Assembly (NCBI RefSeq): GCF_024198255.1
Contig: NZ_JAJVKW010000005.1
Location: 434,001 to 498,000, forward strand
Reading direction: 5' to 3'
Source of the DNA: Myxococcus guangdongensis
GTDB taxonomy: Bacteria > Myxococcota > Myxococcia > Myxococcales > Myxococcaceae
DNA length: 64,000 nt
Part shown: piece by piece, positions 1 through 64,000 of the stretch
Numbering within the stretch: position 1 is the first letter of the stretch
Layout: every line of letters starts with the position of its first letter
The notes under the pieces: generated by a model
Seen by the model: only the letters and a program-made list of their open reading frames with translations
What the model was told of the DNA's origin: nothing
The model's database searches: none
Translations under genes and position numbers: made by a program

Positions 1-653
1 CTCATGCCGTGCGCGCTCACGCGGTGCTCCAACAGCACGCGCGCGTAATCGCGCAGCAGCTCGCGGGCCTCCGGTGACTCGGGGGCGAGCCCGTGGCCCC
101 GGGCGATGCTGTACAGGGAGATGCCGAAGCTGGTGGCCAGCGAGGACGTCACCGGCAGCGCGAAGGGCTGCACCTCCACCGTGAAGGGCACGCTCACGTG
201 CTCCAGCTTGTTGAAGTTCGCGCGCAGGCGCCCCTGATAGGTGCCCGGCGTCTGGTCCGCCTTCGCGCAGACCTCCACGTAGAGCACGACGGGGCGGGGT
301 GGCGCGTCGTCACGCTCGGGCGCGCCGAGCGGCAGGAGCGCGTCGGGCCACGGGCCCACGTCGCCCTCCGAGTTGGAGGGCACCTCGACGTCCAGGTAGC
401 CCACGCGCCAGATGTCCGCGCGTAGCGCGTCCGATGGACCGCCGAGCAGGAGCGGCTTCACCTTCAGGCGACGGGCGGAGTCGGGCAGCACCACCTGCGT
501 GCCCTCGCACTCGCCGCGGGCCACGCTCAGGCGGGCCATGGAGCGCGACGCGAAGGCGGAGCCCGGGCGCACCTTGACCAGGGGGGACACCACCCTCGGC
601 TCCGGTGTGGAGGCCAGCGCCGCCATCACCACCCACGCCCATCCCGCGCCCAT
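1..653 (-). CDS. DUF4091-like secreted protein, N-terminal part (truncated by window edge)
   Basis: Reading from ATG at 653 the frame stays open to base 1, giving 217 residues of a longer protein. It starts with a short hydrophobic signal-like stretch (MGAGWAWVVMAALAS). The motifs GYLDVEVPSNSEGDVGPWPDALLP-like (about residues 70-95, split here), 'PGTYQGRLRA' and 'FALPVTSSLATSFG' match the N-terminal beta-sandwich of DUF4091 proteins, a family related to glycoside hydrolases. The start is fixed by an in-frame TGA 12 bases upstream and a GGAGAG ribosome site. It lies 25 bp after the DUF3108 gene on the same strand, so the two are probably co-transcribed. The catalytic domain is outside the window, so any enzymatic activity is inference only. 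Confidence 0.7.
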   Translation of the reverse strand, partial: MGAGWAWVVMAALASTPEPRVVSPLVKVRPGSAFASRSMARLSVARGECEGTQVVLPDSARRLKVKPLLLGGPSDALRADIWRVGYLDVEVPSNSEGDVGPWPDALLPLGAPERDDAPPRPVVLYVEVCAKADQTPGTYQGRLRANFNKLEHVSVPFTVEVQPFALPVTSSLATSFGISLYSIARGHGLAPESPEARELLRDYARVLLEHRVSAHGM

Positions 654-678
654 CCGCCCCCTTCACTCTCCAGCGGTG

Positions 679-1485
679 CTATTCACCGCTCTCCGCGCTC
701 GCCACCGCCAGGGTCCGCCCCGGCTGGTAGTCGGTGATTTCCGCCACCACCGTGCCGAGCGCGAAGTCCGCCTCGATGCGCACCGGGACATGCCGCCCGT
801 CCGTGGTGAGGTAGACGAACATGTCCCGCTTCGACGTCAGGTTGCCGCCGAACTCCGCCTGCACCCGCGTCTTGAAGACCTCCTGCGCCCCCAGCTCCGT
901 CTTCAGCGTCTCGCGCGACTCCACCTTGGCGCGCATGGTGAAGCTCTTGCTGCCGGTGAACACCGGGTAGGCGTACTCGCCGCCCACGACGAGCTCGCGG
1001 TTGCGCAGCGCGAACGTCGCCCCCGTCACGTCGAGCGTGCCCTCGACCACCTCGGCGGTGGACTCGCGCGGCGCCTCGCCCTCCTTCTGCTTGACGACGA
1101 AGACACTCTTGCCATCCGGCTGCATCTTGATGCGCTGGCGGCGGCGCTTGCCGTTCTCGTCCGCGTGCAAGTCGCTGCCCACCACGCGCTGGGTGTCGGC
1201 CTTCCAGTAGGAGACGAACTTGTCCTTGATGGGCCACACGCCGATGAGCGCGTCCGAGCGCGCCACCGCGACGATGGGCCACACGTCCTCGCCCCACTGC
1301 TTCATGGGCGCGCCCACCGTCACCTGCGCGGTGCCCGCTGTCATGCCCAGGTACTTCACGCGATATTGCGCCTGCTCACCGGGGCCGAACGCCGGGTTCG
1401 CGGAAGCCTCCTGGCCCAGGGCCGTCGCCGACCAGACCAGGCCCGCCACCACCGCCGCGAACCCCCAATTGGACTGCGCACGCAT
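679..1485 (-). CDS. DUF3108 domain-containing secreted protein
   Basis: 268 residues with an N-terminal signal peptide (hydrophobic stretch AAVVAGLVWSATALG, cleavage near residue 25-28). The body opens with 'AQYRVKYLGMTAGTAQVTVG', the typical beginning of DUF3108, a beta-rich periplasmic domain of unknown function that resembles lipoprotein-carrier folds. It ends with repeated strands such as 'VPVRIEADFALGTVVAEITDY', also typical. Probable first gene of a two-gene unit with the DUF4091-like gene downstream. Upstream of its ATG lies a TTAACT box and an 18-bp inverted repeat. The biological role is not known; an envelope or polysaccharide-related task is only a guess. Confidence 0.8.
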   Translation of the reverse strand: MRAQSNWGFAAVVAGLVWSATALGQEASANPAFGPGEQAQYRVKYLGMTAGTAQVTVGAPMKQWGEDVWPIVAVARSDALIGVWPIKDKFVSYWKADTQRVVGSDLHADENGKRRRQRIKMQPDGKSVFVVKQKEGEAPRESTAEVVEGTLDVTGATFALRNRELVVGGEYAYPVFTGSKSFTMRAKVESRETLKTELGAQEVFKTRVQAEFGGNLTSKRDMFVYLTTDGRHVPVRIEADFALGTVVAEITDYQPGRTLAVASAESGE

Positions 1486-1814
1486 CGAGTGAGCTCCATC
1501 GCAAGGAAGTTAAGTAGCCCGCCTGCTACTCGCCAGGCCATGCCCCCGAACCATTCCCGCCACTCCACATTTCCCATGGACGTGCCTATGCGGCGGGCAT
1601 TCAACGGGTGTCCGCTCCCTCGTCGTGGGGGCGACCTGGAGGGCGGAAGGGGACGGTAGTCTCGCACGGAGGGGCCCCACGGCGCCTGCCCGCCCCCTGA
1701 ACCCGGTCGCTCTGCGGCGAGCCGGGCGTGTCCACCGGCCGACACCGCTGCTAGCCTCACGGAGGACGGCGGCCCCGGATGGAGGCCGCCCCCTTGCCCT
1801 GGAGACGCGCGAAC
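1486..1814. promoter_or_regulatory. Divergent intergenic region with an inverted repeat
   Basis: 329 bp without a gene, separating the DUF3108 gene (minus) from the small zinc-ribbon gene (plus). At 1513-1530 there is a perfect inverted repeat AGTAGC-N6-GCTACT. It overlaps the likely promoter of the minus-strand gene, next to TTAACT (minus strand), and could be an operator or a small hairpin. A TAGCCT box near 1753 could serve the plus-strand gene. Nothing else recognisable. Confidence 0.4.
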
Positions 1815-2024
1815 ATGGCCGGTGACTACGACTTCGACGACGACGACGCCAAGGAGACCACCAAGGGCGGCAGCCTCAAGGAGTTCGACTGTCCGGGCTG
1901 CGACGCCAACAACCCCGTGCACGACGGCTTCGGGGACGGGGACGAGCTGCGCTGCAACTACTGCGGCTGTGAGTACAAGGTGAAGATCAGCGCGGAGGGG
2001 CGCGCGAAGTTCAAGGAGATCTGA
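1815..2024 (+). CDS. Small zinc-ribbon protein
   Basis: 69 residues, very acidic at the N-terminus (MAGDYDFDDDDAKE). Two CxxC pairs, 'CPGCDANNP' and 'CNYCGCEYKV', spaced about 21 residues apart, form a classic zinc ribbon; the second knuckle carries an extra cysteine. ATG 1815 is preferred over an ATG 36 bases upstream because GGAGACGCG precedes it and the protein then starts with its acidic segment. Zinc binding is a strong inference; the partner (protein or nucleic acid) is unknown. It stands alone between a divergent and a convergent neighbour. Confidence 0.75.
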   Translation: MAGDYDFDDDDAKETTKGGSLKEFDCPGCDANNPVHDGFGDGDELRCNYCGCEYKVKISAEGRAKFKEI

Positions 2025-2039
2025 CCCGCGCGCCGGGCC

Positions 2040-2711
2040 TCAGTCCCGCTCGCCGAAGAGGGCGGTGCCCACCCGCACCAGCGTGGCGCCCGCCTCGATG
2101 GCCAGCTCGAAGTCGTGCGTGGTACCCATGGACAGCCCGGGCAGGCCATGGCTCCGCGACAGCTCGCGCAGCGCGTCGAAGTCTCCGCGCGCGCGGGCCA
2201 CGTCGTCCGTGGGCGGCGGCAGCGACATCAGCCCCACCAGCGTGAGGCCGGGCAAGGCTCGCGCCTGACCCAGGAAGTCGGCGAGGGCCGCGGGCTCCAG
2301 GCCCGACTTGGTGGCCTCCCCGCCCACGTTGACCTCGACGTAGCAGGGCAGGGGAGAGGTGCCCTCGCGACGCTTGGACAGCTCGCGCGCCACCTCCAGC
2401 CGGTCCAACGCGTGGAAGGCGCTGGCCACCTTCGCCACGTACTTCACCTTGTTCGTCTGCAGGGGACCGATGGCGTGCCAGCGCAGGCCCTCCAGGTCCG
2501 ACAGCTCCTGGGCCTTGTCGCGCAGCTCCTGCGCGTAGTTCTCCCCGAAGTCGCGCTGACCCGCGGCGTGGGCCTCGCGGATGAGCGCCGCCGGCTTGAG
2601 CTTGGACACCGCCACCAGCGTCACCGACTCCACCGGACGGCCCGCGCGCGCGCACGCCTTCGCGATGCGCTCCTTCACCGACGCCAGCCGCTCCGCCAGG
2701 CCCGTGCTCAT
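2040..2711 (-). CDS. yggS: YggS/PROSC-family pyridoxal phosphate homeostasis protein
   Basis: 223 residues, the normal size for the family. 'VAVSKLKP' contains the PLP-binding lysine (K37); '[11 protein letters not shown]', '[11 protein letters not shown]' and '[27 protein letters not shown]' are hallmark blocks of the alanine-racemase-like TIM barrel, the last binding the phosphate. These proteins have no known catalytic activity; they buffer cytoplasmic PLP and affect amino-acid metabolism. The start codon overlaps the stop of maf by 4 bp, so the two are translationally coupled. In many bacteria yggS sits with cell-envelope or division genes. Confidence 0.95.
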
Positions 2712-3307
2712 GGCGCGGGCCTCCAGGCCAGGGGCACGCCGGCGCGCGTCAGCAGCGCGAGCGTCTCGCCCAGCGGCAGGCCGACGACGTTGGTGGGGCT
2801 GCCCTCGATGCGGGCGACGAGGAAGCCGCCCTTGCCCTGGATGGCGTAGGCGCCCGCCCGGTCCACCGGCTCGCCCGTGCCCACGTACCAGTCGATTTCG
2901 CCGGCGCTCAGCGCCCGGAAGGTGACGCGCGTGTGCACCGCGAGCGCCTCTTCATGCCGGCCCGCGAGCGCCACGCCCGTGTACACGTCGTGCGTCTTGC
3001 CGGACAGGCTGGTGAGCATGGCGCGGGCCTCGGCCGGGTCCTGCGGCTTGCCCAGCAGCGTCATGCCCAGCGCCACCGTGGTGTCCGCCGCGAGCACGAA
3101 GGACCCCGGGGAGCGCTCGGCCACCACGCGGGCCTTCTCCCGAGCCAGCCGCAGGACATAGGCGGCCGCCTCCTCGCCTGGGTGGGGCGTCTCGTCGATG
3201 TCCGCCGCGGAGACGGTAAAAGTGAGCCCCAGTTGCGACAGGAAGTCCCGGCGGCGGGGAGAACCGGAGGCCAGGACGAGCAACGTTTGATCAGCGTGCG
3301 TGTGCAT
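2708..3307 (-). CDS. maf: Maf-like nucleotide pyrophosphatase
   Basis: 199 residues. N-terminal '[16 protein letters not shown]' is the Maf signature, followed by 'ADIDE', 'ADTTVAL' and '[19 protein letters not shown]'. The family hydrolyses nucleoside triphosphates, often dTTP/UTP or modified nucleotides (house-cleaning), in the cytoplasm. The AYAIQG block groups it with the YhdE (dTTP/UTP) branch rather than the YceF branch; this assignment is by motif only. First gene of a two-gene unit with yggS. ATG at 3307 lies close to the divergent GGDEF gene at 3358, so the promoters share about 50 bp. Confidence 0.93.
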
Positions 3308-3357
3308 GTTACGGCTCCAGGCCTTAGCAGACTTGCGCCTCGGAGTGGACTCTACGG

Positions 3358-4452
3358 ATGAATCCCGCGGACCTCCTGTCGGCCATGAAGCGGACGGTGG
3401 AGCAACTGGCCGCCTACAACGAGATGGCGAAGGCGTTGACGTCCACGCTGGAGCTGCGCGAGGTGCTCGCGCTCGTGATGCAGAAGGTCAGCAGCCTGCT
3501 GCTGCCTCGCAACTGGTCTCTCATCCTTCAAGACGAGCGCACCGGGAAGCTCTACTTCGAAATCGCGGTGGGCGAGGGCGCCGGCGTCCTCAAGGGCCTG
3601 CAGCTCAACCCCGGTGAAGGCATCGCCGGGGCGGTGTTCTCCTCCGGCGTCGCCCGGCTGGTGCACGACGTGGGCGGGGACCCGAGCTTCGCGCCCCGCT
3701 TCGACGAAGCCTCCGCCTTCCACACCCGCTCCATCCTCGCCGTGCCGCTCCTGTCGCGCGGCCACGTGCTGGGCGTCATCGAGCTGGTCAACGGCCCCAC
3801 GGATCCGCCGTTCTCCAACGACGACCTCACCACGCTGACGGCCATCGCGGACTACGCGGCCATCGCGATTGAGAACGCGCGCAACTTCCGCCGGGTGCAG
3901 GAGCTCACCATCACCGACGAGCACACCGGCTGCTACAACGCCCGGCACCTGCGCGCGCTCCTGGACACGGAGGTGAAGCGCTCGGCGCGCTTCCGCCACC
4001 CGCTGTCGCTCGTGTTCCTGGACCTGGACCACTTCAAGAGCGTCAACGACAGGTTCGGCCACCTGATGGGCAGCGCCACGCTGAAGGAGGTGGGCGACCT
4101 GCTCATGTCCCTGGGGCGCAACGGGCTGGACGCCGTGTTCCGCTACGGGGGCGACGAGTTCGCCATCCTCCTCGTGGAGACGGACCAGGACGGGGCGGCC
4201 CAGATTGGCCAGAAGGTGTGCGAGGCCTTCCGCGGGCGCTCCTTCCTCGTGGAGCACGGCCTGGACGTGCGCGTCACCGCCAGCGTCGGCGTGGCCACCT
4301 ACCCGGACCACGCCACCTCTGCGCTGGACCTCATCCGCTCCGCGGACTTCGCCATGTACGGCGCCAAGGCCCGGGGCAGGGATGCCCTCTGTGTCGCGGA
4401 GCCTCCAGGCCCGGACTCGTCCTCCGGTGGCTCCGACTTCCCGGTGCGCTGA
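3358..4452 (+). CDS. GAF-GGDEF diguanylate cyclase
   Basis: 364 residues. A helical N-terminus is followed by a GAF sensory domain (about 34-180, with '[15 protein letters not shown]' and '[21 protein letters not shown]') and a GGDEF domain (about 190-345). The active-site motif GGDEF is intact at residues 264-268, preceded by '[16 protein letters not shown]'. It should make cyclic di-GMP from two GTP. The product-inhibition site (RxxD five residues before GGDEF) is not present in standard form: the sequence there is RNGLD, one residue too long. No transmembrane segment, so cytoplasmic. Divergent from maf and convergent with ppiD. The signal sensed by the GAF domain is unknown. Confidence 0.92.
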
Positions 4453-4474
4453 ACCACGGACCTCGCAAAAGAGA

Positions 4475-4510
4475 GAGGGCCGGGGAGGGAAGTCCCTCGG
4501 CCCGGCCCTC
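4475..4510. terminator. Bidirectional terminator hairpin
   Basis: A 36-nt nearly perfect hairpin: outer arms GAGGGCCGGG/CCCGGCCCTC and an inner GAGGG-AAGT-CCCTC. It lies between the convergent GGDEF and ppiD-like genes. Read on the minus strand it is followed by TCTCTTTTG, a short U-rich run, so it best serves ppiD. Confidence 0.8.
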
Positions 4511-4534
4511 ACGTGCTGCTCGACGAAGCGGTGA

Positions 4535-6103
4535 CTACCCGGCGCCGACCACCGAGTCGATGGCCTCGGGGTTGGTCACCACGTTGCCACCCTTCTTCAG
4601 GGCCTTGAGGAAGGACTCCGTCACCTCAATCTGCTTGGCCTGCTGGGCCTGCACGCGCAGCCCTTCCTTCTTCTGCTCGAAGCCCGCGGTGTCCGGCTTC
4701 TGGCGCTCCACCACCTGCGCCACCACGAAGCCCTCGCCCACCGGGAAGACCTCGCCCAGCGCCTGCGGGCCGCTCGCGGCGAAGGCCGCCTTCACCAGCG
4801 CGGGCGCGGGGCCCAGGTGCGGCACCGCCTCACCCTCGGCCGTGAAGCTGTCCGTCTCCACCGCCTCCGGACGGGTCTCCGTCTCGAAGCGCAGCAGCGC
4901 CGGCTGCTCCTTCTCCGCGGGGAAGAGCTCCTTGAGCGTCTTGCCACCCTGCACCGTGGCCAGCGCCTTCTGGGCCTCCGCCTTCGCCGTCTCCTTGGCG
5001 CGCTCCTGCTTGAAGAGCGTGGTGGCGATCTCGTCCTGGACCTCCTCCAGCTTCTTGTCCTGGGCGGCCTGCTTCTCCTCCACCTTCACCAGGTGCACGC
5101 CGAACTTCGTCTCCACCGGCGCCGTCACCTCGCCCGCCTTGAGCGCGAACGCCGCGTCCGCCAGCACCGGCTCCCAGCTGCCGCGCTCCACCCAGCCCAG
5201 GTCGCCACCGCGCGCCTTGCTGCCCGGGTCCTCGCTGGAGTCACGCGCCACCTGCGCGAAGTCCTTGCCGCCGTCGATCTCCTTCTTCAGGGCCTCGGCC
5301 TTCTTCAGGGCCTCCGCCTTCTGCTCGGCGGTCGCCTCCGGGGGCAGCTTCACCAGCACCTGGCGCGCGCGGATGCGCTCGGGCTGCTGGTACACGAAGC
5401 GGTTGGCCTCGAAGTAGTCCTTCATCTCCTTCTCGTGCGCCTTCTTCCACTCCGTCAGCTGCGCGGGCGTGGGCGCGGCGACCTTGTCCGCGTACATGGT
5501 GGGCAGGAAGCGCGCGAAGACGACCTTCGCCTGGTTGCCGTCCTTCTCGTAGCGGGCGCGCACCTCGTCGTCGGAGACGGTGGCGTTGGCGCGGACGACC
5601 TCCATCATCTTCTGCGCGGCCAGCTGCCGGCGCAGCTCCGTCTCGAACTCGGGCGGCGTCTTCCGGTAGAAGTCGCGCAGCACCTGCTGGTAGCGCGCGA
5701 AGTCGAACCCGCCCTCCTTGGCGTGGAAGTCCGTGTTCTGATGGATGAGCTTGCGCAGCTCCTCATCGGACGGGGTGATGCCGCGCTGCTCGGCCGCCTG
5801 GGCGAGCAACTCCGTGTTCACCAGCCTGTCGAGCACCTGATTGTGCATGCCGAACTGGCGGGCCACGGACTCGGGGATGGGGCTGCCCTGCGCTCGCAGG
5901 AAGCTCATCTGCCGGGCCCAGGCCGTGGCGAAGTCGCGCAGCGGAATCTCCTTGCCGTTCACCGTGGCCACCGAGCCGGGTGCCGTCACCGGACCCGAGG
6001 CGCCGAAGCCGGTGCTGCCCGGCCCGAATTGCAGCGTGAACACCACCGCAATGCCGATGATGAACAGCAGGGAGAGGACCTTCCGGGGGTTCAGACCGTC
6101 CAT
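4535..6103 (-). CDS. ppiD: PpiD/SurA-type periplasmic peptidyl-prolyl isomerase
   Basis: 522 residues. One N-terminal membrane anchor (about residues 8-26, VLSLLFIIGIAVVFTL), then a SurA-like N-terminal chaperone domain ('VATVNGKEIPLRDFATAW', 'VLDRLVNTELLAQAAEQRG'), then a parvulin-type PpiC domain (about 245-345, with 'RARQVLVKLP', 'DLGWVERGSWEP' and 'TKFGVHLVKVEE'), and a helical C-terminal part. It is predicted to be membrane-anchored with its body in the periplasm, helping outer-membrane proteins fold. ATG 6103 is chosen over a TTG 21 bases upstream because it is followed directly by the positively charged anchor. Only one parvulin domain is present, as in PpiD. Divergent from mreC. Confidence 0.85.
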   Translation of the reverse strand: MDGLNPRKVLSLLFIIGIAVVFTLQFGPGSTGFGASGPVTAPGSVATVNGKEIPLRDFATAWARQMSFLRAQGSPIPESVARQFGMHNQVLDRLVNTELLAQAAEQRGITPSDEELRKLIHQNTDFHAKEGGFDFARYQQVLRDFYRKTPPEFETELRRQLAAQKMMEVVRANATVSDDEVRARYEKDGNQAKVVFARFLPTMYADKVAAPTPAQLTEWKKAHEKEMKDYFEANRFVYQQPERIRARQVLVKLPPEATAEQKAEALKKAEALKKEIDGGKDFAQVARDSSEDPGSKARGGDLGWVERGSWEPVLADAAFALKAGEVTAPVETKFGVHLVKVEEKQAAQDKKLEEVQDEIATTLFKQERAKETAKAEAQKALATVQGGKTLKELFPAEKEQPALLRFETETRPEAVETDSFTAEGEAVPHLGPAPALVKAAFAASGPQALGEVFPVGEGFVVAQVVERQKPDTAGFEQKKEGLRVQAQQAKQIEVTESFLKALKKGGNVVTNPEAIDSVVGAG

Positions 6104-6321
6104 TGTCGTCACTTCGGAGAGCAAACGCGCCGAGAAAAGTCGTGCGGAAGGACTCGCGACGCGGTGTTGTTGGTAGCCCGGCTGAAGGGTGGCGGACCAG
6201 CGACCACCCCCCTCGCGGGCCTTGACTGCCTAGGACACTGCACCAGAAAATGCAAGCGATTTAGAGAGTTTAGCCGCACCCCCTGCCTCCGCTTCCTCCT
6301 CCCACCCCGGAATTCCCCTCT

Positions 6322-7182
6322 GTGCTGTCGCTCCTCAAGCGATACCGGCGTCCCCTGATTGTCGGCGTCCTGCTCCTCTACCCGCTGGTCGCCTTCCTGC
6401 TGAGCGGGCGCAAGGGCAGGGACCCCAACCCCATCGACCGGGCGGTCATCGCCGTCACCTCGCCCGTGCAGCAGGCGCTCACCGCCACCATCGAGGGCTC
6501 GGTGTCCGCGGTGCGCCACTACCTCGATCTGCGCGGGGTGAGGCAGGAGAATGACGCGCTGCGGCTGGAGAACCTCCAGCTGCGCGCCTCGGTGCAGGCG
6601 CTGGGGGAGTCGCGCACGGAGAACGAGCGGCTGCGCAAGCTGCTGGGGTACGCGGAGGTGGCGCCGGGGCCGGAGATTCCGGCGCGGGTGGTGGGCGTCA
6701 ACCCGGTGGCGAAGCTGCTGTCGGTGCGCATCAGCGGCGGGGAGAAGGACGGGGTGTTCCGGGGCATGTCGGTGGTGACGCCGGACGGAATCGTGGGGCA
6801 GGTCATCCGGGCGACCTCCAGCTATTCGGACGTGGCGCTGGTGACGGACACGCAGAGCCGGGTGGCGGTGCTGGTGCAGCGCTCCCGCGCGCGGGGCACG
6901 GCGTCGGGGGCGGGCAGCGGGCCGCTCAAGCTGGAGAACATGCTGCGCACCGAGGACGTGGACAACGGCGACCTCATCATCACCTCCGGCACGGATGGCA
7001 TCTATCCTCCGGGCCTGGTGGTGGGCCGGGTGACGAACCTGGAGAAGAAGGAGCACGGCATGTTCCAGGGCGCGGACATCGTGCCGGCGGTGGACACCAG
7101 CAAGCTGGAGGAGGTGCTGGTGGTGGGCAGTCCCTACAAGGCGATGGCGCAGGGCAGCGCGGCGGAGGGTGCGTCGAAATGA
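6322..7182 (+). CDS. mreC: Rod-shape-determining protein MreC
   Basis: 286 residues starting at GTG 6322. One N-terminal membrane helix (about 12-29), a coiled coil rich in Leu and Glu (about 70-110), then the MreC beta domains ('VVGVNPVAKLLSVRISGGEKDGV' region; 'GIVGQVIRATSSYSDVALVTD'; 'GDLIITSGTDGIYPPGLVVGRV'). MreC is a bitopic periplasmic scaffold joining MreB to the PBP2-RodA wall synthase. It overlaps mreD by 4 bp and heads the operon mreC-mreD-mrdA-rodA. mreB is not in the window. Confidence 0.96.
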   Translation: MLSLLKRYRRPLIVGVLLLYPLVAFLLSGRKGRDPNPIDRAVIAVTSPVQQALTATIEGSVSAVRHYLDLRGVRQENDALRLENLQLRASVQALGESRTENERLRKLLGYAEVAPGPEIPARVVGVNPVAKLLSVRISGGEKDGVFRGMSVVTPDGIVGQVIRATSSYSDVALVTDTQSRVAVLVQRSRARGTASGAGSGPLKLENMLRTEDVDNGDLIITSGTDGIYPPGLVVGRVTNLEKKEHGMFQGADIVPAVDTSKLEEVLVVGSPYKAMAQGSAAEGASK

Positions 7183-7679
7183 AGTTCCTGGTGACGGTGG
7201 GCATCGCGCTGGCGCTGCTCACGTTGGAGTCCGTGGTCGTCAAGCAGGCGGGGCTCGTGCTCGGCCGCATCGACGTCACCGTGGTGCTGGTGGCGTTCCT
7301 CGCGCTGCGCGCCACGCTGCTCGAAGGGGCCTTCTCCGCGTTCGCGGTGGGCTACCTGCTCGACCTCATGAGTGGCCAGCCCACGGGGCTGTTCACCTTC
7401 CTCGCGGTGTTCACCTTCCTCGTCGGGCGGCTGGTCTCCACCTTCGTGGACGTGCGCGGCGCGCTGTCGTTCGCGCTGTTCGCCATGGGCGCGGACGTGG
7501 GGCACGGCCTGCTCGCGGCCTTCTTCACCTGGCTGACGGTGAAGGACGGCGGCACGGCGCCGGCGCTCGCGGGGCTGCCGCTCCAGGTGGCGCTCACCGG
7601 CGCCGCGGCGCTGGCGCTCTTCCCGCTCCTGCGCCGCTTCGAGGCCGCGCAGGACCGTCCGGCGGGGTTGCTGAGGTGA
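7179..7679 (+). CDS. mreD: Rod-shape-determining protein MreD
   Basis: 166 residues, almost entirely hydrophobic, with five or six predicted membrane helices. Family features include the second helix ending in 'GRIDVTVVLVAFLALR' and 'EGAFSAFAVGYLLDLMSGQPTGLFTF', the conserved GYLLDL..G..G loop of MreD. Inner-membrane part of the elongation complex. It overlaps mreC by 4 bp and its stop overlaps the GTG start of mrdA (GTGA), pointing to coupled translation. Confidence 0.93.
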   Translation: MKFLVTVGIALALLTLESVVVKQAGLVLGRIDVTVVLVAFLALRATLLEGAFSAFAVGYLLDLMSGQPTGLFTFLAVFTFLVGRLVSTFVDVRGALSFALFAMGADVGHGLLAAFFTWLTVKDGGTAPALAGLPLQVALTGAAALALFPLLRRFEAAQDRPAGLLR

Positions 7680-9715
7680 CGCCCCCCACGTTGGGCAACA
7701 CGACGCCGGGCCGCGAGCTGCGCCGGCGCTTCCTGTGGCTGGGCCTGGCCATGACGGTGGGCCTGGCCCTGTTGTCCATCCAGCTCTACCGCCTGCAGAT
7801 CACCCGCGGCGAGGAGTACTCCGCCAAGAGCGTGGCCAACTTCGTCAAGGAGGTGCGGCTGCGCGCCGACCGCGGCGTCATCAAGGACTCGCGCGGCACC
7901 ATCCTCGTCGACAGCCGCCCGTCGTTCGACGCCGTCGTCACGCCCGCGTTCTGCACGGACTGCTTCGACCAGGTCATCCCCCGGCTGGCGGAGCTGCTCC
8001 AGTGGGACGCGGACCAGGCGAAGAAGGTGGAGGACCTGGTGCGCCAGGGCCGCCGCAACGCGCCCTTCCAGCCGGTGCCGGTGCGCGTGGACCTGACGCG
8101 CGACGAGTACGACCGGCTGGCGGCGCGCCGGGACATCCTGGACGGCGTGGAGGTGGCGCCCGTCCCGCACCGCTTCTACCGGACCAACACGGTGCTGTCG
8201 CACGTGCTGGGCTACATGAACGAAATCACCCAGGAGGAGCTCGAGCGGCTCAACGGCGACGGCGCGCGCTACGCGCTGGGCGACTACATTGGCCGGCGCG
8301 GCCTGGAGCGCTACTTCGAGCAGCGCCTGCGCGGCCAGGACGGCGTGCGCAAGGAAGTGGTCAACGCGCGCGGCCAGAAGATCGAAGAGCTCAACGTCAA
8401 GCTGGGCGACAACGCCGTGGTGCAGCCCAAGGCGGGCAGCAACCTGGTGCTGTCCATCGACATGCGGCTGCAGGAAGAGGCCGAGCGCGCCTTCCCCGGC
8501 GTCACCGGCGCGGTGGTCGCCATCGACGTGCACACGGGCTTCATCCGCGCGCTGGTGTCCCGGCCCGGCTTCGACCCGAACCTCCTGACCGGCCGCGTGA
8601 CGCCCACGCAGATGGCGCAGCTGTCGAGAGACCCCCTGGAGCCCATGGTCAACCGCGTGGCGGCCGAGCACTACAGCCCGGGCTCCACCTTCAAGGTCGT
8701 CACCGCGCTGGCGGCGTTCAAGTCCGGCGCGTTCCGCCCCGAGACGGTGGTGAACTGCCCCGGCGGCTACCGGCTGGGCGCGCGCACCTGGCGCTGCCAC
8801 CTGGACCGCGGCCACGGCCACGTCAACGGCCTGGACGCGATGAAGAGCTCCTGCGACACCTGGTTCTACAAGGTGGCGGACACCATCGGCCTGGACCCGA
8901 TTGGCGAGATGGGCAAGTCCCTGGGCCTGGGCAGCCCCACCGGCATCAGCGTGGTGGCGGAGGTGCCCGGCATCATGCCGACCAGCGCGTACCACGACAA
9001 AGCCTCGCCCGGCGGCTACACCAAGGGCATGGCGCTCAACAGCGCCATCGGCCAGGGTGACAACAACGTCACGCCGCTGCAGCTCGCGCTGATGTACGCG
9101 GCCATCGCCAACGGCGGCACGCTGTACAAGCCGCAGATGGTGCAGCGGCTGGAGAACCTGGACGGCCAGGTCATCGAGGAGTTCAAGCCGGAGATCGTCC
9201 GTCAGGTGGACCTGCCGCCCGCGCACCTGAAGGCCGTCATCGAGGGCCTGGTGAAGGTGGCCCACGAGCCGGGCGGCACCTCGTACCGCTCGCGCCTGAA
9301 GCACATGCGGGACCTGGACGTGAAGGTGGCGGCGAAGACGGGCACCGCGCAGGTGGCGCGCCTGGGCGCCATCCGCCTGAAGACGCACCAGATGAGCTTC
9401 TTCGAGAGAGATCACGCCTGGTTCGCGGGCTTCGCCCCGGCGGACCATCCTGAAATCGCGGTGGTGGTGCTCAACGAGCACGGCGGCCACGGCGGCTCGG
9501 ACGCGGCGCCCACGGCGATGGCCGTCATCCAGAAGTACCTGGACCTGAAGAAGCTGGACGCCACGGCGCCGCCGCCGCGTCCCAACCAGCCCTACACCCC
9601 GTCGATGTTCCGCGCGCCGTCCCCCGACGAGGCGGCCATGACGCGCGGCGTGCGTCCCCCCACGCAGCTTCCGGGCGACGAGGAGTCCGAGGACAGGCAT
9701 GCAACTCAGGATTGA
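7676..9715 (+). CDS. mrdA: Penicillin-binding protein 2 (elongation transpeptidase)
   Basis: 679 residues from GTG 7676, which overlaps the mreD stop as GTGA; longer upstream readings are only the shadow of mreD. One N-terminal membrane helix (about 18-38), a PBP dimerisation domain ('RADRGVIKDSRGTILVD'), and the transpeptidase domain with active-site 'YSPGSTFKVV' (Ser337 in STFK), the PBP2 'SSCDTWFYK' motif in place of SxN, and 'AAKTGTAQV' (KTG at 554-556). It cross-links peptidoglycan during cell elongation with RodA. It is overlapped at the 3' end by rodA. The C-terminal tail of about 45 residues is Pro-rich and probably unstructured. Confidence 0.97.
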   Translation: MTPPTLGNTTPGRELRRRFLWLGLAMTVGLALLSIQLYRLQITRGEEYSAKSVANFVKEVRLRADRGVIKDSRGTILVDSRPSFDAVVTPAFCTDCFDQVIPRLAELLQWDADQAKKVEDLVRQGRRNAPFQPVPVRVDLTRDEYDRLAARRDILDGVEVAPVPHRFYRTNTVLSHVLGYMNEITQEELERLNGDGARYALGDYIGRRGLERYFEQRLRGQDGVRKEVVNARGQKIEELNVKLGDNAVVQPKAGSNLVLSIDMRLQEEAERAFPGVTGAVVAIDVHTGFIRALVSRPGFDPNLLTGRVTPTQMAQLSRDPLEPMVNRVAAEHYSPGSTFKVVTALAAFKSGAFRPETVVNCPGGYRLGARTWRCHLDRGHGHVNGLDAMKSSCDTWFYKVADTIGLDPIGEMGKSLGLGSPTGISVVAEVPGIMPTSAYHDKASPGGYTKGMALNSAIGQGDNNVTPLQLALMYAAIANGGTLYKPQMVQRLENLDGQVIEEFKPEIVRQVDLPPAHLKAVIEGLVKVAHEPGGTSYRSRLKHMRDLDVKVAAKTGTAQVARLGAIRLKTHQMSFFERDHAWFAGFAPADHPEIAVVVLNEHGGHGGSDAAPTAMAVIQKYLDLKKLDATAPPPRPNQPYTPSMFRAPSPDEAAMTRGVRPPTQLPGDEESEDRHATQD

Positions 9716-10850
9716 GCGGCGCATGGTGCCCCACGTGCCGTGGGGGCTCATCTTCTGCGTGCTGGCCGTGGCCCTGCTGGGCATCTGGAACCTGGCCTCG
9801 GCGTCGCGTCCCCCGCTGGCGCCGGTGTGGTCCAGCCAGGCCCTGTACCTGGGCCTGGGCGTCGTCGCGGTGCTGGTGGTGTGCCTGGTGGACTACCGCT
9901 GGATCCAACGCATGGCGATGCCCATCTACGTCGCCAACATCCTGGCGCTCATCGCGCTGCGCTTCGTCGGCCACACGGCCAAGGGCGCGGAGAGCTGGTT
10001 CGCCATCGGCCCGTTCCGCCTGCAGCCCGCGGAGTTCATGAAGATTGGCGTCGTGCTGATGCTGGCCAAGGTCTACCACGACGACTTCCGCCCCAATGAG
10101 CCGTCCTACGGCCTGGTGCGGCTGTGGAAGCCGCTGCTGGTGGTGGGCGTGCCCTTCCTGCTCGTGCTGGTGCAGCCGGATCTGGGCACCGCGCTGATGA
10201 TCGGCCTGTCCTCGCTCACCGTCATCCTCTTCGGCAAGGTGCGCTGGTACCTGGTGGCCACGCTGGTGGCGGGGGTGCTCGCGGGCGCCATCGTCATCTG
10301 GAACGACTACATCCGCGAGGTGCCCGAGCCTCGGCCCACCATCGTCCGGCACCACCTGAAGAAGCACCAGAGCCAGCGCATCTCCGGGTGGTTGGACCCG
10401 GAGGCGGACCTGCGCGGCAGCGGCTACCACGCGGCGCAGTCGAAGATCGCCGTGGGCAGCGGCGGCGTGTCCGGCAAGGGCTGGCGCGAGGGCACCCAGA
10501 CGGGCCTGCGCTTCCTGCCCGAGCAGCACACCGACTTCATCTTCTCGGTGTGGGCGGAGGAGCACGGCTTCGTGCTGTGCACCCTCCTGTTGGTGCTCTA
10601 TGGCGCCATCTTCATCTTCGGCCTGGGCGTGGGGTTCAGCGCCCGCGACAGGTTCGGCGCCTTCGTGGCCGTGGGCGTCGTGGCCATGCTCTTCTGGCAG
10701 GTGTTCGAGAACATCGGCATGGTCATCGGCTTGTTGCCCGTGACGGGAATCACCCTGCCGCTGATGAGTTATGGCGGGTCTTCCATGATGTCCGTGATGC
10801 TCAGCATTGGATTGCTGGTGAACATCAGCATGCGTCGTCACATGTTCTGA
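9699..10850 (+). CDS. rodA: RodA peptidoglycan polymerase (SEDS family)
   Basis: 383 residues, about ten membrane helices. SEDS landmarks: 'SWFAIGPFRLQPAEFMKIG', 'VLVQPDLGTALMIG', 'AVGSGGVSGKGWREGTQTGLRFLPEQHTDF' region with the conserved PEQHTDF(I/V) near residue 270, and the C-terminal 'TGITLPLMSYGGSSM'. Glycan-chain polymerase partnered with PBP2. ATG 9699 lies 17 bp inside mrdA. Last gene of the elongation operon; the PilZ gene follows 137 bp later. Confidence 0.97.
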   Translation: MQLRIERRMVPHVPWGLIFCVLAVALLGIWNLASASRPPLAPVWSSQALYLGLGVVAVLVVCLVDYRWIQRMAMPIYVANILALIALRFVGHTAKGAESWFAIGPFRLQPAEFMKIGVVLMLAKVYHDDFRPNEPSYGLVRLWKPLLVVGVPFLLVLVQPDLGTALMIGLSSLTVILFGKVRWYLVATLVAGVLAGAIVIWNDYIREVPEPRPTIVRHHLKKHQSQRISGWLDPEADLRGSGYHAAQSKIAVGSGGVSGKGWREGTQTGLRFLPEQHTDFIFSVWAEEHGFVLCTLLLVLYGAIFIFGLGVGFSARDRFGAFVAVGVVAMLFWQVFENIGMVIGLLPVTGITLPLMSYGGSSMMSVMLSIGLLVNISMRRHMF

Positions 10851-10987
10851 GACATCGCGAGCCGTCGACGACGCGAGAACCCACGAGGTCGTGACGAGCG
10901 CTCGGCGCACGGCCAAGGGTGGTGTATGAATCAACCCACCAATTCCGGGGGGAGGGTGAATCCCTCCCGGGCCGGTGGAGGTCAGGC

Positions 10988-11674
10988 ATGCAGAGGAAGG
11001 GTGGGCAGAAGGCGATGGGGAGTGTCCGCGTGGCGGAGCTTCCCCAGGCGGCCAGGGACGTGAAGCCGCAGGCGGCGACGGGGGTGAGCAGGCCGGGCCT
11101 CCCGGTGAAGGAGGAGCCGCGCAGGCCTCCGACGGTGGCCCCCACGCCCGTGGCGGCGCTGTTGCCCGTCATCGAGAAGAACCAGGGGGAGCCGGAGCAC
11201 CGGGAGTTCCCCCGGGCGCAGCTGACGACGCGCTTCGAGGTCTGGGTGGACGACGACCAGGGCGGGCGCCGGTTCGCGGCGAGCCTGGCGTCCATCAACG
11301 TCAGCGTCAGCGGCGCCTTCCTGGAGAGCACCTTCTTCCTGCCGCTGGGGACGGTGCTGGGCGTGAGCTTCGCGCTGGAGCCGGGCGCGGCGCCGGTGAG
11401 GGCCCGGGCGGAAATCGTCCGCGAGGAGCGCGACGACGGTCCGGACGGACGCAGCGGCTTCGGCATCCGCTTCCTCGACTTCAGTGGACAGACGGAGGTG
11501 GCCCTGGCCCGGCTCTTCGTGGGCAATCGCCTGCGCGCCTTCGCCGAGGACTACCTGCGCTCGCAGCGGGCGCGTTCGCTGCCCAATGAGCTGGAGCGGG
11601 TGGTGGATGTGCTTTCGGCCTGGGAGCTGCTCAAGGCGACGAGCACGGAAGCGGACCCCTGGCAGGCCAAGTGA
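10988..11674 (+). CDS. PilZ domain protein (cyclic di-GMP receptor candidate)
   Basis: 228 residues. A flexible Pro/Glu-rich N-terminus (about 1-68) is followed by a PilZ domain with both ligand motifs: RxxxR as 'REFPR' (R72, R76) and NxSxxG as 'NVSVSG' (104-109). It then has 'GTVLGVSFALEPG' and 'GFGIRFLDFSGQTEVAL', typical PilZ strands, and a C-terminal helix (about 175-228). It should bind cyclic di-GMP. ATG 10988 is used; ATG 11015 is possible, and the first 30 residues are not conserved-looking. It lies downstream of rodA on the same strand, which hints at, but does not prove, a link between c-di-GMP and cell elongation. Confidence 0.88.
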   Translation: MQRKGGQKAMGSVRVAELPQAARDVKPQAATGVSRPGLPVKEEPRRPPTVAPTPVAALLPVIEKNQGEPEHREFPRAQLTTRFEVWVDDDQGGRRFAASLASINVSVSGAFLESTFFLPLGTVLGVSFALEPGAAPVRARAEIVREERDDGPDGRSGFGIRFLDFSGQTEVALARLFVGNRLRAFAEDYLRSQRARSLPNELERVVDVLSAWELLKATSTEADPWQAK

Positions 11675-11745
11675 CGCATCGTCCCTCGCTCGCGAGCCTG
11701 CTCATCTTGCGAGGGAATGCCCACCCCTGACACGCATTGACGACG

Positions 11746-11775
11746 GGTGGCTCGCCCAGGGCCGTGGGCGCCACC
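11746..11775. terminator. Bidirectional terminator-like hairpin
   Basis: Hairpin with arms GGTGG-CT-CGCCCA and TGGGCG-CCACC around the loop GGGCCG. Located between the convergent PilZ and AT-hook genes. No clear U tract on either side. Confidence 0.6.
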
Positions 11776-11788
11776 GCGAACTGCTGTC

Positions 11789-12115
11789 TCAGGCGGGCTT
11801 GCCACCCGCCAGCAATCGACGCCGCTCCGCCTGGTAATGGGCTGAACACAGCCCCTTCGAGCGCTGCTCCCGCGTGCAATCCGGCATCGTGCAACGCCGG
11901 TCCGCCGCCACCATGTTGCCCGCAAGGGCCTTGGGCGGACGGCCCCGCCGACGGCTCGCCGCCAGCGTATTGCCACCCGAGCTGCTCGACAGCGGCATGC
12001 CGTGGTTCATTGCCCGGAGGACGCCTCGGCCAATCGCGTCGCCCAGCGCCTCCGCCCAATTCACCATGGCGGGGGTCAGGGGGACCTTCGACAACTCCTT
12101 ACGTGGTCGTGCCAT
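11789..12115 (-). CDS. Small AT-hook protein with C-terminal Cys/His motif
   Basis: 108 residues starting at ATG 12115 (MARPRKELSKV). A helical segment (about 12-42) precedes a canonical AT-hook core 'RRRGRPPKA', then 'CTMPDCTREQRSKGLCSAHYQ', a C-x4-C-x9-C-x2-H arrangement that probably binds zinc and resembles short Cys/His tails seen in phage and myxobacterial small proteins. Together these suggest a nucleic-acid-binding, perhaps nucleoid-associated or regulatory, protein; this is inference. The frame stays open for another 300 bases upstream, but that part has no protein-like composition and a promoter-like TTGACA pair lies in it. Confidence 0.75.
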   Translation of the reverse strand: MARPRKELSKVPLTPAMVNWAEALGDAIGRGVLRAMNHGMPLSSSSGGNTLAASRRRGRPPKALAGNMVAADRRCTMPDCTREQRSKGLCSAHYQAERRRLLAGGKPA

Positions 12116-12580
12116 GAAAACTCCCGTGAAAACAGTCAAACAAAGCCAGACTCCCAATGCGCTTATTTGGCGGTGGATGTCAACGTTGTCAATACAGCCT
12201 GGGAGGGGTCTCTCATGACTCGCAAGTCGTGCCGAAAAATTGGTGACACGACTGCAAAGGGATACGTGTTTCCCACACGTGCCATGCGCGCTGATTTGCG
12301 CATCGCGGTGGATTTGTCCGCGCGGATGAAAATGGCGCGGAGTCTGAGAAATCGCTGAGAGGGCGCGAAAAGTTTGCGTGCGCGTGGCGTGGGATTGGGG
12401 CGGCCGCGGCACTGGCTCACGCCGGGTGCGAGACGAAGCGCGTCACGCGGGGGAGCAGCGTCCCGGAAGCGAAACAGCCAGGGGGCGTCTCGAGCTTTGG
12501 GAGGGTGCGACGAAGCGCCGGACAGGGCGTGGGCGGGAGGCATTGGCCTCACCGCGCGCCCGTGCCCGGCGCCTGGGTGG
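12116..12580. other. Structured non-coding region upstream of the AT-hook gene
   Basis: 465 bp without a convincing gene, visibly richer in A+T (12116-12360) than its surroundings. Two adjacent inverted repeats are seen: ACGTGT-N5-ACACGT at 12264-12280 and ATGCGC-N8-GCGCAT at 12284-12303, three bases apart. Two TTGACA hexamers (minus strand) lie at 12187-12192 and 12178-12183 around the 8-bp palindrome CAACGTTG, a plausible promoter/operator for the AT-hook gene. The rest (12360-12580) is GC-rich and featureless. It could hold a small RNA or regulator-binding sites. Confidence 0.45.
12178..12192 (-). promoter_or_regulatory. Duplicated TTGACA (-35-like) element
   Basis: On the minus strand the sequence TTGACAACGTTGACA contains two -35-like hexamers offset by nine bases. 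A weak -10 candidate (CAAATA or AAATAA, about 12163-12169) follows the upstream copy at 17-18 bp. About 65 bp upstream of the AT-hook start. The central CAACGTTG is a perfect palindrome that might be an operator. Confidence 0.35.
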
Positions 12581-12910
12581 CTACAGCGCCTTCTTGAGGG
12601 CTTCCTCGATGCGCGCCTTGGGGACGGCGCCGACAATCTGCTCCACGACCTGGCCGCCCTTGAAGACGAGCAGCGTGGGGATGGAGCGGATGCCGTAGTT
12701 CTGCGGCGTGCCCTGGTTGTCGTCGATGTTGAGCTTGGTGAACTTCACCTGGCCCTTGTACTGGTCGGCGAGCGCGTCGATGGAGGGCGCGATGGCGCGG
12801 CACGGCGCGCACCAGGTCGCCCAGAAATCCACCAGCACGGGCTGCTCCGAGTCCAGCACCTGCTTCTGGAAGTCGTTGTCTCCGACATTCGTCACGTTGT
12901 CGCCTGCCAT
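12581..12910 (-). CDS. trxA: Thioredoxin
   Basis: 109 residues, full-length thioredoxin fold. The active site reads WCAPC (33-37) rather than the usual WCGPC; Asp28, 'VDFWATW', and the cis-proline 'IRSIPTLLVFKGG' are all present. WCAPC is found in other functional thioredoxins and shifts redox potential only modestly. Cytoplasmic disulfide reductase. ATG 12910 follows AAGGAGACATC, a strong ribosome site. Transcribed alone, divergent from the 13089 gene. Confidence 0.96.
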   Translation of the reverse strand: MAGDNVTNVGDNDFQKQVLDSEQPVLVDFWATWCAPCRAIAPSIDALADQYKGQVKFTKLNIDDNQGTPQNYGIRSIPTLLVFKGGQVVEQIVGAVPKARIEEALKKAL

Positions 12911-13088
12911 GATGTCTCCTTGGGGCCCGCTGTGGCCTGCACGGCGCGTCGTCTAGTACGCGCGTCGTGGGGCTGCAAGAACCGGTGGGCCACGGCCAGT
13001 CCGCCCGCAATGATGCGGCCGGGGCCCCCGGGTTTCACCTGGAAGGAACATCCGCCCCCGGGCGCGGCGCTGGTGTAGGCTGCCGGGC

Positions 13089-13469
13089 GTGACGAAGCTC
13101 TTCCTGCCCCAGGCCCAGCTCGAGGAGTGGGCACTGGCGGACAAAGCGGACCTGCGTGACGGCCGGCTGGTGGTCATGGCCGAGGGTGGAACGGCCTTCG
13201 CCGTCTCGCCGGCCGTGCATTTCCTGCAACTGGTGTCGGGCGAGGACACCCACGGCCTGGTGGCCAAGGTGAAGACCGAGGAGCAGCTCTCCCGATTGGG
13301 GGCCGAGCAGATGGCCGACTCGGTGCTGGTGGGGGAGTCCGCCTACGAGGTCGTTCCGGGGTATGTGGCGGAGGTGTCCGCCGGCGCTCCCAAGCCGGAG
13401 TCGGCGGGCAAGAAACCCGATTCGGAGACGGACCTGTTGGCGGCGTTCCTCCTCAACAAGATGGGCTGA
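13089..13469 (+). CDS. Conserved-looking hypothetical protein at the head of the heme genes
   Basis: 126 residues from GTG 13089. Not recognised as a named family. The first 90 residues are an alternating hydrophobic/charged alpha-beta pattern ('RLVVMAEGGTAFAVSPAVHFLQLVSG', split domain), followed by a Lys/Ser/Pro-rich linker and a short C-terminal helix (LLAAFLLNKMG). No signal or membrane segment. There is no Shine-Dalgarno sequence; a TAGGCT box ends 7 bases before the GTG, suggesting a leaderless transcript. It precedes the CcsA/HemX-like gene by 34 bp on the same strand and could belong to the heme unit. Confidence 0.75.
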   Translation: MTKLFLPQAQLEEWALADKADLRDGRLVVMAEGGTAFAVSPAVHFLQLVSGEDTHGLVAKVKTEEQLSRLGAEQMADSVLVGESAYEVVPGYVAEVSAGAPKPESAGKKPDSETDLLAAFLLNKMG

Positions 13470-13503
13470 TTCGCCTGTCTGCCGCGGTTATGTGCCTGAT
13501 TCC

Positions 13504-14319
13504 ATGAGCCACACGCTCGTATCGCTCGCCTGCCACGCTTACGGCATCGCCGCCGTGGCCTACCTCGCCTACCTCGTCCGCCAGTCGGACGGGCTGGCCA
13601 TGGCCGGTCGCGTCCTGGTGGGCGGCGGGCTCGTGCTCCACGGAGTGGCCCTGTTCGAGCTGCTGGGGGCCCAGGGCGGCCGCCCGGTGGGCCTGGCGCA
13701 GGGCTTCTCCACGCTGGCCTTCCTGCTGCTCGCCATCTTCCTGGCGCTGGACGTGCGCTACCGCAGGCCGGTCATCGGCGCGTTCCTGACGCCGCTGGCG
13801 GTGACGGTGCTGTTGCCGGGCCTGCTGCTGCATGGGGGCCAGTCGCCGCTGCCCCCCGGGGTGCGTCAGCCCTTGCTGCCCCTGCACATCTCGCTGGCGC
13901 TGTTGGGGCTGGCGGCGTTCGCGGTGGCCGCGGGGGTGGGGGTCATGTACCTGCTGATGGAGCGGCAGGTGCGGGCCAAGCGCTTCGGGCTGCTGTTCGC
14001 GCGGCTGCCGTCGCTGGAGTTCCTGGACACCCTCAACCGGCGGTTGGTGGTGTGGGGCTTCATCGCGCTGTCCATCACGCTGGCCACGGGGGCGTTCTTC
14101 GTGACCACCACGGTGGGCTGGCAATGGGATGGCAAGTCCATCGCCACGGTGGTGGCGTGGGCGGTGTTCGCGGCGCTGGTCAACGCGCGCATCTTCGCGG
14201 GCTGGCGTGGGAGGCGTGTGGCATTGCTGACCATGGCGGGCTTCTGCCTGGTGTTGGTGTCCTTCCTCACCTCGTACGACGCGACGCCGAGCGCGGCGGC
14301 CGTCATGAGGATTCCCTGA
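13504..14319 (+). CDS. CcsA/HemX-like integral membrane protein
   Basis: 271 residues with about eight membrane helices. It belongs to the CcsA/CcmF/HemX superfamily: the segment 'LDTLNRRLVVWGFIALSITLATGAFF' followed by 'GWQWDGKSIATVVAWAVFAALVNAR' parallels the Trp-rich loop and following helix of CcsA, but the full WWD signature is not kept. Known members handle heme in cytochrome c assembly, or, as HemX in Bacillus, sit in the hem operon and lower HemA levels. Its position directly before hemA (2 bp gap) favours the HemX-like role. Cytochrome c assembly cannot be excluded. Confidence 0.8.
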   Translation: MSHTLVSLACHAYGIAAVAYLAYLVRQSDGLAMAGRVLVGGGLVLHGVALFELLGAQGGRPVGLAQGFSTLAFLLLAIFLALDVRYRRPVIGAFLTPLAVTVLLPGLLLHGGQSPLPPGVRQPLLPLHISLALLGLAAFAVAAGVGVMYLLMERQVRAKRFGLLFARLPSLEFLDTLNRRLVVWGFIALSITLATGAFFVTTTVGWQWDGKSIATVVAWAVFAALVNARIFAGWRGRRVALLTMAGFCLVLVSFLTSYDATPSAAAVMRIP

Positions 14320-14321
14320 GT

Positions 14322-15656
14322 ATGGAGCTCGTCTGCATTGGCCTGTCCCACCGCACGGCGCCCCTGGTGGTGCGCGAGCGGCTGGCCCTGTCCGAAGCGC
14401 GTCAGGTGGAGGTGCTCCAGAAGCTGGCGCAGGCTCCGGTGGAAGTGTTGTGGGTGTCCACCTGCAACCGGGTGGAGGTCTACCTGTCCGCGCCGGATGG
14501 CGTCGTGGCGCGGGAGCGCGCCGTGTCGGAGCTGCAGGCGCTGGGCGGGCCCGAGGCGGCCGAACACCTGTACGAGCACCGGGGCGAGGCCGCGCTCATC
14601 CACCTGTTCCGGGTGGCGTCCAGCCTGGACTCCATGGTGCTGGGCGAGGCCCAGATCCTGGGCCAGGTGAAGGACGCGTTCGAGCGCGGGCAGGGCGCGG
14701 GCGCGGTGCGCGGTGAGCTGACGCGGGCGTGCGCGGCGGCGTTCGGCTGCGCCAAGCGGGTGCGCACCGAGACGGCCATCGGCCGGGCGGCGACGTCCAT
14801 GGCGTCCGCGGCGGTGCAGCTGGCGAGCAAGGTGTTCGACGGGCTGAAGGGCAAGACGGTGCTGGTGGTGGGGGCGGGGGAGATGGGGGAGCTGGCGGCG
14901 CGGCACCTGCAGCAGGCGGGCGCGACGAAGCTCTTCATCACCAACCGCACCCTGGCGCGCGCGGAGGCGCTGGCGGCCGAGGTGGGCGGGACGGCGCGGC
15001 CCTTCGAGGAGCTCTTCACGCTGCTGACGGCGGCGGACGTGGTGGTGTGCAGCACGGCGTCGCCGGTGCCGCTGTTCACGCGGGAGAACGTGGGCGCGGT
15101 GGGCAAGGCGCGCCGTGGCCGCCCGCTGTTCATGGTGGACCTGGCGGTGCCGCGGGACATCGACCCCGGGGTGGGCACGCTGGACTGGGTGCACGCCTAC
15201 GACGTGGACGACATCCAGAAGTTCGTCGCGGACAACGCGGCCGCGCGCGCCGAGGAGGCGCACAAGGCGGGTGTGTTGGTGGCGCAGGAGGTGGCGCGCT
15301 TCGTCAAGGAGCGTGCGCTGCGCGAGGGGATGCCGGTGCTCGCGAGGTTGCGGCAGCGCGCGGAGGCCATTGCCCGCGCGGAGGTGGAGCGGACGTTGAC
15401 GTCGCTGGGGGATGGGTTGACGGACAAGCAGCGCAAGAGCATCGAGGCCATGGGGCGCGCCATCGTCAACAAGCTGCTGCACGAGCCGACCTCGCGTCTG
15501 CGCGCGGTGGGCCCGGAGGGTGAGGGCAACCGGCTGGCGGGCGCGGCCGCGGAGCTGTTCGGCCTGCTCGAGGCGGAGCTGGAGGCGGCGGAGCAGCAGT
15601 CGCAGGCCATGCCCGCGCAGGGCCCGGCGCAGGTGGCCACGGGGGCGAAGCGATGA
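14322..15656 (+). CDS. hemA: Glutamyl-tRNA reductase
   Basis: 444 residues from ATG 14322 ([15 protein letters not shown]). The catalytic cysteine lies in 'STCNRVEVY' (Cys48); '[17 protein letters not shown]', the NADPH site '[17 protein letters not shown]', and the C-terminal dimerisation helix are all present. It reduces Glu-tRNA to glutamate-1-semialdehyde, the first committed step of C5 heme synthesis, consuming charged tRNA-Glu. 4-bp overlap with hemC (ATGA). A longer reading that starts inside the previous gene is rejected because it duplicates that gene's region. Confidence 0.97.
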
Positions 15657-16594
15657 CGTCCGTGCGCATCGCCACCCGGCAGAGCCCGCTGGCGCTCTGG
15701 CAGGCGCGTCACGTGGGCGCGCTCTTGAAGGCCCACCACCCGGGCCTCGAGGTGTCCTTCGTCGAGATGACCACCGAGGGGGACCGGTTCCTGTCCGCGC
15801 CCCTGTCCTCGGTGGGCGGCAAGGGCCTGTTCGTGAAGGAGATTGAGCAGGCGCTCATCGACGGGCGCGCCGACATCGCGGTGCACAGCCTGAAGGACAT
15901 GACGTCCGAGCTGCCCGAGGGGCTGGTGCTCGCGGCGGTGCCCGAGCGCGAGGACCCGCGGGACGCCTTCTGTGGAATCGGCGGTCAGACGACGGTGGCG
16001 TCGCTGCCCGAGGGCGCGCGCGTGGGGACGTCCTCGCTGCGCCGCAGCTGCATCCTGCGCTCGCGTCGGGCGGACCTCGAAATCGTGAGCGTGCGCGGCA
16101 ACGTGCAGACGCGCCTTTCGAAGACGAAGGAGCTGGGGCTCGCCGGCGCGCTGTTGGCGCACGCGGGGCTCAAGCGCCTGGGGCTGGAGCACGTCATCAC
16201 GGAGGTGCTGTCCACCGACGTGAGCCTGCCGGCGGTGGGGCAGGGCGTGCTCGCCATCCAGTGCCGAGGGGACGACGCGCGGGTGTGCGGTCTGCTCGCG
16301 CCGCTGGAGCACGCGACGACGCGGGTGGCGGTGACGGCGGAGCGGGCGCTCCTGGCGAAGCTGGAGGGGGGCTGCACGGTGCCGCTGGCGGGACATGCCA
16401 CGGTGTCCGACGGCTTGGTGCACCTGCGCGGACTCGTGGGCCGGCCGGATGGCGCACACGTGGTGCGGGGCGAGGTGCGTGGCCCGGTGGCGAAGGCGGC
16501 CGAGCTGGGCGAGGCGCTCGCGGATGACCTGCTGTCGCGTGGCGCGGCGGACATCCTGCGTGATTTCGCTCGCCGCCCGGGCGCGCGGCCCTAG
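15653..16594 (+). CDS. hemC: Porphobilinogen deaminase (hydroxymethylbilane synthase)
   Basis: 313 residues. '[14 protein letters not shown]', '[29 protein letters not shown]' (split over two strands, with the catalytic Asp in the AVHSLKD block), 'GTSSLRR' and 'VRGNVQTRL' define the family; Cys241 in '[11 protein letters not shown]' carries the dipyrromethane cofactor. It joins four porphobilinogen units into hydroxymethylbilane. Overlaps hemA by 4 bp; hemD begins 12 bp after its stop. Confidence 0.97.
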
Positions 16595-16606
16595 ACTGCC
16601 GCGCGC

Positions 16607-17371
16607 GTGGAACGGCGACTGGAAGGCATCCGAGTCTTGGTGACGCGCCCGCGTGAGCGGGCCGAAGAGCTGTGCTTCCTCCTCGAGGACGAGGGCGCGG
16701 AGGTGCTCAGCCTCCCGCTGCTGGAGCTGCGTCCGCCGGAGGACCCGCGCCCGTTGGCGTCGGCCGCCGAGCACATCCAGCGCTACCGCTGGGTGGTGTT
16801 CGCCAGCCCCTCCGCGGTGGACGCGCTGCTGGACGCGCTCCGGGAGGCGGGCACGTCCGACAGGCTCTCCCGCGCGAAGCTGGCGGCGGTGGGGCCGCGC
16901 ACCGCCCGCGCGGTGCGGGGCTACGGGCTGGACGTCGCCGCGGAGCCCGAGGAGGGCACGGGGCAGGCCCTGTTCGAGATGCTCAAGGACGGCCTGCAGT
17001 CGGGGGACGAGGTGCTGCTGCCCGCCGCGGAGGACGGTCGGCGCGAGCTGGAGGACGCGCTGCGGGAGGCCGGGGTGCTCGTCACGCGGGTGACGGCCTA
17101 TCGCTCGCTGCCGGCGGAGCTGCCGGCGGAGGCGCTGGAGCTTTTGGGGGCCTCGCCGCCCGACGTGGCGGTGTTCGCCTCGCCGCGCACGGCGGAGGCC
17201 TTCCTGGAGGTCGCGGGGCGTGAGCGGTTGGGCGCCGCGCGGGTGGTGGCCATCGGCCCGACGACGGCCTCCGCGTTGGAGCAGCTGGGGCTGCCGGCCT
17301 CGGCCATCGCCGAGCGGCCCACGCCCGAGTCGCTGGTGGACGCCACGGTGCGCGCCGTCCGGGGGAATTGA
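16607..17371 (+). CDS. hemD: Uroporphyrinogen-III synthase
   Basis: 254 residues from GTG 16607. 'VLVTRPRERAEELCFLLEDEG' at the N-terminus, 'RWVVFASPSAVDALLDAL', 'AAVGPRTARAVRGYGLDV', 'VLLPAAEDGRRELEDAL' and 'VVAIGPTTASALEQLGLP' give the two-lobed HemD fold. It cyclises hydroxymethylbilane with inversion of ring D. Next in order after hemA and hemC, as in many bacteria. A TAGACT box ends nine bases before the GTG, so an internal, possibly leaderless, promoter is plausible. hemB is not in the window. Confidence 0.93.
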   Translation: MERRLEGIRVLVTRPRERAEELCFLLEDEGAEVLSLPLLELRPPEDPRPLASAAEHIQRYRWVVFASPSAVDALLDALREAGTSDRLSRAKLAAVGPRTARAVRGYGLDVAAEPEEGTGQALFEMLKDGLQSGDEVLLPAAEDGRRELEDALREAGVLVTRVTAYRSLPAELPAEALELLGASPPDVAVFASPRTAEAFLEVAGRERLGAARVVAIGPTTASALEQLGLPASAIAERPTPESLVDATVRAVRGN

Positions 17372-17494
17372 AGCCCCGTCCCGGCTGGAAAGTGGCGTGG
17401 GTGCCACGAGGCGAATCGTTCGCGAGTAGACTGGCCGTCCCATCGCCCTGCCGGCCGCATGCCGGGAGCCAGGCGACGTGGAGGGGTCTCATCG

Positions 17495-19291
17495 ATGAAT
17501 CGGGGTTCGCAGCGGAGCGCCGTCGTACTTGGGCTGTTGTTGGCCGCCACGGCGGCGGCGCAGCAGGTGCTGGAATACAAGGACCTGGGGCACCGGGTGC
17601 TCAGCACGCCGTCGGACCCCTTCGTCTTCTACGTGGATGGGCGGGTGGCCCAGCCCGCCGGCAACGATTTGGCCCTGGTGACGGCGGCCAGCCGCGCGGC
17701 CTTCCAGACCTGGCAGGGGACGAGCTGCGCGTGGCCCACGTTCTCCTTCCCGGCGGACGGGGGCGTGGCCACCACGGGCTCGCCCATGGCGAACGTCGAT
17801 GACCCGGCGGACCGCTTCAACGTCGTCCCCGTCTGGGTGACGAGCTCGAGCGACCCTCGCTACAGGGACACGCTCAACGGTGGAGACAGGCCCGCGGCCG
17901 CGAGGGCGCTGACCTTCAGCGGCTACGTTTACCAGTGTGACATCTACCTCAACGCGGTGAACTACTCCTGGTCCACGCTGACGCCCACGCCCGCGGGGCG
18001 CATGGACATCCAGAGCGTGCTGACCCACGAAATCGGTCACTGCCTGGGGCTCGGCGACACATATGAGGCCATCGGCGCGGTGATGTCGTTCGATTTGCCC
18101 GCGGGCGAGACGCGCAGGGACCTGGCGGACTACGACAGGACGGCGCTGTGCCGCTTCTATCCGAAGACGGGCGCGGTCGGCTCCCCGTGTGAGAGCGGGA
18201 CGTGCACCACGGGCCTGACGTGTGTCACCGCGCCGTCCACCGTGTCGGGCAAGGACCTCAAGGTCTGCGCGAAGGGCTGCTTCGGCAACACCTCCGGCGA
18301 GTGCCCTGCGCCCTATGTCTGCCGCGACTCGTCGGCGGTGAATGGCTATACGAAGGCCTGTCTGCCGGCGCTGCCCGACGGCATCACCCCCGTGGGCCGG
18401 GAGTGCGCGCCGGGCCCGCGCAGCTGCGGCAACACGAACGGCATCTGCATCGCGCCGGTGGCGCTGCCCTCGGGCAACGGCGAGTTCGACCGGTGGGACC
18501 TGGGCTACTGCACGGAGCCGTGCAGCGGCGCGGACTCGTGCCCCGCGGGCGCCGAGTGCTCGAATGTCCCCGGCCAGGGCTCCATCTGTCTGAAGACCTG
18601 TACGCCCGGTGGGAGCGATTGTCGGCCCGGCTATACCTGCGAGGCGCGCCCCGAGGGAAACCTCTGCGTGCCCGGTTGCTATGGTGACGCGGATTGCGAC
18701 AGCAACTCCGTCTGCAGGACGTGTGACCGCATCTGCGTGCGTCGTCAGACGGCGGGCAAGCAGGTGGGGGACGCGTGCACGGCGGATGCGCAGTGCGGCA
18801 CCAACCAGTACTGCCTCTTCGCGGAAGGGGGGACGGAGGGCGTCTGCGCGCAGCCGTGCTCGGTGTCGTCGTGCGCGTGCCCGGGTGGGACGTCGTGTCA
18901 GGTGGTGAACAAGGACGGCGAGCGAGCCTGTGTCCGGGCCTGCTCGGCCTCGTCCTGTGACACGACGCTGAGGTGCGGCACGGTGGAGCAGGGCAGCTCC
19001 GCCTGTCTGCCCGTCTGTCGGACGGAGCAGGACTGCGCGCCCTCCATGCTCTGCTCGAGCGCGGGCACCTGTTACGATCCGCTGGCCAAGCCGGACGCGG
19101 GCTCGTGCACGCTGTGCAACGACGCGGGGACGCCGCCTCCGCCGCCCGTGGACGCGGGGCCGCCGAAGGGCCCGGGTGGCCCGGACGGGTGTGGCTGCCA
19201 GGGAGCGCCTGTGTCGGCGGCGGCGTTCCTGGGTGGACTGGTCTTGTTGCTGCTGGTCGCTGGAAGGAGAAGGACGTGGCACAAGCCGTGA
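17495..19291 (+). CDS. Secreted metalloprotease with Cys-rich region and MYXO-CTERM
   Basis: 598 residues from ATG 17495, chosen for its GGAGGGG ribosome site and the signal peptide that follows (VVLGLLLAATAAA). A matrixin-like protease domain (about 25-225) holds 'HEIGHCLGLGD', an HExxHxxGxxD zinc site (H178, E179, H182, D188) with Asp as third ligand. Residues about 230-540 contain some 40 cysteines in short modules resembling follistatin/EGF-type repeats ('CESGTCTTGLTC', 'CTADAQCGTNQYC'). A Pro-rich spacer leads to a MYXO-CTERM tail: GCGC, a hydrophobic helix and RRR, the signal for myxosortase-dependent surface sorting. The last 16 bases overlap the GspE-like gene. Confidence 0.88.
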   Translation: MNRGSQRSAVVLGLLLAATAAAQQVLEYKDLGHRVLSTPSDPFVFYVDGRVAQPAGNDLALVTAASRAAFQTWQGTSCAWPTFSFPADGGVATTGSPMANVDDPADRFNVVPVWVTSSSDPRYRDTLNGGDRPAAARALTFSGYVYQCDIYLNAVNYSWSTLTPTPAGRMDIQSVLTHEIGHCLGLGDTYEAIGAVMSFDLPAGETRRDLADYDRTALCRFYPKTGAVGSPCESGTCTTGLTCVTAPSTVSGKDLKVCAKGCFGNTSGECPAPYVCRDSSAVNGYTKACLPALPDGITPVGRECAPGPRSCGNTNGICIAPVALPSGNGEFDRWDLGYCTEPCSGADSCPAGAECSNVPGQGSICLKTCTPGGSDCRPGYTCEARPEGNLCVPGCYGDADCDSNSVCRTCDRICVRRQTAGKQVGDACTADAQCGTNQYCLFAEGGTEGVCAQPCSVSSCACPGGTSCQVVNKDGERACVRACSASSCDTTLRCGTVEQGSSACLPVCRTEQDCAPSMLCSSAGTCYDPLAKPDAGSCTLCNDAGTPPPPPVDAGPPKGPGGPDGCGCQGAPVSAAAFLGGLVLLLLVAGRRRTWHKP

Positions 19292-21120
19292 GCGGCCCGA
19301 ATGCGTCTGCCGTGAGGAGCCGCGTGGACTTCACCACGCTCTTCGTCCTGGAGGCGCTCGTCGGCCAGGGGCTGTTGACGCCCCAGCAGGCCCAGGAGGT
19401 GCTCGCGAAGGAGTCCGCCGCGCGAGCGCGTGTGCTCAAGGCGCAGACCGCCGCGAGCGGCAAGGACGCCGCGCGCTACGACGTGTCTCCGGTGGAGGTG
19501 GTGGCCGCGTTCCAGGTGCCGTTGGCCAATGGCCGCGGCGTGCTGGACGAGGACCGCGTCACCGAGGCCGCCGCCCGGGCCTCGGGGTTGACGTACCGGA
19601 AGATCGACCCGCTGAAGCTCGACATGGGGCTGGCCACGCGCACGGTGTCACGGCCCTATGCGCAGAAGCACGTGCTGCTACCGCTGGAGCGCACGCCCCA
19701 GGGGCGCCTCGTGGTCGCGGTGGCGAACCCGTTCGACCGGGAGCTGTTCGAGAGCTTCCACCGGCTGACGGGGCTTCCGGTGGAGCCGGTGCTCAGCTCG
19801 AAGGCGGACATCCTCAAGTCCATCGCCGACATCTACGGCTTCAAGAAGACGCTGGCGCGGGCGGCGGATGACTTCAGCGCGGCGTCGGGTGGGGGGCAGG
19901 TCGCCAACTTCGAGCAGCTCGTCTCCCTGAGCGGGACGCAGGAGCTGGAGGCCTCGGACCGGCCCGTGGTGCAGGCGGTGGACTACCTGCTGCGCTACGC
20001 GTTCGACAACCGCGCCTCGGATATCCACATCGAGCCCAAGCGCGCCACGAGCATGGTGCGGCTGCGCATCGATGGTGTGTTGCACCCGGTGTATTCGCTG
20101 CCGGCGCAGGTGCATCCGCCGATTGTGTCGCGTGTGAAGATGCTCTCGCGCATCGACATCTCGGAGAAGCGCAAACCGCAGGATGGGCGCATCAAGACGG
20201 AGCGGGACGGGCGCGAGGTGGAGTTGCGCGTCAGCACGCTGCCCACGGCCTTCGGCGAGAAGGTGGTCATCCGTATCTTCGACCCGGAGACGTTGGTGCA
20301 GGACATCGCCCAGCTCGGCTTCGAGCCGGACGAGAAGGCCAACTTCGAGTCGTGGATCGACCAGCCGCACGGGCTCATCCTGGTGACGGGCCCGACGGGA
20401 AGCGGGAAGACGACGACGCTGTACTCCGCGCTCAAGGCGTTGGCGGGGCCCGACGTCAACGTCACCACGATTGAAGACCCCATCGAAATGGTGTGGGACG
20501 CGTTCAATCAGGTGCAGGTGCAGCCCAAGGTCGGGCTGGATTTCGCCGGGGCGCTGCGGCACATCCTGCGTCAGGACCCGGACGTCATCATGGTGGGCGA
20601 GATTCGCGACGCGGAGACGGCGGAGAACGCCATCCAGTCCGCGCTCACCGGACACCTGGTGCTGTCCACGCTGCACACGAATGACGCGCTCGGCGCGGTG
20701 GCGCGCATGCGGGATTTGGGCGTGCCGTCGTTCCTGCTGGCGCAGAGTCTGTTGGGGGTGATGGCCCAGCGCCTGTTGCGGCGGGTGTGCAGTCATTGCG
20801 CGGAGGAGACGGCGTTGACGCCCGACGAGCTGCTCGCGCTGCAGGTGCCGTTGCCGCTGCTCCCCGGCGGTGTGCGATTGCTCAAGGGCGCGGGCTGCGT
20901 GCGTTGCCGTGGCACGGGTTTCATCGGTCGTACGGGTGTCTTCGAAATCGTCACCACGGGCAGGGAGCTGCGGGAGCACATCTCCCGCGAGGCTCCGTAC
21001 GAGAAGCTGGTGGAGGTGGCCCGGCTCGGAGGGATGCGCACGCTGCGCGAGGCCGCCGTGCGCAAGCTGGCGCAAGGGCTCACCGCGTTCGACGAAGTGG
21101 TGCGGATGACGTCCGCGTGA
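19276..21120 (+). CDS. GspE/PilB-family secretion or pilus ATPase
   Basis: 614 residues from GTG 19276 (GGAAGGAGAAGG ribosome site). An N-terminal MshEN/T2SSE-N domain (about 20-180) is followed by the motor: 'DNRASDIHIEPK', Walker A 'GPTGSGKTTTLYSAL' (372 onwards), Asp box, Walker B 'DPDVIMVGEIRDAETA', His box 'LSTLHTNDALGA', and a zinc-binding four-cysteine motif 'CSHC...CVRC'. It should power a type II secretion or type IV pilus-like machine from the cytoplasmic face. No other secretion genes lie nearby. It overlaps the upstream protease gene by 16 bp. GspE and PilB paralogs are numerous in myxobacteria, so the exact machine is uncertain. Confidence 0.88.
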   Translation: MAQAVSGPNASAVRSRVDFTTLFVLEALVGQGLLTPQQAQEVLAKESAARARVLKAQTAASGKDAARYDVSPVEVVAAFQVPLANGRGVLDEDRVTEAAARASGLTYRKIDPLKLDMGLATRTVSRPYAQKHVLLPLERTPQGRLVVAVANPFDRELFESFHRLTGLPVEPVLSSKADILKSIADIYGFKKTLARAADDFSAASGGGQVANFEQLVSLSGTQELEASDRPVVQAVDYLLRYAFDNRASDIHIEPKRATSMVRLRIDGVLHPVYSLPAQVHPPIVSRVKMLSRIDISEKRKPQDGRIKTERDGREVELRVSTLPTAFGEKVVIRIFDPETLVQDIAQLGFEPDEKANFESWIDQPHGLILVTGPTGSGKTTTLYSALKALAGPDVNVTTIEDPIEMVWDAFNQVQVQPKVGLDFAGALRHILRQDPDVIMVGEIRDAETAENAIQSALTGHLVLSTLHTNDALGAVARMRDLGVPSFLLAQSLLGVMAQRLLRRVCSHCAEETALTPDELLALQVPLPLLPGGVRLLKGAGCVRCRGTGFIGRTGVFEIVTTGRELREHISREAPYEKLVEVARLGGMRTLREAAVRKLAQGLTAFDEVVRMTSA

Positions 21121-21198
21121 CCGAGCAACCCGCGCTTGCTGGTGTGGCGGGGGGGCCACTTCGGCGCAGCGGGGCGGCTGGCCGATGGCGAAGGGGTG

Positions 21199-22647
21199 TC
21201 ATTCGACCGTGGGCTCTCCGAGCACGAAGGATGTCGCGGGAATCTCGGCGCCCACTCGCCAGTAGGTGGCTCCAGGTTGCCTGGCCATTTCGAAGCACTG
21301 CGTGGAGCCATCGAGCGAGACGAACTGCTTGAAGATTACTCCGTCATGCCGAGGCCCAGTCGCATGGACCCGGAAGCCTCCCGTCGACGCGTCACGGAGC
21401 GTGGCAAACGAGGCCTGACGACATTCGTCTCGAAGGGACTCGAGCAGGGGCTGGGTGCATGCTTCGTCCGCATGAATGCCCGCGAAGTTGAGCTCGAGTG
21501 AAGATGGGAGGCAGCGCGAGCGTCCCTCCACGTCCTTCGCGAATCGACACTCCATTCCTACCTGAGGGTCGAACAGGGCCGTGGGTATCACCGCCGAATG
21601 GGCCAGGCTCAATCCGCGGACCGTGAGTCGTCCATGTGTCTTCAGGTCGATGGGAATGGCTTCGGGCCAGGTCTGGGCTGGGATTTCCTCGCCAGCTCGC
21701 ACGTAGCAGGGGGAGGCGAGGACAGTGGGTTGGCAGGTCCCATCCGCTTGCTGGAGATGGGTTTGGGTGAGCCGCTCCTTGACGGAGAGGACGTGGATTC
21801 GAGGGGTGCATTGCTTCGATTCGAAGTGCACCGCGAGGCGCGGAAGTGTGCAGGACAGGGATTGATATGCGGGCTCGGTACAGGTCTCGTTCGCCCAGAC
21901 GTGCGGCGCAGGGCCCGACGCCATCGGGTTGTTGAGGGGGAGGGGAAGACAGCGGGAGACGTCATCGCTCGCGAGGCCCGCGATGCAGGAGAGGTCGTGC
22001 TCGGTGGCGCGGAGATGGTCGAAGTGGGAGGAGCCATCTTCTCCCTCGATGAAAACAGTCGCGATGCCAGGGCCTGCGTGCCGCTCACGGAGCTCGCCGC
22101 GGACGAAGGTCCCAGCGGGAACCTCGGGACCGACGTGAAAGGCAGTGACTCCAGGGGAGCTCCCTCGCCGCACACAATCGCCGCCTTGTGTCCTGGTGTG
22201 GACCGTCCCGGTGAAGGGCTCACCTCGCGTGAAGAATCGAGGGAGCTGCTCGGGGGGCGCGGAGCGCAGTGCGATGAAGGGCTCGGTCTTCTCCCTGCTG
22301 GAGGTGAGCCAGAGTCGCTGCGTACAGTCCGCATCGGCGAAGAAGTCACCCGTCTCCGCTCCGCGCAGAAGGATGCCTTGCTGTGCGACTCCGCTGACGC
22401 AGTAGAAGGCTCCGTCGGGAGCGGCTCTCCTCCAGTGGCAGACGGTGCCGCGCTCCGGGTCGAAGAGGTTTCCGGGCCAGCGCAGGCCGTCGCGGGTGGT
22501 CGTGACCTCGAAGCGCAGACGCGAGCCGCTGCGGAAGAAGTCCTCGGTGCTGGGAGGTTCGCTCGGCGCAGGGGCTTCCGGTGCCGCTCCGTCGCACCCA
22601 GTCATCCAGAGGATGACCAGGACCGATGTCATGACGATTCCACGCAT
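21199..22647 (-). CDS. Putative Cys-rich lipoprotein of unknown function
   Basis: 482 residues. The start 'MRGIVMTSVLVILWMTGCDG' is a lipoprotein signal with the lipobox ending at Cys18; ATG 22647 has an AGGAG site eight bases upstream. The body contains evenly spread cysteines in pairs and repeating blocks of the type 'GTVCHWRRAAPDGAFYC', 'GMECRFAKDVEGRSRC', 'STQCFEMARQPG' (xxxC-x(8-12)-C), suggesting three or four related beta domains each with a disulfide. No family recognised. Base composition is less GC-rich than the neighbours and third codon positions are less biased, so it may evolve fast or have been acquired. Convergent with the GspE-like gene. Confidence 0.75.
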   Translation of the reverse strand: MRGIVMTSVLVILWMTGCDGAAPEAPAPSEPPSTEDFFRSGSRLRFEVTTTRDGLRWPGNLFDPERGTVCHWRRAAPDGAFYCVSGVAQQGILLRGAETGDFFADADCTQRLWLTSSREKTEPFIALRSAPPEQLPRFFTRGEPFTGTVHTRTQGGDCVRRGSSPGVTAFHVGPEVPAGTFVRGELRERHAGPGIATVFIEGEDGSSHFDHLRATEHDLSCIAGLASDDVSRCLPLPLNNPMASGPAPHVWANETCTEPAYQSLSCTLPRLAVHFESKQCTPRIHVLSVKERLTQTHLQQADGTCQPTVLASPCYVRAGEEIPAQTWPEAIPIDLKTHGRLTVRGLSLAHSAVIPTALFDPQVGMECRFAKDVEGRSRCLPSSLELNFAGIHADEACTQPLLESLRDECRQASFATLRDASTGGFRVHATGPRHDGVIFKQFVSLDGSTQCFEMARQPGATYWRVGAEIPATSFVLGEPTVE

Positions 22648-22941
22648 GTCGTCTCCTGCTCGCTGTTCATGGGCACACGAGAGGTCGTCCCGAGGGCCGC
22701 TCAGGTCTTGCTGAGTAGCAGGCAGGGGAGGGCGGGAGTGTCAGTGGTTCGTAACCGGAAGGGTCAGACCCGGCCGAGGCGGGGCGGTGAGATGATGGGT
22801 GGGACGCAAGAGATGTCTGTCTTGAGCGATGACAGGCATATCGCGGGGTGTCGGCGGCAAAGGCCCTGATGACGCCCACGAACGACAACGGCCCGGCTCC
22901 CAGGACGGGAACCGGGCCGCATGTCTCACTTCAAGTGAGTC
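22648..22941. other. Intergenic region with terminator
   Basis: 294 bp between the start of the lipoprotein gene and the end of the barrel-like gene, both on the minus strand. It contains the hairpin at 22889-22919 and, near 22648-22670, the ribosome site of the lipoprotein gene. No other gene or repeat was seen. Confidence 0.5.
22889..22919 (-). terminator. Terminator hairpin of the nucleotidase operon
   Basis: Arms CGGCCCGG and CCGGGCCG, extended inward by further pairing (GTTCCC/GGGAGC with small mismatch), just after the stop of the barrel-like gene on the minus strand. On that strand it is followed by TTGTCGTT, a weak U-rich run. Confidence 0.65.
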
Positions 22942-24474
22942 CTAGAAGCGCGCCTGCAGCAGCGTGTTGAAGCCCAGCGCGTGCGGCTTCTCGAACGTCG
23001 CCTGCGCGACGCCCGTGATGTCGTCGCGGAACGTGGTCCGGTTGGTGTCGTACGTGTAGTAGACCTCGCCGACCGCCGCGACGGAGTCGGACAGGTCCCA
23101 CCGGAACGTCGCCTTCGCGGAGTAGATGGGCTCCGCCTCGCACGAGCCCGACCCGCCGCACGTCTCCGGCAGGATGCTCAGCATGTTCACGTCACGCACC
23201 ACCACCGTGCGCGTGCCCGCGAGGCCCGGCGGCGTGTCGTTGCCACCCAGCAGCGGCCGGGGGCTGCGGAACGACGCCGGCCGCTGCACGCCCAGGATGA
23301 ATCCCGGCGTGAAGTGCAGCTCGGGCAGGTGATAGTCCGCGCCCAGCGCCAGGAACATCTCGGGGTTCAGCTTCGTCCCCTCGGGGAAGTCCTGGAACGG
23401 GGGGAAGCCCGGCACGTCGAACTGGATGAACGAGAGGCTGCGGTACAGGCCCAGGAGGCTCACACGCAGCAGGCCGAGCTTCGCGCGCCCCTGCAGCGCC
23501 AGCGCCGTGGCGCCCTGCGGCTGCGTCGCGCCGAACGTGTCCGGCTTCTCCAGCGTCTGGGACAGGTAGCTGCCCTCGAGCGACACGGAGTAGGACAGGC
23601 CACCCGGGTACTGCTCGGGCGCGAAGAACCGCTCGTAGATCTCCGGGTCGTTCTTGTAGAGCCGGAAGTCCACGCTCGTGCCGACCGGCACGCCCACGTG
23701 GTAGACGACCTGGCCGGACACGCCGGCCGCGTTCACCGGCGCTTCCACGCCCAGCGTGGCGAGACCCGGAACCAGGCCCTTCTGGAAGTAGCCGCCGCCC
23801 GCCTCGATGCGCAGCGTGTCCAGGATGTCCCAGCCCGCGCCCGCCATCACGCCGTAGAGCGTCTCCTCCTCGCGGATGAGCTCGTTCTGCACCAGCGCCG
23901 TCTTGCCACCGACGTACGCGTACCACCGGTCCCGCGTGATCTGCAGCTTCGCGCCAGGCACGCCGTTGGTCGCCGAGCGCGTGGTGAACGCGCCGCTGCC
24001 ACCCCAGGAGATGCGGTACGCATAGCCCAGACGGAAGCGGTCCGCGGACACCGGGAAGCCCACCAGCGAGATGCCTTCCTTCTCACCCCAGCCCGGCGGC
24101 TGGTAGTTGAGCCGGATGTAGCTGGAGTTGTCCTGGATGGCCACCTGGCCGCTGGGCCGCTCGAGCACCAGCAGCGTCAGGGCCGCCTCCGTCGTCAGTC
24201 CCTCGAAGAAGGCGGGCGCCTTCTTGTAAAGGACCACGTTCGAGAGCGACTCGAAGCCGGAGAACCGGGTGTTGAAGTTGTCGTAGAACTGGGTGTTCTG
24301 ATTGCCCGCGCCAAACCGCGCATTGGGGCTGTTGGGCGTCGTCTCACCCGAACCCGCAAGCACGTTGTCGTCCGCGAAGACGAACGACAGACGCGTGTCC
24401 ACGAAGTCACTGGCCCAGGCGGGCGCACTCAAGGAGATAAGCCCCGACAGGGCCAGCTTCTGCAGCGTTTTCAA
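22942..24474 (-). CDS. Putative outer-membrane beta-barrel protein
   Basis: 510 residues from TTG 24474, preceded by GGAGAGGGA; the signal peptide MKTLQKLALSGLISLSAPAWA (cut after AWA) follows directly, and no ATG fits. The mature part has many alternating strands with aromatic ends ('RFRLGYAYRISWGG', 'DRWYAYVGGKTALVQ', 'GLSYSVSLEGSYLSQ', 'KATFRWDLSDSVAAVGEVYYTYDTNRT') and ends in '...LLQARF' with a C-terminal Phe, as in proteins inserted by BamA. A CGGSGSC disulfide loop occurs near residue 440. Function unknown; a channel, or a surface partner for the lipoprotein and nucleotidase encoded just upstream, is plausible. Confidence 0.75.
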   Translation of the reverse strand: MKTLQKLALSGLISLSAPAWASDFVDTRLSFVFADDNVLAGSGETTPNSPNARFGAGNQNTQFYDNFNTRFSGFESLSNVVLYKKAPAFFEGLTTEAALTLLVLERPSGQVAIQDNSSYIRLNYQPPGWGEKEGISLVGFPVSADRFRLGYAYRISWGGSGAFTTRSATNGVPGAKLQITRDRWYAYVGGKTALVQNELIREEETLYGVMAGAGWDILDTLRIEAGGGYFQKGLVPGLATLGVEAPVNAAGVSGQVVYHVGVPVGTSVDFRLYKNDPEIYERFFAPEQYPGGLSYSVSLEGSYLSQTLEKPDTFGATQPQGATALALQGRAKLGLLRVSLLGLYRSLSFIQFDVPGFPPFQDFPEGTKLNPEMFLALGADYHLPELHFTPGFILGVQRPASFRSPRPLLGGNDTPPGLAGTRTVVVRDVNMLSILPETCGGSGSCEAEPIYSAKATFRWDLSDSVAAVGEVYYTYDTNRTTFRDDITGVAQATFEKPHALGFNTLLQARF

Positions 24475-24553
24475 TGTCCCTCTCCACGGAGCGCCCGCTT
24501 GGAACGCTCCTCCTTGCACCCCGGTGGAACCGGGGCACGAGCTCGTCAAAAGT

Positions 24554-26560
24554 CTAAGGAATCACGCAAGGCTTGATGGGCTTCGGGCACTCCAGCCCCG
24601 GGCCGGGATAGCAGCAGAGGTCGTCCTGGTCGCGCGGCAGGACAATCCAGCGAGGCCGCGCCGCGCTCACGTGGCGCAGGTGGCCCACGATGTCGAAGGT
24701 GGCCTCGTGCAACAGCTTGCACTGCCGGGCCCGCTCCGCGTCGCCGTCCGTCTCGCTGCAGTTGACCACCAGGTCCGGGACGGCGTCCTTCGTCACCAGG
24801 TTGATGCGCGCCTTCGGGTGCTGGCTCACCGTGCAGCGGGCCGCGCCGTTGGCCGGGTCCGCGACGGAGACCCACACCACCATCTGGTTGTTGTCCATCA
24901 GGTGCTCCAGGCGGGTGGCCGCGGGCAGCGCCACGTTGGTCGCCGGGCCCGGGGCGCTCGTGCCACCGAAGCGCACGTTCGTGGCCTTGTCACACCAGAT
25001 GTTGAGCGTCACGCCGATGCTGTAGGTGTTGGTCGAGCGCGTCCAGGCCTCGGTGGCCGGGGCCACCGGAGGCGCGGCGTTGAGGGTGTGCAGGCGGCCC
25101 GCCACGGAGTTGTCCAACCCCGCCTCGGCCGCGCCCATGGGCACCATCTCCACCACGAACTGGCCGAAGCTGTCGTAGGTGTTCTTCTCCGCGCAGATCT
25201 GGTTGCGGTACTGGCCGATGCCCAGCGTGCAGTCGACGTTGCACTGCCGCTCGGGGACGTCCGGATCATTGGGCGTGTCCGCGCCGCAGGCGCCGAAGGT
25301 GCCGTTGCGCGCGTCCGGGCAGAAGAAGGGCACGGAGCCGTTGCCATTGGCGTCGCAGTTGCGGAACACCGTGGGGAACTTCACCTGGCGCACCTTCACC
25401 AGCGAGGACTCCAGGCCCTCCATCTTGTAGTTGCCGTAGCTGTAGCCGCACATCACGTCCGTGATGTAGGGCGAGCCGCTGAAGCCGCACAGCCGGCCGT
25501 TGATCTCCGTCGGAGGCGCCAGCGCCAGGTACTTGTTCCACTCCGTCTGCGGCAGCAGGCGGACCCGCTCGCGGATGCTCCACGACGGGAAGGTGAGCTG
25601 CGTGGTGGCGGTGAACTCCTGCACCGAGCCCGCGATGGACCACAGCAGGTCGCCCGGATCCAACCCCTCCGGGAAGGAGTAGTTGTAGATGTAGATGGAG
25701 TTGAAGCGGCCCGGGAAGAAGCCGGAGGGCTCCGCCGTCTGGGTGTTCGCGCCGGGGATGGTGCCCTCGCGCACGCGGCACGCTGTCAGGTCCGTCACGA
25801 AGAAGCCGCTGGGGTCCGTGCCCGTCACCAGCAGCGTCACCGGCTGGTTGTGGTTCGGGTCGTCCGCGTCGCAGTTCTGCAGGAGCGGGGGACCGCCCTC
25901 GGGCGCGCGGCCGATGCGCATGAACGTGCCGGCGTACGCGGTGAGCTGGTCGCTGTTCTGCGGCACCTGCACCGTGGCGATGGTCGGCTCCTCGAAGAAC
26001 ACCGAGCGCGACAGGCCCGTGGCCGAGGTGCGGGTCGCGGGCTCCACCGGGAGCTCACCGTCGACGACGGCGCCGTCCGCGTAGTCGACCTCGACCGGAT
26101 CATCCTCGACCCACACATGGGCCTCGCCGTACAGCTGCGAGGAGCGCACGGTGCCCGTGCCCACGCCGTTGGTCAGCTGCACCCAGCGGTAGCGGTAGGG
26201 GCCGGTGAGGTTGCCCGGCACGGTGCGGAAGGACACCGGGCCGGTGAACGACGCCATGGGCTGGCCCTTCACGTCCAGCGCCTGGATGTCGATGTCCACG
26301 TCCACCGCGCTGCGGGGCATGGCGAGGCGACAGTCCTTCGTGCCCCGAAGCTCGAGCGGGACCGCGGCCTGGTTGCCGGAGCCGTGCTCGGTGGCACAGC
26401 TGGCCACCACCGGCACGGCCGTGCGCGGGTTGGAGTCCGCGACGTAGAACCCCTTCACCGTCACCTTGAACGACGAGACCCCCGTGGGCTGAGGCGTCTC
26501 GTCGGTGTAGCAGCCAGCGCCAGCCAGGGTCAGCGCGGACAGGAGAACCAGTCGCTTCAT
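24554..26560 (-). CDS. Large lipoprotein of unknown function
   Basis: 668 residues. The signal 'MKRLVLLSALTLAGAGC' is a lipobox with Cys17. The mature protein is large, rich in beta strands, with about 22 cysteines. Parts such as 'GVSSFKVTVKGFYVADS', 'DVDIDIQALDVKGQPMASFTGPVSFRTV' look like Ig-like or invasin-like strands near the N-terminus (about 25-110). No enzymatic motif was seen. It starts within one base of the nucleotidase stop (TAATG) and is followed, 79 bp on, by the barrel-like gene, so the three form an operon and probably a cell-surface assembly. Family not recognised. Confidence 0.8.
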   Translation of the reverse strand: MKRLVLLSALTLAGAGCYTDETPQPTGVSSFKVTVKGFYVADSNPRTAVPVVASCATEHGSGNQAAVPLELRGTKDCRLAMPRSAVDVDIDIQALDVKGQPMASFTGPVSFRTVPGNLTGPYRYRWVQLTNGVGTGTVRSSQLYGEAHVWVEDDPVEVDYADGAVVDGELPVEPATRTSATGLSRSVFFEEPTIATVQVPQNSDQLTAYAGTFMRIGRAPEGGPPLLQNCDADDPNHNQPVTLLVTGTDPSGFFVTDLTACRVREGTIPGANTQTAEPSGFFPGRFNSIYIYNYSFPEGLDPGDLLWSIAGSVQEFTATTQLTFPSWSIRERVRLLPQTEWNKYLALAPPTEINGRLCGFSGSPYITDVMCGYSYGNYKMEGLESSLVKVRQVKFPTVFRNCDANGNGSVPFFCPDARNGTFGACGADTPNDPDVPERQCNVDCTLGIGQYRNQICAEKNTYDSFGQFVVEMVPMGAAEAGLDNSVAGRLHTLNAAPPVAPATEAWTRSTNTYSIGVTLNIWCDKATNVRFGGTSAPGPATNVALPAATRLEHLMDNNQMVVWVSVADPANGAARCTVSQHPKARINLVTKDAVPDLVVNCSETDGDAERARQCKLLHEATFDIVGHLRHVSAARPRWIVLPRDQDDLCCYPGPGLECPKPIKPCVIP

Positions 26561-29070
26561 TACTTCACCCTCCGGCCGATGCGGCCGTCTTCCACGGCGT
26601 CGGCGATGGGCATCGCCGTCGGGTTGTCACAGAAGTTGCGCAGCTGCTGCGTCACGGTTCCGCACACGGGGTTGCTGCCGCTCAGGATCTCCCGGCAGTC
26701 ACACCGACCGGTGAAGGGACCCGGGGACAGCGCGCAGGCGGCCTGCACCTCCACGGGCTCGGTGACGTCCGGGATGTTGCAACCCTCCGGGTTGTAGCCG
26801 CGGGCCGCCAGGTCGCCGCAGGTGCAGGTGCCCACCTGCTTGGCCGCGATGCAGGCCGCGCGGGCCTGGTCCGGGTTGGTGATGGTGTCCACGCCGCAGC
26901 CCGCCGGGTTGAAGCCATTGCGCAGCAGGTCGCCGCAGGTGCAGCTGCCCACGCGCACCTCCAGCTCGTTCTTGTAGTCCTGCATCTCCCGGCACGCGGC
27001 GCGCAGCCGGTCGTTGACCACCCACTGGCCATTCACGAGGGATCCACAGCTCTGGGCGCCCGGCTTGTTGCCGCGCGTCGCGTGGCCCGCGTTGATGTCG
27101 TCGCAGGTGCAGAAGTCCTGCATGTAGCCGATGAGCGAGTCACGCAGCGAGATGCCCGTCTCCTGGCGCGTGGTGTTGCGCTTGAGCACGTTGAAGCCCG
27201 AGCCACCCTTCGCGATGTAGTCGTTCACCGCCACGCGGTAGGTGCCGAAGGGGTTGAGCGGCTCGGGGCCGATGCGGATGTCCGTGCCGGGGTTGGCGTA
27301 GCAGCGGCCACGGCTCGAGGCGCTGCTCTCGTCCTGGAGGCACTGCCACGGCGCGTGGCCGGTGCGGCTCTCCGGGGGACAGTCGGCGCCCTTCAAGGCG
27401 ATGTCGCAGGAGATGCGCAGGTCGTTGATCTGCACCTGGGCGCAGTCCATGGTGAACTTCGCGCCGGAGATCTGCGCCTGGCTGACGCAGCCGCGCTCGG
27501 CGGAGCGCTCGGCGACGAAGTTGAACATCTCCTGCATCTCCTTGCCGGAGAGGTACATGATGTTGATGGTGTTCTCGAACGGGAACACGTTGAACATCGA
27601 CTCCTGGGTGATGACGCCCGCGTAGAGGTTGTCGCGGATGCCCAGCGAGTTGGTGAGTGCCATCTGCGCATCGACGCGGCGACGCTTGCGCATCGAGTCC
27701 GCGGCGATGTTGCCCAAGGGCGAGTCACCCCCCGTGGAGTTGTTCCGGCGCGTCACGTCCGCGGGCGCGTACGAGAAGATGTTGGTGAGCTGCAGCCGCA
27801 TGTCCATGCCGATGATGTAGGGCTGGAGCAGGTGCGTCGTCGGGCGGTCCTCCTGCGTCTCGCAGGCCTCCATGGCCGCGCGGACCTCCGGGGTCTGGAT
27901 GAACTGGCCGTCCTCCCAGAAGATGTTCGAGTCATACCGGTACTTGCGCATGGCCTCGTTGCACCAGAGCCTGTCGAGCGGGAACACGCGGTAGTCCTGG
28001 CTGACGACCTCGCCGCCCTCGCCGCTGCCGAGCACCTCCGGCATCTTCACGACCAGCTCCAGCCGGCCCACGTACTTGGCGAACGCGCCGGAGTGCGACA
28101 GCACCACCTTGCGGCCGCTGGGGTCCGCGAGCAGCTGCGGCGGGTTGAGCACCACGTGCAGGTGGCCGCCCATCACCACGTCCACGCCGCTGACGCCCGG
28201 GATGTGGACGCGCACCACCGACTTGTCGTTGCCCTCGGGGCCGAACCACTCGAGCACCTGCCAGGGGTTCTTGTCGCGGCGGATGAAGGAGCGGGCGCGG
28301 CCGTACTCGTAATAGGCCTCGTAGCCCTGGATGACGTCCTGGTCCTCAGTGAGGCCCAGGTGGCTGACGATGACGATGAGGTCGGAGACCGGCCGCAGCA
28401 GGTCCACGTACGCGCGCACCACCTCGTTCTGCTCCAGCGGCGTCACCTGGAGGCTGTTGCCACCCTCGACGATGGAGTTGAGCGAGGAGATGTTCGCCAT
28501 GCCGAGGATGGCGACCCGCAGGCCCTTGACGTTGCGGATGGTGTACGGCGCGGCCTCCAGCGCCGTCTCGTTGCTGCCGTTCTGCCGCCAGTCGTTCCAG
28601 TTGTAGTTGGCGGCGAGCAGCGGGAAGGAGGCGAACTGCTTGGCCTGGTTGGTGAAGTTCAGCGCGCCCGCGTCGAACTCGTGGTTGCCGATGACCGCGG
28701 CGTCCAGCCGGGCCTGCGACAGGAAGCGGAACTCCACTTCACCGTTGTTGAGGTTGAAGATGGGGGCGCCCTGGAAGCAGTCGCCCGAGTCCACGTGCAG
28801 CACCCGCTCACCCTTGGCGCGCTCGCGCTTGAGCACCGCGGCCATGCGCGTGGCGCCACCGAACGGACCGGCCTCCGGGATGAGTCCCAGGTCCTGGTCC
28901 GTCTTCAGCGGCGCGAAGTCGTAGGGGATGAGGCGTGAGTGGATGTCCGAGGTATGAAGGAGCGTCAGCCGCACCTCCTGCCCCTCGAGGTGGTAGTCCT
29001 GGCCTTCCATCACTGGCATGCATGAGGCCGAGACCAGGGCGCAGAAGAGGCCGAGCAGGAGGCGACGCAT
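26560..29070 (-). CDS. UshA/5'-nucleotidase-family metallophosphoesterase, lipoprotein, with Cys-rich repeats
   Basis: 836 residues. Start at ATG 29070 gives 'MRRLLLGLFCALVSASC', a lipoprotein-type signal. The calcineurin-like domain (about 25-340) has 'LLHTSDIHSRL', 'VDSGDCFQGAP', 'GNHEFDAG' and 'VVMGGHLHVV', the di-metal ligands of UshA enzymes; the 5'-nucleotidase C-terminal domain follows (about 430-650, with 'YRVAVNDYIAKGGSGFN'). Residues about 680-836 are an added Cys-rich tail including two tandem units of about 33 residues beginning (S/T)CTCGDL and ending AAC. It should release phosphate from extracellular nucleotides or related esters at the cell surface. First gene of the three-gene operon. 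Confidence 0.88.
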   Translation of the reverse strand: MRRLLLGLFCALVSASCMPVMEGQDYHLEGQEVRLTLLHTSDIHSRLIPYDFAPLKTDQDLGLIPEAGPFGGATRMAAVLKRERAKGERVLHVDSGDCFQGAPIFNLNNGEVEFRFLSQARLDAAVIGNHEFDAGALNFTNQAKQFASFPLLAANYNWNDWRQNGSNETALEAAPYTIRNVKGLRVAILGMANISSLNSIVEGGNSLQVTPLEQNEVVRAYVDLLRPVSDLIVIVSHLGLTEDQDVIQGYEAYYEYGRARSFIRRDKNPWQVLEWFGPEGNDKSVVRVHIPGVSGVDVVMGGHLHVVLNPPQLLADPSGRKVVLSHSGAFAKYVGRLELVVKMPEVLGSGEGGEVVSQDYRVFPLDRLWCNEAMRKYRYDSNIFWEDGQFIQTPEVRAAMEACETQEDRPTTHLLQPYIIGMDMRLQLTNIFSYAPADVTRRNNSTGGDSPLGNIAADSMRKRRRVDAQMALTNSLGIRDNLYAGVITQESMFNVFPFENTINIMYLSGKEMQEMFNFVAERSAERGCVSQAQISGAKFTMDCAQVQINDLRISCDIALKGADCPPESRTGHAPWQCLQDESSASSRGRCYANPGTDIRIGPEPLNPFGTYRVAVNDYIAKGGSGFNVLKRNTTRQETGISLRDSLIGYMQDFCTCDDINAGHATRGNKPGAQSCGSLVNGQWVVNDRLRAACREMQDYKNELEVRVGSCTCGDLLRNGFNPAGCGVDTITNPDQARAACIAAKQVGTCTCGDLAARGYNPEGCNIPDVTEPVEVQAACALSPGPFTGRCDCREILSGSNPVCGTVTQQLRNFCDNPTAMPIADAVEDGRIGRRVK

Positions 29071-29211
29071 CAGGAGATTCCGTGTTTCGGTAGGACGTCG
29101 GGAGTAAAGCGGGCGCAAGGTACGGTATCGGACACGGGCGGGCAAGCAACGCCGCCATGGCATTCGTACAGTCCCCCTATTCTGGGTCCCCTTCACGGAG
29201 AGCAAGCAGAC

Positions 29212-29892
29212 ATGCGGCAGCGTCATTCCAGTGTGACTGACATCGAGATCATCGAGGATTTCTCGTCTACGGCGCGCTGCGACGAAGGCTTCCTCCGAGT
29301 GAAGCGGCTGCGGTGTCGAAACCGACGCGCGGATGGTTCCTCGTCGTCCGTGTACCGCGTGGATGTGGTGGACCGGCCCCGGTTGGACGCGGTCGCGGTG
29401 CTGGTCTATCGACGCGGTGCGGCGGGGCTCGAGGTCCTGACGCGGATGAACCTCCGGCCCGCGGCGTACTTCCGGAAGGATCAGCGCGACGCGATGACGG
29501 TGCCGGACCCGGGCGCGGGCTACCTGCGGGTGGAGGAGATCGTCGCGGGGCTGCTGGAGCCGGAGGACAAGGGCGAGGAGGGCCTGAGGAAGCGCGCGGC
29601 GGCGGAGGTCCACGAGGAGGCGGGCTATCCGGTGAGGCCCGAGGACATCCAGCTTTTGGGCGGCTCGTTCTTCCTGGCGCCGGGCATCCTGTCGGAGAAG
29701 GTCTTCCCCGCGGCGGTGGACGTCACGGACGTGTCTCAGGAGGAGCCGGAGGGAGATGGCTCGCCCCTGGAAGAGGGGACGCAGCTGCACTGGCGCCCGC
29801 TGCAGGAGGTGCTGGAGGCGTGCCGGCGCGGAGACATCCCCGACGCGAAGACGGAGGTGGCGCTCACGAGGTTGCTCGCCCGATGGGGCTGA
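29212..29892 (+). CDS. Nudix hydrolase (ADP-ribose/NDP-sugar pyrophosphatase type)
   Basis: 226 residues. An N-terminal beta domain ('VYRVDVVDRPRLDAVAVLVYRR') precedes a Nudix fold as in ADP-ribose or nucleotide-sugar pyrophosphatases. The Nudix box is divergent: 'AGLLEPEDKGEEGLRKRAA' then 'AEVHEEAGY'. The metal-binding Glu residues of the REUxEE segment remain, but its Arg is Ala, and the spacing before it is four residues longer than the GX5EX7 rule. Similar departures occur in UDP-sugar hydrolases such as NUDT14. Substrate therefore uncertain. Divergent from the nucleotidase operon, 141 bp away. Confidence 0.82.
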   Translation: MRQRHSSVTDIEIIEDFSSTARCDEGFLRVKRLRCRNRRADGSSSSVYRVDVVDRPRLDAVAVLVYRRGAAGLEVLTRMNLRPAAYFRKDQRDAMTVPDPGAGYLRVEEIVAGLLEPEDKGEEGLRKRAAAEVHEEAGYPVRPEDIQLLGGSFFLAPGILSEKVFPAAVDVTDVSQEEPEGDGSPLEEGTQLHWRPLQEVLEACRRGDIPDAKTEVALTRLLARWG

Positions 29893-29976
29893 GCGAAGCG
29901 AGGTCGGAGTTTCTCAGGGGACGGCGGCCGGGGTAGGGTGCGCGGCGTTTTCGCACTCCACTGCCGAGGTCGCTGC

Positions 29977-31437
29977 ATGTCGTCGCTGCCCCCGTGGTTG
30001 GCCAACCTGTTGCCCATCCTCATCCTGCTGGGAGCGGTCGCGCTCGTGCTCGCGCGGCTGCCCAAGGTGGAGCTGGGCCACACGGACGCCTTCCGCCGCC
30101 GCCGCTTCTTCAACTGGTTCCCGCTGGGGATGACGTACGCGTTCCTCTACATGGGGCGCTACAACGTCAACGAAGCCACCAGCGCGATGAAGGGCCACAC
30201 GTCCAACGCGGACTTCGGCACCATCTTCTTCTGGGGCACGCTCGTCTACGGATTCGCGTTCCTCATCAACGGACCGCTGACGGACAGGCTCGGCGGTCGG
30301 AAGACCATCCTGCTGTCGGCCGCGGGCTCGTCGGTGGCCAACGTGCTGATGGGCGTGGTCGTCTACAAGGTGCTGACGGAAGGCTGGCAGCCGCCGGGCG
30401 GCATCGTGGGGACGCTGTCGTTCCTCTACGCCGTCAACATGTACTTCCAGAGCTTCGGCGCGGTCTCCATCGTCAAGGTGAACGCGTCCTGGTTCCACGT
30501 GCGCGAGCGCGGGCAGCTGGGCGGCGTCTTCGGCATCCTCATCTCGCTGGGCGTCTACTTCGCCTACGACTGGAGCCGCTTCATCGCCAGGGCGGCGCCC
30601 ACGTACTGGGTGTTCTTCGTGCCGGCGGCCATTCTCGCGGCCTTCGTGGTGCTGGACTTCTTCGTCATCCGCGACACGCCCAGCCACACGGGTCACCCGG
30701 ACTTCGACACCGCGGACGCGTCCAGCGGCGAGGTGGCGTCCAGCAGCGTGTGGGAAGTCTTCAAGAAGATGATCAGCAACCGCACCATCATCATCATCCT
30801 GATGGTGGAGTTCTGCAGCGGCTTCATGCGCAACGCCATCATGCAGTGGTACCCCAAGTTCGCGAAGGCGACGGGCCTGTCGGAGTCGTTCGTCGCGGCC
30901 AACTGGGGCATGCTGCTGTGTGTCGCGGGCATCACCGGCGGCATGTTCGCGGGCGTCATCAGCGACCGCGTGTTCGACTCGCGGCGCGGGCCCGTGTCGA
31001 CGGTGCTCTATGCGGGCATGAGCGTGGGCGCGGTGGCCACGCTGTTCCTGCTCAACAGCCCGGCGCTCGGCTGGACGGTCATCTTCATGTCCCTGTGTGT
31101 CATCGGCGTGCACGGCATGCTGTCGGGCACGGCGAGCATGGACTTCGGCGGCAAGAAGAACGCGGGCCTCGCGGTGGGCATCATCGACGGCGCCGTCTAT
31201 GCGGGCACCGCCCTCCAGGCCATCCTGCTGGGTCGCATCCTCCCGGCGGGAGAGGTGGCCAAGGACCCCAACAACTGGGGCAACTGGCCGCTGGCCATGC
31301 TGCCCCTGTCCTTCGCGGGCCTGCTGCTGGCCACGCGGGTGTGGAACGCCCGCCCCCAGGCCAAGGCGGCCCCCGTCGGGGGGGCCTCGGCGGTCACCCA
31401 ACCCGTTGCAACCCAGAAGACCGGTACGGGAGGCTGA
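29977..31437 (+). CDS. MFS transporter, organophosphate:phosphate antiporter (GlpT/UhpT) type
   Basis: 486 residues from ATG 29977, about twelve membrane helices. 'MTYAFLYMGRYNVNEATSAM' and 'GFAFLINGPLTDRLGGRKTILLSAAGS' match the first helices and the D-R-x-G-G-R-K loop of the OPA branch; 'NASWFHVRERGQLGGVFG' matches the GlpT-type loop with a conserved Trp-Phe and Arg. Likely substrates are sugar or glycerol phosphates exchanged for inorganic phosphate; the exact substrate cannot be read. It follows the Nudix gene on the same strand and a perfect hairpin lies 22 bp after its stop. Confidence 0.85.
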   Translation: MSSLPPWLANLLPILILLGAVALVLARLPKVELGHTDAFRRRRFFNWFPLGMTYAFLYMGRYNVNEATSAMKGHTSNADFGTIFFWGTLVYGFAFLINGPLTDRLGGRKTILLSAAGSSVANVLMGVVVYKVLTEGWQPPGGIVGTLSFLYAVNMYFQSFGAVSIVKVNASWFHVRERGQLGGVFGILISLGVYFAYDWSRFIARAAPTYWVFFVPAAILAAFVVLDFFVIRDTPSHTGHPDFDTADASSGEVASSSVWEVFKKMISNRTIIIILMVEFCSGFMRNAIMQWYPKFAKATGLSESFVAANWGMLLCVAGITGGMFAGVISDRVFDSRRGPVSTVLYAGMSVGAVATLFLLNSPALGWTVIFMSLCVIGVHGMLSGTASMDFGGKKNAGLAVGIIDGAVYAGTALQAILLGRILPAGEVAKDPNNWGNWPLAMLPLSFAGLLLATRVWNARPQAKAAPVGGASAVTQPVATQKTGTGG

Positions 31438-31458
31438 GGCCCCTGTGGACCGCAGGAC

Positions 31459-31485
31459 GTCACGGGGGCGTCACTCCCCCGTGAC
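31459..31485 (+). terminator. Perfect 10-bp hairpin after the transporter gene
   Basis: GTCACGGGGG-N7-CCCCCGTGAC. It follows the transporter stop by 22 bp and ends 6-24 bases before the next start codon. No U tract, so it may be a rho-assisted terminator or an element affecting the next gene. Confidence 0.6.
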
Positions 31486-31509
31486 AGGGTTGTGACGTAC
31501 AGTGTGGAC

Positions 31510-33075
31510 GTGTCCCAGGTTACCGCCCCACTGCCGCTGCAGAGCCGCTTCGAGGTTCACGACCGGAAGCAGTTCGAGATCAAGCTCGAGTACCAGCCCT
31601 CGGGGGTGGACGAGACGCGCTACCTGGTGGAAGCGCATCTGTTCCTCCCGGGGAGCCTGAACATCGACGCGGAGACGTACCCCCGCGCGGACTTCTACGC
31701 GGACATCCACAACTACGTGCGCTTCAAGACGCCGGTGATGGCGGTGCAGGAGGTGCTCACGTCGGATGCCTCGCCGCTGGTGCGGCTGGAGGCGTGGCTG
31801 CGCACGGGGCTGGGCTCGGAGAAGGACATCGTCTACCAGGCGAAGCTCCTGTCGTGCGTGCTGCGCGGGGCGCTCAGGCGCTTCGCCACGGGCGTGGAGA
31901 CGCGCTGCGAGGGGCCGGTGGCGCTGCCCACGGAGGCGTGCGCGACGCTGGAGTCGGACGTGGTGGCGATGCAGGCGGGCGTGACGCAGGTGCTCGCGCG
32001 CTTCCGGCAGTGGCTGCGCTCGGTGGGGGAGCTGCGGCTGCAGGAGCGCTCGCGCGCGTCGCTGCGGCTGGTGGACGAGTACGTGAGCCTGCTGGTGGAG
32101 AACGGCTTCCGGCGCGCGGTGGCGGACATGAAGGCGCTGCCGCGAGGGGAGCCGTGGCTGCAGCTTCGCAAGGGGCTGATGGAGGCGGTGCTGCGCGAGG
32201 AGTCCTACCGCAAGGAGCACCGGCTTCGCAGCGTGCTGAGCCCCACGGGGGACAACGAGGAGTACCTCCAGCGGCTGGGCATGCTGAAGAAGTTCTGCAT
32301 GAACGTGCTCTTCCTGTCCTCGCGCCGCCGGCAGAAGCGCCAGGGCTGGGAGGAGGTGCTCTTCGCGCTGGCGGCGGGCATCGCCATGGCCTTCGCCACG
32401 GCGGTGGCGCTGTGGGCGCAGATCCGCTTCACGCAGGTGAGCCTCAACTTCTTCCTCATCGCCGTGGTCGGCTACATGATGAAGGACCGCATCAAGGAGG
32501 GCCTGCGCCGGGTGCTCAGCCGGGTGGCGGCCACGCACCTGTCGGACCGCACCGCGGACCTGGTGGACCCGGTGACGGGGCGGACCATCGGCACGTGCGA
32601 GGAGCGCGTGGACTACGCGCCCAAGGTGCCCGACTCCGTGGCCTCGCTGCGCCACCAGGACGACTTCCTCACCGTGTCCCAGGGCGAGCTGACGGAGATG
32701 GTCATCCGCTACCAGAAGCACATCATCCTGGACGCCCGGCTCCTGCCGCGCACGGAGCGGGGCCTGTCGGGCGTGACGGACATCCTGCGCTTCAACGTGG
32801 AGCGCTTCCTGCGCGACATGGACGAGCCGGAGCTGGCGCTCGAGTACGTGGACCTGGCGGATCTGTCCGTGGGTCACATCCGGGGCGCCAAGCGTTATCC
32901 GGTGGACGTCGTGCTGCGCTTCACCGTCGAGGAGGAGGAGACGGACCGGCGCCAGGAGAGCACGCAGCTGGTGCGGCTGGTGCTGGACCGCAACGGCATC
33001 CAGCGCATGTTGCGCTTCGCGGACACGGCGGCCGGGGCGCCCCCTGGCCCCATGCCCTGGCAGTCGGCCGCCTGA
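31510..33075 (+). CDS. Membrane protein of unknown function
   Basis: 521 residues from GTG 31510; GTG 31492 is an alternative. The former is six bases after a TACAGT box, the latter lacks a clear upstream element. No known domain was recognised. The N-terminal about 280 residues are soluble and helical with many Arg/Glu; two closely spaced membrane helices follow (about 285-308 and 313-330, 'LFALAAGIAMAFATAVALWA' and 'VSLNFFLIAVVGYMM'), then a soluble C-terminal domain of about 190 residues with beta strands. A helical-hairpin anchor with both domains in the cytoplasm is the simplest topology. The HAD gene follows on the same strand. Confidence 0.75.
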   Translation: MSQVTAPLPLQSRFEVHDRKQFEIKLEYQPSGVDETRYLVEAHLFLPGSLNIDAETYPRADFYADIHNYVRFKTPVMAVQEVLTSDASPLVRLEAWLRTGLGSEKDIVYQAKLLSCVLRGALRRFATGVETRCEGPVALPTEACATLESDVVAMQAGVTQVLARFRQWLRSVGELRLQERSRASLRLVDEYVSLLVENGFRRAVADMKALPRGEPWLQLRKGLMEAVLREESYRKEHRLRSVLSPTGDNEEYLQRLGMLKKFCMNVLFLSSRRRQKRQGWEEVLFALAAGIAMAFATAVALWAQIRFTQVSLNFFLIAVVGYMMKDRIKEGLRRVLSRVAATHLSDRTADLVDPVTGRTIGTCEERVDYAPKVPDSVASLRHQDDFLTVSQGELTEMVIRYQKHIILDARLLPRTERGLSGVTDILRFNVERFLRDMDEPELALEYVDLADLSVGHIRGAKRYPVDVVLRFTVEEEETDRRQESTQLVRLVLDRNGIQRMLRFADTAAGAPPGPMPWQSAA

Positions 33076-33130
33076 CCCGGGCGGTTTCGGCGGCGCTTCC
33101 GGGCCCGCGCGGGTAATGTTCGCCGCGCTC

Positions 33131-33877
33131 ATGGCCCACGAAGACTTCAAGAAGCGCATCCGCGACGACTGGCGCGACAGCCTCCACGCCATCCTGGCCA
33201 AGGCCCGCTCGCTCGGCGAGCAGGCGGTGCTCGCGTTCGACCTGGACTCCACCCTGCTCGACAACCGGGAGCGCCAGGCGCGCATCCTCCGGGAATACGG
33301 CGCGGCGCACTCGGTGGAGCCGCTCTCCACGTGCGCGGCCCACCACTGGAACTCCGGCTGGGACATGCGCGAGGCGATGCGCGCGTGCGGCCTGGAGGCG
33401 TCCCTGGTGGAGCGGCACTTCGAGCCCGCGCGCCAGTACTGGGGCGAGCGCTTCTTCACCAGCGAGTACTGCGCGGTGGACGAGGCCATCGAGGGCGCGG
33501 CGGCCTTCACGCACGCGGTGGTGGGCACGGGCGCGCGTCTCGTCTACGTCACGGGCCGTCACGAGGGCATGCGCGAGGGCTCCGTCGCCTGCATGCGCCG
33601 CCTCGGCATGGCCATCCCGGACGGGGAGCGGGTGATGCTCGTGATGAAGCCCGCGCCCTACGACGACGACGATGCGTTCAAGCGCGAGGCCCACGCGCAA
33701 CTGGGCCGGCTGGGGACCGTGGTGGCCGCCTTCGACAACGAGCCCACCCACGCCAACGACTACCGGCGCCGCTTCCCCGACGCCACCGTGATTCATCTGG
33801 CCACGGATCATTCCGGCCGGCCCGTGACGCTGCTGGACGGCATCATCAGCGTGCCGCATTTCACGCGGGTTTCCTGA
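33131..33877 (+). CDS. HAD-superfamily hydrolase
   Basis: 248 residues. HAD motif I is 'AFDLDSTLLDN' (nucleophile Asp in DLDST), motif II is near 'VYVTGRHEGMREG' (Thr), motif III is the Lys near 'VMKPAPYDDDDAFKREAH', and motif IV is 'VVAAFDNEPTHANDY'. A helical cap lies between motifs I and II (about 50-125). Probably a phosphatase; the substrate is unknown. ATG 33131 is preferred because TAATGT at 33114 looks like a -10 box; an ATG inside that box (33116) would add five residues. Between the unknown membrane protein and pdhA. Confidence 0.82.
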   Translation: MAHEDFKKRIRDDWRDSLHAILAKARSLGEQAVLAFDLDSTLLDNRERQARILREYGAAHSVEPLSTCAAHHWNSGWDMREAMRACGLEASLVERHFEPARQYWGERFFTSEYCAVDEAIEGAAAFTHAVVGTGARLVYVTGRHEGMREGSVACMRRLGMAIPDGERVMLVMKPAPYDDDDAFKREAHAQLGRLGTVVAAFDNEPTHANDYRRRFPDATVIHLATDHSGRPVTLLDGIISVPHFTRVS

Positions 33878-33925
33878 CGCACCGCGCCTGAATTTTCGGG
33901 GGAAGGGCGCGGGGTTTGAAAGGCT

Positions 33926-33953
33926 TTGAAGTCCCAGGTCCGCGCGCTATGAG
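33926..33953 (+). promoter_or_regulatory. Promoter candidate of the pdh genes
   Basis: TTGAAG (33926-33931), 16-bp spacer, TATGAG (33948-33953), 43 bases before the pdhA start. A GAGGAGGGG ribosome site follows. Plausible sigma-70-type promoter. Confidence 0.5.
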
Positions 33954-33996
33954 GCGCACGGCATTCGCCGTCCCCGGGTGAGGAGGGGCGGCCTGC

Positions 33997-35136
33997 ATGG
34001 AGGCACCCGCGGTGGCCAGCCCGTACTCGAAAGAACAGCTGTTGACGATGTACCGGAAGATGTACCTCATCCGCCGTTTCGAGGAGCGCGCGGGCCAGCA
34101 GTACACGCTGGGGAAGATCGCCGGCTTCTGCCACCTGTACATCGGGCAGGAGGCGGTGGCGGTGGGGCCCGTGGAGGCCATCCGCCAGGACGACTACATG
34201 CTCAGCGCCTACCGCGACCACGGCCAGCCCCTGGCGCGCGGCAGCGACGCGGGCATGGTGATGGCGGAGCTGTTCGGCCGGGGCTCGGGCTACAGCAAGG
34301 GCAAGGGCGGCTCGATGCACATCTTCGACATCGAGCACCACTTCTACGGGGGCTACGGCATCGTCGGCGGGCAGATTCCGCTCGCGGCGGGCATGGCCTT
34401 CGCCAGCCGCTATCGCAATGAAGACCGCGTGACGGTCTGCTACTTCGGCGACGCGGCGGCCAACCAGGGCGCGCTCCATGAGACGTTCAACATGGCGTCC
34501 AAGTGGAAGCTGCCGGTCATCTACATCTGCGAGAACAACCGCTACGGCATGGGCACGGCCATCGCGCGCACGTCGGCGGTGCCGGAGATCTACAAGCGCG
34601 CCGCGGCGTACGACATGCGCGGTGAGCCGGTGGACGGCATGGACGTGCTGAAGATGTACGAGGCCGTGAAGGACGCGGCCGCGTGGTGCCGCGCGGGCAA
34701 GGGCCCGGTGCTGCTGGAGGCGAACACGTACCGCTTCCGGGGCCACTCGATGGCGGACCCGGCCAACTACCGCACCAAGCAGGAGGTGGAGGAGGAGCGC
34801 AAGAACGACCCCATCCCCAAGCTGCGCGACTACGCCCTCAAGAATGGCCTGGGGGCGGACGCCGACTTCGAGCGCATCGAGGAAGAGGTGAAGGCGCAGG
34901 TGGACGCCGCGGTGAAGTTCGCGGACGAGTCCCCGGAGCCGAGCCTGGAGGAGCTGTGGCGCGACACCATCGTCGAGCCGGGCGAGGAGGACGTGCGCCC
35001 GCGTGAGCGCGTGCTCGGCACGAAGGTGACGAACTGGCCGAAGTACCCGAGCGGCCAGGAGCTGAAGGTCACCTGGGACCTGGAGCCGCGCGCGCAGGCG
35101 GAAGCCGCGGACAAGAAGGCGGGCCTGAGCAACTAG
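33997..35136 (+). CDS. pdhA: Pyruvate dehydrogenase E1 component, alpha subunit
   Basis: 379 residues. 'YRKMYLIRRFEERAGQQYTLGKI', 'SAYRDHGQPLARG', 'SKGKGGSMHIF' and the thiamine-diphosphate motif 'GDAAANQGALHETFNMASKW...ENNRYGMGT' (about 150-185) define the alpha subunit; the phosphorylation-loop region 'YRFRGHSMADP' is present. With PdhB it decarboxylates pyruvate and passes the acetyl group to the E2 lipoyl arm. First gene of pdhA-pdhB-pdhC; the E3 gene (lpd) is not here. The C-terminal 40 residues are a hydrophilic extension beyond the usual length. Confidence 0.95.
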   Translation: MEAPAVASPYSKEQLLTMYRKMYLIRRFEERAGQQYTLGKIAGFCHLYIGQEAVAVGPVEAIRQDDYMLSAYRDHGQPLARGSDAGMVMAELFGRGSGYSKGKGGSMHIFDIEHHFYGGYGIVGGQIPLAAGMAFASRYRNEDRVTVCYFGDAAANQGALHETFNMASKWKLPVIYICENNRYGMGTAIARTSAVPEIYKRAAAYDMRGEPVDGMDVLKMYEAVKDAAAWCRAGKGPVLLEANTYRFRGHSMADPANYRTKQEVEEERKNDPIPKLRDYALKNGLGADADFERIEEEVKAQVDAAVKFADESPEPSLEELWRDTIVEPGEEDVRPRERVLGTKVTNWPKYPSGQELKVTWDLEPRAQAEAADKKAGLSN

Positions 35137-35185
35137 CCCGGCCCGTCACACCCCAACCCTTTTTGATTTCGAGTCGGAGCCGACG

Positions 35186-36172
35186 ATGCCCGAGTTGATG
35201 TACCGCGAGGCCCTGAACCAGGCGCTCGCCGAGGAGATGGAGCGCGACGCCAACGTCTTCCTGATTGGCGAGGAAGTGGGCCGCTACAACGGCGCCTTCA
35301 AGGTGTCGCAGGGGCTGCTGGACAAGTTCGGGAGCGCGCGCATCATCGACGCGCCCATCTCCGAGCTGGGCTTCGGCGGCATGAGCGTGGGCGCGGCCAT
35401 GGTGGGCCTGCGTCCGGTGGTGGAGATGATGACCTGGAACTTCGCCATCCTGGCGATGGACCAGATCGTCAACAACGCGGCCAAGCTGCGCCACATGTCC
35501 GGCGGCCAGCTGCGCTGCCCCATCGTGTTCCGCGGCCCGGGCGGCGCCGGTGGCCGGCTGTCCAGCCAGCACAGCCAGGCGCTGGAGGCCAACTACGCGC
35601 ACTTCCCCGGCCTGAAGGTGATTGCGCCGGCCACGCCCGCGGACGCCAAGGGCATGCTCAAGGCGGCCATCCGCGACGAGAACCCGGTCATCATGTTCGA
35701 GGGCGAGCGGCTCTACGCGCTCAAGGGCGAGGTGCCCGAGGGCGAGCACGTGGTGCCGCTGGGCAAGGCGGACGTGAAGCGGGAGGGCACGGACGTCACC
35801 ATCATCACCTGGAGCCGCATGTATTACTTCTGCATGCAGGCGGCCGAGGAGTTGGCGAAGGAGGGCATCAACGCGGAGGTCCTGGACCTGCGCACGTTGA
35901 GGCCGCTGGATGAGGAGGCCATCCTCGCGAGCGTGCGCAAGACGAACCGCGCCGTCATCGTGGAGGAGGGCTGGGCGCTGGCGGGTGTGGGCGCCTCGGT
36001 GGTGGACATCATCCAGTCCAAGGCGTTCGACGACCTGGATGCGCCGGTGGAGCGCGTGACGGGGCTCGACGTGAACATGTCGTACGCGGCGAACCTGGAG
36101 AACGCGACGCAGCCGGACGCGCCCAAGATCATCGCGGCGGTGAAGAAGGTGCTGTACCGCGAGGGAGCCTGA
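35186..36172 (+). CDS. pdhB: Pyruvate dehydrogenase E1 component, beta subunit
   Basis: 328 residues, standard length. 'MYREALNQALAEEMERDANVFLIGEEVGRYNGAFKVSQGL' (in parts), 'RIIDAPISELGFGGMSVGAAM', 'VFRGPGGAGGRLSSQHSQ' and 'VIVEEGWALAGVGASVV' are E1-beta signatures. It completes the thiamine diphosphate site with PdhA. Its ribosome site (CGGAG, 35175-35179) lies within GTCGGAGCCGAC, a small dyad that could pair. Five bases separate it from pdhC. Confidence 0.95.
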   Translation: MPELMYREALNQALAEEMERDANVFLIGEEVGRYNGAFKVSQGLLDKFGSARIIDAPISELGFGGMSVGAAMVGLRPVVEMMTWNFAILAMDQIVNNAAKLRHMSGGQLRCPIVFRGPGGAGGRLSSQHSQALEANYAHFPGLKVIAPATPADAKGMLKAAIRDENPVIMFEGERLYALKGEVPEGEHVVPLGKADVKREGTDVTIITWSRMYYFCMQAAEELAKEGINAEVLDLRTLRPLDEEAILASVRKTNRAVIVEEGWALAGVGASVVDIIQSKAFDDLDAPVERVTGLDVNMSYAANLENATQPDAPKIIAAVKKVLYREGA

Positions 36173-36177
36173 TCCGT

Positions 36178-37797
36178 ATGGCCACGCCCATTCAGATGCC
36201 GAGCCTGTCCCCGACGATGACGGAGGGGAAGATCGTCAAGTGGCTGAAGAAGGTGGGGGACAAGGTCACCTCCGGTGAGGCCATCGCCGAACTGGAGACG
36301 GACAAGTCCAACCTGGAGATCGAAGCCTACGACGACGGCTACCTGCTGGAGATCGTCGTCGGCGAGAACCAGACGGCCCCCGTCGGCGCCCCCATCGCCT
36401 ATGTCGGCGCAAAGGGGGAGAAGGTCGCTGCCGGTGGCGCGCCCGCGCCGAAGGCCGCTGCTCCCGCGCCCGCCGCTGCTCCCGCGCCGAAGGCCGCCGC
36501 GCCCGAGGCCCCCAAGCCCGCGGCTCCGGCCGCGTCCGGTGGTGGGGACCGCATCGCCATCCAGTTGCCGAGCCTGTCCCCGACGATGACGGAGGGGAAG
36601 ATCGTCAAGTGGTTGAAGAAGGTGGGGGACAAGGTCTCCTCCGGCGAGGCCCTGGCCGAGCTGGAGACGGACAAGTCCAACCTGGAGATCGAGGCGTACG
36701 ACGACGGGACGCTGGCGGAGATCGTCGTCGGTGAGAACCAGACGGCCCCGGTCGGCTCGCCCATCGCGTACCTCACGCCCAAGGGAGGCAAGGCGGCCGC
36801 CGCCGCGCCTGCTCCCGCGCCGAAGGCCGCCGCGCCCGAGGCCCCCAAGCCGGCTCCGGCCGCGCAGCCGGTCCAGGCCGCTGCTCCGCAGGCGCCTTCC
36901 GCGTCCGGGGGGCGCCGGGTCCGGGCCAGTCCGCTCGCCAAGAAGATCGCCCAGGTGCGCGGGCTGGACATCGCGCAGGTGCAGGGCTCGGGTCCCTCGG
37001 GTCGCGTGGTGAAGCGCGACATCGAGGAGGCGCTGGCGAAGGGTGGAGCGAAGGCCCCCGCGCAGGCGCCGTCCGCGCCGGCCGTGAGGAAGGGCCCCGC
37101 TGCGCCGACGGTGGCGCGCGCGGAGTCCCGCACCGAGCCTCTGTCCTCCATGCGCAAGGTCATCGCGCAGCGGATGACGGAGGTGAAGCCCGGCGTGCCG
37201 CACTTCTATCTCACCATCGAGGTGGAGATGGACGCCGCGGTGAAGGTGCGCGAGGAGGCGAAGGCGATGGACCTCAAGGTCTCCGTCAACGACCTCATCG
37301 TGAAGGCCGTGGCCATGGCCGTGCGCCGCTACCCGAAGGTCAACGTGTCGCTGCAGGGTGACCAGGTCATCCACCACGGTTCGGTGGACGTGGGCATCGC
37401 GGTGGCGCTGGAGCAGGGCCTCATCACCCCCATCGTCCGCGACGCGGACACCAAGGGGCTGCAGGCGCTGGCCACGGAGATTCGCGAGCTGGCGGAGCGC
37501 GCGCGCAAGCGGGCCCTCAAGCCCGAGGAGTACACGGGCGGCTCCATCACCGTGAGCAACCTGGGCATGTACGGCATCGACAACTTCGCCGCCATCATCA
37601 ACCCGCCGCAGGCCTCCATCCTCGCGGTGGGCGCGGTGACGGACAAGGTCGTGGTGCGCGACGGGCAGATGGTCATCCGCAAGATGATGTCGGCCACGCT
37701 GTCGTGTGACCACCGCATCGTCGACGGTGCCATCGGCGCGGAGTTCCTCCGCGAGCTGCGCGGCCTGTTGGAGCACCCCACGCGGCTGCTCTTCTAG
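36178..37797 (+). CDS. pdhC: Pyruvate dehydrogenase E2, dihydrolipoamide acetyltransferase (two lipoyl domains)
   Basis: 539 residues. Two lipoyl domains (about 3-80 and 126-203), each with 'ETDKSNLEIEAYDDG' and lipoate-bearing lysines K43 and K166. Ala/Pro linkers join them to an E1/E3-binding domain (about 245-282, 'VRASPLAKKIAQVRGLDIAQV') and a catalytic domain (about 310-539) with 'DHRIVDGAIGAEFL' (catalytic His512). It forms the core of the pyruvate dehydrogenase complex. The lipoyl repeats are nearly identical in DNA as well as protein. A strong hairpin ends the operon. Confidence 0.96.
   Translation: MATPIQMPSLSPTMTEGKIVKWLKKVGDKVTSGEAIAELETDKSNLEIEAYDDGYLLEIVVGENQTAPVGAPIAYVGAKGEKVAAGGAPAPKAAAPAPAAAPAPKAAAPEAPKPAAPAASGGGDRIAIQLPSLSPTMTEGKIVKWLKKVGDKVSSGEALAELETDKSNLEIEAYDDGTLAEIVVGENQTAPVGSPIAYLTPKGGKAAAAAPAPAPKAAAPEAPKPAPAAQPVQAAAPQAPSASGGRRVRASPLAKKIAQVRGLDIAQVQGSGPSGRVVKRDIEEALAKGGAKAPAQAPSAPAVRKGPAAPTVARAESRTEPLSSMRKVIAQRMTEVKPGVPHFYLTIEVEMDAAVKVREEAKAMDLKVSVNDLIVKAVAMAVRRYPKVNVSLQGDQVIHHGSVDVGIAVALEQGLITPIVRDADTKGLQALATEIRELAERARKRALKPEEYTGGSITVSNLGMYGIDNFAAIINPPQASILAVGAVTDKVVVRDGQMVIRKMMSATLSCDHRIVDGAIGAEFLRELRGLLEHPTRLLF
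36190..36779 (+). repeat. Direct repeat encoding the two lipoyl domains
   Basis: Bases about 36190-36410 and 36559-36779 are nearly identical at an offset of 369 bases; one shared run begins CCGAGCCTGTCCCCGACGAT at 36199 and 36568. The Ala/Pro linkers share a further block of about 40 identical bases starting at 36478 and 36811, at an offset of 333. This indicates a recent duplication or ongoing gene conversion. Confidence 0.9.
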
Positions 37798-37815
37798 TCC
37801 GCTGGCAGGTGAGTG

Positions 37816-37856
37816 GCCCGCTTCCTCGCTCCGCCCCGGAGCGACTGGGAGCGGGC
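37816..37856. terminator. Bidirectional terminator between pdhC and the small gene
   Basis: Nested dyad: outer arms GCCCGCT (37816-37822) and AGCGGGC (37850-37856); inner perfect hairpin CGCTCCG-CCC-CGGAGCG (37827-37843). On the plus strand followed by CCTCTCGTTTCT. Lies at a convergent junction. Confidence 0.75.
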
Positions 37857-37866
37857 CCTCTCGTTT

Positions 37867-38112
37867 CTACTCACGGGTGGGTTCGCGCCCGCTCGCCTCT
37901 TCCTCCTCCAGCTTGCGTTGCGCCTCCGTCACCCGGGCCTGCTGCTCGCGCGGCGTGCCGGTGGGGAGCTCCTGCTCGTCTTCGTGCGAGCGTCCGCGGA
38001 TGCCGGGCCAGGGCTCGGGGCGCGTGGCCTCCACGTGGTCGATGCGCTCCGCGTAATCCGCGTCACTGCCCGCCTTGCGCGGCTTGTCGTCGGGCTTGTC
38101 CTGGTGCGCCAT
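37867..38112 (-). CDS. Small hydrophilic protein of unknown function
   Basis: 81 residues, highly charged, with no hydrophobic segment and likely disordered ('DKPDDKPRKAGSDADYAERIDHVEATR', in parts). The start at ATG 38112 is supported by a strong AGGAGGGA site 10 bases upstream. A C-terminal Gln/Arg/Glu helix (about 55-72) is predicted. No family known to me. Divergent from the DUF2795-like gene. Similar short acidic proteins are often stress-induced, but nothing in the sequence shows this here. Confidence 0.65.
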   Translation of the reverse strand: MAHQDKPDDKPRKAGSDADYAERIDHVEATRPEPWPGIRGRSHEDEQELPTGTPREQQARVTEAQRKLEEEEASGREPTRE

Positions 38113-38278
38113 GACGAAGTCCCTCCTGAGGGTGCGTGTGAAGTTGCGCGATTAACGGTGGGGCGCCCCTCGGAAGGTGGCCACCCGGGGCCCGCTGTGC
38201 GGCCCGCCCTCTCGGTTGCTGGGCGAGCACGAAAAAAAGGCCGGCAGCCGAATCGGTTCGCTGCTTAACTTCGTCCAA

Positions 38279-38593
38279 ATGAACGACGACATGACACGCG
38301 AACGGCTTGTCCAGGGTGTGTCGGAGTTGGAGGAGCGGGTGGGCCCGCCGCTGCCTCTCGCGCAGTCGCTGCACCAGGCCCTGCTCGGCGCGGTGTTCCC
38401 CCTCACCGCGGAAGAGCTCACCTGGGTGGCTCGTGAGAACGAGGCCCCGCCCACGGTGCTCTCGCTGCTGGGTGCCCTCCCCAGGGGCCGCTTCGCCTCC
38501 GTGGACGCGGTGGCGGTGGCCCTGGAGCAGGACACCCGCGACGCGCTGGCGTCCCCGGACGCACCCACGCCCGTCCTCACCTCCACTCGCTGA
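38279..38593 (+). CDS. DUF2795-like small protein
   Basis: 104 residues from ATG 38279 (MNDDMTRERLVQG). 'LLGAVFPLTAEELTWVARENEAPPTVLSLLGALPRGRFASVDAVAVAL' (in parts, about 42-90) fits DUF2795, a small helical domain of unknown function common in actinobacteria and myxobacteria: an A-L-x-G start, two helices and a 'LP..RF.S...V' end. The region before the ATG is not coding in character; a TTAACT box ends eight bases before it. Confidence 0.7.
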   Translation: MNDDMTRERLVQGVSELEERVGPPLPLAQSLHQALLGAVFPLTAEELTWVARENEAPPTVLSLLGALPRGRFASVDAVAVALEQDTRDALASPDAPTPVLTSTR

Positions 38594-38831
38594 AGCCTCC
38601 ATCACCCCACGCCCTCCCGTTGCCGGCATGCCCGGTGAGCGGGCAGGGTGACGGGCACTCGTCTGGATTTTCCTGGGGGTCAAACCTGTCTGGCTGGTCT
38701 AGAGTTCGTGAGGCATTACGTCCCGGGGGGACGGTTCCGTCGGCACCCAGAAGAAAGGGAGTCGGAGGAGGCGCTATTCTAGGCGGCACCAGCCTGGCCT
38801 CTTTGAGGGATAGCCGGCCAGGAGGAGCGTC

Positions 38832-39989
38832 ATGAACCCGTCTGAACTGCCCGCGGTGCTGTACGTCGACGATGACGCGCTGAACCTGCGGGTCTTCGAC
38901 GCGAACTTCGGACAGCGCTTCCGCATCTTCCGCAGCGCGTCTCCCAGCGAGGCGCTGGCGTTGCTCGAGCAGCGCAAGGGGGAGATTGGCGTCATCCTCT
39001 CCGACCAGCGGATGCCGGGGATGACGGGCGTGGAGCTGCTGGAGCGCGCGCGTTCGATTGCGCCCGACGCCAAGCGCATGCTCGTCACGGCGTACGCGGA
39101 CATGCAGGCGGTCATCGACGCGGTGAACCGCGGCCAGGTGACGCGCTACTTCGTCAAGCCGTGGGATCGCTCGGAGCTGCAGGCGGCGCTGGACGACGCG
39201 CTGAAGATTGCCCGGCTGGAGCTGCGCATCCGCGAGGTGGAAGGGCGGATGATGAAGTCGGAGCGTCTGGCCACGCTGGGGCAGGTGACGGCGGGAATCG
39301 CGCACGAGCTGATGGGCCCGGTGGGCTACCTGTCGCAGAACGTGTCCTCGCTGCAGCGGGATTTGACGAGCGTCATCCAGTACGTGTCCAAGCACCTGTC
39401 CGCGGACCCGAACCCGTCGGTGGCGGAGACGGTGGAGGACCTGCCCGCGCTCATCAAGGACCTGTCGGACGGCGCCGAGCACCTTCGCCAGGTGGCGTTG
39501 GGCTTGAGGGCCCAGGCGCGCGGCGAGGACATGGAGGCCACCGCGGACGTGGCCGAAGTGGTGTCCTTCGCGGTGAAGCTGGCGCGGGCGGAGGTGAGAG
39601 ACCGCGCGCGGCTGACGAGCAACGGCGAGGCGGTGCGCGTCATCTTCGGGCCGGTGAAGCTGTGCCAGGTGCTGCTCAACCTCGTGGTGAACGCCGCGCA
39701 GGCGATGTCGGGCACGGGGCGCCAGGGACGCATCGAGGTCCGCTGGACGGTGCGGCCCGACGACGTGGTGCTGACGGTGGCGGACAACGGCTGCGGAATC
39801 CCCGTGGACCTGCAGGAGCGCGTGTTCCAGCCGCTGTTCACCACGAAGCCGGTGGGAATCGGCACGGGCCTGGGCCTGTCCATCTGCCGCGAGCTGGTGG
39901 CGCAGGCGGGTGGCAACCTGCGGCTGTCGTCCACGCCCGGTGAGGGCACGGACATCGAAATCACCCTCCGGCGAGCCCCGCCCCTCTGA
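38832..39989 (+). CDS. Response regulator-histidine kinase hybrid
   Basis: 385 residues. N-terminal receiver (about 7-125) with acidic pocket D13-D14-D15, phospho-acceptor Asp58 ('LSDQRMPGMTG') and Lys109 region ('FVKPWD'). A coiled linker leads to a histidine kinase: H-box 'LGQVTAGIAHELMGPVGYL' (His158), N-box 'LVVNAAQAM', G1 'DNGCGIP', G2 'GTGLGLSICRELV'. No membrane segment or sensor domain, so it is probably driven by an upstream kinase through its receiver. GGAGGAG precedes ATG 38832. The 3' end overlaps the convergent neighbour by 29 bp. Confidence 0.92.
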   Translation: MNPSELPAVLYVDDDALNLRVFDANFGQRFRIFRSASPSEALALLEQRKGEIGVILSDQRMPGMTGVELLERARSIAPDAKRMLVTAYADMQAVIDAVNRGQVTRYFVKPWDRSELQAALDDALKIARLELRIREVEGRMMKSERLATLGQVTAGIAHELMGPVGYLSQNVSSLQRDLTSVIQYVSKHLSADPNPSVAETVEDLPALIKDLSDGAEHLRQVALGLRAQARGEDMEATADVAEVVSFAVKLARAEVRDRARLTSNGEAVRVIFGPVKLCQVLLNLVVNAAQAMSGTGRQGRIEVRWTVRPDDVVLTVADNGCGIPVDLQERVFQPLFTTKPVGIGTGLGLSICRELVAQAGGNLRLSSTPGEGTDIEITLRRAPPL

Positions 39990-40557
39990 GTCCGAAGGCG
40001 TTGCTGAGCATGCGCCACACGCGGTGGAGCGTCTCCCCCTCCGCGTGGCGCACCTGCTCCACCAGCACGGCGCGGCGGGCTTGCGCGCCCTGGGGGCCAT
40101 ACTCCACCACCAGCGCGTAGCCGGAGCCGGGGCGCTCGACGATGTGCACGGCGCGGACCTCGTCGAAGGGGATGAGCTCCGCGCGGGTGGCGCTGGGGGC
40201 CCAGGCCAGTCGCTCGACTCGCAGGGTCTCCGAGCGGAAGTGGAGCACGAAGCGGCGGCGGACGAGCCTCGACTCGAGCCGGAGGGCGGCTCCTATCAGG
40301 GCCGCGGCCACCAGGGCCAGGGCGGCGGAGGCGGCGGGGAGCGAGCCCTTCTCCTGTCCCACCAGGACGGCGGCGCCCAGGGCACAACCCACGGCGACAC
40401 CGACACACAGGCCCGGCAGCATGCGCGCGTCCCACCGGGGAGGGCGGGATTCTCCCACCAGCCGGCCCCCGTCGTAACGCAGGCGCACGTCCCCCAACAG
40501 CGGGGGCACCCGATTCTCCTGTAACGCGTCCTCGAAGCTCGCCACGGCGGGAAGCAT
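39961..40557 (-). CDS. Membrane protein of unknown function (PH-like)
   Basis: 198 residues from ATG 40557. Two adjacent membrane helices (about 48-66 and 72-92, 'GLCVGVAVGCALGAAVLVG' and 'AASAALALVAAALIGAALR'), followed by a beta-rich C-terminal region ('RRFVLHFRSETLRVERLAW', 'IPFDEVRAVHIVERPGSGYALVVEYG') that recalls a bacterial PH-like domain. That comparison is by eye. The first 45 residues are soluble. Divergent from the 40616 response regulator. Confidence 0.7.
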   Translation of the reverse strand: MLPAVASFEDALQENRVPPLLGDVRLRYDGGRLVGESRPPRWDARMLPGLCVGVAVGCALGAAVLVGQEKGSLPAASAALALVAAALIGAALRLESRLVRRRFVLHFRSETLRVERLAWAPSATRAELIPFDEVRAVHIVERPGSGYALVVEYGPQGAQARRAVLVEQVRHAEGETLHRVWRMLSNAFGLRGAGLAGG

Positions 40558-40615
40558 ACCGGTCCTCGCATGCGAGCCTCGAAGTCCGCGTGAAGCTGTG
40601 CGAATCTCCAAAGCC

Positions 40616-41587
40616 ATGGATCTCCCGTTCGAGACCGGTGAGGGCGACGGTGGGGAGGGGGGAACGCTCGCCTCGACGGTGTTGGTGGTGGACGACGAGC
40701 CGGTCGTGCTCGACATCTGCGCCCGCTTGTTGGAGCGCGAGTCGGACCTCGTGGTGCTGGTGGCGGCGAGCGCGGAGGAGGCGCTGCCGATACTGGGTGA
40801 GCAGCGCATCGACGTGCTGGTGACGGACAAGAACCTGCCCGGCATGGGCGGGGTGGAGCTCGTCGCGCAGGCGCGGACGCTGCAGCCCACGTTGGAGGCG
40901 CTGATGATTACGGCCTACGCGAGCAGCGAGTCCGTCATCGCGGCCTTCGCGGCGGGGGCGAGCGACTACATCCTCAAGCCCTTCGACGACCTGCGGGTGC
41001 TGCGCGCCAAGGTGCGCGCGGCGCTGGAGCGGCGCACGTCCGGGACACGCGTTCGCGAGCAGGCGCGGGAGGTGGCCCGCGAGGCCGCCGCGTTGTTGGC
41101 CGCGGGGCAGGACGCGCCGGAGCCCGCGCACGTGGCGCTGGAGGAGGAGCTCCGGGCCTACGAGGAGTCGTCACGTCAGGTCCAGGCGGGCCGCGTGGCG
41201 GTGGTGGGCAGCGTCGAGGCGTTGGAGTCGCTGCGCGAGTCCGGTTTCGAGGTGCGCGAGCTGCCGCCGTACGCGCCGGAGCTCGAGGAAGTGGACGTGG
41301 TGGTGGTGGAGACGGGAGATCCGCAGTGGCGCACGTTGGCGGAGCGCCTCCAGAGCCGGCCCCCGGATGTGCTGCTGCTGGCCAGTCCCGAGGCGGACCT
41401 GGGCGACCTGCTGGAGGCCATCACCCTGCGCATGGACCTGGTGGGCTTCGGGACCACGCAGGGCGCGAGCGTCCTTCCGGAGAAGGTGCGGATGCTGCTG
41501 CTTCGCCGCGGTGTCCAGCGCGCGCAGGACCGACTGGCCGCCGCGCTCACCACGTTCCGCCAGAGCATCCTCGCGCCGTCGGCTTGA
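40616..41587 (+). CDS. Response regulator with a second, receiver-like C-terminal domain
   Basis: 323 residues from ATG 40616. A receiver (about 20-140) has 'LVVDDEPVVLDICARLLE', acceptor Asp in 'VLVTDKNLPGMGG', Thr/Ala in 'LMITAYAS' and Lys in 'YILKPFDD'. A helical linker (about 140-190) leads to a second alpha-beta region ('VAVVGSVEALESLRESGFEV', 'VDVVVVETGDPQWRTLAERL', 'PDVLLLASPEADLGDLLEAI') that looks like a degenerate receiver lacking the acidic pocket. No DNA-binding or enzyme domain. It may relay a signal by protein contact. Confidence 0.85.
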   Translation: MDLPFETGEGDGGEGGTLASTVLVVDDEPVVLDICARLLERESDLVVLVAASAEEALPILGEQRIDVLVTDKNLPGMGGVELVAQARTLQPTLEALMITAYASSESVIAAFAAGASDYILKPFDDLRVLRAKVRAALERRTSGTRVREQAREVAREAAALLAAGQDAPEPAHVALEEELRAYEESSRQVQAGRVAVVGSVEALESLRESGFEVRELPPYAPELEEVDVVVVETGDPQWRTLAERLQSRPPDVLLLASPEADLGDLLEAITLRMDLVGFGTTQGASVLPEKVRMLLLRRGVQRAQDRLAAALTTFRQSILAPSA

Positions 41588-41605
41588 GCCGGGGGCGGGG
41601 CCGCT

Positions 41606-42289
41606 TCAGGTCCCGTCGCCGTCGAGCTGGCGCGCGAGGTCGAGCTGGAGCGCCAGCAACTCCGTCATCGGAACAGGCCGGCGGGACACGCGGGTGAGGT
41701 CCTTGCCCTCCGCAGTCCAGAGGGGAGGGTGGAGGGAGAAGCCCTGGTCCGGTGAGAGCTTCGAGACGTCCTCGCTCCAGCCGGCCGCGCGGTACCCACC
41801 GTAGAACCCGGCGAGGTCTCCACCGAGGAAGAACGCGAGCAGGTCCGAGTAGCCACGTTCCAGGTCTTCCCAGCGGAGCGTGTCGGGCGCGAAGTAGAAC
41901 GCGCCGCCGCGTCCTTCGCCGAGCGCCCCGCCATCGAGCGCGAAGAAGCCGCCGACGGCGTCATGGGCCACGAGCAACATCCCTCGCGTCGAGGCCACCG
42001 CCGGATGCGGGCCCAGCGCATTCCAGGTGGCCAGGCTGCCGCGCATGCGCGGATCCCCGCCGCCGCCCAGGACTCGGAGCCAACCTCCGTCGATGAGCAG
42101 GCCTCCTGTTTCGTAGGCCACCGCGCCCAGGGGAGAGCGCGTCGTCACCTGAAGCTGGTGGAGCACTTCTCCAGCGGTGGCTTCGTCTCGGGGCAGCACC
42201 TCGGCCAGGTTGCTCGCCGAGCCCAACCGCTCCCGCACCCACGGCCACGCGGGGTCCGTGGTTTCGAGCAAAGCCTCGAGCGACCGCAT
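41606..42289 (-). CDS. DUF2625 family protein
   Basis: 227 residues. 'MRSLEALLETTDPAWPWVRERL', 'TTRSPLGAVAYETGGLLIDGGWLRVLGGG', 'GFFALDGGALGEGRGGAFYFAPDTLRWEDL' (each in part) match DUF2625, a cytoplasmic family of unknown function related to the SMI1/KNR4 immunity-like fold by general look. The start at 42289 is close to the tRNA terminator. SMI1-like relatives sometimes act as toxin-immunity proteins, but no toxin lies nearby. Confidence 0.75.
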   Translation of the reverse strand: MRSLEALLETTDPAWPWVRERLGSASNLAEVLPRDEATAGEVLHQLQVTTRSPLGAVAYETGGLLIDGGWLRVLGGGGDPRMRGSLATWNALGPHPAVASTRGMLLVAHDAVGGFFALDGGALGEGRGGAFYFAPDTLRWEDLERGYSDLLAFFLGGDLAGFYGGYRAAGWSEDVSKLSPDQGFSLHPPLWTAEGKDLTRVSRRPVPMTELLALQLDLARQLDGDGT

Positions 42290-42304
42290 GCGCCACCACG
42301 CTCC

Positions 42305-42345
42305 GGAAAAACAAAACGCCCGCCTTCTTTTCAGAAGGCGGGCGT
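42305..42345 (-). terminator. Intrinsic terminator of the tRNA genes
   Basis: Perfect 13-bp stem (42316-42328 and 42333-42345, ACGCCCGCCTTCT with its complement) with a four-base loop, followed on the minus strand by TTTGTTTTT. The most classical rho-independent terminator in the window. It ends the tRNA-Glu transcript. Confidence 0.92.
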
Positions 42346-42350
42346 CCGAG

Positions 42351-42422
42351 TGACCCTGCCGGGATTCGAACCCGAGTTTGTGCCGTGAGAGGGCACCGTC
42401 CTAACCGCTAGACGACAGGGCC
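42351..42422 (-). tRNA. tRNA-Glu (anticodon CUC)
   Basis: 72 nt on the minus strand. Acceptor stem GGCCCTG/CAGGGTC with one G-T pair and discriminator A; D arm TCGTCTAGCGGTTAGGA as usual for tRNA-Glu; anticodon stem GTGCC/GGCAC enclosing CTCTCAC, anticodon CTC; T arm with GGTTCGAATCC. CCA is not encoded. It lies directly before the terminator and about 110 bp after tRNA-Gln. Confidence 0.95.
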
Positions 42423-42458
42423 GACATTTCGCTGCAACCACCGTGTTTCTGCTGCTGC

Positions 42459-42487
42459 TTCCTACATCCTGCTTCAGCTCTCGTCAA
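42459..42487 (-). promoter_or_regulatory. Promoter of tRNA-Glu
   Basis: Minus strand: TTGACG (42482-42487), 17-bp spacer, TAGGAA (42459-42464), ending 37 bases before the tRNA. Exact consensus spacing. Confidence 0.65.
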
Positions 42488-42533
42488 CCACCTTGATTCG
42501 AGCTTTTTTTGCTGCGGACTGCGGTGCTGCGAG

Positions 42534-42604
42534 CTGGGGAACTAGGATTCGAACCTAGATAAGCAGAGTCAGAGTCTGCTGTCCTGCCGTTAGACGATTC
42601 CCCA
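42534..42604 (-). tRNA. tRNA-Gln (anticodon CUG)
   Basis: 71 nt on the minus strand. Acceptor TGGGGAA/TTCCCCA, discriminator G, D arm with TCTAACGGCAGGA, anticodon stem GCAGA/TCTGC around CTCTGAC (anticodon CTG), T arm CTAGGTTCGAATCCTAG. CCA is not encoded. The first pair T-A is typical of tRNA-Gln identity. Confidence 0.95.
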
Positions 42605-42620
42605 ATCACTGCGGCTGCCT

Positions 42621-42649
42621 CTACTACCAACACCGCCCATCGACTGCAA
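42621..42649 (-). promoter_or_regulatory. Promoter of tRNA-Gln
   Basis: Minus strand: TTGCAG (42644-42649), 17-bp spacer, TAGTAG (42621-42626), ending 17 bases before the tRNA. Exact spacing; -10 like that of tRNA-Glu. Confidence 0.6.
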
Positions 42650-42680
42650 CAACTTCGGTGGGCGTTTCCTGCGGACTGCT

Positions 42681-43067
42681 CTACTTCTTCTTCCCTGACT
42701 TCGGCTCCGGCTTCTTCGCCGGCTTGACCGCCTGCTGCGTCGGGACGATGTAGATGCGAACTTCCTCGTTCGCCTCGTAAATATTCAGCCCCGCGAAGTT
42801 CTTCCCCGAGGGGTTGGTGATGTGAACCGCCTTCACGCCCGGCTGGTTGACGATCTGCCTCCGAGGATAACTGCTCGTCGAGTAGACCGAGCGGTAGTAA
42901 TCCAACGTCGCCTCGAAATCTTTCGGCGCCCGGTACCGATTCTCCCCCACCTTCTGGGAGCCGTCCGGGAGCTGGGCGCCACTGACCACCTCGGCGCTCG
43001 CCACCACCGCCCAGAGCGCACACATCAACGCGCCGAGCGGGCGCGCCTTATAAAAACGCTGTCTCAT
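42681..43067 (-). CDS. Small secreted protein of unknown function
   Basis: 128 residues if started at ATG 43067, giving a good signal peptide (MRQRFYKARPLGALMCALWAVVASA, in parts, cleaved after ASA). The mature part has 'RYRAPKDFEATLDYYRSVYS' and 'HITNPSGKNFAGLNIYEANEEVRIYIVP' and a Lys-rich tail (KPAKKPEPKSGKKK). It could be a periplasmic alpha-beta protein; no family known to me. A near-consensus promoter overlaps this start; if it is used, translation must begin at ATG 43025, giving a 114-residue form without a charged N-terminus. The start is therefore unresolved. Between gltX and tRNA-Gln. Confidence 0.7.
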   Translation of the reverse strand: MRQRFYKARPLGALMCALWAVVASAEVVSGAQLPDGSQKVGENRYRAPKDFEATLDYYRSVYSTSSYPRRQIVNQPGVKAVHITNPSGKNFAGLNIYEANEEVRIYIVPTQQAVKPAKKPEPKSGKKK

Positions 43068-43075
43068 GGTGTCAA
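43047..43075 (-). promoter_or_regulatory. Near-consensus sigma-70 promoter
   Basis: Minus strand: TTGACA (43070-43075), 17-bp spacer, TATAAG (43047-43052). Transcription would start near 43040. It lies just after the gltX terminator and overlaps the ATG at 43065-43067. It may drive the small secreted protein and possibly the tRNAs. Confidence 0.75.
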
Positions 43076-43104
43076 GCGCTCGCATCATGGTTCGCGAAGA
43101 TAGG

Positions 43105-43136
43105 GGCCGAAGCGACGGACGTCCACCGCTTCGGCC
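43105..43136 (-). terminator. gltX terminator hairpin
   Basis: Perfect 10-bp arms GGCCGAAGCG / CGCTTCGGCC with a 12-base loop, nine bases after the gltX stop. No strong U tract on the minus strand. Confidence 0.7.
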
Positions 43137-43144
43137 GTGAGAAG

Positions 43145-44584
43145 TCACGCGCCGCGCGCCAGGGCGGCGTCGATGCGCCGCAGGGCCTCGTCACGACCCG
43201 CGAGCAGCAGCGTCTCTCCGATGCCCGGGCTCGTCGTGTTGCCCGTGATGGCCACCCGCACGGGCTGTGCCACCTTGCCCATGCCCACGCTGGAGGACTC
43301 GCTGACGGACTTCACCACCCCGTCCAGCGCCTCCACCGTCCACTCCGGCAGCGCGGAGATTCCCTCGCGCACCTTGCGCAGCAGCCCCAGCGAATCCCCC
43401 GTCAGGTGCTTGGCCGCGGCCTTCTCGTCCAGCGTGACGCCGGAGCGGAAGTAGAGCGAGGCCGTGGTGGCCATCTCCTCCAGCGTGCGGGAGCGCTCCT
43501 TGAGCGCGTGCACCAGCGGCACCAGGCGCGAGTCGCCCTTCACCTGGAAGCCCTTGGCCTCGAGGAAGGGCACCAGCCGCTCCGCGACGGTGGCCTCCGG
43601 CAGCTCCTTCATCCACTGCTGGTTGAGCCACAGGAGCTTCTCCGGGTTCCACACGCCGGAGGTGGTGCCGACGCCGGAGAAGTCGAACCACTCCTTCATC
43701 TGCGCGCGGCTGATGACCTCGTCATTGCCGTGGCTCCAGCCCAGCCGGATGACGAAGTTGTTGAGCGCCTCCGGCATGATGCCCGTGCGCTTGTGCAGCA
43801 TCACGTCCGCCTCGGGGTGCTTGCGCTTGGAGAGCTTCTCGCGGTCCGGGCCCAGGATGAGCGGCAGGTGCGCGAACTCGGGCGGCTTCCAGCCCAGCGC
43901 CATGTAGAGCATCAGCTGCGGGAAGGTGGAGTTGACGTGCTCCTGCCCGCGCGCCACCAGGGTGATGTCCATCAGGTGGTCGTCGATGACGCAGCCGAAG
44001 TTGTAGAGAGGGATGCCGTCCGCGCGCAGCATGACCCAGTCGTCCAGGTCCGAGTAGGGCTTGGTGATGACGCCCAGCGCCTTGTCGTCGAACGACACGG
44101 TGCCCTCGGTGGAGGGCATCTTGAAGCGGATGACGGCCTCCTCCTCGCGGCGGCCCTCGGGCGGGCCCTTCAGCTCACGGCACGTGCCCGGGTACTTGTA
44201 GAAGGCGCCGGACTTCTCGGCCGCCTCGCGCTGCGCCTCCAGGTCCTGCCGGGTGCAGTAGCAGCGGTAGGCCTTGCCCTCGGCCAGCAGGCGCTGGGAG
44301 TGCTCGCGATAGGTGTCCAGGCGCTGGGTCTGGAAGTAGGGCGCGTGGGGGCCCTCCTTGCCGGGGCCCTCGTCCCAGTCGATGCCCAGCCACTCGAGGC
44401 CGTCGAGGATGGCCTGCACCGACGCCTCCGTGGAGCGCACGCGGTCCGTGTCCTCCATGCGGACGATGAAGGTGCCGCCGTAGCGGCGGGCCTGCAGGTA
44501 GTTCATCAACGCCGTCCGGGCACCGCCGATGTGGAGGTATCCGGTGGGAGACGGAGCGAAGCGGACGCGAGGGGCGGAAGTCAT
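43145..44584 (-). CDS. gltX: Glutamyl-tRNA synthetase
   Basis: 479 residues, class I synthetase. 'VRFAPSPTGYLHIGGARTALMN' contains the HIGH-type motif; 'DREKLSKRK' is the KMSKS-type loop; 'RMEDTD' is the usual acidic element. C-terminal anticodon-binding helices follow (about 330-479). It charges tRNA-Glu, supplying both translation and, through hemA, heme synthesis. The same strand carries tRNA-Gln and tRNA-Glu downstream. Whether it also misacylates tRNA-Gln (non-discriminating) cannot be decided here. The start at ATG 44584 is close to the divergent 44674 gene. Confidence 0.96.
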   Translation of the reverse strand: MTSAPRVRFAPSPTGYLHIGGARTALMNYLQARRYGGTFIVRMEDTDRVRSTEASVQAILDGLEWLGIDWDEGPGKEGPHAPYFQTQRLDTYREHSQRLLAEGKAYRCYCTRQDLEAQREAAEKSGAFYKYPGTCRELKGPPEGRREEEAVIRFKMPSTEGTVSFDDKALGVITKPYSDLDDWVMLRADGIPLYNFGCVIDDHLMDITLVARGQEHVNSTFPQLMLYMALGWKPPEFAHLPLILGPDREKLSKRKHPEADVMLHKRTGIMPEALNNFVIRLGWSHGNDEVISRAQMKEWFDFSGVGTTSGVWNPEKLLWLNQQWMKELPEATVAERLVPFLEAKGFQVKGDSRLVPLVHALKERSRTLEEMATTASLYFRSGVTLDEKAAAKHLTGDSLGLLRKVREGISALPEWTVEALDGVVKSVSESSSVGMGKVAQPVRVAITGNTTSPGIGETLLLAGRDEALRRIDAALARGA

Positions 44585-44673
44585 ACGGGCGCGCGGATTA
44601 GCAGGGAGGCGGTCGAGGGGTCAACGCGGATGGGCGCGCTGAGGTATGGTGCGCGCCGAGGGAGATACCGCGT

Positions 44674-45240
44674 ATGTCGATTCGTCAGCGATTTCGCTTG
44701 GGAATGTTGACGGTGGCGCTCCTGGGGGGATGGACCGCGTCCGCGACCACGCAGCTTCGCGTGGACGTGACGCAACTCTCCCAGGAAGCGGATGCCGTCG
44801 TTCATGGCGTCGTGCGCCGCGTGGAGAGCCGCTGGAGCGGGGATGGTCGGCGCATCGTCACCGACATCGAGGTCCAGGTGACCGACCCGCTCAAGGGCCA
44901 GCCGGGCAACACGGTGCTCGTCACGCAGCCCGGAGGCGAGGTGGGCGACGTCGGCCAGACGGTGCATGGCCTGGCGACCTTCAAGAAGGACGAGGAGGTG
45001 GTCGTCTTCCTGCAGAAGCGCGGCGCCAGCGCCTTCCGCGTCGCCGGCATGGCCCAGGGCAAGTTCCACGTGCGCCGCGACGAGGTCGGCAAGCCCGCCA
45101 TGGCCGTCCCCGAGCACTCCGACGCGCTCCTGCTGGACCCCGTCACGCGCAAGCCCACGACGGCCACGCAGAAGCCCCAGACGCTGGAGGCGCTGAAGGC
45201 CACCGTGCGCGCGGCGCTGAAGAAGGGGTCCACGCCGTGA
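44674..45240 (+). CDS. Secreted protein of unknown function linked to the metalloproteases
   Basis: 188 residues with a signal peptide (LGMLTVALLGGWTASA, cut near residue 24). The mature part is beta-rich with the block 'EADAVVHGVVRRVESRWSGDGRRIVTDIEVQV' (in part), 'GQPGNTVLVTQPGGEVGDVGQTV' and 'FKKDEEVVVFLQKRG', a pattern seen in small secreted proteins of myxobacteria and planctomycetes, where it often accompanies proteases. Its stop overlaps the next start (TGATG), so it is coupled to the metalloprotease pair. It could be an inhibitor, chaperone or partner of the proteases; this is inference from position. Confidence 0.72.
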   Translation: MSIRQRFRLGMLTVALLGGWTASATTQLRVDVTQLSQEADAVVHGVVRRVESRWSGDGRRIVTDIEVQVTDPLKGQPGNTVLVTQPGGEVGDVGQTVHGLATFKKDEEVVVFLQKRGASAFRVAGMAQGKFHVRRDEVGKPAMAVPEHSDALLLDPVTRKPTTATQKPQTLEALKATVRAALKKGSTP

Positions 45241-46133
45241 TGCCCGTGGCCACGCTGCTCACGCTGATGGCCGTCGGGCAGTTCGACCCGTACGTGCGCA
45301 GCCGGGTGACGGCGGGAGACCCGTCCACGCAGGCGCTCTACTGGACGGTGCCGCTCGTCACCTGGAACCTGAACCGCGAGGGCAACCCCGTCACGCCGGG
45401 GGAGACCGAGTTCCAGGCCGTCCGGACCTCCTTCCAGAGCTGGCAGGACATCTTCACCACCTGCGGCAACCTGTCGCTGCAGGAGGGGCCCCTCGTGGAC
45501 TCGCGCGAGGTGGGCTACCTGCGCGGCAAGACGAACCACAACCTGGTGCTCTTCCGCACCCAGGACTGCGGCGAGCTGGCGCCGCCGACGGACCCCTGCT
45601 GGAAGGCGGAGACGTGCGCCAACGTGTACGACTGCTGGGATGACGACGACGGCACGCTCGCCATCACCCTCACCACGTACGACAAGCGCTCGGGCATCAT
45701 CTACGACTCGGACATCTCCTTCAACGCGAGCCGGTACTTCTTCACCGCGGTGGACGGGCCGCCGTGCACGGCGCAGGGGCAGGGCAACTGCGTCGCCACC
45801 GACGTGCAGAACACCGCCACGCACGAGATTGGCCACTTCATCGGTCTGGACCACACGCGCGTGACGGGCTCGACCATGTTCCCGAGCGCGCCGCCGGGCG
45901 AGGTGTCCAAGCGCAACATCGACTCGGGCTCGCGCGAGTTCGTCTGCGACGTCTATCCGAAGGGCAAGCCCAGCCAGTCCGACTTCCACCCGGCGATGGA
46001 CACGCTGGTGGGCGGCCCCAAGGGCGACGAGGGCTGCTCCGCGACCGGCGCCACCGCGACGTCGATGGGGCCCGCGCTGCTCGCCTGGGCGTGGCTGCGT
46101 CGGCGCAGGCGCGCGGCGGAGGGCCGCTCGTGA
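45240..46133 (+). CDS. MYXO-CTERM metalloprotease, first of a tandem pair
   Basis: 297 residues. A short hydrophobic N-terminus (MPVATLLTLMAVG) acts as signal. The catalytic motif 'HEIGHFIGLDH' (H195, E196, H199, H205) is a metzincin HExxHxxGxxH with a following Met-turn candidate in 'STMFPSAP'. Many paired cysteines ('CWKAETCANVYDCWDDDD'). The C-terminus is a MYXO-CTERM signal: GC, hydrophobic helix, RRRRR. It appears to belong to the family named after MXAN_2677/MXAN_2678 (myxosortase-dependent metalloproteases), recalled, not searched. Overlaps both neighbours (TGATG and GTGA). Likely displayed on the cell surface. Confidence 0.88.
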   Translation: MPVATLLTLMAVGQFDPYVRSRVTAGDPSTQALYWTVPLVTWNLNREGNPVTPGETEFQAVRTSFQSWQDIFTTCGNLSLQEGPLVDSREVGYLRGKTNHNLVLFRTQDCGELAPPTDPCWKAETCANVYDCWDDDDGTLAITLTTYDKRSGIIYDSDISFNASRYFFTAVDGPPCTAQGQGNCVATDVQNTATHEIGHFIGLDHTRVTGSTMFPSAPPGEVSKRNIDSGSREFVCDVYPKGKPSQSDFHPAMDTLVGGPKGDEGCSATGATATSMGPALLAWAWLRRRRRAAEGRS

Positions 46134-47044
46134 GAAGGCCCCTGGTGCTCGGGCTGGCGCTCGTCGCCACCGCGCCCGCCGTGGCCCAGGACACGTTCCC
46201 CTATCGCCGCACCACGGCGAACGGGAACAGCCGCATGTGCCTGGTGTGGCCCGCGCCCGAGTACGTCTACCACCTGGACGCGGCCGGCAGCGCGCGCACG
46301 CCGGGCGACACGGAGGTGGCCGCCATCGAGGCCTCCTTCGAGTCGTGGCGGCGCGTGGCCGCGACCTGCAGCGACTACACGTTCCGCCGGGGCAGGGACT
46401 GGGAGGGGAAGGTGGAGGTGGGGTACGTGAAGGAGAACCCCGCGTCCAACTACAACATCATCACCTTCCGCGAGGACTACTGCTTCGACGTCGCCCCCGA
46501 GGACGACGAGTGCTGGGCGCAGATGACGTGCGCCAACAAGTACGCGTGCTGGGACGAGGACTCGCGCACGCTCGCCATCACCATCTCCTCCCACGGCGTG
46601 GAGAGCGGGCGGGTGTGGGACGCGGACATCGAGGTCAACGCGGCGGGTTACCTCTTCACCACCGTGGACGCTCCGCCCTGCGTGGAGGGCTCCGAGTCCG
46701 TCGACTGCGTGGCCATGGACCTGCAGAACACCATGACGCACGAGATTGGCCATGTGGTGGGGCTGGACCACGTGCCCTATCCGGGCGCGACGATGGAGCG
46801 CACCGCGCCGCTCGGGGAGACGCAGAAGCGCATCATCGACGCGGGCTCCGCCGAGGGCTTCTGCTCCATCTACCCCAAAGGGCTGCCGCCCAATCAGTGC
46901 CTCATGAAGAACACGGGGCTGGCGCTGCTGGGCGACGGGCGCGGCACCGGCTGTGCCTCGGCTCCGGGCGCTGTCGTCGCCGGAGGCTGGCTGGCCGCGC
47001 TCGCGCTGTGGCGTGGACGGCGGCGGCGCACGCCGGGCCACTGA
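46130..47044 (+). CDS. MYXO-CTERM metalloprotease, second of a tandem pair
   Basis: 304 residues from GTG 46130 overlapping the upstream stop. Signal peptide 'VRRPLVLGLALVATAPAVA'. The catalytic 'HEIGHVVGLDH' (H204, E205, H208, H214) and Met-turn candidate 'GATMERTAP' parallel the upstream gene, as do the Cys blocks ('CWAQMTCANKYACWDEDS'), so the two arose by duplication. Ends in GC-ASAPGAV-hydrophobic helix-GRRRR, a MYXO-CTERM. Same named family. The terminator hairpin follows. Substrate unknown; extracellular matrix or prey proteins are possible. Confidence 0.88.
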   Translation: MRRPLVLGLALVATAPAVAQDTFPYRRTTANGNSRMCLVWPAPEYVYHLDAAGSARTPGDTEVAAIEASFESWRRVAATCSDYTFRRGRDWEGKVEVGYVKENPASNYNIITFREDYCFDVAPEDDECWAQMTCANKYACWDEDSRTLAITISSHGVESGRVWDADIEVNAAGYLFTTVDAPPCVEGSESVDCVAMDLQNTMTHEIGHVVGLDHVPYPGATMERTAPLGETQKRIIDAGSAEGFCSIYPKGLPPNQCLMKNTGLALLGDGRGTGCASAPGAVVAGGWLAALALWRGRRRRTPGH

Positions 47045-47057
47045 GGCCTGGAGACAA

Positions 47058-47093
47058 GAGCGCCGCCCTTTCCGGAGATCGGGGGCGGCGCTC
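47058..47093. terminator. Bidirectional terminator hairpin
   Basis: Perfect 11-bp arms GAGCGCCGCCC (47058-47068) and GGGCGGCGCTC (47083-47093) between the convergent metalloprotease and kinase genes. No U tract, but stem is very stable. Confidence 0.75.
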
Positions 47094-47118
47094 ACGTCAT
47101 CGACGACTCGGTGGGACG

Positions 47119-49161
47119 TCAGCGGCGCGGAGCCACCAGTCGCATGCTGAAGGTGTAGTCCACGTTCACCGGATGGCCCTGGTAGATGACGGGCTTGTAG
47201 GTGCGCGACTGGAGCGAGTCCAACACGGCCTTCTCCATGTACTGCACCGTCTTGATGACGCGGCACTTCTCCACGCGGCCCTTGGTGGTGATGGTGCAGC
47301 GGGTGATCATCACACCCTCCGCCTTCGCCGCCATCGCCTCGCGCGTGTAGATGAGGTCCTTGCTCTGGTCGACCATCTCCGGCCGGGGCATGTCCTCGTT
47401 GTAGGGCAGCACGTCGCCGCGCGCGGAGGCCAGCGCCGCCGTGGGCAGCACGGGCACCGTCAGTCCGCCGGAGACACCCTTGGCCTGCGTGGCCGCCGCC
47501 GCGCCCACCGCGCCCGCCGTGGGCGGAACGACCGGCTCCACGGGCGCCTGCGTGGGCGCGAGCATCACCGGCGCGGACATGCCGCCGGGCGTGGCCACGG
47601 GCTCGGGCACGTCGACCTCGTCCGCGGGTGAGGAGGAAGCGGTCGCCACCTCCACGCCACCGCTCCGGCCGCCGCGGCGCTTCTGCAGCTTCTGCGACAG
47701 CACCACGTCACCGGAGCCGCCCGTGACGACGGTCTCCATCTGGTAGCCCTCGAGCGCGAACGTCAGCTCGACGGTGATGGTGCCATCCTCGCCCGGCGGC
47801 AGCTCCAGGGTGAACGGCGTCACGCCGCGCTCCTTGCCCCGGTAGAACACGCGCGCGCCGCTCGGCTGGCTCATCAGCTTGAAGCGGACCTTCTGCTGGC
47901 CCGCAGGCGTGGGCGCCGCCTGCGCCGCGGGCGCCGCCTGCACCGGCGCCTGCGCCACGGCGGCGGGCTGCGGCTCGGCGGGCTTGGGCGTCTCCTTGTT
48001 GCCCAGGAAGAGCACCGCGCCCCCCGCGATGAGGCCGGCCACCACCAGGCCGCCGAGCCCACCCATGAGCAGCGTGCGCTGCCGGGCGCGCTGCACCGCC
48101 ACCGGCACCTCGACGCTGATGTCCACGGCGATGGTGTCACCGGACTCGGTGGCCGCGCTGCCGACGCTGGAGAACAGCGGCGAGGGGTAGGGGCCCGTCG
48201 TCGTCGCGCCGCCGGGGCGCTTGAAGATGCCGCTGTTGCCGCCCGCGGACATGCTCGCCTCGCGCAGGCCCTCCAGCAGCTCGTCCATCGTCTGGAAGCG
48301 GCGCGCCGGGTCCTTCTCCAGACAGCGGCGCACCACGCCCTCGATTTCGGGCGGAATGGCCAGGTCCGGACGCAGCTGCTGGAAGGTGGGCGGGGCTTCC
48401 TTGTAATGGGCGAAGATGAGCTCGATGTGGTCGCGCGCGATGAACGGCGGCCGGCCCATCAGCATCTGGAACATGACGATGCCCAGCGAGTACACGTCGC
48501 TGCGCGCGTCCGTCTGGTTGCGCGCCTGCTCGGGCGCCATGTACTGCGGCGAGCCGAGGAACGTGCCGTTCTGGGTGATCTCCGGGGAGATCTGCCCCTC
48601 CTGCGGCGCCGCCACCGACTTCACGAGCCCGAAGTCCAGGACCTTCACCAGGTCCTGATCCTGCTCGTTGAGCAGCATGATGTTGGCGGGCTTCAGGTCG
48701 CGGTGGACGACGCCCAGGCTGTGCGCCTCGCGCAGCGAGCGGCAGATCTGCTGGGCGATGGCCACCGAGCGCGACCAGGACAGCGGCCCCACCTGCCCGA
48801 GCACCTGGGCCAGCGTGCGACCCTCCAGGTACTCCATGGCGATGTAGAAGATGCCGTCGTCCGTCTGTCCATAGTCGATGACGGTGACGGTGTTGGGATG
48901 GCGCAGCTTCGACGTCAGTGAGGCTTCACGCAGGAAGCGCTTCTGGAAGCCCGGATCCCTGCTGCTGGGGAAGCTGGGGTTGAGCACCTTGAGCGCGACC
49001 ACTCGCTCCAGGGGGGTCTGCAAGGCGCGGTAGACCTTGCCCATTCCACCGACACCCAGGGGCTCCAGGATGCTGAAGCGGCCATTCAGGGTGCGACCGA
49101 TGAGCGGATCCGCGCCCGGCGCGCCAGGCGTCTCGGGGTTCGGCGAGTCGCCCTTGATCAT
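47119..49161 (-). CDS. Ser/Thr protein kinase with PEGA and TonB-like C-terminal domains
   Basis: 680 residues from ATG 49161, preceded by AGGGGG. Kinase domain about 29-290: G-loop 'LGVGGMGKVY', Lys58 ('VALKVLN'), 'HRDLKPANI' (153-155), DFG (Asp176), 'GSPQYMAPEQ'. One membrane helix (about 352-378, 'LMGGLGGLVVAGLIAGGAVLFL'), a Pro/Ala spacer, a PEGA-like domain (about 405-480, 'FKLMSQPSGARVFYRGKERGVTPFTLELPPGED', in parts), another spacer, and a C-terminal TonB-type domain (about 600-680, 'TITTKGRVEKCRVIKTV', 'AVLDSLQSRTYKPVIYQGHPVNVDYTFSM'). So: kinase inside, sensory or force-transmitting part in the periplasm. Divergent from the Che operon. Confidence 0.9.
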   Translation of the reverse strand: MIKGDSPNPETPGAPGADPLIGRTLNGRFSILEPLGVGGMGKVYRALQTPLERVVALKVLNPSFPSSRDPGFQKRFLREASLTSKLRHPNTVTVIDYGQTDDGIFYIAMEYLEGRTLAQVLGQVGPLSWSRSVAIAQQICRSLREAHSLGVVHRDLKPANIMLLNEQDQDLVKVLDFGLVKSVAAPQEGQISPEITQNGTFLGSPQYMAPEQARNQTDARSDVYSLGIVMFQMLMGRPPFIARDHIELIFAHYKEAPPTFQQLRPDLAIPPEIEGVVRRCLEKDPARRFQTMDELLEGLREASMSAGGNSGIFKRPGGATTTGPYPSPLFSSVGSAATESGDTIAVDISVEVPVAVQRARQRTLLMGGLGGLVVAGLIAGGAVLFLGNKETPKPAEPQPAAVAQAPVQAAPAAQAAPTPAGQQKVRFKLMSQPSGARVFYRGKERGVTPFTLELPPGEDGTITVELTFALEGYQMETVVTGGSGDVVLSQKLQKRRGGRSGGVEVATASSSPADEVDVPEPVATPGGMSAPVMLAPTQAPVEPVVPPTAGAVGAAAATQAKGVSGGLTVPVLPTAALASARGDVLPYNEDMPRPEMVDQSKDLIYTREAMAAKAEGVMITRCTITTKGRVEKCRVIKTVQYMEKAVLDSLQSRTYKPVIYQGHPVNVDYTFSMRLVAPRR

Positions 49162-49408
49162 TCGTACCCCCTGACAACAAGCAACATGGATTCTCCAGGA
49201 GTGTGCCGGGTCCGCATCAAACCATATCTTCACTTCCGGACGCACTCCCCACCCGGTGGACACCCGACGTGGCGAGGCGGGTCAACGCACACATCCGCCG
49301 CGTCGTGTGGGGGACGGTCAGTTTGACCCCGCATTGACGGTTATTCCAGGCTCGGACTAGCGTGAGTCGACCCGCGCGCCAGGGCCGAAAGCGGGCGGGG
49401 CCGTCCCC
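49162..49408. promoter_or_regulatory. Divergent promoter region, kinase / Che operon
   Basis: 247 bp. On the plus strand TTGACG (49334-49339), 18-bp spacer, TAGCGT (49358-49363), 45 bases before the first cheW. This resembles the TTGACR / TAGnnT promoters seen at the tRNA genes. No further repeats seen. Confidence 0.5.
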
Positions 49409-49972
49409 ATGGCAGACACCCCCAACAACCCCGTGGACACACAGGTGCGCCGGGCCTCCGTCGAGGAGCGACTCGGTGCGCTGGAGCTCGAGCAGGCGCG
49501 GCTGCGTCAGGAGTTGATCTCCCTGTCGGGAGAGCTGCGACTGCCTGGACTCTTCCTCACCCTGGACGCGGCGGGCACCAGCGCGCTGCTCGCGGCGGAC
49601 GCCGTGCAGGAGGTGGTGCGACTGGTGGAGCTGGAGCCGCTGCCGGGGGCGCCGCCCCATGTCGCGGGCACCTTCATCTATCGAGGCAATCCCGCCGTCG
49701 CGGTGGACCTGGCGGTGTTGCTGGGCGTGACGCGGCAGCCGGAGCTGGATGCGCACCTGGTCATCTGCAAGGGCGCTCGCCCGGTGGCCGTGCTGGTGGA
49801 CCGCGTCAGGGATTTGGTGGAGGCGCCCACATTGGTGGAGGGCACTCCCGATGGCACGGTGACTTTGCCGTGGGACCGGACGGGATTGATGGCGGGCCTG
49901 TGCCGGACGCCCGAAGGGGTGCGGCCGTTGCTGCGCGTCTCGGCGGTGTTGGTGGGGTCGGAGGGGGCGTGA
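49409..49972 (+). CDS. cheW: CheW-like coupling protein (first)
   Basis: 187 residues. A coiled-coil N-terminus (about 10-45) precedes a CheW domain ('LFLTLDAAGTSALLAADAVQEVVRLVELEPLPGAPPHVAGTFIYRGNPAVAVDL', in parts). The scaffold that joins receptors to CheA. The N-terminal extension is unusual for plain CheW. First gene of the operon, overlapping cheR by 4 bp. Confidence 0.9.
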   Translation: MADTPNNPVDTQVRRASVEERLGALELEQARLRQELISLSGELRLPGLFLTLDAAGTSALLAADAVQEVVRLVELEPLPGAPPHVAGTFIYRGNPAVAVDLAVLLGVTRQPELDAHLVICKGARPVAVLVDRVRDLVEAPTLVEGTPDGTVTLPWDRTGLMAGLCRTPEGVRPLLRVSAVLVGSEGA

Positions 49973-51438
49973 GCGAGGCCGTCCTCGATGACGCGACGCT
50001 CATCCAGGTGGAGGAGGTCCTCCGGGCCGCCTGCGGCCTGACGCTCGCGCACAGCCTGCGCCGCACGTTGGAGACGGCGCTGGCGCGCTCCTCGGAAGCG
50101 CGGGGGCTTTCGCCCGCGTCGTTCCTGCGGGGGCTGTTGCGTCGCGACGCGCAGGCGGTGGAGACCTTCATCGAGCACGCCGTCATCGGCGAGACGTACT
50201 TCTTCCGCCACCCCGAGCACCTGCGCTCGCTGGCGCGGCTGGCCGTGCCGCAGGCGGGGCCCTTCTTCCAGGTGTGGAGCGCGGGCTGCGCCACGGGCGA
50301 GGAGCCGTACAGCATCGCCATGGCGCTGCTCGCGGCGGGTGTGCCCGAGGGTCGCTTCCGGGTGCTCGCCACGGATGTGTCCAACCGTGCGTTGGACCGC
50401 GCGCGCGCGGGGCTCTATGGCCCGTGGTCGCTGCGGCACATCGAGCCGGAGCTGGAGCGCCGCTACCTGGAGCCGCAAGGTGAGCAGCTCTCCGTCGTCG
50501 CGCAGGTGCGCCGCTCGGTGGAGTTCCGTCGCCACAACCTGGCCACCGAGCCGCCGCCCGTGAGCGGGCCGAGCGCCATCTTCTGCCGCAACGTCCTCAT
50601 CTACTTCCCGCCCGAGCTGGTGCGCGAGGTGCTCACGCACTTCGTCTCCGTGCTCGCGCCGGGCGGTCTGCTGTTCGTGTCGCCCGCCGAGGTGCCGCTC
50701 ACCAACGGGCTGGGGCTGGAGACGGTGGACGCCGAGGGCAGCGTGGCGTTGAGGGTGCCGCCTCCGGGTTGGACGCGTCCCGCGCCGCCCACGCCCCGGG
50801 CCGTGCGCGACGCGGCCCAGGCGCTGCTCCGGACGGCGGCGCGCGCCGCGGCGCGTCCCCCTGCGCTGGGGGATGGGACCTCGACGCAGCCCGCGCGCAC
50901 GCCCTCGGGGACCGAGACGCCCGTCGTGAGTCTGTCCTCGCTTCCCTCCGTGGCGCTCCCGCACCAGTCCCCGAGCGCGGGTGCCGTGCGGGGCCCGCAG
51001 GCGGTGACCGCTTCGGAGACGCGGCCTGCGAGTGGGACGGCCGGGCCGATGGAGCGCGCGCTGGACGCGGCCCGCGCCGGACGCTTCGAGGAAGCGGAGG
51101 CGCTCGCGCGCGAGGCGGCGAAGGCGTTGGTGCCGGAGGCGTACCTGCTGCTGGCCATGGTGGCGGAGGGGCGCGGGGACTTGAACGGCGCGGTGGAGGC
51201 GGTGCGCAAGGCGCTGTACCTGGAGCCGCGCCTGGCGCTCGGTCACGCGACGCTGGTGGCGCTCTACGGACGCATGGACCGGCCCGAGGACGCGGAGCGC
51301 GCGCGACAGAACGCGCTGCGCTCGCTCGACGGATTGGATGATGAACACCCGCTGCGTGGGGTGGAGACGATGACCGCCGGTGGCCTGCGACAGGCCCTGG
51401 TACCCAGAACTCAGGCTGGATGGCAGGGCGCGCGCTAG
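49969..51438 (+). CDS. cheR: CheR methyltransferase with C-terminal TPR region
   Basis: 489 residues from GTG 49969. CheR N-domain (about 5-75), then SAM-binding domain with '[12 protein letters not shown]', '[18 protein letters not shown]', '[15 protein letters not shown]' and '[11 protein letters not shown]'. A low-complexity Pro/Ser/Thr linker (about 265-355) leads to a TPR-like helical domain (about 360-450, '[20 protein letters not shown]'). It methylates receptor glutamates. Such TPR-bearing CheR forms, like FrzF, can gate or localise methylation. No cheB is found nearby. Confidence 0.93.
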
Positions 51439-51466
51439 CGGCGCGCTTTCGCCCGTGGGAGTCAAC

Positions 51467-53071
51467 GTGGACCTCGAGAAGACGAAGCTGACGCTGCCAG
51501 GGCTGCTCGCGATGGGCCGCCTCAGCCTGCGCTTCAAGATTGTCGCCGTCACGGGCGTGACGGGGGTGCTCGTGGCGGGCATCCTCGTGCTCGCCTTCTG
51601 GCTGCAGATGAGCAACGCGCAGCGCGAGGACCTGTCCCGGCGCTCGCACGCGGTGAGCGCGGAGCTGTCGAAGACGCTCACGCCCATGCTGTCGGCCAAC
51701 CCGGACGCCAGTCGCCTGCAGGCCACCGCGCACGGCGTCCTCCGCCATGTCCCGGACGTGGCCTACGTGCTGGTCCGCGACGCGAAGGGCGAGCTGCTCG
51801 CGGAGGTCGCCGCGGAGCGCTTCGCGGGCGCGGACCAGCCCTCGGCGGGGGGTGACGACGCGGTGGAGCGCCGGCTGGTCATCAACGACGAGGCGGTGGT
51901 GGAGTCCTCCACCCCCGTGGTGGCGCCGCAGGGTGGCACCTCGCGCCGGGTGGGCACCGTGCAGGTGGCCCTGCACGAGGAGGCGCTCACCAACGCGCTG
52001 CGTGGCACCACGCGCTTCACGCTGGTGCTCGGCGTCTTCATCCTGGCCGCGTGCCTGGTGGCCTCGTGGTTCATGTCCGGGCTGCTGGTGGTGCCGCTGG
52101 AGCGGCTGTCGCACGCGGCGGCGGGCATCGCCGGGGGCAACCTGCGCCAGCGCTTCGACACCGAGGCCAACGACGAGATTGGCGCGGTGTCGCGCAGCTT
52201 CGCGGCCATGTCGGAGGGGCTCGCGCACCTGCTCGAGGACCTGAAGGGCGCGGCGACGGAGATGGAGAAGGAGGCGGCGGGCGTGCTGACCACGTCCTCG
52301 CAGCAGTCCGCGATGGCGCACCAGCAGGCGTCCGCCATCAGCGAGACGAGCACCACGGTGGCGGAGATTGCCCAGACGTCCAAGCAGGCCACGGCCTACG
52401 CGGACTCGGTCATCTCCCAGACGCAGAAGTCGGAGACGCTCAGCACCGAGGGCCAGAAGGTCGTGTCGGAGAGCGTGTCCGGTATGGAGAAGCTGGGCGA
52501 GCAGGTGAAGGCCATCGCCCTCTCCATCACGGACTTGAACGAGCGCACGCTCCAGATTGGCGACATCATCAGCACCGTGAAGGACGTGGCCGAGCAGTCG
52601 AACCTGCTGGCGCTCAACGCCTCCATCGAGGCGGCGAAGGCGGGCGAGCACGGACGCGGCTTCGCGGTGGTGGCCACGGAGATGCGCACCCTGGCCGAGC
52701 AGTCCCGACTGGCCGCGGAGCAGGTGCGCGGGCTCCTCAACGAAGTGCAGAAGGGGACGCGCGCGGCCGTCACCGCGACGGAGGAGGGCAGCCGTCGGGC
52801 GCAGGCGGCGATGGAGCTGGCGCGCGGCGCGGGCAACGCCATCCTCGGACTGTCCGAAGTCATTCGCGAGTCGTCCGGCGCGGCGCGACAGATTGCGGGC
52901 AATACCCGGCAGCAGACGATTGGCGTGGAGCAGATCGCCGCGGCGATGGGCGAGCTGACGTCGGCCATGGGAGACTCGGTCATCGGGACGCGACGCATCG
53001 AACAGGTGGCTGGAAACCTGACCAATCTCTCGAAGCGCTTCTCGGACCTGGTGGGTAGGTACCAGCTATGA
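51467..53071 (+). CDS. Methyl-accepting chemotaxis protein
   Basis: 534 residues from GTG 51467 with GGGAG upstream; GTG 51455 would add four residues without a ribosome site. Two membrane helices (about 24-45 and 186-208) flank a periplasmic ligand domain of about 140 residues with '[20 protein letters not shown]', a Cache/sensor-like strand set. Then HAMP (about 208-262) and a signalling domain with the hairpin tip '[40 protein letters not shown]' (in parts). It senses an unknown periplasmic cue and controls the CheA-REC kinase downstream. Confidence 0.92.
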
Positions 53072-53475
53072 ATGTGAATGTGGCGACGGAACGAAAGTCC
53101 TTGAAGGTCCTCATCGTGGAGGACACGAAGACCATCACCAATCTGCTCCAGGTCTACCTGATGGGCTGGGGCCTGGAGTTCTTCGACGCACCCAACGGCG
53201 CGGTGGGGCTGAACAAGGCGCGGGAGTTCAAGCCGGACCTCATCATCTCCGACGTGCAGATGCCGGAGATGGACGGCTTCGCCCTGTGCGCGGCCGTGCG
53301 CGCCGACTCCAACCTGCATGACACGCCCTTCATGCTGCTCACCTCCCTGAAGGACGACGCGAGTCGCAAGAAGGGGCAACTGGTGGGTGCGAGCGCCTTC
53401 CTCAACAAGCCGGTGTCGGTGGACGACCTGCGCTCGAAGGTGCGTGACATGTTGAAGCTGCCCGCGACGAAGTGA
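53068..53475 (+). CDS. cheY: Single-domain response regulator
   Basis: 135 residues. Receiver with '[10 protein letters not shown]' acidic pocket, acceptor Asp62 ('[13 protein letters not shown]'), Thr/Ser in 'FMLLTSLKD', Lys in '[11 protein letters not shown]'. Overlaps the receptor gene by 4 bp. Likely phosphorylated by the cluster's CheA-REC kinase; the output (motility, surface structures or transcription) is not shown. Extra residues precede the receiver (about 1-12). Confidence 0.92.
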
Positions 53476-53482
53476 CGCGCCC

Positions 53483-54043
53483 ATGCCGGGTGACGAGGTC
53501 AAGGTGAGCAAAGACTCCACGGGGCCCAGGCCCCAGCTCGGGACGTCCGGGGTGAGCGGGGACAAGCGCCGCGAGGTGCTCGGCGCGCGCGCTCGCGCCC
53601 TGGCCGAGTCTCGTCACGAGGAGCATCAAGAAGTGCTGTCCGTGCTCGCCTTCCAGGTGGGCGGGGAGCGCTACGCCGTCCGAATCGAGCACGTGGACCA
53701 TGTGCTCGAGGCGCGGGGCATCTCCTCGCTGCCCGGGGCGCCGCGGCACGTGCTGGGCGCGCTGGCCAGCCGCTCGCGCGTGGTGCCGGTGCTGGACCTC
53801 CGCCAGCTGCTGGGGCTGGAGGGCGGCGGCATGTCGGACCTGGGGAAAATCGTGGTGGTGGAGGTGGACGAGGAGTGCTTCGGCCTGGCGGCGGAGACGG
53901 TGGAGGGGCGTAAGGAGTTGCCGAAGTCAGAGCTTTCGCAGCCCCCGCCGGGACCCTTCCTGTACCTGACTCCGGACCGGCTGACGGTGCTGGAGCTGGA
54001 GCAGCTCGGGGGCCCGGCCGCGGGACGGCAGGCGCAGGAATAG
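53483..54043 (+). CDS. cheW: CheW-like coupling protein (second)
   Basis: 186 residues. A disordered N-terminus (about 1-50) precedes a CheW domain ('VLAFQVGGERYAVRIEHVDHVLEARGISSLPGAPRHVLGALASRSRVVPVLDL', in parts). The second scaffold in the operon; myxobacterial clusters often have two. Follows cheY by 7 bp and precedes cheA by 9 bp. Confidence 0.9.
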   Translation: MPGDEVKVSKDSTGPRPQLGTSGVSGDKRREVLGARARALAESRHEEHQEVLSVLAFQVGGERYAVRIEHVDHVLEARGISSLPGAPRHVLGALASRSRVVPVLDLRQLLGLEGGGMSDLGKIVVVEVDEECFGLAAETVEGRKELPKSELSQPPPGPFLYLTPDRLTVLELEQLGGPAAGRQAQE

Positions 54044-54052
54044 GGGCGCGAC

Positions 54053-56596
54053 ATGGATCCGCAGCTCTTGCGCAGCATCTGGCCGGTCTTCTCCGCGGAG
54101 ACGCGTGAGCAGATCCAAGCCATTGGAGCGAAGGTGCTCGGGTTGGAGGGCCCCTCGCACGAGCGCGAGGCGGACCTCCTGCCCTCGCTCAAGCGATTGG
54201 TGCACAGCCTCAAGGGCTCGGCGGCGAGCCTGGGGCTCGACGACATCGAGCAGGTGGTGCACGCCATCGAGGACGGGCTGACCCACATCCGCACGGATGA
54301 CGGCCTTCCCCGCGCCGCGGTGGAGTCGATGCTGCGCGGCCTGTCGGGCATCGAGGCCGCCATGGCCCGGGGCGACGCGGGGCAGTCGCCTCAAGTGGAT
54401 GGGCTGGCGGGCCTGCTCAAGTCGCTGGGCCGCGACGTCGCGATGCCCGAGTCGGCCGCGGTGCTGTCCGGGCTCGCGGCGAAGGGGCTGGAGGCGCTGG
54501 AGCTCCTGGAGGCCGCGCTCGGCGCGCTGTGCTCGCCGGACGTGCCGGACCGCGCGGCCGTGGTCCGCAAGGCGATGGAGCGGGCGCGCGGGTTGAAGCT
54601 GCAGGCGCTGGAGGCCGGCTCCGCGCGGCTGGCCACGCTGTCCGAGTCCGCCGCGCTGGGGTTCGCGCGCATGGAGCCGGGCGGCGACGCGGCGAGCCTC
54701 GCGGCCTCCGAGGTCGCGGGCACGCTGGTGGACCTGCGCGGTCAGCTCGAGTTCGAGCGGCCGCCTCAAGCCGTGGCGCGCGCGGTGGAGACGTTGCGCG
54801 CGGCGCCGGTGGCCGTGGAGAACGGCGCGTCCGGTGTGGCGCAGGCGCCCGCGCCGCAGGAGGCTCGGGCCGCGACGGACCACACGGTGCGCGTGGCGGT
54901 GAAGACGCTGGACTCGCTGGCGCTCCAGGTGGAGCTGCTCGTGGCGGGTCGTTCCCAGCAGGCGCGTCGCTCGGAGAGCTACCGCGCGTTGTCGGATGGG
55001 ACGCACGAGGTGCTTCGCCAGCTGGAGCGCGCCGCGTCGGAGCTCACGCTCGCGGGAGGCGGAGCGGCGCTGGACTCGCTGCGCTCGGGCGTGGCGTTGA
55101 TGCGGAGCATGCAGAAGCGCTTGCTGGAGGTGTCGCGCGAGGCGCACCGGGACAGCGAGCAGCTCGCGTTGGTGGCGCAGGTGGCGCGCGATGACCTGCG
55201 AGATTTGCGCATGGTGCCCGCCTCGCAGCTGCTGGAGCCGCTGCGTCGCACGGTGCGCGAGGTGTCCGCGCGGTTGAACAAGGACGTGGCGCTGGACCTG
55301 GCGGGAGGCGAGGTCCGGTTGGACCGGCGCATCCTGGATGCGCTCAAGGACCCGTTGCTGCACCTGGTGCGCAACGCCATCGACCACGGCCTCGAGACGC
55401 CGGACGAGCGCCGCGCGGTGGGCAAGCCCGGGACGGGGCGGTTGACGGTGCGCGTGGAGCCTCGGGGCGCGCGCATCGCCGTGGTGGTGGAGGACGATGG
55501 TTACGGTCTGTCCCCGGAGCGTGTGAGGGCCACGGCCGTGCGGCGGGGCCTGTTGACGGAGGACGCGGCCGCGAAGCTGACCGATGCGCAGGCGGCGCGG
55601 CTGGTGTTCCAGCCGGGCTTCTCCACGCGTGAGCAGGTGACGGCGACGTCGGGCCGCGGCGTGGGACTGGACGTGGTGCAGGCCACGGCGGCGCGGCTGC
55701 AGGGCTCGGTGGATGTGGAGTTCTGGGCGGGGAAGGGGACGCGCTTCACGGTGGACCTGCCGCTGACGCTGGCCGCGGCGCTGGGCCTGCTGGTGCGCAC
55801 GGGCACGACGGTGTCCGCGATTCCGTCCGACAGCGTGGAGCGCGTGCTGCGGCTCACGCCGGACGATGTGGGCACGGTGGCCGGTCGCGTGGTGGCGCGC
55901 GTGGACGGCTCGCAGCTCACGTTCCTCCCCCTGGCGGAGGCCATCGGTCTGCCCCGGCTGCCGCTGGCCATCGAGTCAGGGCGCGTGCAGACGGCGGCGC
56001 TGGTCGTCGTGGGGGGAGACAAGGTGCTCTACGCCATCGACGAGGTGGTGGGGCAGCAGGAGATTGTCGTGCGCTCGCTGGGCAAGCACCTGCAGAGCGT
56101 GCGGCATCTGGCCGGCGCGGCGGTGCTGGACGATGGGCGCGTGGTGCCGGTGCTCAACGCGCCGGAGCTCGTCCGCGCGGCGAGGCCGGAGACGCGCTCG
56201 ATGGCGACGGAGTCGCGTCGTCCGCGCATCCTGGTGTGCGACGACGCGCTCACGACGCGCTTCGCGATGAAGTCGCTGCTCGAGATCGCCGGCTTCCCGG
56301 TGGTGACGGCCGCGGACGGCGAGGAAGCCTGGGGCATCCTGGAGCGCACCTCGTGTCAGCTCGTGGTGAGCGATTGGCAGATGCCTCGCCTGGACGGTGT
56401 CGGGCTCGCGCGGCGCATCAAGTCGCACCCGACGCTGCACTCCACGCCCATCATCCTCGTCACCTCGCTCGACAGCCCCGAGGACCGCGCGGCGGGACTC
56501 GAGGCGGGCGCGGATGGCTACCTCGTCAAGCGCGAGGTGGAGCGCGGCAGGCTGCTGGAGTTGGTGCGACAGCTCCTGCCCGCGAACGCGGCGTAG
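54053..56596 (+). CDS. cheA: CheA histidine kinase fused to a receiver
   Basis: 847 residues. HPt domain (about 1-110) with His51 in 'RLVHSLKGSAASLGL'; a long helical linker; dimerisation helix (about 280-350); kinase domain with 'LHLVRNAIDHGLETP', 'VVVEDDGYGLSPE', 'TATSGRGVGLDVVQA'; CheW-like regulatory domain (about 570-705); C-terminal receiver (about 720-845) with acidic 'VCDDALTTRF' and acceptor Asp774 ('VVSDWQMPRLDG'). No P2 CheY-binding domain evident. FrzE-like architecture. It should phosphorylate its own receiver and CheY. Last gene of the operon. Confidence 0.93.
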   Translation: MDPQLLRSIWPVFSAETREQIQAIGAKVLGLEGPSHEREADLLPSLKRLVHSLKGSAASLGLDDIEQVVHAIEDGLTHIRTDDGLPRAAVESMLRGLSGIEAAMARGDAGQSPQVDGLAGLLKSLGRDVAMPESAAVLSGLAAKGLEALELLEAALGALCSPDVPDRAAVVRKAMERARGLKLQALEAGSARLATLSESAALGFARMEPGGDAASLAASEVAGTLVDLRGQLEFERPPQAVARAVETLRAAPVAVENGASGVAQAPAPQEARAATDHTVRVAVKTLDSLALQVELLVAGRSQQARRSESYRALSDGTHEVLRQLERAASELTLAGGGAALDSLRSGVALMRSMQKRLLEVSREAHRDSEQLALVAQVARDDLRDLRMVPASQLLEPLRRTVREVSARLNKDVALDLAGGEVRLDRRILDALKDPLLHLVRNAIDHGLETPDERRAVGKPGTGRLTVRVEPRGARIAVVVEDDGYGLSPERVRATAVRRGLLTEDAAAKLTDAQAARLVFQPGFSTREQVTATSGRGVGLDVVQATAARLQGSVDVEFWAGKGTRFTVDLPLTLAAALGLLVRTGTTVSAIPSDSVERVLRLTPDDVGTVAGRVVARVDGSQLTFLPLAEAIGLPRLPLAIESGRVQTAALVVVGGDKVLYAIDEVVGQQEIVVRSLGKHLQSVRHLAGAAVLDDGRVVPVLNAPELVRAARPETRSMATESRRPRILVCDDALTTRFAMKSLLEIAGFPVVTAADGEEAWGILERTSCQLVVSDWQMPRLDGVGLARRIKSHPTLHSTPIILVTSLDSPEDRAAGLEAGADGYLVKREVERGRLLELVRQLLPANAA

Positions 56597-56784
56597 CGGT
56601 TCGCGTCGCGGAATCGGCCTGGGCGGCGCTGTCCCGGCGTGTGGCGTTGAGCCGCGCGCCGGAGTGGATGGATGTGTCGCGCCCGGAAGTTTCACGCAGG
56701 CCTGCCGCGTGACTCGCGAGAGGGCGGAGTGGAGGCGCCGCGCCGGCAGTGGCCGGGTGTGCGAATCGCTCGGTTTCCGCTCGC

Positions 56785-57795
56785 TCAGTGGGTGCCGGCG
56801 GCGCCGGGAGGTCCGAGCTCCGCCGGAAGTTGAGCGACCCAGCGCGGCGCCGCGTCGGTCGGCGTCTCCAGGGTTCCTCCGAGCCGGCGCGTCAGCTCCC
56901 GCATCTGCGTGAGGGCCTTGGCCGGGGGCGCCTCTCCGCTCCGGGGCGTCACGAGCACCCGCCAGCAGCTCGTGGGCTCCATGGCCTCGACCTGGAGCTC
57001 CATCGCAGTGGCGCGCGTGGACGCGAGCCCTCGCGACATCGCCCGCATCCAGGTCTCCACCTCGACGCGGGCACCCTTCACCAGCAAGGGACGCTCCGGT
57101 AGCACCAGCGTTACCGTGCACCGCTGCGCGTGTCGCGACGCGGGACCGAAGGCCGCGAGCAGCAGGGGCCGCAGGTCCGTGAGTGCCCCACGCCCCAGTC
57201 GATGGTCGATGAGCGCCCGTTGGTCCTGCGCGGCGCGCATCATCCGGTCCAGATAGCGCTGCGCCGTCGTGTTCACCGGCCCCGCGATGCCCTTCATCAT
57301 CATGTCCAGGTAGCCCTTGATGACCATCAGGGGCGTCCGCAGGTCATGGGCCGCGTGTGAGCGGCGCTGCTCCCACCGCGCCACCTCACGCTCCAGTTCC
57401 CTGCGCTGGGCCAGCAGCCTCATATGACGTGTGTTCGCGGCCGACTCCCGCGCACGCGCCGCGAGCAGCGTGCTCCCGAAGGCGGACAACCGTCCGAGCA
57501 CCTCGCCGTCCGCGCGCTCGGGCCAGACCTTCAGCAGCCGTCCACCACCGGACATCGGCAGCGGAATGCCCGTGCCCACGCGCGCCACACAGACACGTCC
57601 ATCGAAGAGCGCCGCGCCGGAGGCCCCCGTCAATCGGAGCGTCTCGCGCAGCAACAACTCCATGCCCGCCTGGGCGCCGCGGCACAGTGCCCTCTCGGCC
57701 ACCGCCACGAGCGCCTGTTCCACCCCCGCGGCGACATCCGGGTCGACGCTCCGCCCACTCCAAGCACCCGCTTGCACGTGCAGAGGTATGGGCAC
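56785..57795 (-). CDS. Histidine-kinase-like protein with degenerate ATPase domain
   Basis: 336 residues from GTG 57795 (GGAGGTG). A GAF-like N-terminal region (about 20-110) leads to a coiled segment and an intact H-box 'HAAHDLRTPLMVIKGYL' (His150). The part where the ATPase should be (about 210-330) lacks the N-box Asn and both glycine-rich boxes; it keeps only general alpha-beta character. So it may be a phosphotransfer or dimer partner rather than an active kinase. Convergent with cheA. Confidence 0.8.
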   Translation of the reverse strand: MPIPLHVQAGAWSGRSVDPDVAAGVEQALVAVAERALCRGAQAGMELLLRETLRLTGASGAALFDGRVCVARVGTGIPLPMSGGGRLLKVWPERADGEVLGRLSAFGSTLLAARARESAANTRHMRLLAQRRELEREVARWEQRRSHAAHDLRTPLMVIKGYLDMMMKGIAGPVNTTAQRYLDRMMRAAQDQRALIDHRLGRGALTDLRPLLLAAFGPASRHAQRCTVTLVLPERPLLVKGARVEVETWMRAMSRGLASTRATAMELQVEAMEPTSCWRVLVTPRSGEAPPAKALTQMRELTRRLGGTLETPTDAAPRWVAQLPAELGPPGAAGTH

Positions 57796-57999
57796 GGCAC
57801 CTCCAGGGCGCAACACTGCCCACGGTGGGCAAAGAAGGCGCCGGCACCCGGCAATCCTTTACCCATGCCCATCGGCGACCTCCCGACTTTTTACTGTCCC
57901 GCGGGGAGGGATGATCGCCCAAACCCTCTCAACTCCTCGGAGAGCCCCCTTGGCCGGACCCTTGCTAACGGCCACTGCGAAGGGCGGCGGAAGGGACCG

Positions 58000-60075
58000 A
58001 TGGGCACACTCGACTACTACGCGGCAATCGCCAGACTGGCTCCGGGGGCCTTGGCCCTCAGCGCGGTGCGGCGCGTGCAGGGCGTGGCACGGCAGGCACG
58101 ATACCGACGGCGTGAGCGCACCGATGAGGTGCGGCTCTTGAGCGCGTTCGGCGTGGCCCGCGCGGACGAGCTGGCCCAGAAGGCGCTCGACCAGCGCACC
58201 TCTCGCGCCTGGTGCGAGGTTTCCCAGCGCGAGTCCGTGCTCGCCACGCTCTCCTCCATTCCAGGCGCCCGTGAGCGCGCCACCGCCCGCGCCCAGGCCG
58301 CGCTCCGTCAGGAGTGGGACGTCTTCGGCACGCGCGTCGTCTTCGGTGAAGGCAAGCCGGTGGACTGGTCGCTCGACGTGCTCAGCGGCCACCGTTATCC
58401 GCTGGCGCCGGTGGAGCGGATGCCGCTCCTGTCGAAGGGGAATGATCCGAAGTACCCCTGGGTGATGGGGCGGCTCGACAGCGTCATCGCGCTGGCGCAG
58501 GGCTTCTGGGTGGAGAACGCTCCGCGTGAGCGCTCGCGACTGGCCTCCGCCTTCGTGATGCAGGTGCTCGACTTCCTCCAGGCCAATCCGGTGGGGCAGG
58601 GCGTCCAGTGGTCCTGTGCCATGGAAGTGGCGCTGCGCGCGGCCAACCTGGCGCAGGCCCTGGCCATGTTCGCCGACGCGCCTGAGGTGCGCCGCGCGGA
58701 GTTCCTGGTGCCGCTGCTCGGCTCGCTCGCCGACCACCTGTCCTGGGTGGAGGCCCACCTCGAGGACCGGGGCGCGGTGCCCAACAACCACCTGGTCTCC
58801 AACTACGTGGGCCTGCTCGTCGTCGGCCTGCTGTTCCCGGAGCTGCCCGGCGCCTCGCGTCAGGTGGCGCTGGCGGTGGCGGGCCTGTGCGAGCAGATGT
58901 CCGCGCAGGTCCACGTCGAGGGCACCTCCTTCGAGGGCTCCATTCCCTACCACCGTCTCTCGGTGGAGCTGTTCACCCTGGCGCTGCTGGTGGCGCGGGG
59001 CGCGGGCGTGGCGCTGGGCACGGCCTACGAGACGCGGCTCAAGCGCATGTTCCACGCGGTGCGCGCGTGGTCCTCGGAGACGGGACTCGCGCCGCAGATT
59101 GGCGACAACGACTCCGGCCGCGTCTTCCCGCTGAGAGACCGCGGCGACATGGAGCAGGGCTATCTGGTGGGCCTGGGCGCGGCCCTCTTCGGAGACGCGG
59201 GCCTGGCGGGCAGCGAGCTCCCGGACGAGGCCGCGTGGCTGCTCGGGCACGTGGGCCTGGAGCGTCACCAGCGCCTGTCACCGGGCACGGCGCCGCAGTC
59301 CATCAGCTTCCCGGAGGGCGGCTTCCACGTGCTGCGCGGCGCGGGCGCCGTCGTCACCGTGAGCGCGGGCAAGCAGGGCCAGCGCGGGGTGGGCGGCCAC
59401 AGCCACAACGACAAGCTCTCCTTCGAGCTGCACCTGGGCGGCCGTCCCGTCATCGTCGACCCGGGCACCGGCTCGTACACGCGCGACCCGGCGATGCGCA
59501 ACGCGTTCCGCGGCACCGCCGCGCACAACACCGTGCAGGTGGATGGCGCGGAGCAGTCCACGTTGGACCCGGCCCGGCTGTTCGCGCTGCCCGAGGAAGC
59601 CAAAGCGCGCGTGGTGGCCTTCCTTCCTGGCACCCTCGTGGACAGATTGCGGGTCCGCCATGATGGTTACCGCCTGTTGCCGGCCCCGGTCGGCATCGAG
59701 CGCACGTTCCGGCTGGACCGGCGCGAGCGCTCACTGGCGGGGCGGGATTCCTTCATCGGCACCGGCGCTCACGAGGTCATTGGACGCTTTCATCTTCCCG
59801 ATGAGCAGGCCCGGCGGGTGACGCCGGATGCGCAGGTGCTGGCACGGGCGCAGCGCGCGGCGGAGGAGCCGCTGGTGTTCTCGCGTGTCGCGGTGGAGCT
59901 GGGCCCGGAGGGGGCGCCGCTCGCATGGATTCTGCTGGAAGAGGGCCTGGAGTCGCAGGTGGTGCCCTCGCGCTACTCGCCCGGTTATGGGCGGGTGGTG
60001 CCCGCGGTGACGGTGGAGTTCCGGGGGCAGGTGAAGCCTCCGACGAGTTTGAAGTGGGTCGTGGTCTTCAGGTGA
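58000..60075 (+). CDS. Heparinase II/III-family protein (polysaccharide lyase-like)
   Basis: 691 residues from ATG 58000 with GGAAGGGA upstream. The N-terminal alpha/alpha toroid (about 60-420, with 'NNHLVSNYVGLLVVGLLFPEL' and 'EGSIPYHRLSVELFTLALL', in parts) and the C-terminal beta-sandwich ('VGGHSHNDKLSFELHLGGRPVIVDPGTGSYTRDP', in parts, about 465-500) are those of heparinase II/III and alginate-lyase relatives. No signal peptide seen, so it may be cytoplasmic or exported by another route. Such proteins are often part of exopolysaccharide gene sets; the nucleotide-sugar dehydrogenase follows within 58 bp. Confidence 0.85.
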   Translation: MGTLDYYAAIARLAPGALALSAVRRVQGVARQARYRRRERTDEVRLLSAFGVARADELAQKALDQRTSRAWCEVSQRESVLATLSSIPGARERATARAQAALRQEWDVFGTRVVFGEGKPVDWSLDVLSGHRYPLAPVERMPLLSKGNDPKYPWVMGRLDSVIALAQGFWVENAPRERSRLASAFVMQVLDFLQANPVGQGVQWSCAMEVALRAANLAQALAMFADAPEVRRAEFLVPLLGSLADHLSWVEAHLEDRGAVPNNHLVSNYVGLLVVGLLFPELPGASRQVALAVAGLCEQMSAQVHVEGTSFEGSIPYHRLSVELFTLALLVARGAGVALGTAYETRLKRMFHAVRAWSSETGLAPQIGDNDSGRVFPLRDRGDMEQGYLVGLGAALFGDAGLAGSELPDEAAWLLGHVGLERHQRLSPGTAPQSISFPEGGFHVLRGAGAVVTVSAGKQGQRGVGGHSHNDKLSFELHLGGRPVIVDPGTGSYTRDPAMRNAFRGTAAHNTVQVDGAEQSTLDPARLFALPEEAKARVVAFLPGTLVDRLRVRHDGYRLLPAPVGIERTFRLDRRERSLAGRDSFIGTGAHEVIGRFHLPDEQARRVTPDAQVLARAQRAAEEPLVFSRVAVELGPEGAPLAWILLEEGLESQVVPSRYSPGYGRVVPAVTVEFRGQVKPPTSLKWVVVFR

Positions 60076-60133
60076 GTGTCTGGGTCGGGGCGTGACCGCT
60101 CTGCGGCACGTCGCATCAGGAGAGGTGAGGACG

Positions 60134-61462
60134 ATGAGGGTGATGGTGGGCAGCCCGCTGCTGGAGCGCATTCGTCGGCGGGAGGCGAAGGTCGGTGTGG
60201 TGGGGCTGGGGTACGTGGGTCTTCCCCTGGGCATGGCGTTCGCCGAGGCCGGCTTCCCGGTCGTCGGGCTCGACGTCGACAAGCGCAAGCTCGACAAGAT
60301 TGAGAAGGGCGAGAGCTACATCAAGCACATCCCCAGCGCGCCGCTGGCGGAGCTGACGAAGGCAGGCAAGCTGAAGGCCACCGGGGACTTCTCCCGGTCC
60401 AAGGAGCTGGACTGCGTCATCATCTGCGTGCCCACGCCGCTGACGGCCTCGCGTGAGCCGGACATGAGCTACATCATCCAGACGGGTGAGTCGCTCGCGC
60501 CGCACGTGCGCCGCGGCCAGCTGTTCATCCTGGAGTCCACCACCTACCCGGGCACCACCGAGGAGGTGCTCAAGCCGATTCTCGAGCGCAACGGCCTCAA
60601 GGCGGGCGTGGACTTCCACCTGGCCTTCAGCCCCGAGCGCGAGGACCCGGGCAACAAGAGCTTCAACACCAAGACGATTCCGAAGATTGTCGGTGGCTAC
60701 TCGCCCGAGTGCTCCGAGGTCGCGGCGGCGCTGTACGGCAGCGCGCTGAAGGAAGTGGTGCCGGTGTCCTCCACGCGCGTGGCGGAGCTCGCCAAGCTGC
60801 TGGAGAACATCTACCGCTGCGTCAACATCGCCATGGTCAACGAGATGAAGATGCTCTGCGACCGCATGAACGTGGACGTGTGGGAGGTCATCCAGGCCGC
60901 CAGCACCAAGCCCTTCGGCTTCCAGCCCTTCTACCCGGGCCCGGGTCTGGGCGGTCACTGCATCCCCATCGACCCGTTCTACCTGACGTGGAAGGCGCGC
61001 GAGTACGAGTTCCACACCAAGTTCATCGAGCTGGCCGGCGAGGTGAACTGGCAGATGCCCTACTACGTGGTGCAGCGCACCATGGAGGCGCTCAACAAGG
61101 CGAAGAAGACGCTCAACGGCGCGAAGGTGCTGTGCCTGGGCGCGGCGTACAAGAAGGACATCGACGACATGCGCGAGAGCCCGTCTCTGCGCATCATGAC
61201 GCTCCTGGCGGAGAAGGGCGCGGAGCTGTGCTACCACGACCCGTACGTGCCGGAGCTGCACAAGGGCCACGGCTTCAACATGGAGATGAAGTCCGTCCCG
61301 CTCGAGCCGGAGAAGCTCGGCGAGTACGACGCCGTCCTCATCCTCACGGACCACACCAACATCGACTACGCCGCCGTGGTGGCCAACGCGACGTGTGTGA
61401 TTGACACGCGCAACGCCACCAAGGGCGTGCCCCAGGGCCGCGAGAAGGTGACGAAGGCGTAA
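60134..61462 (+). CDS. Nucleotide-sugar (UDP-GlcNAc / UDP-glucose type) 6-dehydrogenase
   Basis: 442 residues from ATG 60134 (AGGAGAGGTGAGG). 'VGVVGLGYVGLPLGMAFAEAG' is the NAD site; 'ESTTYPGTTEEVL', 'AFSPEREDPGN', 'ELAKLLENIYRCVNIAMVNEM' and the catalytic 'GLGGHCIPIDP' (Cys276) follow. The FSPEREDPGN and TKxxPK..GG pattern fits the WbpA/UDP-N-acetyl-glucosamine dehydrogenase branch. It makes a UDP-uronic acid for capsule, O-antigen or exopolysaccharide. Together with the heparinase-like gene it suggests an acidic polysaccharide pathway. Confidence 0.93.
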   Translation: MRVMVGSPLLERIRRREAKVGVVGLGYVGLPLGMAFAEAGFPVVGLDVDKRKLDKIEKGESYIKHIPSAPLAELTKAGKLKATGDFSRSKELDCVIICVPTPLTASREPDMSYIIQTGESLAPHVRRGQLFILESTTYPGTTEEVLKPILERNGLKAGVDFHLAFSPEREDPGNKSFNTKTIPKIVGGYSPECSEVAAALYGSALKEVVPVSSTRVAELAKLLENIYRCVNIAMVNEMKMLCDRMNVDVWEVIQAASTKPFGFQPFYPGPGLGGHCIPIDPFYLTWKAREYEFHTKFIELAGEVNWQMPYYVVQRTMEALNKAKKTLNGAKVLCLGAAYKKDIDDMRESPSLRIMTLLAEKGAELCYHDPYVPELHKGHGFNMEMKSVPLEPEKLGEYDAVLILTDHTNIDYAAVVANATCVIDTRNATKGVPQGREKVTKA

Positions 61463-61508
61463 GAGACGAGCCAGGGCCCGGAAGCCGACCCTCCGGGCAG
61501 GGGTTCGC

Positions 61509-61540
61509 GACTCCAGGTGTCGGGAGGGGCACCTGGAGTC
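61509..61540 (+). terminator. Hairpin after the dehydrogenase gene
   Basis: Perfect 11-bp arms GACTCCAGGTG and CACCTGGAGTC with a 10-base loop. Follows the dehydrogenase stop by about 47 bp; no U tract. Confidence 0.7.
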
Positions 61541-61585
61541 AGCGGACCTGCTCGTCTTGCGGGGTGGTTTGGGTACAGTGGGGGC

Positions 61586-63319
61586 GTGACAGCCCTCACC
61601 CGACCCGTTCTCCCCCTGCTGGTGGCCTCGGCCATGTTGCTGGCGGCGGCTCCCGCGCAGACCGACTCGCGCCAGGTGCTCCTCGACGCCATGTCGAGCG
61701 AGCTGACGCGCAATCAACAACAGCTCAAGCTGCAGAGCCACGAGCCGCCGTACTTCATGAGCTACCAGCTCAAGGACTACGAGCAGGAGGTCGTGGCCGC
61801 GCGCTTCGGCGCCATCTTCATGGACGACGGCTACCGGGAGCGGCGGCTGTATGTCGACGTGCGGGTGGGCGACTACGCCTTCGACAGCTCGGTGGCCGAG
61901 GGCCTGGACTTTTCCTTCTCCACCAAGGGCACCAGCTTCACGGCGCGCAAGGAGGGGCCGCTGGACGACTCGCCCCTGGCGCTGCGCACGGCGCTGTGGC
62001 TCATCACCGACGAGAAGTACAAATCCGCGCTCTTCCAGTTCCTGAAGAAGAAGGGCGAGGACGTCTACTCGGTGGAGGACCCGAAGCGGCCCGCCTCCTT
62101 CACGAAGGAGAAGCCGAGCACCTTCGTCCAACCGCCGGTGGCCCGTCCCTTCGACCGCGCGCGCTGGCTGAAGGTGGCGCGCGAGGTGTCCGCGCAGTTC
62201 AACGCGCATCCGGAGCTGTTCGACTCGGAGGTGCGCATCACCGCCGACAAGGTGACGCGGCTGTTCGTGTCCACGGAGGGCACGCGGCTGGTGACGGAGG
62301 AGACGCTGTACGGGTTCCACGTCTCCGCGGTGACGCGCGCGCCGGATGGACAGCTGCTGGATGACTCGCGGGACTTCTACGCGCCCACGGAGGCGGGGCT
62401 GCCGGACGACGAGCGCATCCGTCAGTCGGCGGCGAAGGTCATCGAGGAGCTGATGGCGCTGCGGCAGGCGCCAGCCATCGACCCGTACACGGGCCCCGCC
62501 ATCCTCGCGCCCGAGGCCTCCGGCGTGCTCTTCCACGAGACGGTGGGGCACCGGTTGGAGGGAGACCGGCAGGACGGCGACAACGAGGGGAAGACCTTCA
62601 AGGGACAGGTGGGCAAGCTGGTGCTGCCCGGCTTCCTGTCCATCCATGATGACCCGTCGCAGCGCGCGCTCGCGGGGGAGCCGCTCAACGGCTACTACCT
62701 CTACGACGAGGAGGGCGTGAAGGGGCAGCGGGTGACGCTGGTGGAGAAGGGCGTGCTGCGCAACTACCTGCTGGGGCGCCGTCCGGTGGAGGGCTTCCTC
62801 CAGTCGAACGGGCACGGTCGCAGCCAGGGCACGCTCAAGCCGGTGGCGCGCATGGCCAATCTCATGGTGGAGAGCACGCGCCAGGTGAGCGACGAGAAGC
62901 TGAAGCAGATGCTCATCGACGAGGCGAAGAAGCAGGGCAAGCCGTACGGCCTCATCATCCGCGACATCACCGGTGGCAACACGAACACGTCCAGCTATGG
63001 CTATCAGGCCTTCAAGGGCGTGCCGCGCATGGTGTACCGGGTGGACGTGAAGACGGGGAAGGAGACGCTGGTGCGCGGCGTGGAGATCGTCGGCACGCCG
63101 CTGTCCGCGGTGAACCGCATCGTGGCCACGGGACAGAAGCGCGGCATCTTCAACGGCTTCTGCGGCGCGGAGAGCGGGAACGTGCCGGTGTCCACGGTGG
63201 CGCCGGCGGCGCTGCTGCAGGAGATCGAGCTGCAGCGCGCGGTGGAGGGCAAGGACCGTCCGCCCCTCCTGCCGAGCCCCGCGGCGCAGCAGGCTCCGGC
63301 GCCGGCCGAGAAGCCCTGA
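61586..63319 (+). CDS. TldD/PmbA-family metalloprotease, exported
   Basis: 577 residues from GTG 61586. Signal peptide 'VTALTRPVLPLLVASAMLLAAAPAQ'. The TldD zinc motif 'HETVGHRLEGD' (H317, E318, H322) and 'GFLSIHDDPSQRALAGEP' and 'LLGRRPVEGFLQSNGHGR' identify the family. Usual TldD proteins are cytoplasmic and work with TldE in processing peptides; this one carries an export signal and lacks a TldE partner nearby. A TACAGT box ends six bases before the GTG, suggesting a leaderless mRNA. Pro/Ala-rich tail. Confidence 0.88.
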   Translation: MTALTRPVLPLLVASAMLLAAAPAQTDSRQVLLDAMSSELTRNQQQLKLQSHEPPYFMSYQLKDYEQEVVAARFGAIFMDDGYRERRLYVDVRVGDYAFDSSVAEGLDFSFSTKGTSFTARKEGPLDDSPLALRTALWLITDEKYKSALFQFLKKKGEDVYSVEDPKRPASFTKEKPSTFVQPPVARPFDRARWLKVAREVSAQFNAHPELFDSEVRITADKVTRLFVSTEGTRLVTEETLYGFHVSAVTRAPDGQLLDDSRDFYAPTEAGLPDDERIRQSAAKVIEELMALRQAPAIDPYTGPAILAPEASGVLFHETVGHRLEGDRQDGDNEGKTFKGQVGKLVLPGFLSIHDDPSQRALAGEPLNGYYLYDEEGVKGQRVTLVEKGVLRNYLLGRRPVEGFLQSNGHGRSQGTLKPVARMANLMVESTRQVSDEKLKQMLIDEAKKQGKPYGLIIRDITGGNTNTSSYGYQAFKGVPRMVYRVDVKTGKETLVRGVEIVGTPLSAVNRIVATGQKRGIFNGFCGAESGNVPVSTVAPAALLQEIELQRAVEGKDRPPLLPSPAAQQAPAPAEKP

Positions 63320-63811
63320 GGCACGCCGATGCGGGGGGCACGGCGAGACAGACCCCCGGCGTCTCCGGGGAGTGACGGTCGGGTGGAGGCGTTGCTCCCG
63401 AAGGCGCCGCGCGTCCTGTCACCGCCGCGCGACGCGGTGCCAGGCCGAGGCGCGTGGGGATGTGTCGTTCGAACGCCTGAGACCGGATGCCGCGGAGTGA
63501 GGGTGATGCGCGGGGTGTTCCCGAAAGGGGGCCATGTCGTGCGGAATCGGCTGTGCGAGAGGCGTGGTTCGGCGTCACCGCTGCGTCGGGTCGTGGCTTC
63601 GTCGCGTCCTCTCTCGGGTGTCGGGGCGCGTGCCCGACGTCGACAGGCGTCCCAGGGCCTCGGGCGCCGTCGCGCGGCGAGGGCGTTCGCGGTGTCGTGG
63701 CTTCACTCCGCCAGGGCCCCGCGTCCCCACTTTTTCGCGCGGACGCTGGATTCTCGGGCGAGGACAACGGTCTTTTGGCTTCCATCCCACCCGAAAGGGG
63801 AGCCAGGCGGC
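63320..63811. other. Long non-coding interval with two identical tetraloop hairpins
   Basis: 492 bp without a convincing gene. A hairpin CCCCGG-N5-CCGGGG at 63354-63370 may terminate the TldD-like gene. The 11-mer CCCGAAAGGGG (a GNRA-capped hairpin) occurs at 63520-63530 and 63790-63800, the second 11 bases before the next start codon and enclosed by GGCT/AGCC. No known riboswitch class matched by eye. Confidence 0.45.
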
Positions 63812-64000
63812 ATGGGGCACGCCCTCGGACTGCGGTCACGGGGGCGGCGTGTGCTCGCGGGGTGTCTCTTCCTGCTCGCGATGCTCATGGCGGGCAGCGC
63901 GGGCGCCGAGCCCGTGGCGACCGGTGATGCGTGGTTGGAGCTGGCGCACGATGACAGGCTCGGCAAGGACGGGGCCTGGGAGCTCGTCTCCGTGGAGTAC
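63812..64000 (+). CDS. Secreted protein, N-terminal part (truncated by window edge)
   Basis: 63 residues to the end of the window from ATG 63812. An Arg-rich start followed by a hydrophobic helix (VLAGCLFLLAMLMAGSAGA) is a clear signal peptide, with cleavage near residue 32; a Cys at residue 18 is too early and lacks the lipobox context. The mature start 'EPVATGDAWLELAHDDRLGKDGAWELVSVEY' (in part) is not recognised. GGGGAG lies 15 bases upstream, partly within a small hairpin. Confidence 0.65.
   Translation, partial: MGHALGLRSRGRRVLAGCLFLLAMLMAGSAGAEPVATGDAWLELAHDDRLGKDGAWELVSVEY

Follow-up and report, generated by a model that had tools for sequence, protein, structure and literature searches.

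The Escherichia coli secG-leuU locus is an mRNA-tRNA operon, in which a small protein gene lies directly upstream of a tRNA gene. Intragenic promoters within open reading frames (ORFs) are found in bacteria, as are leaderless mRNAs, in which the start codon lies at or near the transcription start (+1). The locus described here, from Myxococcus guangdongensis, resembles secG-leuU in that a small protein gene and a tRNA gene appear to form one unit, and it differs in that a second promoter-like element lies within the 5' codons of the protein gene, which could allow tRNA synthesis independently of the full mRNA. It differs from intragenic promoters and leaderless mRNAs in general in that both would overlap here at one gene start, in an arrangement conserved through several families. 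Literature searches on leaderless mRNAs and start sites in Myxococcus, tRNA-mRNA units, intragenic promoters, and discriminators returned no description of the locus, and a search for a myxobacterial map of transcription start sites found none.

Promoters of ribosomal RNA provide a further comparison. The P4rrnD promoter of M. xanthus is described as dependent on sigma-A, with a consensus-matching -35 element and an 18-bp spacer (PMC4182748). The rrn leaders of the genome studied here resemble the element within the small ORF, named P2 below, in that they have the -35 sequence TTGACN, a spacer of 16-18 nt, and a -10 element ending in AAG, mostly followed by the discriminator CCGCGCC. However, the rrn promoters form tandem arrays ahead of the rRNA, whereas P2 lies within the codons of a protein gene. 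Promoters that respond to CarD/CdnL are described for Rhodobacter and other Alphaproteobacteria as lacking the last T of the -10 element, as does P2 (PMC8407463).

The window, a stretch of 64,000 nt (contig NZ_JAJVKW010000005.1 of assembly GCF_024198255.1), comes from a genome of 11.2 Mb with 70% G+C. All features below are on its minus strand, where the observed gene order was gltX, an ORF of 135 amino acids, tRNA-Gln, tRNA-Glu, and a terminator-like hairpin. The upstream neighbor gltX (43145..44584) encodes a glutamate--tRNA ligase, which matched NCBIfam TIGR00464 with 477 bits against a cut-off of 290. The small ORF (42681..43088) begins at ATG 43088 and has a putative signal peptide, as judged by eye. 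The tRNA-Gln (CTG; 42533..42604) was identified by ARAGORN and by Rfam RF00005, and the tRNA-Glu (CTC; 42350..42422) by ARAGORN and Rfam; in the Rfam search over 41500-44700, tRNA was the sole RNA family above the gathering score. An intrinsic-terminator-like site with a 15-bp stem followed by a T-rich tail (42314..42347) is probably the end of the transcription unit. Three such sites were found in 10 kb where 2.8 were expected from shuffles, the other two having 5-bp stems.

The original prediction had placed a near-perfect promoter at the start of this gene, and P2 was present exactly as claimed. It reads TTGACA-N17-TATAAG at 43047..43075, with TTGACA at 43075-43070, TATAAG at 43052-43047, and a predicted +1 near 43040 inside the ORF. 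P2 shares 11 of 12 bases with the sigma-A consensus, with G as the last -10 base, and it has the TTGACA-like -35 element, the spacer of 16-18 nt, and the TATAAT-like -10 element of a sigma-A (sigma-70-type) promoter. The pattern TTGACA-N16-18-TATAAG was found at this one site in the whole genome and its reversed control pattern at none, while the chance expectation from base composition was 0.12 sites per genome and 0.0007 per window. A standard promoter scan did not report P2 because it demands a T at the last -10 position. Within the ORF, P2 spans approximately codons 5-14: its -35 element corresponds to Leu-Asp from Leu-5, and TATAAG is read in frame as Tyr-Lys (codons 13-14).

Homologues of the ORF were found in 90 of 96 genomes of the family. 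In a sample of 99 genomes from the order, 87 had one, and 38 of these 87 lay outside the family. The loci of 70 of the 90 family matches were examined, as were all 38 outside the family. Searches of Pfam and NCBIfam with the 135-aa ORF gave no family match. Its predicted structure, with a mean pLDDT of 58, was too poor to interpret, and a comparison with the PDB gave no match at E <= 0.001.

To describe the conservation of P2 among close relatives, a set of 48 Myxococcaceae loci was used, consisting of the 50 closest loci fetched (L001-L030 and L062-L081) minus the more divergent L079 and L080, in which P1-type (see below) and P2 elements were both present. The -35 element was TTGACA in all 48 loci, and the -10 element was TATAAG in 46 and TATAAA in two. 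The seven bases that follow were GCGCGCC in 46 loci and CCGCGCC in two. The spacer had 29 distinct versions, and the residues between the hexamers varied. Leu-5 was encoded by CTT in every locus, a codon used for 2.0% of Leu residues in the gltX genes of these loci. Similarly, the Tyr codon in P2 was TAT in every locus, where TAT accounts for 5.8% of the Tyr codons in gltX and 22% of those in the rest of the ORF. As a control, gltX of the same 48 genomes included 19 invariant Leu columns, none of which was frozen as CTT (one was as CTC), and seven invariant Tyr columns, none of which was frozen as TAT (two were as the common TAC).

In a wider range of relatives, 69 of 90 loci had TTGAC-N17/18-TATA at the corresponding position, in seven families (f1-f5, f8, and f9). 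TATA was in frame in all 69, while the reading frame of TTGAC was shared by 58 loci and differed in the other 11. The latter, from two other families, had an 18-nt spacer and, in most cases, a start codon behind the -35 element. Since the -35 hexamer is kept across this change of reading frame, it is a DNA element, and P2 is, on these comparisons, conserved at the DNA level rather than for amino acids alone. Eighteen further loci, fetched after the pattern had been seen, fit it: P2 was present in all eight from f5 and in none of nine from f7, and the single further f9 locus carried the variant TTGACA-N18-TATGAG. A P2 -10 element ending in T was found in none of 77 loci. The locus is a case of a near-consensus promoter sequence under selection inside a coding sequence across several families, so that RNA polymerase, and not the ribosome, appears to determine the codon choice at P2.

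A second element, P1, which the original prediction had missed, lies at 43097..43125 (TGGACG-N17-TATCTT), with a predicted +1 near 43090, 2 nt before ATG 43088. The pattern TGGACR-N17-TANNNT was found in all 48 loci, at 6-9 nt from the -10 element to an in-frame ATG, a distance at which the leader would be about 0-3 nt long. The last -10 base was T in all 48 loci, also when the pattern did not require it, and many of the intergenic columns around P1 varied. Given the position of the predicted +1, the mRNA from P1 is probably leaderless and would start at ATG 43088, an arrangement that would explain why no ribosome site is present. In family f5, a TTGAC-N17-TA element was found upstream in P1's role in 17 of 18 loci, and its last T was mostly absent too (e.g., TACACG).

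The presence of P1 contradicts the unstated premise of the original prediction, that P2 is the gene's sole promoter. With P1 placed shortly before ATG 43088, transcription may also begin at a point other than about 43040. A wrong start call, one of three options that the prediction had offered, was rejected on the basis of P1 and the conservation of the start at 43088, and on the comparison of related loci the call of ATG 43088 is right. ATG 43067, which had been singled out as giving the best signal peptide and as straddled by P2, does sit in the P2 spacer, but it was found in only 11 of the 48 related loci, while the conserved start is 43088. It had also been stated that transcripts from about 43040 allow only ATG 43025. 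This is the first in-frame ATG past the +1, but an in-frame TTG is present at 43028. The locus would serve as a model of how the annotation of start codons errs where leaderless starts and intragenic promoters overlap.

The sequence of P2 was compared with other promoter-like sites in the genome. The pattern TTGACN-N16-18-TANAAG was found at 22 sites, against seven for the reversed control pattern, and SCGCGCC directly followed eight of the 22: P2 and seven sites in rRNA leader arrays. The rRNA leaders were identified within the window's own assembly through contig overlaps of 127 nt. The arrays lie at the ends of contigs C1, C12, and C27. C1 and C12, which include five of the seven sites, overlap by 127 nt with the contig that holds the 16S, 23S, and 5S rRNA, and the last 127 nt of C27, which includes the other two, recur in the C12 leader. 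A 16S search in genome G060 returned nothing, where the same search was positive in just nine of 14 control genomes. Within the rRNA arrays, seven of nine sites had the SCGCGCC discriminator and two had others. The rRNA leaders at these contig ends (loci L184, L196, and L201) contained two to four tandem, near-identical promoters of this pattern.

Other TANAAG sites preceded tRNA-Val, a tRNA-Thr/tuf unit, an rpsF-like ORF, a pnp-like ORF (both ORFs named by eye from their translations), and further genes. The idea that TANAAG is peculiar to stable RNA was dropped, as several such sites precede ordinary protein genes, and the class was therefore narrowed to the subset with the SCGCGCC discriminator. 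An Rfam search covered 17 of the 22 loci; at one of them, L189, a match to the cobalamin riboswitch begins right where a TTGACG-N17-TAGAAG site ends. For tRNA leaders, 30 loci were fetched from 75 tRNA matches, and 22 were counted as unit leaders. TTGAC-N16-18-TA was found in 10 of these 22, against 0.005 expected in each on a lenient background, the mostly coding window. None of 11 -10 elements in the tRNA leaders of this genome ended in T. Sites with a -10 element ending in T were common in the genome too, with TTGACN-N16-18-TAKNNT found at 54 sites against 28 for its control.

The G+C-rich discriminator of stable-RNA promoters was present behind P2 in all 48 loci, and a stable RNA, tRNA-Gln, lies downstream, with which the ORF would be co-transcribed. 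These features suggest that P2 is probably a stable-RNA promoter of the rRNA type. For M. xanthus, CdnL is reported to stabilize, in vitro, the open complexes that sigma-A RNA polymerase forms at an rRNA promoter (PMC4182748), and CarD-type factors are reported to act at Rhodobacter promoters without the last -10 T, an absence for which they are proposed to compensate (PMC8407463). By analogy with both, a dependence of P2 on CdnL is a reasoned guess.

The tRNA genes were examined in relation to P2. A tRNA-Gln was found downstream of the ORF in 69 of the 70 loci examined in the window's own family (f1). Outside f1, all 26 loci with P2 (25 strict and one with the TATGAG variant) had tRNA-Gln 0-35 nt behind the ORF, a gap that leaves little or no room for a tRNA promoter outside the ORF. 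The 12 loci outside f1 that lack P2 had either a gap of 41-352 nt to tRNA-Gln (nine loci) or no tRNA-Gln in the fetched stretch (three loci), but all 12 belong to one family, f7, and are not independent. The gap between ORF and tRNA was larger in the window's own family than in the P2 loci outside it. In the window, a putative promoter proximal to tRNA-Gln, P3 (42621..42649; TTGCAG-N17-TAGTAG), ends 16 nt before the tRNA, and a putative promoter for tRNA-Glu, P4 (42459..42487; TTGACG-N17-TAGGAA), lies between the two tRNA genes. A P3-type TTGNNN-N16-18-TA was found in the gap between ORF and tRNA in 40 of the 48 loci, although this pattern is loose and was counted without a shuffle control, and a P4-type TTGACN-N16-18-TA was found in the Gln-Glu spacer in 39. 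With the candidates P3 and P4 present, P2 may not be the main source of the tRNAs in f1, and in this genome it may be one of several sources.

In 17 loci of f1, tRNA-Gln lies 4-61 nt behind the ORF and no P2 is present within the ORF. Five of these (L087, L088, L091, L094, and L099) had a P2-like promoter directly before the start codon rather than inside the ORF, as if the start codon had moved across a promoter, and several of the others closely follow the upstream gene, as judged by eye.

With a probability of about two in three, P2 is an rRNA-type promoter for tRNA-Gln, together with tRNA-Glu, while P1 makes the mRNA of the protein. The two overlapping promoters of the unit would lie about 50 bp from each other. 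P1, with its -10 element ending in T, would start a near-leaderless mRNA at ATG 43088 that reads on into tRNA-Gln. P2 would start an RNA near 43040, inside the ORF. This RNA would have no start codon at a conserved position, and tRNA-Gln would be processed from it, as well as tRNA-Glu by read-through. Such a locus would be a compact model, in which a protein and tRNAs are possibly made from one unit. That the promoter mainly drives downstream RNA had been another option of the original prediction, and it is the best supported of the three, given the features shared with rRNA and tRNA promoters and the close spacing of tRNA-Gln in the 26 P2 loci outside f1. It is unlikely that P2 is instead the protein gene's own promoter, with translation starting downstream or producing a shorter isoform that lacks the charged N-terminus. 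An in-frame ATG, GTG, or TTG was found within 16 codons after P2 in 47 of the 48 loci (TTG 43028 and ATG 43025 in the window), which leaves some footing for the remaining option, two isoforms. Additionally, in the five f1 loci named above, TTGAC-N17-TA is followed by an in-frame start 1-4 nt behind the predicted +1, so the transcript there would be a nearly leaderless mRNA. However, an ATG was found in that range in only eight of the 48 loci and the positions of GTG and TTG differ, which argues that the RNA from P2 is not like a conserved mRNA for the protein. A start there would also remove the basic n-region, and P1 is a conserved alternative.

The invariance of P2 is open to two further readings. 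Retention of the hexamers for the amino acids Leu-Asp and Tyr-Lys, with an incidental match to a promoter, would agree with the invariance of these residues in all 48 loci and with the constant frame of TATA, and the common codons GAC and AAG carry little information. This reading is nevertheless very improbable, as the Leu and Tyr codons are fixed as the uncommon CTT and TAT, which is not so in the matched gltX columns, and TTGAC is in another frame, with an 18-nt spacer, in 11 loci. It is quite unlikely that P2 does not serve the tRNAs and either feeds a separate small RNA or makes polymerase from P1 pause. In favor of this reading, P2 is invariant in f1 although both tRNA genes have their own candidate promoters there, but tRNA was the only RNA family detected around the locus, and a conserved TTGACA at exact spacing would be unneeded at a pause site. 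The preferred reading, a stable-RNA promoter behind an mRNA promoter, could also be extended to a switch, in which polymerase at P2 during growth blocks P1 and production of the protein begins once stable-RNA synthesis has ceased. This extension is possible but doubtful. The -35 elements of P1 and P2 were 49-54 bp apart in all 48 loci. Two polymerase footprints would need more room than this, which probably prevents simultaneous occupancy of P1 and P2. The last -10 T was present in P1 in 48 of 48 loci and in P2 in none of 77, and in Caulobacter, CdnL is reported to be cleared in starvation (PMC11034885), a condition in which P2 would then be shut off. However, these arguments concern the architecture of the locus, and the contrast in the last T is not universal, as the P1-type element of f5 mostly lacks it. 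If true, the locus would represent an ancient built-in switch, with the protein made as stable-RNA synthesis controlled by CdnL and ppGpp declines, as it might when starvation sets in.

Several minor variations were observed among the loci compared. The locus is also carried by M. xanthus (strain AM003, L160), a species worked with in laboratories. In the window, an inverted repeat, GGCCGAAGCG ... CGCTTCGGCC (43136-43105), encloses the -35 element of P1; it is not kept in all relatives and is perhaps the terminator of gltX. In L146 and L149 of family f7, which have neither P1 nor P2, the start of the small ORF coincides with or adjoins the stop codon of a gltX-like gene (assigned by eye), and the ORF is probably read together with that gene. 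Within the fetched stretch, L028 (genome G015) had four copies of tRNA-Glu behind tRNA-Gln, where none to two were found elsewhere among the loci compared.
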